Shown piece after piece: positions 1 to 36,962 of a stretch of DNA of 36,962 nt. The number at the start of each line of letters is the position of its first letter. Positions within the stretch are counted from its first letter, which is position 1. Source of the DNA: Lachnospiraceae bacterium (lineage in GTDB: Bacteria; Bacillota; Clostridia; Lachnospirales; Lachnospiraceae); assembly GCA_017482485.1 (NCBI GenBank), contig JAFUMV010000150.1:1-36962 (forward strand), in the 5' to 3' direction. A program made the translations under genes and the position numbers. The notes under the pieces are model-generated. The model did no database searches, was not told the origin of the DNA, and saw nothing but the letters and a program-made list of their open reading frames with translations.

Positions 1-67
1 CGAAAATGTTGCTGATATGTGCGGCCTGCATATCGATTATTTCTTCTTTAAATGCTGCATTATGCAC
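1..67 (-). CDS. Probable PhoH-family ATPase, N-terminal fragment (runs off window)
   Basis: Immediately after the yqfD stop, a GTG at 65-67 opens a frame that stays open to the window edge (22 codons). The GGGAGAA at the end of yqfD could act as its ribosome binding site. The visible peptide ends in ISNIF, which fits the short 'NxFG' lead-in of PhoH proteins, but it is too short to identify by sequence. The call rests mainly on the known yqfC-yqfD-phoH order in Bacilli and Clostridia. The start codon is uncertain; the in-frame ATG at 29-31 is an alternative. Confidence 0.4.
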   Translation of the reverse strand, partial: MHNAAFKEEIIDMQAAHISNIF

Positions 68-71
68 CCGT

Positions 72-1319
72 TTATTCTCCCATTGCTTCAGATGACTCCT
101 GCTGTGTTTCCTGTGTCTGAATCGCTTTTCGGATAACAGCCTTTGTATGCACGATCAGATTTCCCTTTAAAACAAGAGCCTCTGCTTTTTTTACTATTTT
201 AACATCTTTTTGTATAATGTGTACCCCTTTTTGTTCTAAAGCCACGATTATTTTTTGAAATCGGTTTTCCAGGAGTTTTTTTGCGCTTTGGGTATCGTAA
301 ACTGCATCTACGGGCAAATATTCTCTGCACGTGATATTTCCGTAAAATACAGGTAAATCGATCTGTCCAAAAAGCTGCAATCTGCTCTCCCGGGTCACTT
401 CATCATATTTCACATAGTCGGCTTTTCCAAAAGGAAATCGAATACTTCTTCCAAACACAGATACAAAACGGTACTTCTTTTCTCTTCCCGTATAATTCTT
501 ATAAGTATATTTCAGCTTCTGGGTGATTTCAACCGGTTCCAGGCAGGAAATCCACACATCCCCGTCAGCTGTCACACGTTCCCATTCCCTTACGGTTCCA
601 TCATCGTTATTTACCGGCACCATACCGCTGATAATCACAGCTCCCTTTTCTACAGTATCCCCTTCTTTTACCATGGGAATACCGGTTCTGGTCAAAATGG
701 AATAAATGGTGCCTGAGGCAGTGGCCACAAGGTCAGCCCCCTCTTTCCAGGAAGCCAGTTCTTCCTCCGTTTCTTCCTGGGTGGGAAGATCATTTTCCTT
801 TAGTTCGATTGTCAGTTTTGATCCGCTCAATTCCGCAGATGCCCATGTTACCTGCTCAAATTCTTCCCGAATGGAGGATTCCAATTCTTCCAGATTCAGA
901 TCATTTTTAGAAGTTGCATAGGTGATATTTTGCGCTGCCAGAAAATTGATCAGCTCCTCATCTGTGATCATTTCATTTCCCGTAAATTCAATGGACCAGA
1001 TGAAACGTGACATCAAAATCAAAAAAGAAATACAGAAAATGACACCTGCTGAAAACATTTTTCTGTGAAGCATGCGACTCACAAAAAAAGGCAGCCCGAA
1101 CCTTTCCAGAACGGCCACCTTTGTTTTTGTTTTCCGCACAATATCTTTAATCTGGAAAAAATCAGAAAGTCCGATACACATTTCATAACAGCCGTCTTTT
1201 CTGATCACTCCCCAAAGGATAATTCTGCGATTCGTGCAAAGATTCATGAAGCGTTCCGGGGCATATCCACTGACCCTGATTCTTACATATCCTTTCAGAT
1301 AGCGAATGATTTCGATCAT
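72..1319 (-). CDS. yqfD: Sporulation protein YqfD
   Basis: YqfD-family sporulation membrane protein, 415 aa from the chosen start. The N-terminal region contains the family-typical GYVRIRVSGYAPERFMNLC segment, followed by a single membrane span near residues 90-110 (VIFCISFLILMSRFIWSIEF). A long extracytoplasmic domain carries conserved stretches such as ATASGTIYSI and GDTVEKGAVIISG, which resemble a biotinyl/lipoyl-like fold. The longest frame starts at 1331 and overlaps the yqfC stop (TAATG). However, a GGAGG inside that extension lies 5 nt before the fifth codon's ATG, so translation probably starts at 1319. It directly follows yqfC, as in Bacillus, where the pair belongs to the sigma-E regulon. 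The molecular function is not established. Confidence 0.9.
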   Translation of the reverse strand: MIEIIRYLKGYVRIRVSGYAPERFMNLCTNRRIILWGVIRKDGCYEMCIGLSDFFQIKDIVRKTKTKVAVLERFGLPFFVSRMLHRKMFSAGVIFCISFLILMSRFIWSIEFTGNEMITDEELINFLAAQNITYATSKNDLNLEELESSIREEFEQVTWASAELSGSKLTIELKENDLPTQEETEEELASWKEGADLVATASGTIYSILTRTGIPMVKEGDTVEKGAVIISGMVPVNNDDGTVREWERVTADGDVWISCLEPVEITQKLKYTYKNYTGREKKYRFVSVFGRSIRFPFGKADYVKYDEVTRESRLQLFGQIDLPVFYGNITCREYLPVDAVYDTQSAKKLLENRFQKIIVALEQKGVHIIQKDVKIVKKAEALVLKGNLIVHTKAVIRKAIQTQETQQESSEAMGE

Positions 1320-1330
1320 CATATCCTCCA

Positions 1331-1636
1331 TTAAAGATATCGGATTTCGGAAACTTTCCCCTCGATTTTCATATCCTCATTGGTGTAATAAGAAATTCGC
1401 AGTCCCTGACCGCATATGGAAATGCGGCAGTTTTTTCCCTGCAGGATAATGTTGTTTTGCGTATACTCCAGAATACCTCTGTAATTTTCTATCATGACCT
1501 GATCGTCTCCGATTATTGTCACGATGGAAGCCCCAAGAAACATATCTCTGGGCATCTTTAAGGAATCTACAAGAAGTTCCTTTGCACTTTTCTGATTTAA
1601 TTTTTCCTCTGAATGGCTACCTTTTTTTCTGCTCAT
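1331..1636 (-). CDS. yqfC: Sporulation protein YqfC
   Basis: Small protein of 101 aa matching the YqfC family in length and pattern: a basic N-terminus, a central LKMPRDMFLGASIVTIIGDDQVMIENYRG-like core (read across residues 27-55), and a beta-rich C-terminus ending KIEGKVSEIRYL. It sits just upstream of yqfD with a one-base stop/start overlap to the longest yqfD frame, so the two are co-transcribed and probably coupled. No Shine-Dalgarno sequence is visible before its ATG. The family is expressed in the mother cell in Bacillus; its biochemical role is unknown. Confidence 0.88.
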   Translation of the reverse strand: MSRKKGSHSEEKLNQKSAKELLVDSLKMPRDMFLGASIVTIIGDDQVMIENYRGILEYTQNNIILQGKNCRISICGQGLRISYYTNEDMKIEGKVSEIRYL

Positions 1637-1660
1637 ACATAATCATATGAGCAAAGGCAA

Positions 1661-2140
1661 TCATTTATGATAGGGTTCATTCTGTGCGATGCGATAAGCG
1701 CGATAAACCTGTTCCAAAAGTATGACGCGCATGAGCTGATGGGGGAAAGTCATATCGGAAAAGCTCAGCAGTTCATCCGCACGTCTGAGCACACTTTCAT
1801 GCAGCCCCAGCGAACCGCCGATGACCAGACATATCTCGCTTTTTCCTGAGACCGCAAGATTTTGCAGCTTTTTGGAAAAAGCGATACTGTCCATTTTCTT
1901 TCCTTCAATCGCAAGAGCGATGCAGTATGCATCTTCACGAATCGATTTTAAAATCCGCGATGCCTCTTTTTGCTTAATCAGCTGTCCCTGGGTTTCACTC
2001 AGATTTTCCTCTGTTTTCTCGTCATTTACTTCAACAATTTCCAGTTTACAGTATCGACTCAGCCTTTTGGAATATTCGGCTATCGCATCACGATAAAACT
2101 TTTCTTTTACTTTCCCAACTGCCAATATGGTTATTTTCAT
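1661..2140 (-). CDS. rlmH: 23S rRNA (pseudouridine1915-N3)-methyltransferase RlmH
   Basis: RlmH methylates N3 of pseudouridine 1915 in helix 69 of 23S rRNA, using S-adenosylmethionine on assembled 70S ribosomes. The 159-aa length is exactly typical for this SPOUT-class enzyme. Visible family signatures are the N-terminal MKITILAVGKVKEKF, the AIEGK segment near residue 75, the SAM-knot loop LVIGGSLGLHESVL (about 104-117), and the C-terminal FPHQLMRVILLEQVYRAYRI followed by NEPYHK. It lies 24 bp upstream of yqfC on the same strand, so it may share transcription, although its function is housekeeping. Confidence 0.97.
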   Translation of the reverse strand: MKITILAVGKVKEKFYRDAIAEYSKRLSRYCKLEIVEVNDEKTEENLSETQGQLIKQKEASRILKSIREDAYCIALAIEGKKMDSIAFSKKLQNLAVSGKSEICLVIGGSLGLHESVLRRADELLSFSDMTFPHQLMRVILLEQVYRAYRIAQNEPYHK

Positions 2141-2162
2141 TTCAAAATACCATCTTATTCAT

Positions 2163-2873
2163 TTACTTTTCGAACAGATCAGGATAAATTTCTTCCACAA
2201 ACTGATCCAGATAACCGCTGTCCAGCATGCCGAATTTTTCAGTCAGGATTCCGCGAATCATTGCCACACGTTTAAAATAGCAGAGTTCTTCCGGCTGTCC
2301 GGGACGGATGCCGGCCTTTTTATCAAGCTCGCTTCCATCCAGATTCTCACGGCAAAATTCCAGCATTTCCTTTTTCAGGCTGTCCTCCTGCTCCCCTTCT
2401 ATTGCCAGTTGTTTTGCCCGTTTCATTGAAGTAATTCCCATTACGACAAACAGCACAAACAGTGCGCCCATCACCAGGCATACCATGAATTGAGACTTCG
2501 GATTTAAGTAAAAAGGGAATTTTCCGGACATCATCGCCAAAAGAGCAACGATGCCTGCCACACCGACGATAATCAGTGTATAAGCTCCCGATTTAAAGTC
2601 TTCAGCCTTTTTGGATGCCTCCTGATAGACACCGCGCCTGTCAGAATGCTTCACATTCATCACACCTGCGCGGACTGCATTGACAAACTCTTCCGAAACA
2701 GGCTCATTGGCTGTCTCTTCCAGATATTTGTCGTACTTATCCATTTCTTCATCGTATTCCGGAGTTTCTTCTTCCTTCAAGTTGCTTAAGGAATCTACCA
2801 GTTCACAACCGCAGTCAGCACAGACTTTGATTCCCTCTACATATTCATATTTACATTTTGGACACCAAGGCAT
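2163..2873 (-). CDS. Zinc-ribbon membrane protein, function unknown
   Basis: 236 aa. The first 25 residues form a zinc ribbon of the CPKC-x12-CADC type. An acidic linker follows (residues 30-60), then two adjacent hydrophobic segments near 96-118 and 127-148 that look like a membrane hairpin. A charged cytosolic C-terminal part follows (about 150-236). No catalytic motif is recognised. The gene sits directly downstream of nfnB (43-bp gap) on the same strand. A second, unrelated protein with the same ribbon-plus-membrane architecture lies on the other side of nfnA. Such proteins are common in Lachnospiraceae as uncharacterised membrane proteins. The start is supported by GAGAGGGAAAACCA before the ATG. 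Confidence 0.75.
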   Translation of the reverse strand: MPWCPKCKYEYVEGIKVCADCGCELVDSLSNLKEEETPEYDEEMDKYDKYLEETANEPVSEEFVNAVRAGVMNVKHSDRRGVYQEASKKAEDFKSGAYTLIIVGVAGIVALLAMMSGKFPFYLNPKSQFMVCLVMGALFVLFVVMGITSMKRAKQLAIEGEQEDSLKKEMLEFCRENLDGSELDKKAGIRPGQPEELCYFKRVAMIRGILTEKFGMLDSGYLDQFVEEIYPDLFEK

Positions 2874-2916
2874 TGGTTTTCCCTCTCTTTTCGTTTTGGT
2901 AAATCACCCTCCGTCA

Positions 2917-4305
2917 TTATTTACCGGAAAGGTATTCGTCAATTCCTTTCGCGCCAGCTTTTCCGGCACCCATAGCCAGTATAACGGTTGCAGCACCGGT
3001 AACAGCATCGCCGCCGGCATAAACCCCTTCTTTGCTTGTCTTGCCGTTAGCCTCATCCGCTACGATGCATTTCCATTTATTTGTTTCCAGTCCTTCTGTG
3101 GTGGAAGAAATCAGTGGATTGGGGCTTGTTCCCAAAGCCATGATTACAGTATCAAGCTCCAGAACAAATTCGGAATCAGGAATTACAACAGGACGTCTTC
3201 TGCCGGATGCATCAGGCTCGCCGAGTTCCATGCGGACACACTTCATTCCGCTCACCCATCCCTTTTCATCTACAAGAATTTCTACAGGGTTGGTCAGCAG
3301 ATCGAAAATAATTCCTTCTTCTTTTGCATGATGTACTTCTTCTACACGTGCAGGAAGCTCTTCCAGACTTCTTCTATACACGATATGAACTTCCGCACCG
3401 AGTCTTAATGCCGTTCTTGCTGCATCCATTGCAACATTGCCGCCGCCTACAACAGCAACCTTTTTGCTTGCCATAATGGGCGTCGGAGACTCTGCCTTAA
3501 ATGCTTTCATCAGATTGCTTCTGGTCAGGTATTCGTTTGCAGAGAAAACGCCGTTCGCATTTTCACCGGGAATTCCCATAAACTTGGGAAGTCCTGCACC
3601 GGAACCGATAAAGACTGCGCTGAAGCCTTCCTCGTTTAACAGCTGATCAATGGTTACGGATTTACCAACAATTACGTTGGTCTCGATTTTTACGCCAAGA
3701 GACTTCACATTTTCAATTTCCTTTTTCACAACCGCTTCTTTGGGAAGTCTGAATTCGGGAATACCATATACTAAAACGCCGCCGGCTTCATGAAGTGCTT
3801 CAAAAATCGTAACATCATAGCCCATTTTTGCCAGATCTCCGGCACAGGTCAGTCCTGCAGGGCCGGAACCGATTACAGCAACTTTCTTTCCCTTCTTTTC
3901 TGTTGTACCTTCCGGCTTGATCCCCTGTTCTCTTGCCCAGTCAGCTACAAAACGCTCCAGCTTACCGATGGAAACGGGTTCTCCCTTAATACCGCGGATA
4001 CATTTTCCTTCACACTGGCTCTCCTGGGGGCATACACGGCCACAGACAGCAGGAAGCGCGCTGGACTCACTGATTACCTGATAAGCAGCCTCTATATTTC
4101 CTTCTTTTACTTTTCCGATAAAACCGGGAATGTTGATGGATACGGGGCATCCCTTAACGCACTGTGCATTTTTACAGCCAATGCATCTTTGTGCCTCTTC
4201 GATAGCTTCTTCTTTGTTATATCCAAGACAAACTTCATCAAAGTTTGTTGCTCTTACTTTTGCGTCCTGTTCACGAACAGGTACCTTCTTTAATACATCT
4301 CCCAT
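2917..4305 (-). CDS. nfnB: NfnB: large subunit of NADH-dependent reduced ferredoxin:NADP+ oxidoreductase (GltA-like)
   Basis: 462 aa, homologous to the glutamate synthase small chain (GltA/GltD-type flavoprotein). Residues 40-55 carry CIGCKNAQCVKGCP and residues 88-103 carry CGRVCPQESQCEGKC, the cysteine sets for two [4Fe-4S] clusters. A first dinucleotide fold has GSGPAGLTCAGDL (FAD, about 147-159). A second has GGGNVAMDAARTALRLGA (NADPH, about 287-304). The C-terminal GVYAGGDAVTGAATVILAM closes the FAD site. There is no glutamate synthase large subunit gene nearby; instead the NfnA-type gene lies immediately upstream (22-bp gap). This points to the electron-bifurcating Nfn complex (Clostridium kluyveri, Thermotoga), which couples NADH and ferredoxin to NADPH formation in the cytoplasm. 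The alternative label, 'glutamate synthase small subunit', is less likely in this context. Confidence 0.9.
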   Translation of the reverse strand: MGDVLKKVPVREQDAKVRATNFDEVCLGYNKEEAIEEAQRCIGCKNAQCVKGCPVSINIPGFIGKVKEGNIEAAYQVISESSALPAVCGRVCPQESQCEGKCIRGIKGEPVSIGKLERFVADWAREQGIKPEGTTEKKGKKVAVIGSGPAGLTCAGDLAKMGYDVTIFEALHEAGGVLVYGIPEFRLPKEAVVKKEIENVKSLGVKIETNVIVGKSVTIDQLLNEEGFSAVFIGSGAGLPKFMGIPGENANGVFSANEYLTRSNLMKAFKAESPTPIMASKKVAVVGGGNVAMDAARTALRLGAEVHIVYRRSLEELPARVEEVHHAKEEGIIFDLLTNPVEILVDEKGWVSGMKCVRMELGEPDASGRRRPVVIPDSEFVLELDTVIMALGTSPNPLISSTTEGLETNKWKCIVADEANGKTSKEGVYAGGDAVTGAATVILAMGAGKAGAKGIDEYLSGK

Positions 4306-4327
4306 GATGTAGCTCCTTCCTCTCTAA

Positions 4328-5218
4328 TTATTCGCAATGACCACAGCCGCCATGATGGGTGTCACCCTCTTTGGCAGCCAGGAATGCTCTTCCCTCGGTT
4401 GTTTTATACATCTGCTGACGCTGCATTGCTTCATCGAAGTTCACCTGATGTCCGTCAAATTCGGGGCCATCTACACAGGCAAATTTCACCTGTCCGCCAA
4501 CAGTAACACGGCAGGCACCACACATGCCTGTACCGTCAACCATGATGGGGTTTAAGCTGACAATTGTGGGAATGTTCAGTTCTTTTGTCATTTTGCAGAC
4601 GAATTTCATCATGATCATCGGTCCGATTGCAACACAGAGATCATAATGTCTGCCATCCTGCTCCACAAGGTCCTGAATTGTTTTGGTTACCATACCGCTT
4701 CTGCCGTAAGAGCCATCATCAGTTGTTACATAAAGATTTCCTGCAACAGCCTTCATTTCATCTTCCAGGATAAGCAGATCCTTTGTCTTTGCACCGACAA
4801 TAACATCTGCATCCACGCCATGCTCATGAAGCCATTTTACCTGCGGATATACCGGTGCGGTTCCAACGCCTCCGGCAACAAACAGAATGCTCTTTTTCTT
4901 CAGATCTTCAACGGATTCATCCGTCAGTTCAGATGCACAGCCCAAAGGTCCCACTACATCATGGAACGCATCTCCCGTCTTTAAATCCTTCATGATGAAA
5001 GTGCTGGATCCAACTGTCTGGAAAACAATTGTTATTGTTCCTGCTTCTCTGTTGTAATCACAGATGGTAAGCGGAATACGCTCTCCTTCCTCATCCATGC
5101 GCACGATAACAAACTGTCCGGGGAGACAGGAATTTGCAACGCGCGGTGCTTTAACTTCCATCAGATAAATGTTGGTGGTAAGTTCTCTTGCCTGTAAAAT
5201 CTGGTACATATTTTTCAC
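4328..5218 (-). CDS. nfnA: NfnA: small subunit of NADH-dependent reduced ferredoxin:NADP+ oxidoreductase
   Basis: 296 aa, a ferredoxin-NADP reductase/dihydroorotate dehydrogenase PyrK-like protein. The FAD-binding beta barrel contains RIPLTICDY (about residues 47-55). The NAD-binding domain starts with FVAGGVGTAPVYPQVKWL (about 112-129). Near the C-terminus, VDGTGMCGACRVTVGG followed by VKFACVDG supplies the D-C-x2-C-x11-C ligand set known for the [2Fe-2S] cluster of NfnA. The protein ends in a short tail with HHGGCGHC, a possible extra metal site. It is transcribed just ahead of nfnB. It binds NAD(H) and feeds the bifurcating FAD on NfnB. PyrK is an alternative on sequence alone, but no pyrD is adjacent. 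Confidence 0.9.
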   Translation of the reverse strand: MKNMYQILQARELTTNIYLMEVKAPRVANSCLPGQFVIVRMDEEGERIPLTICDYNREAGTITIVFQTVGSSTFIMKDLKTGDAFHDVVGPLGCASELTDESVEDLKKKSILFVAGGVGTAPVYPQVKWLHEHGVDADVIVGAKTKDLLILEDEMKAVAGNLYVTTDDGSYGRSGMVTKTIQDLVEQDGRHYDLCVAIGPMIMMKFVCKMTKELNIPTIVSLNPIMVDGTGMCGACRVTVGGQVKFACVDGPEFDGHQVNFDEAMQRQQMYKTTEGRAFLAAKEGDTHHGGCGHCE

Positions 5219-5284
5219 CTTTCCGCCCTGATGGGCAATTTATTGTTCTTTTGATAATACATCCCTTTGTTTTGTTCAGGAATA

Positions 5285-6736
5285 TTATTCCGTATCCTTT
5301 TGTACGCTGTCCTGCAAAGCGCTTTCGATATTAAACAGCTTATAATTCTTATCCATTTGAAGCTGCGCCTGATAGCATTCTCCCGAGGTGTAATTTACTA
5401 CAAAATCACGCCCGGTGGCATTGCTGATGCCGGTTGTTTCTTCATAATATTCTCTGAAATAATAATAATGATTTTCATTGATTGTCAATGCATATTTATA
5501 AGTATACAGATTTTTTCCCGCTTTGTCACTTAAATTTCCCTGAAGATCTTTGATAAGACCGGCATTTTTTAGTGTCAGCATCAGTCGATTTGCTGCAGCT
5601 TCTATGCTGAGCACCGGGCGGAGATTCAGCGTGTATTTCTTTTCTGTAATCTCCCCGATCACACCTCCGGGGGATACTGTAACAAACCTGAAGGTGGAAT
5701 ATCCCACCGGCATCCAGAAAGGTCCCTCATATAAAGTACTGCTTTTGTCCGGATCCGTTTTATCCGTCGTGTAAAAAATCTGACAGCCCTCCGGCACTTC
5801 AATGCTGATCTGTACGGGCTTTAAGTAGTTGCCTGATTCAGGCGTCACTGCAGGCGCTTCCGGCCTGGTAACCTCGATCCAGTATTGCTGGGTTACGATT
5901 TCACTTTTTGACCCATACTGATTGACAAAAAATGCCTTTATTGTAAAGGAACCTGCATTCATTTCGATTGGGTTGGTATAAATCTCACTGCTTTCATCCG
6001 GCACAGAGCCGTCCAGCGTATAATAAATTGTTCCAACCGTATTGCCGATCAGCTTTACATCGATACTTTCCTGATAGGTTCCGCCCTTCATATTAAACTC
6101 CGGCGGGTTGGCCATATAATCAAGATACTGGGTTATTATCTCACGATCCATACAGTTTTGCATCAGACGGTTTATATCGTCATATCGTTCAAGCTTTTCA
6201 TAAATCTGTACAATTCTTTTATAGGCATCCTGATTGGATCCCTCAAGTGCTATCATCTCCAGACAGACATTCTCCGCACTTTCATAATCTCCCAGCTTCG
6301 TATAACACTCAGCCAGTCCGTTTAAGTACGTCAGATTTCTGGGAGACAATTCTACAGCCCTTTCATAAGGAGAAAGAGCTTTTTGATACTGATCTTTCCG
6401 CGCATAATACAGTGCTTTGCTGTATTGAAATCCGGGAACGAAATGCAGCAGCACTAAAATGGCTGCAATGACACATATCAGTATCGGAATCAGAAGATAT
6501 CCAAAAAATCTTTTCTTTTTCCGGTATTGCTCCGTTTTACTCCATCCTTTATCCTGCTGCGTCCTTGTGCCTTCTTTCTTCGGTGCCATAATTTCAGTGG
6601 CCACATTTGATAAAGTTGCATGGATACTGTTTTCAATTTCGGGCTCGAATTCAGGAACAATCTGTATTTCCCTGCCACATTTCTCGCAATACATATGTCC
6701 GTCTTTCATTAAGGCCCCGCAGTTCGGACATTTCAT
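5285..6736 (-). CDS. Zinc-ribbon / TPR / chitobiase-C-terminal-repeat membrane protein, function unknown
   Basis: 483 aa from the chosen ATG; a longer frame begins with TTG at 6754 inside the folD stop region, but AAAGGAAAG precedes the ATG at 6736 and MKCPNCG is the natural ribbon start. Domains in order (numbered from this start): an N-terminal zinc ribbon (CPNC-x12-CEKCG); a charged linker; one membrane span near residues 79-103 (GYLLIPILICVIAAILVLLHF); TPR-like helices (about 105-185) with the SPYERAVELSPRNLTYLNGLAECY pattern read in sections; two CHB_HEX_C-type beta modules, recognisable by TIYYTLDGSVPDESS (about 234-248) and IFYTTDKTDPDKSS (about 318-331); and a C-terminal domain of about 100 aa rich in tyrosine. 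The ribbon would be cytosolic and the rest extracytoplasmic. It lies upstream of nfnA. Function unknown; cell-surface or wall-associated is inferred only. Confidence 0.8.
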   Translation of the reverse strand: MKCPNCGALMKDGHMYCEKCGREIQIVPEFEPEIENSIHATLSNVATEIMAPKKEGTRTQQDKGWSKTEQYRKKKRFFGYLLIPILICVIAAILVLLHFVPGFQYSKALYYARKDQYQKALSPYERAVELSPRNLTYLNGLAECYTKLGDYESAENVCLEMIALEGSNQDAYKRIVQIYEKLERYDDINRLMQNCMDREIITQYLDYMANPPEFNMKGGTYQESIDVKLIGNTVGTIYYTLDGSVPDESSEIYTNPIEMNAGSFTIKAFFVNQYGSKSEIVTQQYWIEVTRPEAPAVTPESGNYLKPVQISIEVPEGCQIFYTTDKTDPDKSSTLYEGPFWMPVGYSTFRFVTVSPGGVIGEITEKKYTLNLRPVLSIEAAANRLMLTLKNAGLIKDLQGNLSDKAGKNLYTYKYALTINENHYYYFREYYEETTGISNATGRDFVVNYTSGECYQAQLQMDKNYKLFNIESALQDSVQKDTE

Positions 6737-6750
6737 AAAGGACTTTCCTT

Positions 6751-7608
6751 TCAATCAGCCTGTTTTTTGGAAAGTCTTTTGCTTTCCAGACAGTTTTTCA
6801 TCAACATGGCAATTGTCATGGGACCAACTCCTCCGGGAACCGGGGTAATCGCTCCTGCAATCTCAGAAACATCTGAAAAGTCCACATCACCGCAAAGCTT
6901 ATTGTTTTCATTGCGATGGATTCCCACATCAATTACAACTGCTCCGGGTTTTACATATTCTTTCGTGATCATCTTCGGTTTCCCGACCGCTACTACCAGA
7001 ATATCCGCTCTTTTTGTGATTTCCGGAAGATTTCTGCTATGGGAATGCGCGATGGTTACCGTGCCGTTTTCCTTTAATAAAAGCTGTGCCATGGGTTTTC
7101 CGACAATGTTGCTTCTTCCAACAACAACACATTCTTTTCCATCGATTTCCACGCCGGAACGTTTTAAAATCTCAATGACACCTGCCGGTGTTCCCGGAAG
7201 AAACCCTTCTTCCCCACATGCAAGAGCACCTGCATTCATCGGGTGGAAACCATCCACATCTTTCTTCGGATTGATGGCTTCAATCACTTTTTTCTCTGAA
7301 ATATGAGAAGGCAGCGGCAGCTGAACCAGAATGCCGTCAACATCTTCTCTTTCGTTTAATTCATCAATTAACGCAAGCAGCTTTTCTTCGCTGGTTTCCT
7401 CCTCCAATTCATAGGAAAGACTTTTGATTCCCAAATCTTCACAGGTGCGTTTTTTATTTCTTACGTAAACACAGGATGCGGGATCCTCGCCGACCTGAAT
7501 GACAGCAAGACATACCGTAATTCCTTCTTTTTTATAGTCCTCAACCTGCTGTTTTACTTCCTGTTTTATCTGGGCTGCAATTTCCTTGCCGTCTATTATT
7601 TTTGCCAT
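6751..7608 (-). CDS. folD: Bifunctional methylenetetrahydrofolate dehydrogenase / methenyltetrahydrofolate cyclohydrolase
   Basis: 285 aa, full FolD length. It interconverts 5,10-methylene-THF, 5,10-methenyl-THF and 10-formyl-THF using NADP(H). Visible signatures are YVRNKKRTCEDLG, which contains the catalytic lysine of the YxxxK set (about residues 49-61), DGILVQLPLPSH (about 98-109), the dinucleotide-binding GRSNIVGKPMAQLLL (about 163-177) and the C-terminal PVPGGVGPMTIAMLM. It lies 59 bp downstream of fhs on the same strand, so the two one-carbon enzymes form one unit. The next gene downstream begins right at its stop codon, suggesting read-through transcription into the zinc-ribbon/TPR gene. 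Confidence 0.97.
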   Translation of the reverse strand: MAKIIDGKEIAAQIKQEVKQQVEDYKKEGITVCLAVIQVGEDPASCVYVRNKKRTCEDLGIKSLSYELEEETSEEKLLALIDELNEREDVDGILVQLPLPSHISEKKVIEAINPKKDVDGFHPMNAGALACGEEGFLPGTPAGVIEILKRSGVEIDGKECVVVGRSNIVGKPMAQLLLKENGTVTIAHSHSRNLPEITKRADILVVAVGKPKMITKEYVKPGAVVIDVGIHRNENNKLCGDVDFSDVSEIAGAITPVPGGVGPMTIAMLMKNCLESKRLSKKQAD

Positions 7609-7667
7609 ATACAGCTCCTTTCTCTGCTTATGTGCCCGGGCTGATCGCCGGACCTGATCCGGTCATT

Positions 7668-9338
7668 TTAGAAAAGTCCGGTGATTTTTCCGTTGTCATC
7701 CACATCAATGCCGTACGCTGCAGGCTTCTTGGGAAGTCCGGGCATCGTCATAACCGCACCTGTCAGTACGACAATAAAACCGGCACCGGCTGATACATAT
7801 GCTTCACGCACATTAATTTCAAATCCTTCGGGTCTTCCCAACAGATCCGCGTTATCAGACAGGGAATACTGGGTTTTTGCCATACAGATCGGCAGATTTC
7901 CAAAGCCCAGCTCTTCCAGCTTTTTGATCTGTTTTGCAGCAGCAGGCGCATACACCACATCGTCTGCACCGTAAATTTCCTTTGCGATGATGCTGATTTT
8001 ATCTTTAATCGGCTGATTCTCATCATAAAGAACCTGGAAATTACTTTCTTTTTCTTCCAGCGTTTTTAATACTTTCTCAGCCAGTGCAATGCCGCCCTTG
8101 CCGCCTTTTTCCCAAACTTCGGAAAGTGCAAATTCGCATCCTCTCTCTTCACAGAACTGACGGACAAATTCGGTTTCTGCCGGTGTGTCCGTTACAAAGG
8201 AGTTGAGGGTAACAACAACCGGCACTCCGTATTTCTGCAGATTTTCGATATGTTTTTCCAGATTGACAATACCTTTTTTCAGAGCATCCAGATTTTCAGC
8301 GGCCAGATCTGCCTTGGCGACTCCGCCGTTGTATTTCAGGGCACGCACAGTTGCAACCAGAACGACTGCATCCGGTTTTAAGCCGGCCATTCTGCACTTG
8401 ATGTCGAAAAATTTTTCAGCGCCCAGATCTGCTCCGAAACCTGCTTCGGTGATTACATAATCCGCCATTTTCAGCGCGGTCTTCGTAGCGCGTACAGAAT
8501 TGCATCCATGAGCGATATTTGCGAAAGGACCTCCATGAACGATGGCAGGTGTATGCTCCAGTGTCTGTATCAGATTCGGCTTTAAGGCATCCTTTAACAG
8601 TGCGGTCATGGAACCTACCGCATTTAAATCACCGGCAGTAACCGGCTGACCGGCATAATTGTAAGCCACAACGATTCTGTAAAGTATTTACTTTAAATCT
8701 TTCATATCGGCATCAAGACACAATACCGCCATGATCTCGGAAGCCACTGTGATCACAAAATGATCTTCTCTCACGGTTCCGTCCATCTTATTACCGAGGC
8801 CTACCACGATATTTCTGAGAACTCTGTCGTTCATATCCAGACAACGTTTCCATACCACCTGTCTGGTATCGATCTGGAGTTCATTTCCCTGCTGAATGTG
8901 ATTATCCAGAAGGGCTGCCAGAAGGTTGTTGGCAGAAGTGATCGCGTGGAAATCACCGGTAAAATGCAGATTCAGATCTTCCATCGGAACCACCTGGGCA
9001 TAACCGCCGCCGGCAGCTCCTCCCTTAATTCCAAAGCAGGGACCAAGAGAAGGCTCACGAAGCGCAATAACCGCTTTCTTTCCAAGCTGTCCAAAAGCCT
9101 CTCCCAGGCCGACACTTGTAGTGGTTTTTCCTTCCCCGGCAGGAGTTGGATTAATCGCTGTCACCAAAATCAGCTTTCCGTCAGGATTGTCCTGAATGGA
9201 GTTTATAAATTCATCCGAAATTTTTGCTTTGTATCTTCCGTACTGTTCCAGCATTTCTTCAGAAATACCAAGTTTTGAAGCCACATTCACGATGGGTTCC
9301 ATAACCGCTTCCTGTGCAATTTGAATGTCTGTTTTCAT
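7668..9338 (-). pseudogene. fhs: Formate--tetrahydrofolate ligase, interrupted by an in-frame TAA at 8688-8690
   Basis: Read through the stop, the frame is 556 codons, the normal Fhs length, with no frameshift. The N-terminal part (216 aa) carries the ATP loop [18 protein letters not shown] and [21 protein letters not shown]. The C-terminal part (333 aa from a GTG at 8669) carries [35 protein letters not shown] and the ending [13 protein letters not shown]. Fhs makes 10-formyl-THF from formate, ATP and THF. The TAA falls after DMKDLK, where the family has a glutamate; nearby codons also differ from the usual pattern (I and Y where R/K and G/S are common). All of this lies inside a perfect inverted repeat. 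The GTG at 8669 has no Shine-Dalgarno sequence, so the C-terminal half is probably not made separately. The intact start has AAAGGAGAG upstream. It could be a true nonsense allele, an assembly error, or a read-through or split gene. Confidence 0.9.
8680..8695. repeat. Perfect inverted repeat spanning the fhs stop codon
   Basis: TAAAGTA (8680-8686) and TACTTTA (8689-8695) are exact reverse complements separated by two bases. The premature TAA of fhs (8688-8690, minus strand) overlaps the centre. The sequence is AT-rich compared with the flanking coding sequence. Confidence 0.85.
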
Positions 9339-9411
9339 CGCTAATCTCTCCTTTGTATTTGATTACATATGCGTTAACAGGTGAAAAACTGCATAAATAA
9401 CTGGGAAAAAA

Positions 9412-12333
9412 TCAAATAATTTCCTCCACCAGCTGTTCGAATTCATTCATGGTCATCAGCACCTTACGGGGCTTGGTTCCTTCCTCTTCACCAACCACAC
9501 CGGCTTCTGCCAGCTGGTCCATAATCCTTGCTGCCCGGTTAAATCCGATTTTAAACACCCGCTGCAGCATACCAATGGACGCCTTATCCTTGTCAATAAT
9601 AAATTTGCCTGCATCCACGAAATAATCATCATAAGATGTCTGCGCGCCACTGCCGCCGGTTCCGGAAGAAGATCCCATGGTTTTCAATTTTTCCTCAATG
9701 TCGTTGCTGTACACATTACCGATGGACTGATTTTTCAAAAAGTCGACCACATCGGAAACCTCATCATCCGATATGAATGCCCCCTGCATTCGGGCAGGTT
9801 TGGTATAGCCCTGAGGGTAAAAAAGCATATCTCCCTTTCCCAGAAGCTTTTCCGCTCCATTCATATCCAGGATTGTTCTGGAATCCACACCGCTGGAAAC
9901 CGCAAATGCCACACGGCTTGGCATATTTGCTTTAATCAGGCCGGTGATGACATCCACAGAAGGACGCTGTGTGGCGATGATCAGATGAATGCCGCAGGCT
10001 CTTGCCAGCTGCGCCAGACGACAGATCGCTTCTTCCACCTCGCCGGGTGCAACCATCATCAAATCTGCCAACTCGTCCACAATGATAACAATCTGCGGCA
10101 TCTTTTCAGGAACATCCTCCTGGCCTTTGCTGCGCAGTTCTGTCATTTTCTTGTTAAAGCCCTTTAAATCTCTGACATTGTAATCCGCAAATTTCTTATA
10201 ACGATCCGTCATCTCCGCAACGGCCCACTGCAATGCCGCAGAGGCCTTCTTCGGATCTGTTACAACCGGAATCAGAAGATGGGGAATACCGTTATAAACA
10301 CTTAATTCCACAACCTTTGGATCCACTAAAATCAATTTCACATCTGAAGGATTCGCCTTATATAAAATGCTCATGATCAGCGTATTGATACAAACCGATT
10401 TACCGGATCCGGTAGCGCCGGCAATCAGCATATGAGGCATTTTGGCAATATCGGACACCACCACTTTTCCGCTGATGTCTTTTCCCACGGCAAAGGCAAT
10501 ATTGGAAGGAAAATCCTTAAATTCCTTCGATTCCACCAGATCACGGAAGCCGACTGCAGCGGTCTCCTTATTCGGAACCTCAATGCCCACAGCAGATTTT
10601 CCGGGAATAGGAGCTTCGATACGGATATCGGCAGCCGCCAGTTTCAATTTGATATCATCTGCCAGATTTAAAATTTTGCTGACGCGCACGCCCGGTTCAG
10701 GCAAAAGCTCATACCTGGTTACGGTAGGCCCCTGACTGATATCCGTAATGGTTACTTTAACGCCATAGCTCAACAGCGCTTCCTGCAGGTATCTGGCATT
10801 TTCTTTTAATTCCGATGTATTATCTTTTCCGAAGGAATTGCTGCTCTTATGCAAAAGACTTACAGGAGGAAACTGATATGGTCTGGTTTCCTTTCGCTGA
10901 TTTTGATTCATTCGCTCCTGTTTTGCCATTTGCTGTCCGACCACAGTTGCTTCAACAGCCGTCACCGGTTTGGGGGCAGGTACTGCCTTGGGACGGCTTT
11001 TTCTTGCCGGTTCAGACAAATGCACATTTTCAGAGCGGTTCCAAGCTTCCACCAGGGTTTCAGATTCCTTATCCTCTTCCTGCAAAACAGTCTCATGTAC
11101 AGATTGTTTTCCATAGGAATCCGAACCTCTGCCAAAGGAGCCAAAACTTACTTCCTTCATATCCGAATATACATCCGCCTGACGTGCTACGATATTCTGT
11201 GTGGAAAGCGGTGTAACATCTTTTAATTCTTCGATATCATCCGGCACTTCCTCATCATAATCTGCGTATGTATCAAACATCATATTATCATCCGTATCTG
11301 ACACGTTTTCTTCTTTTTCGGGCTCAGTCTGGTCAAAGCCCTCCGTTTCACTCAGGCTCTGCTGATGCATTGTCGTGATGCGAATATTGTCAAAATTAAA
11401 ATCCGTACCGCCTACGGGAGAAACATTATGTACTTCAACCGTTTCTTCCGCAGGAGTTTCCAGTGTAATTTCATGAATATCGTCTCTGAGTTTTCGTGCA
11501 GAAGATGCTTCCTTTAAACTGGTGTCCATCATGACACCGCTGACCTTTTTATCCATTCGCAGAATTTTCTCTGCCTCTTTGCGTTCTTCCTCTTCCTGAA
11601 GCTGCCTTTGTCTTTCCAGTCTCTGCTGCTGCAGCTGTTCCCGCCTGCTCTGCGCTTCCACTCTGCGCTGCTGTGTGCGTTCCTTACGGACCTGTGCATC
11701 ATTTCTTGCTGTTTCGTAGACATAGCGTCCTGATGTCTTTACCTGGCTTACAAAAGACTTTTCTGTGATGATCACCATTGAAATAATTGCAAGGACCATA
11801 ATCAAAAGAACCGTCCCAACCATTCCGATAAATCGGTGCAGCGCCCATGCGATCGAACCTGCAATGACACCGCCGCCGGTTTTATCGCCCGCACTGGATT
11901 CATACAATTCCTGAACAGAATAAACTTCAGAAGTCATCAGATCATTCTGCGTTATCAGTGCGGCCACCATTCCAATCAGGAAGAAAAGAATAATTCCGGC
12001 AATCAGCTTCATGATTGCCGCAACGTTGCCCTGATTGGATATGCCGAATGCAATTGCTACAAATGCGAGAATCGGAACCACATAGGCTGTCAGACCAAAT
12101 ATTCCAAACATCACTTTGCTGACAGAGTCGCCGATCACGCCTATCACACCGAAATTGCAGAGAAACAAAAGTACGGTAAGCGCAAATACACAGATCAGAA
12201 CGATTTCGTTCGAAACATTGTTTTCCTGTACCTGTGCAGCTGTTTTTTTCCCTTTTGTATTATTACTGTTGCTGCCTCTGCCTTTATTGGCAGCTGCAGA
12301 CTTCTTTCTGCTTCCCTGAGCAGATGACGCCAT
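9412..12333 (-). CDS. ftsK: DNA translocase FtsK/SpoIIIE
   Basis: 973 aa from the ATG at 12333, chosen because GGAGGAG lies 6 nt before it; an ATG at 12348 is upstream of that site. The protein starts with a basic segment. Four hydrophobic membrane segments follow (about residues 42-200), then a long coiled, Gln/Glu/Arg-rich and acidic linker (about 215-480). The motor domain has Walker [10 protein letters not shown] (about 639) and Walker [14 protein letters not shown] (about 750), with [19 protein letters not shown] after it. A C-terminal winged-helix gamma domain ends near FEQLVEEII. It pumps chromosomal DNA through the septum at division and, in spore formers, into the forespore. A ClpP-like gene upstream matches the Bacillus tepA-spoIIIE neighbourhood, so it could be either the sporulation or the vegetative paralogue. 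Confidence 0.96.
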
Positions 12334-12385
12334 AATTATCTCCTCCATTGATTCTGTCTGTATGGCCAGAATCTATATTAGTATA

Positions 12386-13102
12386 TCACTTAATCTTTCG
12401 CTTGTCACTATTGCGGTTTTTCTTTTTCTGATGTTCTGCCAGTTCATGAATTTTACAAATCGCCTGACTGATACCTCCCACTTCGGATATAATTCCTTCT
12501 CTTACCGCCTGCTGGCCTACCAGTATGGTTCCGAGGTCTTTCGTCAGCATTCCCTGATTCATCATCAGTTCTTCCATTCTCTGCTGCGTCACATTGCAAT
12601 GTGTGCATACAAAACCGGTGATGCGATCCTGAATCTGCTTAAAATAATCGAATGTCTGCGGTGCCCCGATGACAGTTCCGTTCATTCTCACAGGATGAAT
12701 GACCATCGTTCCCGTTGGCACAATGTAGGAATAATCCGTACTCACCGCAATCGGAACTCCGATGGAATGACTTCCCCCAAGCACCAGGGAAACCGTGGGC
12801 TTGCTTAAAGAAGCAATCATTTCAGCAATCGCCAGTCCTGCCTCCACATCTCCTCCCATCGTATTCAACAATACAAGCAGTCCATCAATCCGGTCACTGT
12901 CCTCAATTGCTGCAAGCTGTGGTAAGATATGCTCATATTTTGTGGTTTTTGAAGAGCTGCTCAAATTGTCATGTCCTTCTATCTCACCGATAATTGTCAA
13001 CAAATGAATGGCACTCTCCTTTTCAGGCGATGACAGTGTCATCTGTCCGGTCTCTTCAATCCGTTCGTCTCTGTGCTTTTCCAGTTCTTCCTTTTTTCCC
13101 AT
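12386..13102 (-). CDS. tepA: ClpP-like serine protease, translocation-enhancing protein TepA type
   Basis: 238 aa from the ATG at 13102; the longer frame opens with GTG at 13114, inside the apparent ribosome binding site. The ClpP/crotonase-like fold is shown by LLVLLNTMGGDVEAGLAIAE (about residues 77-96), the nucleophile region GGSHSIGVPIAVS (about 109-121) and the histidine region GTMVIHPVRMNG (about 133-144). The basic C-terminus (HQKKKNRNSDKRKIK) is unusual for ClpP. The family includes Bacillus YmfB/TepA, located next to spoIIIE as here. The substrate is unknown; a role linked to protein export or signal-peptide digestion has been suggested for TepA. Its translation start sits at the base of a long hairpin with a following U-run (see the separate entry). 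Confidence 0.85.
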   Translation of the reverse strand: MGKKEELEKHRDERIEETGQMTLSSPEKESAIHLLTIIGEIEGHDNLSSSSKTTKYEHILPQLAAIEDSDRIDGLLVLLNTMGGDVEAGLAIAEMIASLSKPTVSLVLGGSHSIGVPIAVSTDYSYIVPTGTMVIHPVRMNGTVIGAPQTFDYFKQIQDRITGFVCTHCNVTQQRMEELMMNQGMLTKDLGTILVGQQAVREGIISEVGGISQAICKIHELAEHQKKKNRNSDKRKIK

Positions 13103-13183
13103 AAAAAATATCACTCCTGCCTGTTCCTTTTTTTCAGAATTTGAAATATTCTGAACTTTTAAAGGAAGTATTCACAGGAGTGA
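13103..13183 (-). promoter_or_regulatory. Long hairpin enclosing the tepA ribosome binding site, terminator-like
   Basis: In the minus-strand RNA, TCACTCCTG (13175-13183) can pair with CAGGAGTGA (13111-13119), TTCCTTT/AAAGGAA (13161-13167 with 13124-13130) forms the middle, and TTCAGAAT/ATTCTGAA (13133-13140 with 13148-13155) closes a 7-nt loop. The 3' arm contains AGGAG, the likely Shine-Dalgarno sequence of tepA, and is followed by TATTTTTT just before the ATG. The structure could block ribosome binding or act as an intrinsic terminator for the upstream gene. Confidence 0.6.
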
Positions 13184-13189
13184 CTTTTC

Positions 13190-14641
13190 TTATTCGTCTT
13201 TCAAATCAAAATCGTCATTATCGGCAACCGGTATTTCATAAAACATCTGATCCGGATCCGGCTCAAATCCGTAAGTCATTTCTTTTCTCACATGTCTTTT
13301 CGGCACAGGAAGCGGATTACTAAGATATTCCCCGGGTCTTGGACCTGCAGTCTCATTTTCCGGTTCAACAGCCGTTTTTAAACTGTCAGTTTCTGTCTTT
13401 ATTTCCGAAATCTGGTTTGAAACATCCTTAACCTTCATATCTTTATCCTCTTTTATCTGCAGCATTTCCAGAATGCCAAAACCGGAAAGTGAACTCAAAA
13501 AGATCATTCTCATTCCCTGCTCCTGCAAAGGCGCATTCGACAGAAAATCCACTGCCGTCTGAAATGCAAACGGTATTACCCAGATTGTGGGATTCGAATT
13601 TCTGGCTTCCGGCATTTCCAAAAGGCCAAAGAAAGCGAATGCATAAAAAGGGATCGTCATCCACAGCTCTTTTAATGTAACGCTATGCAAAATTACGTCC
13701 GCTCTTCTGTCCGAAAAAACCAGAAGCCAACTTCTGAAATTTTCCCCAAAACCGTTGAAAAATCCCAAATCAGCTCCGTTAATGATCGAGGCTGCCGCCA
13801 GACAAAGCATAAAAGAAAGCGCTGACATCGCAAGATAGAAGCCGGTCATTGCCAATGAGCTTTTTTGGGAGCGAACGCTTTTATGAAAAAGCAAAACAGC
13901 ACATATCCATATCAGACTCAACGAAATCGGGGTGATACATACCGCAATTCCGCCAAGAACTGACATCACAGTTATGAAGTGAATATTTTCTTTCTGAATA
14001 AATTTTTTCATCAGAAAGATACATAAAAACAAGGTTATGGAAAAAAGAAAAAGCAGAAAACTTTGCGGTTCGGCTGCGTAAATACCAGTTGCATAACACG
14101 GACCGCAGAGAATCATAATAACCCCGGCAAAAAGGCAGATCAATCCTGTCTCCACACACGCTGAAGCAATCAGAAAAAACACTGATATTGTCTGCAGGCT
14201 CAGATTGAAATAAAAAGCGGTATCCTTCGTATTGAAGAATCTTTTAAAAAGGGACAGACAGTCCTGATAAAGATCACTCAGCGAAAAACCGTATGCAGAT
14301 CTCCGGATATCAGATCCCTGCCCTGCGATGAGCGCACCCGCGGGAGGATTTATCACATGTTCTGACATGACCAATATGGTCAACGCTGCCATACTTACAA
14401 TCAGCGTTATTTTCACTTTTCTGTTTCGTAACAGCAAAGATATCCGTTGGAATCTAAAGACCATCAGCTTCACCGGCAGATAAACAATCAGCAGCACGCC
14501 GATGATCAAAATAGCCGCAAGCAGAAAGTATTCCTGAACGGACATTCCGAGTTTGCCTGTTATCTCAGCGACAGTTCTTGAAAACCCCAGGCAGAGAGTA
14601 CATGCATAGATCACCCAGACTGGTTGCCTTTTTCTTTCCAT
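13190..14641 (-). CDS. Polytopic membrane protein, function unknown (possible membrane glycosyltransferase-like)
   Basis: 483 aa. About eight to ten hydrophobic segments fill residues 10-390. Examples are VQEYFLLAAILIIGVLLIVY near 35-54, VKITLIVSMAALTILVM near 75-91 and SLQTISVFFLIASACVETGL near 148-167. The roughly 90-residue C-terminal part is hydrophilic and predicted cytosolic: a polar stretch, then NPLPVPKRHVRKEMTYGFEP and an acidic end. No catalytic motif is certain. The overall layout (many spans, a loop after the first few, a proline-rich tail) resembles uncharacterised Lachnospiraceae membrane proteins sometimes grouped near GT39/GT-C enzymes; that is a loose resemblance only. It lies 13 bp downstream of metY on the same strand. 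Confidence 0.65.
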   Translation of the reverse strand: MERKRQPVWVIYACTLCLGFSRTVAEITGKLGMSVQEYFLLAAILIIGVLLIVYLPVKLMVFRFQRISLLLRNRKVKITLIVSMAALTILVMSEHVINPPAGALIAGQGSDIRRSAYGFSLSDLYQDCLSLFKRFFNTKDTAFYFNLSLQTISVFFLIASACVETGLICLFAGVIMILCGPCYATGIYAAEPQSFLLFLFSITLFLCIFLMKKFIQKENIHFITVMSVLGGIAVCITPISLSLIWICAVLLFHKSVRSQKSSLAMTGFYLAMSALSFMLCLAAASIINGADLGFFNGFGENFRSWLLVFSDRRADVILHSVTLKELWMTIPFYAFAFFGLLEMPEARNSNPTIWVIPFAFQTAVDFLSNAPLQEQGMRMIFLSSLSGFGILEMLQIKEDKDMKVKDVSNQISEIKTETDSLKTAVEPENETAGPRPGEYLSNPLPVPKRHVRKEMTYGFEPDPDQMFYEIPVADNDDFDLKDE

Positions 14642-14654
14642 AACATCCTCTGCT

Positions 14655-15929
14655 CTATAGAGCCTGTTCCAAATCGCGAATAATATCCTCTACATTTTCA
14701 ATGCCGACAGAAAGTCTGATCAGATCAGGCGCAACGCCTGCCTCTTTGAGCTGTTCATCGTTCATCTGTCTGTGTGTATGGCTTGCAGGATGCAGAACGC
14801 AGGTTCTGGCATCGGCAACATGTGTTACAATCGCTGCAAGCTTTAACTTGTCCATCATTTCTTCCGCCGCTTTTCTTCCGCCCTTTAATCCGAAAGAAAT
14901 AACACCGCAGGTTCCCTTGGGCATGTATTTCTGTGCCAGATCATAATATTTACAGCTCTTTAAACCGGGATAATTCACCCATGCAACCTTGTCATTCTGT
15001 TCCAGATATTCTGCAACTCTCTGGGCGTTCTCGCAATGTCTGGGCATACGCAGATGCAAAGTCTCAAGCCCCACATTTAACAGAAACGCATTTTGAGGAG
15101 ACTGGATAGACCCCAGGTCTCTCATCAGCTGAGAAGTTGCTTTGGTTATGTAAGCGGCTTTCCCAAATTTTTCCGTATAAACAACACCATGGTAGGATTC
15201 GTCCGGATAACAAAGCCCCGGGAATTTATCGGGATACGCTGCCCAGTCAAAATTACCGGAATCCACAATGGCACCACCAACGCACATTGCGTGGCCATCC
15301 ATGTATTTGGTTGTGGAATGCGTTACGATATCCGCCCCCCATTTAAAAGGATTACAGTTAATCGGAGTCGGGAAAGTATTATCAACAATCAGCGGTACCT
15401 GATGGTCATGTGCCACTTTCGCAAACTTTTCAATATCCAGAATCACAAGAGCAGGATTGGCGATTGTCTCTGCCAGCACACATTTGGTGTTCGGGCGAAA
15501 AGCTTCAGAAAGCTTTTCATAATCCCAGTCCGGATCCACAACTGTGCAGGAAATCCCCATCTTCTTCATGGTGCAGGTGAGCAGATTAAATGTACCCCCA
15601 TATACAGTCGAAGAAAGAACCACATGATCTCCCGCTTCACAGATATTAAACACAGCATAATAATTGGCTGCCTGACCGGAAGAGGTAAGCATTGCAGCTG
15701 CACCGCCCTCCAGTTCACATATTTTCTGTGCCACAAAATCATTGGTTGGATTCTGCAGTCTCGTATAAAAATATCCGGATTCCTCCAGGTCAAATAAGCG
15801 CCCCATCTGTTCAGAGGTTTCGTATTTGAAAGTTGTGCTCTGACAAATCGGAAGAACACGGGGTTCTCCGTTTTTCGGTTTCCATCCGGACTGGATGCAA
15901 ATCGTCTCTTTTTCATATGTAGTATTCAT
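14655..15929 (-). CDS. metY: O-acetylhomoserine aminocarboxypropyltransferase (sulfhydrylase)
   Basis: 424 aa, Cys/Met metabolism PLP enzyme. It joins O-acetylhomoserine with sulfide (or methanethiol) to make homocysteine (or methionine). Signatures: TRLQNPTNDFVAQKICELEG (about residues 56-75) binds the PLP phosphate of the neighbouring subunit. AMLTSSGQAANYYAV (about 79-93) and VDNTFPTPINCNPFKWGADI (about 182-201) carry the conserved aspartate. ADIVTHSTTKYMDGH (about 199-213) contains the Schiff-base lysine. The length fits MetY rather than the shorter MetB/MetC (about 380-400 aa). GGGGAGAGGAAC precedes the ATG. No SAM riboswitch or T-box is visible in the 49 bp upstream; it may be read through from yebC. 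Confidence 0.9.
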   Translation of the reverse strand: MNTTYEKETICIQSGWKPKNGEPRVLPICQSTTFKYETSEQMGRLFDLEESGYFYTRLQNPTNDFVAQKICELEGGAAAMLTSSGQAANYYAVFNICEAGDHVVLSSTVYGGTFNLLTCTMKKMGISCTVVDPDWDYEKLSEAFRPNTKCVLAETIANPALVILDIEKFAKVAHDHQVPLIVDNTFPTPINCNPFKWGADIVTHSTTKYMDGHAMCVGGAIVDSGNFDWAAYPDKFPGLCYPDESYHGVVYTEKFGKAAYITKATSQLMRDLGSIQSPQNAFLLNVGLETLHLRMPRHCENAQRVAEYLEQNDKVAWVNYPGLKSCKYYDLAQKYMPKGTCGVISFGLKGGRKAAEEMMDKLKLAAIVTHVADARTCVLHPASHTHRQMNDEQLKEAGVAPDLIRLSVGIENVEDIIRDLEQAL

Positions 15930-15978
15930 TAAGTTCCTCTCCCCTTCACCATCAGACAGTCAAGCTCTGATGATCTGA

Positions 15979-16710
15979 TTACTCTTCATCCCAGTTATGG
16001 TAAACAGCCTGTACATCATCGTCTTCGTCAAGAAGATCCAGAGTCTTCTGCAGGTTCTTTAAAGCGGTTTCATCCGTCAGAGAAACATAATTCTGCGGAA
16101 TCATCTTCACTTCCGCATCAGCCATGGGAATGCCTGCATCCTCAAGCGCCTTGCGCACTTCTTCAAAAGAGTCAGGATCGGTAAGCACTTCGAAGTAATC
16201 CTCTTCCTCGCCAAAATCCTCTGCACCTGCGTCCAGCGCTACCATCATCAGATCATCTGCTTCCATTTCACATTCTTCCTTATCGATGATGATCTGTCCC
16301 TTTTTATCGAACATAAAAGATACACAGCCGGGTGTTCCGATATTTCCGTTTCCCTTTGTGAACGCACTTCTGACATTAGCCGCTGTTCTGTTCTTATTGT
16401 CTGTCAGAGCATCTACGATAATTGCAATACCGCTGGGGCCGTATCCTTCATAAGTAACATATTCATAGTTTACGTTGCCGACATCGCCGGCAGCCTTCTT
16501 GATGCCCCGTTCAATGGTATCATTGGGCATGTTGTTGGATTTTGCCTTTGCAATAACCTGTGCCAGCTTGAAATTATTTGCAGGATCGGGACCGCCTTCC
16601 TTTACCGCTACTGCAATTTCTCTTCCGATAATGGTAAAAATTTTACCCTTCGCTGCATCATTTTTTTCCTTTTTATGCTTGATGTTTGCAAATTTTGAAT
16701 GTCCTGACAT
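15979..16710 (-). CDS. yebC: YebC/PmpR family protein (TACO1 family)
   Basis: 243 aa, the normal length for the family. The start [23 protein letters not shown] is the diagnostic N-terminus (a W is more usual at the F position of SKW). Further matches are [26 protein letters not shown] (read in parts, about residues 47-72), [19 protein letters not shown] (about 84-102) and an acidic central section. The family was described as a DNA-binding regulator (PmpR) and more recently linked to translation of polyproline-type stretches. It follows the CNNM/CorC gene by 11 bp, so the two are one transcript. Confidence 0.95.
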
Positions 16711-16721
16711 ATCTGTTCTCC

Positions 16722-18125
16722 TTATTCATTCATATTTTCTTCTTTCGGTTCATTAAGCTTTTGATTCGCTTTATCATCAGCATCAGGCTGCCGTGTCACC
16801 AGCACCTGTGTGATCATCTTATTTTCCACGGTGAGAATTTTGAAATTATAACCATCCACCGTGACCTCAAACTGTTCTTCGGGTCTTGGAATATGTTCCA
16901 GTTTCGCAATCAGAAATCCGTTAATCGTTTCGAAATCCTCCACATCGAAATTGATCCCAAAACGTTCCTCCAGATCTTCCAATCTTGTCTTTCCCTCGAT
17001 CACATATTCATCCTGTCCCTTTTCCTGGATATATACCTCTTCATCATCGTATTCATCCAGAATATTTCCGACAATTTCTTCCAGAATATCTTCCATCGCA
17101 ATCAGTCCGGAAGTCTGTCCATATTCATCTACAACAATAACCATCTGCAGCTTCATGGACTGCATCGTTTTAAACAACACGTCAATTTTACGCGTCTCCG
17201 GAATAAAACGCACTTCTCTCATCAGGTCCGGAATTTCTTCCAGCGGACGATTCCAGTCAATCTGTGACTGTCTCCTGAGCGCATCTTTCATATGAAGAAT
17301 TCCAATGATATGATCAATGTTTTCTTTATAGACCGGATAACGGCTGTTGTTGCCGTTTAACATAAATTCAATGGCCTCTCCGAAAGACATGCGGCAGTCA
17401 ATCCCCACAATATCTCTCCGGTTTGTCATAATATCTGTGGCTTCCTTGTCACTGTATTCAAAAATATTGGTGATCATTTCCGCTTCACTTGCCTGAATGA
17501 CGCCCTGCTCGTGTCCTTCATTAACCATGGAAATAATCTCATCCTCAGTCACATCGCTTTTTTCTTCATCCATTTTCACACCAAAGAGACGAAGCACAAG
17601 CTTTGAAGTGACCGTAACCAGTCCGGTCAGCGGAGCAAGCAGCGTTTTCATGATCCAGATAAAGCCGACCAGTTTATGCGCCCACTTCTCCGGATTTCTG
17701 GCGGCAAGCTTTTTGGGAACAAGCACACCGAAAACAAGCAGTATGTACAGGATAAACAGTACTGAAATCACAAAGGAAAAAATACTCAGTCCCAAGGAAA
17801 TCATGGAAGGATTTCCCTGAAACCACTTATCGGCAAAGGCTTTGGAAACATTCCTTATAATGCTTCCGATGCCGCGAAGAAAATAACTGCCCGCAATCAG
17901 ATTGACGAAAGTGATTATCACCTGAACCATATTCACATAATGATCCGGACTGTGTATCAATCTGCAGAGCCTGTAGGACTTCTTGTTATGTTCCTCAATT
18001 AATTTGCGCTCTTCTTCCTTCAGATTCAGATTCTGTATGGCTGATCCGAAACCGTAAATCACAATATCAAGAATCAATAACACCAAAAACAACAATATAC
18101 TGGCAGTAGGGCCAACATCATCCAT
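16722..18125 (-). CDS. CNNM/CorC (hemolysin-type) transporter-like protein: DUF21, CBS pair, CorC_HlyC
   Basis: 467 aa. Residues 1-190 contain the DUF21 membrane domain, with hydrophobic segments near 8-28, 65-85, 110-140 and 155-180. A pair of CBS domains follows (about 205-330: [20 protein letters not shown], then [21 protein letters not shown], and later [25 protein letters not shown]). The CorC_HlyC domain forms the C-terminus (about 350-440, with [14 protein letters not shown]). Bacterial members are implicated in magnesium/cobalt efflux or sodium-linked magnesium transport; the TlyC 'hemolysin' name is historical. It has its own consensus promoter upstream and AAAGGAGATGA before the ATG, and leads the yebC unit. 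Confidence 0.92.
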
Positions 18126-18163
18126 TAAAAATCATCTCCTTTTTTTCGTTAGACGTTCAACAT

Positions 18164-18192
18164 ATAATAGCATTTTCATGATAAAACGTCAA
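18164..18192 (-). promoter_or_regulatory. Sigma-A promoter for the CNNM/CorC gene
   Basis: On the minus strand, TTGACG (18187-18192), a 17-bp spacer and TATTAT (18164-18169). Transcription would start about 30 bp before the ATG at 18125. It is the only good match in the gap after mazF. Confidence 0.75.
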
Positions 18193-18213
18193 GGACGTTC
18201 CCGGAGGAGCTGA

Positions 18214-18567
18214 CTATGTATCCAGCTCCAGACTTATTTTCAGCGCCCTGTTGACCTTTTCCATTATAAAGGTATCCAGATGGCATACTTTATCTTTCAG
18301 CCTCTTTTTATCGATTGTGCGCAGCTGCTCCAAAAGCACTACGGAATCCTTTTCTATTTCATACTGATCTGATAACAGCTCAATATGGGTGGGAAGCTTC
18401 GCCTTATTCATTCTTGAAGTAATTGCGGCACAGATCACAGTCGGACTGTGTCTGTTTCCCACATCATTCTGTATAATTAACACCGGCCTGATTCCGCCCT
18501 GTTCCGAGCCCACCACAGGTCTTAAATCCGCATAGTAAATATCTCCCCGTTTCACGATCGGTTCCAT
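18214..18567 (-). CDS. mazF: MazF/PemK-family mRNA endonuclease (NdoA type)
   Basis: 117 aa from the ATG at 18567; the frame is open to an ATG at 18579, so the exact start is uncertain. MazF toxins cut single-stranded RNA at short specific sites. The sequence follows Bacillus NdoA closely in length and pattern: [20 protein letters not shown] (about residues 4-23), [19 protein letters not shown] (about 26-44), then [17 protein letters not shown] and [15 protein letters not shown]. The conserved Arg and Thr of the catalytic site (RPVLI, SPTVI) are present. It lies 114 bp downstream of alr, as ndoA does in Bacillus, but no mazE/ndoAI-like antitoxin frame lies between the two. Confidence 0.93.
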
Positions 18568-18693
18568 CCTTCCTTTCATCCCCTTATCCGTTTTAGATAT
18601 CGGTTGATAACAGGAGTATTCCCCGTTTTCTCAGTGTGTATACCGGAATCGAAAGTGTATTCATAATATGCGCAGATGTCCGCTGACAGAAAA

Positions 18694-19863
18694 TTACCAG
18701 ATATCCTCTTTTATCCCGATCACTTTACCGCCTTTTCGATAAATCCTCGGAACCCGTTTTCCAAGACAGCAGGCCAGCTCGTAATTAAATCTCTGACTGC
18801 GTTCTCCAATTTCCTCCATCGTAATACTTTCCTCCCCCTGGGAGCCAATCAGCGTAACCTGCGTCCCGGTCTGCGCCTCCAAAATATCCGTCACATCCAC
18901 CATGAACTGATCCATACAGATCCTTCCCAGAATTTTTGCTCTTTTGCCGCAGATCAAAACCTCTCCTTTGTTGGAAAGCATTCTGGGAAAGCCGTCTCCA
19001 TAGCCCACAGGAACGGTGGCCACGCGCATGGGCGCTTTTGTTGTGAATGTGCCTCCGTAACTGATTTCCCGCCCTGCTTCCAGCTCTTTTACATAGGCAA
19101 TTTTGCTGTGCAGGGATAAAATAGGCTTTAACAGAACAATATCTTTTTTCACTTCTTCGGAAGGCCAGAGTCCGTAGAGAATGATTCCCGCTCTTACAGC
19201 ATCCATGTTTGCCTCTTTTATTTCCACAATTCCCGCACTGTTGGAACAGTGATGAACAGGAATGCGAATGCCGAGAGTCTCCTCTGCCAAAGCCACAAAA
19301 TTCCGATAACAATTCAGCTGTTCAAAAGCCTTTGATTTATCGGCTTCATCCGCTCTTGCAAAATGTGTGAAAATTCCTTCCACTTCGATGCCGGGCATCT
19401 CTAAGGCTTTTCTGATAAATTCGATCCCCTCGCAGTCGGGGCGGATGCCGATTCTTGACATGCCGGTATCCACGGCAATATGCACCTTCATTGTCTTTCC
19501 AAGGCGCATTGCCGTATCACTGATATCCTGAAGCATCTGCTCGGTAAAAACCGTTGCGCGGATCTCTTTCAGAATCATATCTGCATAGTCCCCCGAAAAA
19601 GTATAGCCCAGAATCAAAATGGGTTTTTTGATTCCGTCCTTTCGAAGCTTTAAGGCCTCTTCCACCGTGGCCACCGCGTATCCGGAAACAAAATCCATTT
19701 CTTCCATCTCTCTTGCAAGCTCAGTGGCACCATGACCGTAACCGTCTGTTTTGATGACACCAATAATGGAAGTTTTCGGACAAATATTGTGCCTTATAGC
19801 ATATAGATTTTCACGAAATACATCCAGATCAATTTCTGCCCATACCCGATTAAAATGCTTCAT
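18694..19863 (-). CDS. alr: Alanine racemase
   Basis: 389 aa, PLP-dependent fold III enzyme that makes D-alanine for peptidoglycan. The PLP lysine is in IGVIKTDGYGHGA (about residues 34-46). A substrate-binding region is AVDTGMSRIGIRP (about 125-137), and the catalytic tyrosine from the other subunit lies in GREISYGGTF (about 254-263). CMDQFMVDVTD lies near 310-320. The C-terminus has IYRKGGKVI. It is a single, full-length gene 28 bp after nnr and upstream of mazF, an arrangement (nnr-alr-mazF) known from many Firmicutes. Confidence 0.97.
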   Translation of the reverse strand: MKHFNRVWAEIDLDVFRENLYAIRHNICPKTSIIGVIKTDGYGHGATELAREMEEMDFVSGYAVATVEEALKLRKDGIKKPILILGYTFSGDYADMILKEIRATVFTEQMLQDISDTAMRLGKTMKVHIAVDTGMSRIGIRPDCEGIEFIRKALEMPGIEVEGIFTHFARADEADKSKAFEQLNCYRNFVALAEETLGIRIPVHHCSNSAGIVEIKEANMDAVRAGIILYGLWPSEEVKKDIVLLKPILSLHSKIAYVKELEAGREISYGGTFTTKAPMRVATVPVGYGDGFPRMLSNKGEVLICGKRAKILGRICMDQFMVDVTDILEAQTGTQVTLIGSQGEESITMEEIGERSQRFNYELACCLGKRVPRIYRKGGKVIGIKEDIW

Positions 19864-19891
19864 CTTTTTGTCCTTCTTTCCGCCTGTTTAT

Positions 19892-21415
19892 TTATGTCAA
19901 AAGCTGGGGAATCATTTCCGCAATGTTACCGGCCGTCATACTGTATCTGCTGCGCACATGCGCTGCTTTATCGCCTGCCAGGCCGTGCAGATACACTCCT
20001 GTACAGATCGTTTCAAAAAAGTCACCTTCCAAAGAGGCTGACAGCGCTGCCAAAATGCCGGTCAGCACATCTCCGCTTCCTGCGGTTGCCATTCCATTAT
20101 TGCCGCTTCCATTCACATAAATTCTTCCATCCGGTGATGCCGCAAAGGTTCTTGCGCCCTTGCATAATACAACCGCATTGAGTTTTTTGGCCCATGCCAA
20201 AGCAAAGTCCATGGGATTTGCAAGAATCTGCGCCGTGCTTACTCCTGCCAGTCTGCCCAGTTCCCCGGGGTGAGGCGTCAGCGCAAGAGCCCTTTTCGTT
20301 TTGTCATCCCTTTGCTTTTCCATCAAAAGATGGAGCAAAGCTTCATTTTCGGATAACAGATTTATGGCATCTGCATCCAGAATCAGCGGCTTATCTGTTT
20401 TACAAATCAAATATTCCAGCTTTTCTTTGGCGGATAAAGAGCAGGAAAGTCCAGGCCCTGCCGCCACCACATCGGCCCATTTTGAAGCTGCCTCTATGTC
20501 TGAGGTAAACATTGCTTCCGGAAGAGATTGAACCAGTACATCTCTGTTTTCGACAGCAGAAACCAGCTTCACCATGCCGCAGCCGGCATAAAATGCTCCC
20601 TTTCCGGCAAGAACGGCAGCCCCCGCCATTCCTGCGCTGCCTGCCAGAAGCGCAGCTTTTCCGAAGGTACCTTTATTTCCGTCATCCGGTCTGTGGGGCA
20701 TCAGCGCACCAATCGGTTCCGTGAAAGTAAATATATTAGGCAATTTCCCCAGAAAACTGTCCTCTGTGATTCCGATGGACCTGCAAATGAGCTTTCCCGC
20801 ATAATTAGCACCGGGATAGAGAAAACAGCCCAGCTTTCGAAATCCGAAAGTCACCGTCACGTCAGCTCTTACCGCAGCCCCCATCACTTCACCGCTGTCC
20901 GCATGAATCCCGGAAGGGATATCCACAGAAAGGACATAGGCATCCTTTTGATTAATGGCTTCTACCGTTTCCAGATACTGACCCGCAAGCGGTCTTGTCA
21001 ACCCTACACCGAAAAGTGCATCGATAATAATATCATATTCTTTTGGGGGAAAAGTGCGAAAGATTTTACAGCCGTAGGCCCGAATGCTTGCGAGCTGAAT
21101 GGCCGCCGCCTCTGTCGCTTTCTCTTCTTTTCCCACAAGTAAAAAATCCACCAGAAAACCTTCCTGCATCAAAAGTCTTCCGATGGCCATTCCATCTCCT
21201 CCGTTATTGCCTACGCCCGCTGCCACCAGCACTCTTCTTGGAACGGGCTGCCCCAGCTGAGATAACACACGTTCCAGCTGCTTTTGCCTTTCCAGAATCA
21301 CATCGACACAGGCAAGCGCTGCGCGCTCCATCAAAACAATGGAAGGAATCTTAAAATAATCAGAGGTATTCTTATCATATTCCCGCATTTGCGCGGCTGT
21401 CACCAGACATTCCAT
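19892..21415 (-). CDS. nnr: Bifunctional NAD(P)H-hydrate epimerase / ADP-dependent NAD(P)H-hydrate dehydratase
   Basis: 507 aa with two fused domains. The YjeF N-terminal epimerase (about residues 1-215) has VAAGVGNNGGDGMAIGRLL and DIIIDALFGVGLTRPL plus VLSVDIPSGIHADSGEVMG. The C-terminal ribokinase-like dehydratase (about 225-505) has GTFGKAALLAGSAGMAGAAVL, VAAGPGLS, ALTPHPGELGRLAG and the ATP-site loop NGMATAGSGDVLTGILAALSA. Together they repair hydrated NADH and NADPH, a housekeeping metabolite-repair role. It follows rex by 42 bp and precedes alr by 28 bp, so it is probably in the rex transcript. Confidence 0.96.
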   Translation of the reverse strand: MECLVTAAQMREYDKNTSDYFKIPSIVLMERAALACVDVILERQKQLERVLSQLGQPVPRRVLVAAGVGNNGGDGMAIGRLLMQEGFLVDFLLVGKEEKATEAAAIQLASIRAYGCKIFRTFPPKEYDIIIDALFGVGLTRPLAGQYLETVEAINQKDAYVLSVDIPSGIHADSGEVMGAAVRADVTVTFGFRKLGCFLYPGANYAGKLICRSIGITEDSFLGKLPNIFTFTEPIGALMPHRPDDGNKGTFGKAALLAGSAGMAGAAVLAGKGAFYAGCGMVKLVSAVENRDVLVQSLPEAMFTSDIEAASKWADVVAAGPGLSCSLSAKEKLEYLICKTDKPLILDADAINLLSENEALLHLLMEKQRDDKTKRALALTPHPGELGRLAGVSTAQILANPMDFALAWAKKLNAVVLCKGARTFAASPDGRIYVNGSGNNGMATAGSGDVLTGILAALSASLEGDFFETICTGVYLHGLAGDKAAHVRSRYSMTAGNIAEMIPQLLT

Positions 21416-21457
21416 AAAAACCCCGATTCCGTATTTGCCTTTTTGGCAAATTCACAG

Positions 21458-22108
21458 TTACTCCTTATTAGCTACTTCACTCTCATAACGCTCAATCATG
21501 TAGGAAAGACGCATCAGACTGTCTGACAAATGCACATTCTCCACCTGCACCTCTTTCGGTACCGCCAGATCTACATGGGCGAAATTCCAGATCGCCTTAA
21601 TGCCCACATCACTCAGCTTGGCAGCGACAAGAACAGCCTCCCCCTTTGGAATCGTTAAAACCGCAATGTCAACATTATTCTGCTTGACAAAATCAGCCAT
21701 TTCTTCCATGGGCCGCACTTCCATCCCGCGGATCTTCTTTCCGAAAAGCTCCGGATTGATATCGAACATTCCTGTAAAAATGAAGCCTCTTCTTTCAAAA
21801 TTCATATAATTGGCAATTGCCTGTCCCAAATTCCCCGCACCCACAATAATCAGATGGTGCTTCTTGTCCAGACCCAGAATCTTGCCGATTTCCGTATATA
21901 AGTATTCCACATTATAGCCATAACCCTGCTGCCCGAAACCGCCGAAATTGTTAAAATCCTGTCGGATCTGAGATGCGGTCACATTCATAAGGCCGGAAAG
22001 CTCCTGTGAGGAAATGCGCTCTACGCCCTCATCTTTCAGTTCCCCCAAATATCGCAAGTATCTGGGCAATCGGCTGATCACAGCCTGAGAAATCTCTTTT
22101 TCTGCCAC
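21458..22108 (-). CDS. rex: Redox-sensing transcriptional repressor Rex
   Basis: 216 aa starting with GTG; AGGAGG lies 7 nt before it. An N-terminal winged helix (about residues 1-80: ISQAVISRLPRYLRYLGEL, then SSQELSGLMNVTASQIRQDFNNFG) recognises the operator. The Rossmann domain has LIIVGAGNLGQAIANYMNF (about 86-104), the NADH-binding glycine motif. A C-terminal helix (SDSLMRLSYMIERYE) allows domain swapping. Rex represses fermentation and NADH-reoxidation genes until NADH rises. No convincing Rex operator (TTGTTAA-N4-TTAACAA type) was found in this window, so its targets are elsewhere. Confidence 0.96.
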   Translation of the reverse strand: MAEKEISQAVISRLPRYLRYLGELKDEGVERISSQELSGLMNVTASQIRQDFNNFGGFGQQGYGYNVEYLYTEIGKILGLDKKHHLIIVGAGNLGQAIANYMNFERRGFIFTGMFDINPELFGKKIRGMEVRPMEEMADFVKQNNVDIAVLTIPKGEAVLVAAKLSDVGIKAIWNFAHVDLAVPKEVQVENVHLSDSLMRLSYMIERYESEVANKE

Positions 22109-22179
22109 TGAATTACCTCCTGATAACGCCCACGCCTAAGGCATCTTTCGCACGTCTCCCAGCGTCATAAATCTTTTTT

Positions 22180-22208
22180 ATTATACTCTTCTGTTAAAAT
22201 ACTGTCAA
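22180..22208 (-). promoter_or_regulatory. Consensus sigma-A promoter for rex-nnr-alr(-mazF)
   Basis: Minus strand: TTGACA (22203-22208), 17-bp spacer, TATAAT (22180-22185). Both hexamers are perfect. It is followed by a leader of about 65 nt and the rex ribosome binding site. It lies just after the gtrA-side terminator. Confidence 0.88.
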
Positions 22209-22223
22209 TGATTCCGGAAGTTG

Positions 22224-22256
22224 AAAAGCTCCTGCGTCACGGTCTGCCGCAGGAGC
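22224..22256 (-). terminator. Rho-independent terminator after the GtrA-family gene
   Basis: Minus-strand RNA: GCTCCTGCG (22248-22256) pairs with CGCAGGAGC (22228-22236) around an 11-nt loop, followed by TTTT (22224-22227). It separates the gtrA-type gene from the rex promoter. Confidence 0.85.
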
Positions 22257-22264
22257 CTGTTTTA

Positions 22265-22690
22265 TCATTTCTCTTCTTTTTTCTCTATAAACATCTTTCG
22301 TGTGATGAAATTGTAAACCATCACAACACCGGTTGCAAAGGGCTTCACGATCATATAGGACCGGCTCCAGAAGGGATCCAGCACCATGGTTCCCAGCTTC
22401 AGCACAATGTTGTTGATGATACAGCCGCCGATGGCGAGCAGGAAAAACACCAAAAACTGCTTTCCTTTATTGACATTTTTATCGGTTTCAAAGACGAAGA
22501 AAATGCTGAATAAATAGTTCACGATCGCAGAAATCGTAAAAGCGGTTGTGTTTGCTGCAATCACATTCCAGTTCAACAGTTCCTTAAAAAGGATCAGGGC
22601 AAAATATTCAATGAAAAAACATAAAAATCCTACCAGACCGAATTTGATGATCTGCTGTCCCAGCTTGCTTTTCATAAATTTTTCTATCAC
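22265..22690 (-). CDS. GtrA-family membrane protein
   Basis: 141 aa from a GTG at 22690, chosen because GGGAGAG lies 7 nt upstream; the open frame continues further into icd, which is implausible. Four membrane segments are visible: about residues 16-38 (FGLVGFLCFFIEYFALILF), 44-64 (VIAANTTAFTISAIVNYLFS), 80-98 (FLVFFLLAIGGCIINNIVL) and 112-130. The IVNYLFSIFFVF and YNFITRKMFIF-like motifs are typical of GtrA/DPMS-like proteins, thought to move polyprenyl-linked sugars across the membrane. No glycosyltransferase partner gene is adjacent. It lies 46 bp after icd. Confidence 0.88.
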   Translation of the reverse strand: MIEKFMKSKLGQQIIKFGLVGFLCFFIEYFALILFKELLNWNVIAANTTAFTISAIVNYLFSIFFVFETDKNVNKGKQFLVFFLLAIGGCIINNIVLKLGTMVLDPFWSRSYMIVKPFATGVVMVYNFITRKMFIEKKEEK

Positions 22691-22736
22691 AATAACTCTC
22701 CCGTTCTTATTTACAGACTGTGAAAATATCCTGTTC

Positions 22737-23942
22737 TTACATCGCTTCCAGAGTAGCCCGGATCGCTTTGATGAAATCCTCACTGTTTAATACTACAACA
22801 TTTTCCAAAGAAGTGATTAAAGCCAGATCCTTGGTCATTTTTCCGCTTTCAATTGTGGCCAGGGTTGCTTTTTCCAGCTTATCCGCAAATTCGCACAGTT
22901 CAGGGATGTTATCCAGTTCGCCGCGCTTTCTGAGAGCGCCTGTCCATGCAAAAATGGTGGCCACAGAGTTTGTAGAGGTCTCTTCTCCCTTTAAATGCTT
23001 ATAGTAGTGTCTCTGTACCGTTCCGTGGGCCGCTTCATATTCGTATACGCCGGAAGGAGATACCAGCACAGAGGTCATCATTGCAAGGGATCCGAAAGCA
23101 GAACTAACCATATCACTCATCACATCGCCGTCATAATTCTTACATGCCCAGATGAATCCACCCTTTGCCTTCATTACACGCGCCACTGCATCATCGATCA
23201 GCGTGTAGAAATATTCAATGCCCAGTTCTTTAAATTTCTCTTTGTACTCTGCATCAAAAATTTCCTGAAAGATATCCTTAAATGTATGGTCATATTTTTT
23301 GGAAATGGTGTCCTTTGTTGCAAACCACAGATCCTGCTTTGTGTCAACCGCATAGTTAAAACATGCTCTTGCAAAGCTGGAAATGGATTTTTCAGTGTTA
23401 TGCATGCCCTGAATGATGCCTGCTCCTGTGAAATTATGTATCAGTTCTCTGGTTTGCGTACCATCTTCAGCCGTAAACACAAGCTCAGCCTTGCCGGCGC
23501 AGGGAACCTTAATCTCCGCGTTCTTATAAACATCGCCATAAGCATGACGGGCAAGAGTGATAGGCTTTTCCCAGTTGCGCACACAGGGCTCAATGCCCTT
23601 TACCAGAATGGGAGCACGGAAAACAGTGCCGTCCAGCATGGCGCGGATGGTTCCGTTGGGACTCTTCCACATTTCCTTTAAATCATATTCCTTCACACGG
23701 GCTGCGTTGGGCGTGATGGTGGCACATTTTACCGCGACACCATATTTGAGTGTTGCATTTGCGCTGTCCACAGTCACCTGATCGTTTGTCTCATTACGAT
23801 ATGCAAGTCCAAGATCGTAATATTCTGTTTTTAAATCAATATAGGGAAGAAGAAGCTCGTCCTTGATCATCTTCCAGAGGATTCTTGTCATTTCATCGCC
23901 GTCCATTTCAACCAGCGGCGTTTTCATCAGAATTTTGTCCAT
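22737..23942 (-). CDS. icd: NADP-dependent isocitrate dehydrogenase (dimeric, eukaryote-like type)
   Basis: 401 aa. It oxidatively decarboxylates isocitrate to 2-oxoglutarate. Signatures of the type II homodimeric subgroup: [17 protein letters not shown] at the start, [27 protein letters not shown] read in parts (about residues 73-99; SPNGTIR is the substrate loop), [12 protein letters not shown], and the metal-binding [24 protein letters not shown] (read in parts, about 251-275). [24 protein letters not shown] holds the coenzyme region. It is the last gene of a three-gene unit with the GntR regulator and the Re-citrate-synthase-like enzyme. Together these fit a glutamate/2-oxoglutarate supply route; no aconitase gene is in the window. 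Confidence 0.95.
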
Positions 23943-23961
23943 GCTTTATTCTCCTATCTGC

Positions 23962-24669
23962 TTATTTCGGCATATCACTGCCGTTTCCATCGTAGGTCTT
24001 TGAAAGACCATTTAATAACATATTAGCATAAGCGTTCTTCATATGCAAGGTTGCAAGTTGTTCCGCACGATCCCCATCCTTTTCCCGGATGGCCTCCATG
24101 ATCTGGCGGTGCTCCTTTACGGATTCCAGGCTTCTTGTATTATCCGAAAAAGTGGTTTTTCGCACGCGTCTTACATATTCATGAAAATCTTTCAGCTGAT
24201 GCTCCAGCATTTTGCTGTTGCAGGCTTCATAAAGAATATCGTGAAACTGATCATCCAGTTCAGTCAGCTGCTTGGCATGATTTTTGCTGGCATGAAATTC
24301 AGAAAGAAAAATGACCTCTTCGAGACGTTCCAGCTGCTGCTGACTGATATGCAGAGTGGCCCATTTTGCACAAAGTCCTTCCAGAAGCGCTCGGATTGCA
24401 TAGATATCCTCTACATCCTTCCTGGTGATTCCTGTCACATAAGCTCCCTTATTTGGAATGATGGTTACCAGACCTTCCAGCTCCAGCTGCCGCAGCGCTT
24501 CCCGCACCGGCGTTCTGGAAACGCCCATTTCTTCGCTGATGGCCATTTCCCGAAGCTCTTCATGCTCTTTGTATTTTCCGGCAAGAATGTCTTCCCGCAG
24601 GCGATGGAAAACCTTTCCCCGCAAAGAATAGCGGTCGGTATTTTCCACATTTATATCGTATTGGCTCAT
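23962..24669 (-). CDS. GntR-family transcriptional regulator, FadR/FCD subgroup
   Basis: 235 aa. The N-terminal GntR winged helix (about residues 12-80) reads RGKVFHRLREDILAGKYKEHE, then ISEEMGVSRTPVREALRQLELEGLVTI, the recognition helix region. An all-helical FCD ligand-binding domain follows (about 90-220), with ALLEGLCAKWA, ELDDQFHDILYEACNSK and VKEHRQIMEAIREKDGDRAEQLA; the Asp/His residues of these segments are the usual metal or ligand site. It starts two bases after the stop of the citrate-synthase-like gene, so translation is coupled. An 18-bp palindrome at that gene's promoter is the natural operator, implying autoregulation. The ligand is not deducible; a TCA-related acid is plausible. 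Confidence 0.92.
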   Translation of the reverse strand: MSQYDINVENTDRYSLRGKVFHRLREDILAGKYKEHEELREMAISEEMGVSRTPVREALRQLELEGLVTIIPNKGAYVTGITRKDVEDIYAIRALLEGLCAKWATLHISQQQLERLEEVIFLSEFHASKNHAKQLTELDDQFHDILYEACNSKMLEHQLKDFHEYVRRVRKTTFSDNTRSLESVKEHRQIMEAIREKDGDRAEQLATLHMKNAYANMLLNGLSKTYDGNGSDMPK

Positions 24670-24671
24670 GA

Positions 24672-26069
24672 TTAAAGTTCCACTCCCAATCTGTCCTTCG
24701 CTTCATCAATAACTTTTAAAAGCTCTTCATCTGTCAATACGGTGACGCGGCCGGCGGCATATTCATCATCCACCCATCGTTTTACTTCGTGAACCAGCTC
24801 GCAGTTTTTGTCCAGCTTCTTTTCATCCGGCAAATGGAAATAGGTGTTGATCCAGTGCGCAATTCCCGCAAGTCCAGAAGTGTTGGACACCGCGCAAAGA
24901 ACGGGACGATTCAAAAATTTCTCTGTATCGAATATATTGTAAATCTCCTCGTTTTTTAACAAACCGTCCGCATGGATTCCGGCTCTTGTCACATTGAAAT
25001 TCTTACCCACAAAGGGGGTTCTGGGCGGAATCTGATAGCCGATTTCCTTCTCATAATATTCTGCCAGTTCCGTAATCACCTGGGTATTCATTCCGTTTAA
25101 TGTACCGCGAAGCTGTGCATATTCAAACACCATCGCTTCCAGAGGCGTATTGCCGGTACGCTCACCGATGCCAAACAGAGATGTATTGACACCGGAGCAT
25201 CCGTAAAGCCATGCTGTGGAGGAATTGACCACCGCCTTATAAAAATCATTATGGCCATGCCACTCCATCAATTCGTGAGGAACGCCCGCATGGGTATGCA
25301 GCGCATAGATAATACCCGGCACACTTCTCGGTATAACGGCACCGGGATAGTTGACACCGTATCCCATGGTATCGCAGGCACGCACCTTGATCGGAATCTG
25401 ATATTCATGCATTAATTTCATCAATTCCAGACAAAACGGAACCACATAGCCGTAAATATCCGCTCTCGTAATATCCTCCAGATGACATCTGGGGCTTATT
25501 CCCTCTTCAAGACAGTCGCGAATCACGCTCAGATAATGCTCCATCGCCTGTCTTCTGCTCATTTTCAGTTTCATAAAAATATGATAATCGGAACAGCTTA
25601 CCAAAATTCCGGTTTCCTTCATGCCGATTTCCTTCACCAGCTTGAAGTCCTCTTTGCTGGCACGGATCCAGCTGGTGACTTCCGGAAATTTATATCCCTT
25701 TTCCATACATTTATATACGGCATCTCTGTCCTTTTTACTGTAAAGGAAGAATTCACTTGCGCGGATCATACCGTTTTCTCCGCCAAGCTGATGCAGATAA
25801 TCATATATTTTTACAATCTGTTCGGTAGAATACGGTGCCCTTGACTGCTGACCGTCTCTGAAAGTAGTATCTGTAATCCAGATATCCTTTGGCATATCGT
25901 GCGGTACAGTACGATCATTGAAAGGAATCTTCGGAACTTCCGAATAAGGGAACATATTTCGGAAAACATTGGGTTTCTTCACATCATCGAGAATATACAT
26001 ATGCTCTTCTATTTCGAGCAGATTCTTATTATCATTCATCGTTACAGGACGATTCGTAAATGTGTTCAT
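24672..26069 (-). CDS. Probable Re-citrate synthase (isopropylmalate/homocitrate synthase-like)
   Basis: 465 aa, a DRE-TIM metallolyase. ITDTTFRDGQQSRAPYS (about residues 66-82) carries the metal-binding Asp and catalytic Arg. MEWHGHNDFYKAVVNSS (about 277-293) holds the metal-binding His pair, and NTSLFGIGERTGNTPLEAMV (about 302-321) is the acyl-site loop. No C-terminal LeuA regulatory domain is present. There are no leuB/leuC/leuD neighbours; instead it heads a unit with a GntR regulator and NADP-isocitrate dehydrogenase. This context and the long N-terminal lead match the Clostridium kluyveri-type Re-face citrate synthase, which condenses oxaloacetate and acetyl-CoA. Homocitrate or isopropylmalate synthase remain alternatives. 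GGAGGAGAAAGTGCC precedes the ATG. Confidence 0.75.
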   Translation of the reverse strand: MNTFTNRPVTMNDNKNLLEIEEHMYILDDVKKPNVFRNMFPYSEVPKIPFNDRTVPHDMPKDIWITDTTFRDGQQSRAPYSTEQIVKIYDYLHQLGGENGMIRASEFFLYSKKDRDAVYKCMEKGYKFPEVTSWIRASKEDFKLVKEIGMKETGILVSCSDYHIFMKLKMSRRQAMEHYLSVIRDCLEEGISPRCHLEDITRADIYGYVVPFCLELMKLMHEYQIPIKVRACDTMGYGVNYPGAVIPRSVPGIIYALHTHAGVPHELMEWHGHNDFYKAVVNSSTAWLYGCSGVNTSLFGIGERTGNTPLEAMVFEYAQLRGTLNGMNTQVITELAEYYEKEIGYQIPPRTPFVGKNFNVTRAGIHADGLLKNEEIYNIFDTEKFLNRPVLCAVSNTSGLAGIAHWINTYFHLPDEKKLDKNCELVHEVKRWVDDEYAAGRVTVLTDEELLKVIDEAKDRLGVEL

Positions 26070-26140
26070 GGCACTTTCTCCTCCAATCAGGCGGCATGCG
26101 CTGCATTACCGCATTCATTTGTCTGTCTTTGAATACGGGT

Positions 26141-26172
26141 ATAATTGTATACAATTATTCAATCACTGTCAA
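26141..26172 (-). promoter_or_regulatory. Promoter with overlapping 18-bp palindromic operator (GntR-type)
   Basis: Minus strand: TTGACA (26167-26172), 17-bp spacer, TACAAT (26144-26149). The perfect palindrome ATAATTGTATACAATTAT (26141-26158) covers the -10 and part of the spacer. Its TTGTATACAA core is typical of GntR/FadR-type operators. The regulator gene is the second gene of the same transcript. Confidence 0.78.
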
Positions 26173-26192
26173 TCCTGTTTTAAAAGAAAATT

Positions 26193-27110
26193 TTAACCAT
26201 TTAACGCTTTGCCAACCTGAAGCATTCCCCATCCCTGCTTTCCCCAGGCCTCTTCCAGATCTTTTGCGGACATTAAAATACGCTCTTTGATCTGCTCATT
26301 TGTATATTTCGGATATTTTTCCCATAACAGGGCTGCTGCACCGCTGACCGCCGGTACCGCCATAGAGGTTCCGCTCTTTGCCGTATAGGGATTTTTAATA
26401 TGTCCCCACGGCATTTTTCTGAAATCTGCATTACAGGAAATGATATTGCTCCCCGGCGCAACGATATCCGGTTTTTTCACCCTGTTTCCGGCCGGACCTC
26501 TGCCTGAATAGGATTCACAGTTTTGCGTCTGACTGTTCCCCCGCTGACCGCTGTGACATCCGACGGACACCACAGATTCACTCAGCCCCAGAGGGGAAAT
26601 GGAGTTGTCTTTTGGCCCGCCGTTTCCGGCAGCAACAACGACAAAAAGCCCGGCATGCCAGGCTTCCTCCAGCCATCCAAGAAGCTCTGAAAGCTTTTGT
26701 TCGTTTCCATTATTCCCAAGCCCTACAGAAATGTTGATGATCCGGGTATGGTAAAGTTTTCGGGAATCCAGCACATAGCAAATCGCCTCTATCATATGTT
26801 CGATATCGCCATCGCCTTTTTCATCCAGTACCTTACATGCCAGAATGCTGCAGTTTGTTGCGATTCCTCTGTATTTGCCTCCGGAACAGATTCCGCTTCC
26901 GCACAGACAGCCGGCAACATGCGTGCCATGTCCGGAATCATCATACGGAATCCTCTCTTTTTTTACAAAATCTTTAAATGCAGCCAGTCTTCTGCCAATA
27001 TCAGGGTGCATCGCAAATCCTGTATCCAGAAGCGCTGTCGTAACTCCTCTGCCCGTATACGGCATCGTTTCCCATGGCTGAGCACAAATAACCTTTCTGA
27101 CGTGATCCAT
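26193..27110 (-). CDS. S8-family serine peptidase (intracellular subtilisin-like)
   Basis: 305 aa. The catalytic triad is visible: Asp29 in TALLDTGFAMHPD, His61 in DSGHGTHVAGCL and Ser249 in SGTSMAVPAVSGAAALL. The oxyanion asparagine is in VVAAGNGGP. There is no signal peptide or propeptide (the protein starts MDHVRKVICAQPW), so it should act in the cytoplasm, possibly the mother cell. Length and layout fit AprX/intracellular subtilases. AAAGGATGAT precedes the ATG. It is transcribed away from the plus-strand high-cysteine gene and lies downstream of no obvious partner. TATAAT at 27196-27201 (minus strand) is a possible -10 without a good -35. Confidence 0.93.
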   Translation of the reverse strand: MDHVRKVICAQPWETMPYTGRGVTTALLDTGFAMHPDIGRRLAAFKDFVKKERIPYDDSGHGTHVAGCLCGSGICSGGKYRGIATNCSILACKVLDEKGDGDIEHMIEAICYVLDSRKLYHTRIINISVGLGNNGNEQKLSELLGWLEEAWHAGLFVVVAAGNGGPKDNSISPLGLSESVVSVGCHSGQRGNSQTQNCESYSGRGPAGNRVKKPDIVAPGSNIISCNADFRKMPWGHIKNPYTAKSGTSMAVPAVSGAAALLWEKYPKYTNEQIKERILMSAKDLEEAWGKQGWGMLQVGKALNG

Positions 27111-27320
27111 ATATCATCCTTTTATGACAGCGGCGCACAGATACTTTGTTTTCGATCTCTGCATACCATTGCCATGATTTTTCTTTCTCCATATTATATG
27201 TCAAAAAAAGGCACTTTGTGTAACCGGGCTTACCGGAAACAGGAAATCCTTGTTTTTTGCAGATCACATATGAAGGAAATATTCACAACAGTTGTGTTTA
27301 AAATTTTTTTCTGTACCGGA

Positions 27321-27349
27321 AACATTGACAACCACCCCCACATATCATA
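27321..27349 (+). promoter_or_regulatory. Sigma-K-like promoter candidate for the high-cysteine gene
   Basis: AACA (27321-27324), 16 bases, then CATATCATA (27341-27349) matches the Bacillus sigma-K pattern (AC, N16-17, CATA-N3-TA). The start site would fall near 27357, leaving the GGAGG at 27368-27372 in the leader. A TTGACA at 27325-27330 is also present but lacks a good -10 at 16-18 bp. Confidence 0.45.
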
Positions 27350-27381
27350 AACCATAAATATCATTTTGGAGGCTCATAAAA

Positions 27382-27630
27382 ATGAGTGACTTAACTGCTA
27401 CAAACTGTGGATGTAATAACATGCGTTCTGGCTGCGGATGCGGCGACAACAACTGCTGGTGGATCATCATCCTGCTGCTTTTCTTCTGCAACGGTAACGG
27501 ATGCGGCAGCGGCTTCTCCCTGTCAAACAACGGCGACTGCGACAATGGCTGCGGTTGCAACTTCATCTGGATTATTATCCTGCTCTTCTTCTGCAACAAT
27601 GGCTGCGGACACAACAACGGCTGCTGCTGA
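27382..27630 (+). CDS. High-cysteine small hydrophobic protein ('chorion class high-cysteine HCB 13'-like)
   Basis: 82 aa with 14 cysteines and many Gly and Asn. It contains two copies of one unit: a Cys/Gly/Asn-rich turn followed by a hydrophobic run (CWWIIILLLFFCN at residues 25-37, and FIWIIILLFFCN at 61-72). It resembles the small Gly/Cys-rich proteins named HCB 13 in Lachnospiraceae and is also reminiscent of YjcZ-type sporulation peptides. No function is established. GGAGG is spaced 9 nt before the ATG, and two strong terminators follow, so it is a single-gene transcript. A sigma-K-like promoter suggests late mother-cell expression, perhaps as a cross-linked spore-coat component; that is inference. 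Confidence 0.75.
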   Translation: MSDLTATNCGCNNMRSGCGCGDNNCWWIIILLLFFCNGNGCGSGFSLSNNGDCDNGCGCNFIWIIILLFFCNNGCGHNNGCC

Positions 27631-27657
27631 TTACAGCGCCTTTGACTGAAAAAAACT

Positions 27658-27697
27658 GCTGCATGTATCATCCTGCATGATCATGCAGCGGCTTTTT
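27658..27697 (+). terminator. Rho-independent terminator 1 after the high-cysteine gene
   Basis: GCTGCATG (27658-27665) pairs with CATGCAGC (27682-27689), extended inside by ATCAT/ATGAT. GGCTTTTT follows on the plus strand. Confidence 0.85.
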
Positions 27698-27707
27698 CAA
27701 AAACGGC

Positions 27708-27741
27708 AAAGGCATTGCCCCAAACAGGCAATGCCTTTTTT
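27708..27741 (+). terminator. Rho-independent terminator 2, in tandem
   Basis: GGCATTGCC (27711-27719) pairs with GGCAATGCC (27727-27735) around a 7-nt loop, followed by six T. It follows terminator 1 by about 10 bp and isolates the next plus-strand transcript. Confidence 0.88.
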
Positions 27742-27750
27742 CTGAAAATA

Positions 27751-27778
27751 TCATAATCCTGTCTTTTATACATAAAAT
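27751..27778 (+). promoter_or_regulatory. Sigma-E-like promoter candidate for the 175-aa/93-aa gene pair
   Basis: TCATAAT (27751-27757), 13 bases, then CATAAAAT (27771-27778) approximates the Bacillus sigma-E pattern (-35 KCATATT-like, -10 CATAYAMT-like). A start near 27785 leaves AAAAGGAGG (27802-27810) in the leader. No sigma-A match is better in this gap. Confidence 0.4.
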
Positions 27779-27817
27779 CAAAAGAAAAGCGAACTTTCAT
27801 CAAAAGGAGGGACTCTA

Positions 27818-28345
27818 ATGGATCAGACAGATCAGCAGTCAGTAATCGCATTTGATACCTTATATACCAACAATCACATACAAATTCTAAAAATCCTGCT
27901 CCCTTTTTTTGATGTCACCAGCCGCAGACGAATGGCCATATTAATCAAGTTTATGGAATTACAATATACAATTGAACATTTCCAAAAATATCCTCAGGAA
28001 CTGTTGGCAGCGGAAATCGGCGGCGCTGATTCCGGTTCTCAAAAAAAGCCGGACATTATCGCTATTTTTGAACAGATAAAAAATTTCTGTACGCCCTCGG
28101 AACGCAGCATGTTTGAACAGCTGGCAAATATGAAAAAAACGATGGATATGTATGAAGAAATGCAGGGCATGATGCAGATGTTTTCTCAAATGCAGTCTGC
28201 GGAGGATTGCTCCGGAGCTGCATCAGAAGATGTTTCAGAGATGCAGAACGCAAATCCCATGGATATGCTCAAAGGAATGTTATCACCCGAACAACAGGCC
28301 ATGTTCGATTTATTTCAGTCCTCTTTCGGTGCCGAAAACAGTTAG
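27818..28345 (+). CDS. Unknown protein, Met/Gln-rich C-terminus; first gene of a plus-strand pair
   Basis: 175 aa with no signal peptide or membrane segment; not recognised as a named family. The N-terminal 65 residues look helical, with IQILKILLPFFDVTSRRRMA then ILIKFMELQYTIEHF. The middle reads KKPDIIAIFEQIKNFCTPSERSMFEQL. The C-terminus is rich in Met and Gln (MYEEMQGMMQMFSQMQ) and ends SPEQQAMFDLFQSSFG. The composition suggests a helical assembly or coat-like protein. The ribosome binding site AAAAGGAGG is strong and 7 nt from the ATG. The next gene begins 46 bp later with its own ribosome binding site. The upstream sigma-E-like promoter suggests mother-cell expression; unproven. Confidence 0.7.
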   Translation: MDQTDQQSVIAFDTLYTNNHIQILKILLPFFDVTSRRRMAILIKFMELQYTIEHFQKYPQELLAAEIGGADSGSQKKPDIIAIFEQIKNFCTPSERSMFEQLANMKKTMDMYEEMQGMMQMFSQMQSAEDCSGAASEDVSEMQNANPMDMLKGMLSPEQQAMFDLFQSSFGAENS

Positions 28346-28391
28346 ACGCTATATTTCAAGCAGGCAAAAAATATCAAAAGGAGTTCATAGT

Positions 28392-28673
28392 ATGGAACAA
28401 CATCAAAATCCTGCCTGGATGCAGGAACCTTCCGTTAAGGATATTCCAAAAGAAAAGCTGGAATTTCTTCAGAAACTTGTTTTTGAAAGCAGCGGCCTGT
28501 CCCAAAAAGAACTGCTCCCCTATCTGATGGCTTTAGCGCAGCGCAGCAAAACCTCCAAAATCTCCTTTACCCAGGAAGAAGTATCCGCCATCATTGAAGC
28601 GATCAAAAAACACAGCACACCGGAAGAGATCACAAAAATGAACCAGATCATGAAACTTATGAAAAAGAAATAA
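28392..28673 (+). CDS. Unknown small helical protein, second gene of the plus-strand pair
   Basis: 93 aa from the ATG at 28392, which has AAAAGGAG upstream; the frame is open further upstream, but that would overlap the previous gene. The protein is predicted mostly helical: IPKEKLEFLQKLVFESSGLS, then QKELLPYLMALAQRSKTSKI, then FTQEEVSAIIEAIKKHSTPEE, ending KMNQIMKLMKKK. There is no membrane segment, cysteine or recognised domain. It follows the 175-aa gene by 46 bp and is probably co-expressed. The two share a short helical, Met-containing style but no clear repeat. The function is unknown. No terminator is visible before the convergent minus-strand gene 28 bp away. Confidence 0.68.
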   Translation: MEQHQNPAWMQEPSVKDIPKEKLEFLQKLVFESSGLSQKELLPYLMALAQRSKTSKISFTQEEVSAIIEAIKKHSTPEEITKMNQIMKLMKKK

Positions 28674-28701
28674 GGATAATCATCTGTTTCCCGATACGAT
28701 T

Positions 28702-28935
28702 TTATGACATGAGATCTTTCATTTCCCGAAAGAGATCCATGTCCTCCTCTTTTATTTTCAGATTTGTGTTCACGGTCCTTCCGTCAGCAGTGGTCACATT
28801 GATTTCAATAATCGTTCCGGAATTGATGACTCCGCTGCTGACAGCTTTTAAAAAAGGGGCAAACTTCGGATGGTTTGCGCTGAATTTATCCCAGGCATTT
28901 TTTATCTGTAATATTTTCATTGGATTCATATTCAT
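28702..28935 (-). CDS. Small conserved-looking protein, function unknown
   Basis: 77 aa (72 aa if it starts at the in-frame ATG after NMNP). The sequence has a helix (AWDKFSANHPKFAPFLKAVSS), then a beta-rich section (TIIEINVTTADGRTVNTNLKI) and an acidic helix (DMDLFREMKDLMS). It resembles small uncharacterised Clostridial proteins of this size. The upstream region has TATAAT (28978-28983, minus strand) and a 5-bp inverted repeat TGACA-N5-TGTCA at 28955-28969 between the -10 and the start, which may be an operator. It is transcribed convergently with the plus-strand pair. Confidence 0.65.
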   Translation of the reverse strand: MNMNPMKILQIKNAWDKFSANHPKFAPFLKAVSSGVINSGTIIEINVTTADGRTVNTNLKIKEEDMDLFREMKDLMS

Positions 28936-28954
28936 TTATCATTTCTCACTTTCC

Positions 28955-28969
28955 TGACAAAAACTGTCA
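28955..28969. repeat. Inverted repeat TGACA-N5-TGTCA in the leader of the 77-aa gene
   Basis: Two perfect 5-bp arms with a 5-base centre, located between a minus-strand TATAAT (28978-28983) and the 77-aa gene start. Operator or RNA hairpin; short enough to be chance. Confidence 0.3.
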
Positions 28970-29045
28970 TGTTGAAGATTATATAACACTTTTCCCTGCA
29001 ATTCCAGTCCTATTTCTGTTAAATCAACCGGCCAAACAGACGGCC

Positions 29046-29079
29046 AAAGGGCAGGCTTTATATTTGGCCTGCCCTTTTT
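29046..29079 (-). terminator. Terminator after the DUF4340 gene (bidirectional hairpin)
   Basis: AAAGGGCAGGC (29046-29056) pairs with GCCTGCCCTTT (29067-29077). The minus-strand exit has only TTTGG; the plus-strand side has TTTTTA, so it may also stop plus-strand read-through. It ends the ABC operon just after the stop at 29083. Confidence 0.8.
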
Positions 29080-29082
29080 ACA

Positions 29083-29634
29083 TTACTCCTCTTCTGCGGT
29101 TTCGGTCTCTTCCTCTGCAATGAAATCCTCGGGCACCTTGTCAAAGTAGGTGTCGATATAATAAGAAATGAGATATACATTGGAATCGCCCTCTACCTGA
29201 AAATAATCTTTATTTAGCAGCGTACTTTCGCCGCCGAAATGCATGGTCATCGTGGAACCGTCCTCAAAAACGAGCTTAACAGAACGGTAAGGCTCTTCAA
29301 GTCCGTATTCGGACAAATTCTCCGGTGATTCTAAGACCGTTTCCTCTGTGGTGATGTTGTAAAGCTGTGAAAGCAGCAGATTTACGCTGCTTTCATCGAT
29401 TTTTTCATCCGGAATGGAAGTCTCGCTCCACTCCTCACCGTCCTTTACGAGATCATAATTTACATCGCCGCTGACAGTGATATGCACCACCTGCTCCTTG
29501 TCAAAATCCGTCACGACAGTTTCCACTGCCTCCTCTTCATCCTCAAAATCGTGATTTTTCAGCACAAAATAACCGCCGACACAGATCAGGCACAAAACAA
29601 TCAGAATCAAAAATTGTATTTTCTGCTTTTTCAT
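29083..29634 (-). CDS. DUF4340 membrane-anchored protein, ABC operon partner
   Basis: 183 aa from the ATG at 29634, which overlaps the stop of the preceding permease gene (TAATG) and has GGAAGAG upstream. An N-terminal membrane anchor (about residues 6-24, LILIVLCLICVGGYFVL) is followed by an extracytoplasmic DUF4340-like domain: QVVHITVSG, then GEEWSETSIPDEKIDESSVN, then LSEYGLEEPYRSVKLVFEDG and MHFGGESTLLNKDYFQVEG. The C-terminal tail is acidic (EEETETAEEE). DUF4340 proteins usually accompany ABC-2/GldG-type exporters, as here. The substrate is unknown. Confidence 0.88.
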   Translation of the reverse strand: MKKQKIQFLILIVLCLICVGGYFVLKNHDFEDEEEAVETVVTDFDKEQVVHITVSGDVNYDLVKDGEEWSETSIPDEKIDESSVNLLLSQLYNITTEETVLESPENLSEYGLEEPYRSVKLVFEDGSTMTMHFGGESTLLNKDYFQVEGDSNVYLISYYIDTYFDKVPEDFIAEEETETAEEE

Positions 29635-31751
29635 TATTTTCTCTTCCTCCTGATCCATATTACAATACCGATAATGAGCATGCCTACAGGGAGAATTCCG
29701 ATAAACAGAACGCCCAGCCGGATTGCGGATGCAGCAGGTACTGTCAGATAATAAGTTTCAAAAGATTTAACGGGTACGGAAACGCTCTCTTCTTCGCCGA
29801 TCATGGAACTCACCGCATTGGTGAATAAAGTCAGGTTATTATCCATCGTGTACTGGTTTGCGGAATCCGTAAACAGAATCTCGGAAGAATATAAAATCAG
29901 CTGCGCGGTATTTTCACCCACTTCCTTTTCTGCCTTAACACCTACCGTAAAGGGTCCCTGCGCATCATTTTCACCCTTTGTCAGATCCGAGTTGTCCTTT
30001 AATCCCGTCTTCGCATAAGCGCTGTCTGAAGTGCTCAAAAGTGTGGTTACATCCACATCCTCTCTCTCTTCCACAACAATCGGCTGTCCATAAGGCATCA
30101 TGATATAGTCATAGCTGTTTCCATATACCCCATTGGTAAGGCTGTCATAAGAAACTTCAGGGAGCAGATACGCAGGATGCTGGTACATCATATCCTGATC
30201 CTGTTCCAGAATCAGACCGTCTCCGATGGAAATGCCGAACCATTCAAGCACTCTGGATAAATTGGGCATATCTTCTGCATAATAATCAACATAAGCTGTT
30301 TCCATCAAAATTTTGCCGCCCTGTTCCAGATAGCTGATCAGTTTATCTGCATCATCTTCTCCCAAATCTTTCGCCGGCGCAAGGACAATCACACCATCTG
30401 CATCTTCCGGAACGCTGTCCTGTGTTAAAAGTGTCAGATCGCTCAAATCAGCATTGGATTTTTTTAAACCGCTTACAAAGGTGTCAGACAGGCTCATCTC
30501 ATCATGACCGGTCAATTGATAAATAACAGGGGCATCGTCTCCGGTCACGTAAGCGATGGCACTTGTCAAAAGACCCTCTGCATCATATCCGGTCACTTCC
30601 TGCGTATAGTAAGTATAATCATAGGTGTATTCGTAAATATCGCTGTAGTTTATGGTTTTGAATCGTTTTTCGGATTCCACAATCAGCGAATTCATCGTGA
30701 TGCTGTCTGTATAATCCTTATAAAAATCAGGAGAAACCACAGGATCCTTATAAACGACCTTAATGTGATCACTCAGCTCCTCATAACGCTGCAGGGTCGC
30801 TGCCAAGGTAGAATCCTGCGTATTTTCATTGGCGAGAATATAAATCGTTACGTCCTCATTCAGATTTTTCACCAGATTTTTTGTAGTATCCGTAATGGAA
30901 TACAGTTTTTCATCTGTCACATCGATTTTGGTATAGCTGTCAGGCAGGGAAGAGAGCGCCATATTTGCAAAAACCGCAATCACCAGAACCATTGCAATCA
31001 TACCGGTACTGTATGCACCAAACTGCAGTGTTTTTACGGAAATATGATAACGACGCTTCTGAATGGACTGAACTGTTAAAAACAGAAATACCACAATCAG
31101 AGTGAGGAAATAAAAAACTGCTTTCAAATCCAGTGTGCCGCCCAACATTTTTTCCAGCCTTGACATAAAATCATATGCGCCAAGAATCCGGGTCAGTAAA
31201 TTTCCGCCAGAGGAAATCAAAGAACAGATGGAGGACATCATGTACCCGATAAACAGCACAGCGAAGCTTAAAACTGCTGCAATTACCTGACTCTCTGTCA
31301 GAGATGACACAAACAGGCTGATTGCCAGGCAGGTCAGGCCGAACAGATAATAAACCAAAATAGCGGTATAGCTTTCCATGACCGCAACTGAACCAAACTT
31401 TGTCAAAATGAGCGGAAATGTTGCCATCACCAGTACAGGAACCGTAAATACAGTCGCCATTGCCAGATACTTTCCGCCCACAATTTTGGACACGGAAACC
31501 GGCGAAGTTAAAATCAACTGATCGGTTTTCTGTTTTCTTTCCTCTGCCAGAATTCTCATAGAAAGAACCGGTGTGGTCAATAACAGTAAAAACAGAATGT
31601 TTGAAACGGTATCCGCCACATTTCCATAACCGGACAACAGGTTAATGGCGAGCAGATACAGTCCGGCAAGTGCGATATGAGCCGCGATAAACAGCCAGCC
31701 CGTCACCGTTGTAAAGAATGTTTTTAATTCTTTTTTATAAATTGCCAACAT
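29634..31751 (-). CDS. ABC-2 permease fused to GldG-like domain
   Basis: 705 aa from the ATG at 31751 (GGGAGG lies 9 nt upstream; another ATG at 31758-31760 touches that site). The first 250 residues are a six-span ABC-2 permease: IYKKELKTFFTTVTGWLFIA, MRILAEERKQKTDQLILTSPVSV and later spans. Residues 260-275 form another span. An extracytoplasmic GldG-like domain (about 280-670) follows, with TDTTKNLVKNLNEDVTIYIL, then VIYQLTGHDEMSLS and GGKILMETAYVDYY. A final span and a basic tail close the protein (IRRKRK). In Bacteroidetes, GldF and GldG are separate gliding/export subunits; the fused form in Firmicutes has no known substrate. It overlaps the ATPase gene by 17 bp. Confidence 0.9.
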   Translation of the reverse strand: MLAIYKKELKTFFTTVTGWLFIAAHIALAGLYLLAINLLSGYGNVADTVSNILFLLLLTTPVLSMRILAEERKQKTDQLILTSPVSVSKIVGGKYLAMATVFTVPVLVMATFPLILTKFGSVAVMESYTAILVYYLFGLTCLAISLFVSSLTESQVIAAVLSFAVLFIGYMMSSICSLISSGGNLLTRILGAYDFMSRLEKMLGGTLDLKAVFYFLTLIVVFLFLTVQSIQKRRYHISVKTLQFGAYSTGMIAMVLVIAVFANMALSSLPDSYTKIDVTDEKLYSITDTTKNLVKNLNEDVTIYILANENTQDSTLAATLQRYEELSDHIKVVYKDPVVSPDFYKDYTDSITMNSLIVESEKRFKTINYSDIYEYTYDYTYYTQEVTGYDAEGLLTSAIAYVTGDDAPVIYQLTGHDEMSLSDTFVSGLKKSNADLSDLTLLTQDSVPEDADGVIVLAPAKDLGEDDADKLISYLEQGGKILMETAYVDYYAEDMPNLSRVLEWFGISIGDGLILEQDQDMMYQHPAYLLPEVSYDSLTNGVYGNSYDYIMMPYGQPIVVEEREDVDVTTLLSTSDSAYAKTGLKDNSDLTKGENDAQGPFTVGVKAEKEVGENTAQLILYSSEILFTDSANQYTMDNNLTLFTNAVSSMIGEEESVSVPVKSFETYYLTVPAASAIRLGVLFIGILPVGMLIIGIVIWIRRKRK

Positions 31752-32796
31752 GATTGTCATCCTCCCCTGCCATTTTGCTATCTGTACTCAAATCATTGTC
31801 CGCATTCTCAGCTGCGCTTTCGTCAGATTCCTCATCCTCGTTTTGTGCAGCAATGTTCTCTTCTTCGCCCTTTTCGGTCAGCTGCAGGAAAATATCCTCC
31901 AGAGATTCCTTTGTCTTTTGCAGGGATAAAATCGGCAGTCTGTTCTCAGTCAGAGCATAGAACAATTCTTCCCGGATATCTTCCCCGCTGCATTCTTTGA
32001 GGAGAGCTTTTGCCTCTCCATCCGCAGCATTAGTAAGCTGATATTCTGAAATGCCGGATATCTCATTCAACACGGTCTTCAATGCATCCTCAGATCCTTT
32101 GACCACAAGTTCCAGACCGCATGCTCCCTGCATCTTCTCCTGCAGGCCGGCCGGCGTATCGCTGGCAACCAGTTCCCCATTTGAAATAATCAGGATCTGA
32201 TCACACACTGCACTCACTTCGGAAAGGATATGAGAGCTTAAAATAACTGTGTGTTTTTCTTTCAGACTCAGGATCAGCTCTCTGATTTCAATCATCTGTT
32301 TGGGGTCCAGACCAACCGTAGGCTCATCCAAAATGATGATTTCCGGATCCCCCAGTATTGCCTGGGCCAGTCCGACACGCTGCTTGTAACCTTTTGATAA
32401 ATTTCCGATCAAACGTTTTCTGACATTCTCAAGCTGTGCGGTTTTAATTGCAGATTCAATGGATTCGGCACGCTTTGCTGCGGGAATCTTTTTTAACTGT
32501 GCGGCAAATTTCAGATACTCATCTACCGTCATTTCGCCATACACAGGCGGTATTTCTGGCAGATAACCAATTTTCTTTTTGGCCTCCTGAGGCTCCTTCA
32601 TCATGTCAATTCCATCAATTTTGACAACACCCTTGGTTGGAGCAAGATAGCCGGTGATGATGTTCATCGTTGTTGACTTTCCGGCTCCGTTTGGGCCTAA
32701 AAAACCATAAATCTGTCCCTTTTGAATCGTAACAGTCAGGTCCTTGACCGCATAATGATCACCATATTTTTTGACCAGATGCGAAATCTCAATCAT
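31735..32796 (-). CDS. ABC transporter ATP-binding protein (GldA/NatA-like)
   Basis: 353 aa from the ATG at 32796, where MIEISHLVKKYG is the usual start; GGGAGG lies 8 nt upstream. The longer open frame to 33033 only reads through leader sequence. Motifs: Walker A GFLGPNGAGKSTTMN (about residues 36-50), signature LSKGYKQRVGLAQAI (about 136-150), Walker B IIILDEPTVGLD (about 156-167) and H-loop HTVILSSHILSEV. The C-terminal part includes a DUF4162-like regulatory section, then a 40-residue acidic, Asp/Glu/Asn/Ser-rich tail that is longer than usual. It powers the permease encoded next. The substrate is unknown. Confidence 0.93.
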   Translation of the reverse strand: MIEISHLVKKYGDHYAVKDLTVTIQKGQIYGFLGPNGAGKSTTMNIITGYLAPTKGVVKIDGIDMMKEPQEAKKKIGYLPEIPPVYGEMTVDEYLKFAAQLKKIPAAKRAESIESAIKTAQLENVRKRLIGNLSKGYKQRVGLAQAILGDPEIIILDEPTVGLDPKQMIEIRELILSLKEKHTVILSSHILSEVSAVCDQILIISNGELVASDTPAGLQEKMQGACGLELVVKGSEDALKTVLNEISGISEYQLTNAADGEAKALLKECSGEDIREELFYALTENRLPILSLQKTKESLEDIFLQLTEKGEEENIAAQNEDEESDESAAENADNDLSTDSKMAGEDDNHVGNL

Positions 32797-32891
32797 GACA
32801 AAATCCTCCCTATTTTCATCATCTCTTTGATATGTAGTCACTGCTTTTCCTACTGTCTTACTATATTCGTTAAATGTGTTCAAAAAGAGGG

Positions 32892-32924
32892 AAAATTGTG
32901 TTTTATTTCGGAAAAAATTGTGTT
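32892..32924. repeat. 11-bp direct repeats spaced 22 bp upstream of the ABC operon
   Basis: AAAATTGTGTT occurs at 32892-32902 and again at 32914-32924, in phase with two DNA turns. It lies just upstream of a weak TTGAAC (32876-32881, minus strand) -35 candidate, a position typical of an activator site. Confidence 0.45.
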
Positions 32925-32966
32925 CATTCTGTGAAAGTAAAAATAGTGCCCATCCTCCGTGGAGCG

Positions 32967-33013
32967 TTTTTTCTGCGCCGGAAAAGCCGGGAGACTTTCC
33001 CGGTGCAGAAAAA
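32967..33013. repeat. Long imperfect stem-loop between leuS and the ABC operon
   Basis: An arm of about 20 bases beginning with six T (32967-32986) pairs with 32995-33013, with one wobble and one mismatch. Its right edge overlaps the U-run of the leuS terminator. It may be a second leuS terminator stem, with the T-rich arm giving a poly-A exit on the other strand. Confidence 0.6.
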
Positions 33014-33040
33014 GCGGCTGACTTTACAGTCAACCGCTTA
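33007..33040 (-). terminator. Rho-independent terminator after leuS
   Basis: In the minus-strand RNA, a stem AAGCGGTTGACT / AGTCAGCCGCTT (33028-33039 with 33012-33023) with a 4-nt loop is followed by a T-run at about 33009-33013. It begins about 10 bp after the leuS stop. Confidence 0.88.
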
Positions 33041-33049
33041 AAAAGATCA

Positions 33050-35467
33050 TTATTTCTGTACGATATTTACCAGTCTGCCGGGAACATAAATTTCTTTTAC
33101 AATATTGCCGGTCAGCTTATCTGCAACCGCTTCCTTGCCTGCTGCAATGGCTGCTTCCTTTGTGGAATCTGCAGGGATCTTAATGGTTGCACGAACCTTG
33201 CCGTTTACCTGAACCGCAATTTCGATTACGGATTCCACCGTTTTTGCTTCCTCCCATGCAGGCCATGCTGCCTGATAAAGACGTCCTTCATAACCCATAT
33301 TCTGCCAGAGCTCTTCCGTGATATGAGGTGCTACAGGGTTTAAGAGAATCAGCAATGTCTTAAACTCATCCTTTGTCACCTTTCCGGCCTTGTAGAAGTC
33401 GTTGATTAAAGACATCATTGCAGCGATACCGGTGTTGTATTTCAGGCTTTCATAGTCGCCGGAAACCTTCTTGATGGTCTGATGCATCTTTGTTTCCAGT
33501 TCCTTGGAATAGCCCTCTTCTTCTGTCACAATTTCCTGAAGCTTCCATACACGCTCCAAAAATCTGCGGCATCCTTTAACACCCTCCTGGCTCCATGCTG
33601 CGCTTAATTCAAACGCACCGATGAACATTTCGTAAGTACGAAGGGTGTCAGCGCCGAATTCATTTACGATATCATCCGGATTTACCACGTTGCCGCGGGA
33701 TTTGCTCATCTTTTCTCCGTTCTCACCAAGAATCATGCCATGAGAGGTACGCTTCTGATAAGGTTCAGGACAGTTCACCACGCCCTGATCATAAAGGAAC
33801 TTATGCCAGAAACGGGAATACAGTAAGTGCAGTGTGGTGTGCTCCATGCCGCCGTTGTACCAGTCAACAGGAAGCCAGTAATTCATAGCCTCTTTGCTTG
33901 CGAGCGCCTCGTTGTTGTGAGGATCAATATAACGGATGAAATACCAGGAAGAACCTGCCCACTGAGGCATGGTGTCGGTTTCTCTTTCCGCTTTGCCGCC
34001 GCAGCAGGGACATGTAGTCTCTACCCAGCTTCTCATCGCTGCCAGAGGAGATTCTCCGTTATCGGTAGGCATGTAACTTTCAACTTCGGGAAGCTCTAAC
34101 GGAAGCTGTTCTTCAGGAACAGGAACATAGCCGCATTTTTCACATTTTACAATCGGAATAGGTTCGCCCCAGTAACGCTGTCTGGAGAATACCCAGTCTC
34201 TTAACTTATAGTTTGTCTTGGAAATACCGATGCCCTTTTCAGTGAGGAATTCGGTGATCGCCTTCTTCGCCTCAGCCACTTCCATGCCGTTTAAGAAGCC
34301 GGAGTTTACAAGCTTGCCGGTAGCAACATCGGTAAAGGCAGCTTCCTGCACATCAACAGGTCCCTGAGAGCTTTCCACAACCTGAATGATGGGCATGTCG
34401 AATTTCTTTGCAAATTCCCAGTCTCTTTCGTCATGAGCCGGAACTGCCATGATCGCGCCGGTACCGTAGCTCATCAGTACATAGTCAGAAACCCAGATCG
34501 GAATTTCCACACCGTTTACAGGATTGATTGCAGTCAGACCGTCAATCTTGACACCGGTCTTTTCTTTTGCAAGTTCAGAACGTTCAAAGTCGGACTTCTT
34601 CGCAGCCATTTCCTGATATGCTTTGATTTCATCCATATTTTTGATTTCATCCGCAAACTTTGCGATATAAGGATGTTCAGGCGAAATTACCATATAGGTA
34701 ACACCGAACAGAGTATCCGGTCTGGTGGTATAAATGCGAAGCTTTTCTTCTTTATCCTTGATGGAGAAATCAACTTCTGCACCATAGGAACGACCGATCC
34801 AGTTTTTCTGAGAAACCTTAACGCGCTCAATGTAATCAACTCCATCAAGGCCATCGATCAGCTTGTCAGCATACTCCGTGATCTTTAACATCCACTGGCT
34901 CTTTACCTTGCGGACAACTTCAGCGCCGCAGCGTTCGCAGTGACCGTTTACCACTTCTTCGTTGGCAAGGCCGACCTTACAGGAAGTACACCAGTTAATG
35001 GGCATCTCGGACTTGTAAGCAAGGCCTGCCTTGAATAATTTCAGGAAAATCCACTGTGTCCAGTGATAATAGTTGGGATCTGTGGTGTTAATCTCTCTGT
35101 CCCAGTCAAAGGAATAGCCCAGGGACTGAAGCTGTTCTTTGAAACGGTGTACATTGTTCTTTGTTACGATCTTGGGATGAATGTGATTCTTGATGGCATA
35201 GTTTTCGGTAGGAAGTCCGAATGCATCCCAACCCATGGGATACAGTACGTTATAACCTTCCATTCTTCTCTTTCTTGCAACGATATCCAGAGCCGTATAC
35301 GGACGGGGATGTCCTACATGAAGTCCCTGACCTGAAGGATAGGGAAACTCTACAAGAGCATAATACTTCGGCTTGGAATAGTCTTGGGATGCAGCGAAAG
35401 CCTTTTCCTCTTCCCAGATTTTCTGCCACTTTTTCTCAATCTCTTTGGGATTGTATACTTTTTCCAT
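33050..35467 (-). CDS. leuS: Leucyl-tRNA synthetase
   Basis: 805 aa from the ATG at 35467, which has AAAGGAG 7 nt upstream; the open frame continues 42 nt upstream into the T-box terminator region. It charges tRNA-Leu with leucine. Visible class I signatures: [20 protein letters not shown] contains the HIGH-type motif (about residues 39-58), the KMSKS motif is in [16 protein letters not shown] (about 564-579), and [14 protein letters not shown] is a core segment. A zinc-binding insertion has CTSC and CERCG (about 158-182), plus further CEKCG and CPCCG pairs near 440 and 490. The CP1 editing domain includes [20 protein letters not shown]. It ends with a normal C-terminal domain and is controlled by the T-box leader upstream. 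Confidence 0.98.
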
Positions 35468-35783
35468 CTGTTTCTCCTTTTGCGCATAAGAAAGGCCCTT
35501 TCTCTCCACTACTATAGAGACGAAAGGGCCTGATCATTTCGCGGTACCACTCTATTTCACAGGAAAATCCTGTGCACTCGAATTGCCTGTAACGGGGCTT
35601 ACCGCTCTCCACTACTCGCAAAAAGCTTTGGCAGAGAGAGCTCTGAGGCCAGTTCGGAGTGCTGTCTTACCGCCTCGCACCACCCGGCGGTTCTCTGAAA
35701 AGACGCGTTCTCTTACTCATTCCTCATCTTCGCTGATTTTCTTCATTATCGGCCAAAAGCGTATTGCTCTATAGCCAAAACAT
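35468..35783 (-). promoter_or_regulatory. T-box leader controlling leuS (probable Leu, CUG specifier)
   Basis: The minus-strand RNA carries the conserved T-box AGAGTGGTACCGCGAA (35538-35553), which reads tRNA aminoacylation. Stem I is upstream, with GAGAACCGCCGGGTGGTGCG distal loops around 35672-35694. In the specifier bulge, GAA-CUG-GCC places CUG (Leu) at 35650-35652. The terminator stem GGCCCTTTC/GAAAGGGCC (35494-35502 and 35522-35530) with a TTTCTT exit can form when tRNA-Leu is charged. Uncharged tRNA would stabilise the antiterminator and allow leuS expression. Shifting the frame by one would give UGG (Trp), but the leuS context favours Leu. Confidence 0.9.
35488..35530 (-). terminator. 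Regulated terminator of the leuS T-box
   Basis: Stem GGCCCTTTCGTCTC / GAGAGAAAGGGCC with a 10-nt loop, followed by TTTCTTAT in the minus-strand RNA. It competes with the T-box antiterminator. Confidence 0.88.
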
Positions 35784-35789
35784 GGTACT

Positions 35790-35818
35790 ATTTTAGCCTT
35801 ATACCATTCGTTTGTCAA
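35790..35818 (-). promoter_or_regulatory. Sigma-A promoter for leuS
   Basis: Minus strand: TTGACA (35813-35818), 17-bp spacer, TAAAAT (35790-35795). Transcription would start near 35783, which gives the full T-box leader. Confidence 0.88.
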
Positions 35819-36174
35819 CATGTTTCTGGAAAACCGGCACTAAGAAAGTGACAGAAGAGTAACAGTAGCCCCAATGATGTTCCGGTAAGTCCTGCAGCAA
35901 ATACAGTTGAATATGGTTCAGACTACAGTATCGGGGTATATACAGATTTTTTCGATATCGGGGTATTTTCAGGGAATCCGCTTCCATATACCCTCATCTT
36001 TAGTATTCTTAACCTTTCGGGCATGCAATCAGGGTTTTTCCAGCAGTTTTTATCGTATATACCCCGGCAGATATCGGGCGTCCACCCTATAGAAGTGGCT
36101 GTACAAGATACCCTTTGTGAGCAAACTCCCACAATCGTTTTGTACAGCCACCTCAGCACGGATGAAACTGTTCC
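35819..36174. other. Non-coding repeat-rich region between leuS and the RHH gene
   Basis: No credible gene was seen; the longest frames are out of step and have no ribosome binding site. TATCGGGGTAT occurs at 35929-35939 and 35956-35966 (27 bp apart). CGGGGTATATAC (35932-35943) recurs inverted as GTATATACCCCG at 36055-36066. A further inverted repeat, GTGGCTGTACAA (36095-36106) with TTGTACAGCCAC (36140-36151), has inner TTGTG/CACAA pairing and no T-run. It may be operator clusters or a decayed mobile element. Confidence 0.6.
36095..36151. repeat. 12-bp terminal inverted repeat pair around a 33-bp centre
   Basis: GTGGCTGTACAA (36095-36106) and TTGTACAGCCAC (36140-36151) match perfectly. The stem has inner TTGTG/CACAA pairing (36115-36119 with 36130-36134). 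It lies downstream of the RHH stop (36175) and could help end that transcript, but it lacks a U-run. Confidence 0.65.
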
Positions 36175-36375
36175 CTAAGAAATGTCCAGTTCGATCCCCT
36201 CATCCAGTGTTTCCGATACATATTTTCCGTTCTTCTTCCGCTGTTTCACGCATTCCGTCAACAGATATTCGATCTGACCGTTGATCGATCTGAAATCATC
36301 CTCCGCCCAGGCGGCAAGCTGAGCATAGAGCTTTGCGGAGATGCGCAGCGGAACCTGTTTTTTTTCTTCTGCCAT
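36175..36375 (-). CDS. Arc/CopG-like ribbon-helix-helix protein
   Basis: 66 aa. [20 protein letters not shown] matches the RHH pattern: a beta strand (VPLRISA) then helix [21 protein letters not shown] is helix B with the usual SxNGQI dimer-contact residues. The C-terminal tail is acidic ([12 protein letters not shown]). Such small proteins often sit beside SPFH/band-7 genes in Clostridia, as here: its ATG is 2 bp after the SPFH stop, so expression is coupled. DNA-binding is expected; the target is unknown. It is not paired with a toxin gene. Confidence 0.8.
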
Positions 36376-36377
36376 AA

Positions 36378-36962
36378 TCAGTACAGGCTTCCGGAATTCA
36401 CGATCGGCTGTGCATCCTTATTGCCGCAAAGTACCACCAGCAGATTGGAAACCATGGCGGCCTTGCGTTCCTCATCCAGCTCCACGATCTGATTCTCATT
36501 TAATTTCTGTAATGCCATATCCACCATTCCTACCGCACCGTCCACGATCATCTTGCGCGCATCAATGATGGCGGATGCCTGCTGGCGCTGGAGCATTACG
36601 GCTGCGATTTCAGGCGCATATGCCAGGTAGGTAATGCGCGCTTCCACAATCTCAATTCCGGCTTCTTCTACCCGATTCTGAATCTCATCCCGGATTCTGG
36701 CCGCCACAATTTCACTGGAGCCGCGCAGGGAGCCTTCATCCGGCTCGCCATCCCCGGTGGTGTCCACGTTCTGCGCCACATCATAGGGATAAATCCGCAC
36801 AATATTGCGAAGCGCTGCGTCACACTGTATGGATAAAAACTCTTTGTAATTATCCACGTTAAAAACCGCCTTTGCTGTATCAGTAATGCGCCAGATCACG
36901 GCAATTCCGATTTCTACCGGATTGCCAAGGCAGTCATTTATTTTCTGACGGTTGTTGTTCAG
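36378..36962 (-). CDS. SPFH/band-7 domain protein, C-terminal part (5' end outside window)
   Basis: The frame is open to the window edge (194 aa visible, plus stop). It starts [20 protein letters not shown] in the SPFH domain and continues with [35 protein letters not shown] and [37 protein letters not shown], a flotillin/stomatin-like helix-strand pattern. It ends [14 protein letters not shown] proteins form large oligomers on membranes; the N-terminal anchor would lie beyond the window. An internal GTG at 36899 is not the true start. It is coupled to the RHH gene. Confidence 0.9.

Follow-up and report, generated by a model that had tools for sequence, protein, structure and literature searches.

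The gene for formate--tetrahydrofolate ligase (fhs) in the draft genome of a Lachnospiraceae bacterium carries an in-frame TAA, which raises the question whether the bacterium itself has lost the enzyme or whether only its assembled sequence is broken. The draft comprises 3,475,556 bases in 153 contigs and is 90% complete. The stretch of DNA analysed here (contig C127, 36,962 nucleotides) is referred to below as the window.

The interrupted fhs and its neighbour folD

On the minus strand of the window, an open reading frame (8688-9338) encodes 216 amino acids and ends in TAA, after which the same frame runs onward to position 7668 (Table 1). The match to the PF01268 profile spans the full length of the gene, and the reading frame is broken at codon 217. 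The earlier note had described a TAA within an otherwise complete fhs of 556 codons, and an intact folD. Both observations are confirmed, the first by the sequence, the coordinates and the PF01268 match across both halves, the second by the 285-aa ORF, its match to the NCBIfam FolD models and a PF02882 match without any internal stop. The interpretation that the earlier note placed on them is only partly supported, as set out below.

Table 1. Positions of the features around the interrupted fhs in the window
Feature	Position	Strand	Evidence
fhs (formate--tetrahydrofolate ligase), 556 codons, one interruption	7668..9338	-	PF01268 positions 1-556, 921.5 bits, 1 TAA inside
TAA in frame, codon 217	8688..8690	-	sequence; stop absent from other 109 aligned loci
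Fhs N-terminal part, 216 aa	8691..9338	-	PF01268 1-216
C-terminal open frame from first post-stop GTG, 333 aa	7668..8669	-	PF01268 225-556
Perfect inverted repeat TAAAGTA-TT-TACTTTA, 7-bp arms, 2-bp spacer	8680..8695		sequence
Anomalous-position cluster, codons 209-220 (209, 217, 218, 220 unmatched in relatives)	8679..8714	-	residue comparison, 108 distinct relatives
folD, intact, next gene downstream of fhs	6751..7608	-	NCBIfam FolD models; 285-aa ORF

G010 is the relative whose fhs DNA is closest to ours, and there the folD adjacent to fhs contains an in-frame TAG at codon 86 (L111:4911-4913, plus strand, contig C13). The fhs beside it is intact, and the genome holds a single PF02882 match. 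folD adjoins fhs in 6 of the 12 neighbourhoods that were fetched (L111-L122), some of which end near fhs, so that a neighbour could be missed. The best PF02882 match of five other genus members lies elsewhere and is weaker, and the genus may hold two types of folD.

fhs in related genomes

Related stretches were collected from genome_contigs (the best 80 of at least 595), and derived mostly from Lachnospiraceae and other Clostridia. A codon-by-codon alignment revealed a stop in fhs in none of the 109 other loci. Within the genus, fhs was uninterrupted in all 11 relatives that hold it; the twelfth, in which no fhs was found, is only 58% complete. These 11 relatives together with genome G015 form the set of 12 close relatives used below. 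fhs was nearly universal in the family sample, being present in 319 of the 320 good genomes, and no stop occurred among the family-wide fhs matches listed, from which no rate can be derived. In relatives from the order or family, two partial matches with a TAA were weak (18 bits, below the cut-off) and were not counted as fhs. The 23-base string around the TAA had no exact match in genome_contigs, a collection that may omit records very near our own genome. The earlier note had also asked for a second copy of fhs. A PF01268 search of the draft found a single place, the interrupted gene, and no second fhs.

Apart from the stop and its surroundings, the gene looks normal. Compared with five close relatives, it shows an identity of 0.889-0.933 before codon 209 (0.885-0.962 among the relatives themselves) and of 0.842-0.887 after codon 220 (0.818-0.926 among the relatives). 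A pseudogene with older decay was rejected, since the identity of the C-terminal part is normal and just one other position is unlike all relatives. As the coding sequence after the stop shows no decay, the change is either very recent or not present in the organism.

Other nonsense codons and the state of the draft

An ab initio scan of 633,555 bases of the same genome (approximately 18%, the window included) flagged 47 places. At 32 of these, what may be a ribosome-binding motif lies close to a start, which suggested an ordinary gene boundary; this also applied to tsaD, so the flag is imperfect. Besides fhs, six places were picked by reading. Both halves of five were searched with Pfam, whereas the sixth (L156:17675) and all remaining places were assessed by visual inspection only. 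Three genes had a family match on either side of the stop: fhs, tsaD and a gene for a Y-family DNA polymerase. The tsaD gene, the sole copy above the cut-off in the draft, contains an in-frame TGA (L153:8486-8488, plus strand, contig C29), and is free of stops in all 12 genus relatives. TsaD is usually essential and is needed by most bacteria. The polymerase gene contains a TAG between IMS and IMS_C (L191:3970-3972, minus strand, contig C8), and is stop-free in the nine genus relatives that have a match. Both stops are single changed codons outside any cluster. They support the view that the draft holds nonsense codons with which the cell would not be expected to cope, rather than one mechanism common to all.

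Two further candidates, an in-frame TAG in an epimerase-like gene (L197:1336, minus strand) and one in the gene for an AraC-type regulator (L191:12903, minus strand), had Pfam matches on one side of the stop only; the epimerase half matched one of 13 genus genomes, namely its own. A PARG-like candidate was not accepted after both of its halves had been run against Pfam. For comparison, 470,999 bases from the 12 close relatives were scanned in the same manner. This yielded 43 flagged places, two of which were accepted by reading or homology (the folD of G010 and an integrase-like ORF in G011). With three to five nonsense codons against two, the numbers are too small for the draft to be called worse than those of its relatives.

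Among the 42 RF00005 matches in the draft, none represented a Phe, Tyr, His or Ile tRNA, which points to an incomplete draft. A search for a 16S gene gave no match either; since it was positive in just 9 of 14 control genomes, this result says little and is given no weight here. A mixture of two strain haplotypes was considered and rejected, as the fetched stretches of this genome contained three between-locus matches of at least 150 bases, all of them short (161-300 bases, 83-93%).

A cluster of anomalous codons around the stop

When the stop is counted as a residue, the protein has five positions at which its own residue is unmatched in 108 distinct relatives. Four of these (codons 209, 217, 218 and 220) lie within 12 codons, which has a probability of 8.5e-5 under even placement; the largest comparable residue cluster among 25 of the relatives comprised three positions. 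The clustering of changed codons described in the earlier note was thus borne out, but its extent exceeds the 12 bases named there: codon 209 is also anomalous, although it precedes the TAA by some 20 bases and is not part of the palindrome. Counted in nucleotides, the cluster is nothing unusual, and 7 of the 12 close relatives likewise carry 3 or 4 differences of their own within 36 nt of fhs.

The bases involved are largely of one class. At 792 columns that are invariant in the 12 close relatives, our fhs differs at six, three of which lie in codons 208, 209 and 218. These three departures are all G-to-T or C-to-A, and codon 220, where 11 of the 12 relatives agree, departs in the same way. 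Compared with the codon of the nearest relative, codon 217 is also of this class, its first base varying among relatives. Outside the cluster, the nearly invariant fhs columns lean in the same direction (10 of the 20 listed). A lineage-wide G-to-T/C-to-A mutator is nevertheless not supported, despite this leaning, as the class accounts for 73 of the 313 own-specific differences in 14 genes of the window.

Judged from these sequence comparisons, we give about even chances to the reading that the TAA and the odd codons next to it stem from a local mistake in the consensus of the assembly, and rank it slightly before a real mutation. A short stretch would have been covered by few or poor reads, several G would have been called T and several C called A, and the living organism would possess an ordinary, intact fhs beside its intact folD. 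Reads at the site would then be expected to disagree with the consensus. This explanation is ranked first because it accounts for the tight residue cluster, its base class, an odd codon (209) that lies beyond the palindrome, and flanks that are unaffected, the identity after the stop being in line with that of the relatives among themselves. The near universality of fhs in the family, the stop in a gene as indispensable as tsaD is expected to be, and the incompleteness of the draft all favour it too.

Known error profiles fit in part. According to two Illumina studies, substitutions cluster in one HiSeq metagenome set, in which G is mostly misread as T, while miscalled A, C and T preferentially become G (PMC4787001); A and C share a laser, as do G and T, and in the last 50 read bases of a MiSeq set the favoured miscalls C-to-A and G-to-T made up 58-61% and 40-45%, respectively, of the errors at those bases (PMC4381044). 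The argument of the earlier note that one sequencing error would not explain several changed codons is therefore weak, since errors can cluster and the four departures of the cluster are of these favoured types; to conclude from it that a sequencing error is unlikely is not warranted. The match is suggestive only; the profiles come from other data sets, whose platform may not be that of this draft. A literature search combining all four terms for premature stops in metagenome-assembled genomes returned no paper.

Several points speak against a consensus error. A consensus is normally built on several reads, and the stops in tsaD and the polymerase gene are isolated and outside the G-to-T/C-to-A class, so that the signature is not common to them. 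The preference for G among errors at C in the HiSeq set runs contrary to C-to-A. In addition, comparable nucleotide clusters in relatives, the similar leaning of fhs columns outside the cluster and the variable first base of codon 217 weaken the signal, and the completion of the repeat, described below, would have to be a coincidence. A consensus error leads a real mutation only narrowly because of the 16S control, the occurrence of nucleotide clusters in relatives too, and the different base class to which the other stops belong.

The inverted repeat at the stop

The perfect 7-bp inverted repeat that had been reported around the TAA was found as described. By itself this palindrome is unremarkable. 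The window contains 39 perfect 7-bp inverted repeats with a spacer of 0-8 (simulated mean 24, n=20), six of them with a spacer of exactly 2, and the strand folds no better than shuffled sequences do (z -1.15; 29 of 200 as good). What sets the site apart is the comparison with relatives: all seven pairs are formed in our sequence, versus at most five of seven in 109 relatives.

A real and very recent loss of fhs, through a multi-nucleotide change that a template switch from one arm of an imperfect repeat to the other may have completed, is a serious contender, though we put it somewhat short of even chances. By our reasoning, each of the three odd codons within the repeat adds one pair relative to the nearest relative. 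A study of yeast genes describes clustered codon changes that arise when the arms of an inverted repeat are homogenised by template switching (PMC8604942), and an E. coli paper terms quasipalindromes mutation hotspots (PMC7202029). The loss of fhs is bearable elsewhere, with normal growth in complete media reported for pneumococcal deletion strains (PMC11559097). Moreover, folD is intact in the window. If the mutation is real, formate activation would be lost and 10-formyl-THF would come via FolD, through which it can be obtained from serine or glycine.

However, the odd codons lie on both arms (217 on one, 218 and 220 on the other) and one lies outside the repeat (209), so that a single event of arm copying fails to explain them all. 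The quasi-palindrome mechanism suggested in the earlier note is thus possible but incomplete. Of the 42 yeast genes whose arms measured 7 bp, only 8 exceeded simulation (PMC8604942), and perfect repeats of this size are common in the window. The retention of fhs throughout nearly the whole family also argues against a real loss, and the interruption of tsaD suggests that the draft, more than fhs itself, is at issue. A template at another site of the genome was considered as well. One other place (contig C111) shares 14 of the 15 motif bases, versus three places for a backwards control, which is what chance would give.

Possible read-through and split products

It is very improbable that the stop is read through, by a suppressor tRNA or by recoding, and that full-length Fhs, and TsaD too, is still made. 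The conserved coding sequence after the stop and the in-frame stop in a second, usually essential gene would agree with this, but the stops differ between genes (TAA in fhs, TGA in tsaD, TAG in the polymerase gene). General translational read-through that yields all three products at full length, the stops being tolerated, is just as improbable. We know of no stimulatory context after the fhs UAA. The suggestion of read-through in the earlier note finds no support in the 42 tRNA matches, an incomplete set, none of which has a stop-reading anticodon. One of these matches, a tRNA-like gene with an unusual loop, could as we reason read UAA only if position 33 were A in place of U.

This tRNA-like gene (L159:12780-12852, plus strand, contig C72) has an abnormal anticodon loop and a 93% identical copy in G010. 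It is flanked by a 220-aa ORF without Pfam match on one side and by an ORF of the RNA-ligase family, followed by a PIN-domain ORF, on the other. Together with its RNA-ligase-family neighbourhood, it may constitute an RNA-repair cassette.

Least credible is a natural split gene, whose 216-aa and 333-aa products would assemble into Fhs; each half does match its own part of PF01268 and a GTG starts 18 bases past the TAA, but the split was seen in none of the examined relatives (0 of 11 same-genus copies and 0 of 109 aligned loci), the junction itself falls within the anomalous codons, and no ribosome-binding-like motif was flagged by the ab initio scan before any start after the stop, which leaves the split subunits mentioned in the earlier note without support.

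Implications

The interruption of fhs is probably an artefact, and looks more like an error in the local sequence, or an ordinary mutation that arose very recently, than like a new biological device. Should the stop prove real, it would document one of the rare cases in which an enzyme retained by almost every genome examined in the family is being lost, and would show in a bacterium a mutation of several codons linked to a hairpin. Nonsense codons in draft genomes, even when accompanied by several changed codons near a palindrome, need to be checked in the reads before a metabolic loss is concluded.

Comparison with known systems

In its full 556-position match, our fhs resembles FTHFS (PF01268; solved relatives include 5a4j, 4ioj and 1eg7). 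The uninterrupted Fhs of G011 aligns with 5a4j over residues 2-556 with one gap (367/368), away from codons 209-220. Unlike known FTHFS, our fhs has a TAA at codon 217 and three nearby residues that are absent from 108 distinct relatives. With quasipalindrome or template-switch mutations it has in common that several adjacent codons are altered and that the arms have become fully complementary, whereas the short arms, the changes on both arms and the one codon outside the repeat set it apart. Clustered Illumina substitution errors differ in that the other nonsense codons of this draft belong to another base class, but they share with the fhs site the clustering, the G-to-T and C-to-A changes at conserved columns, and the setting of a draft genome.
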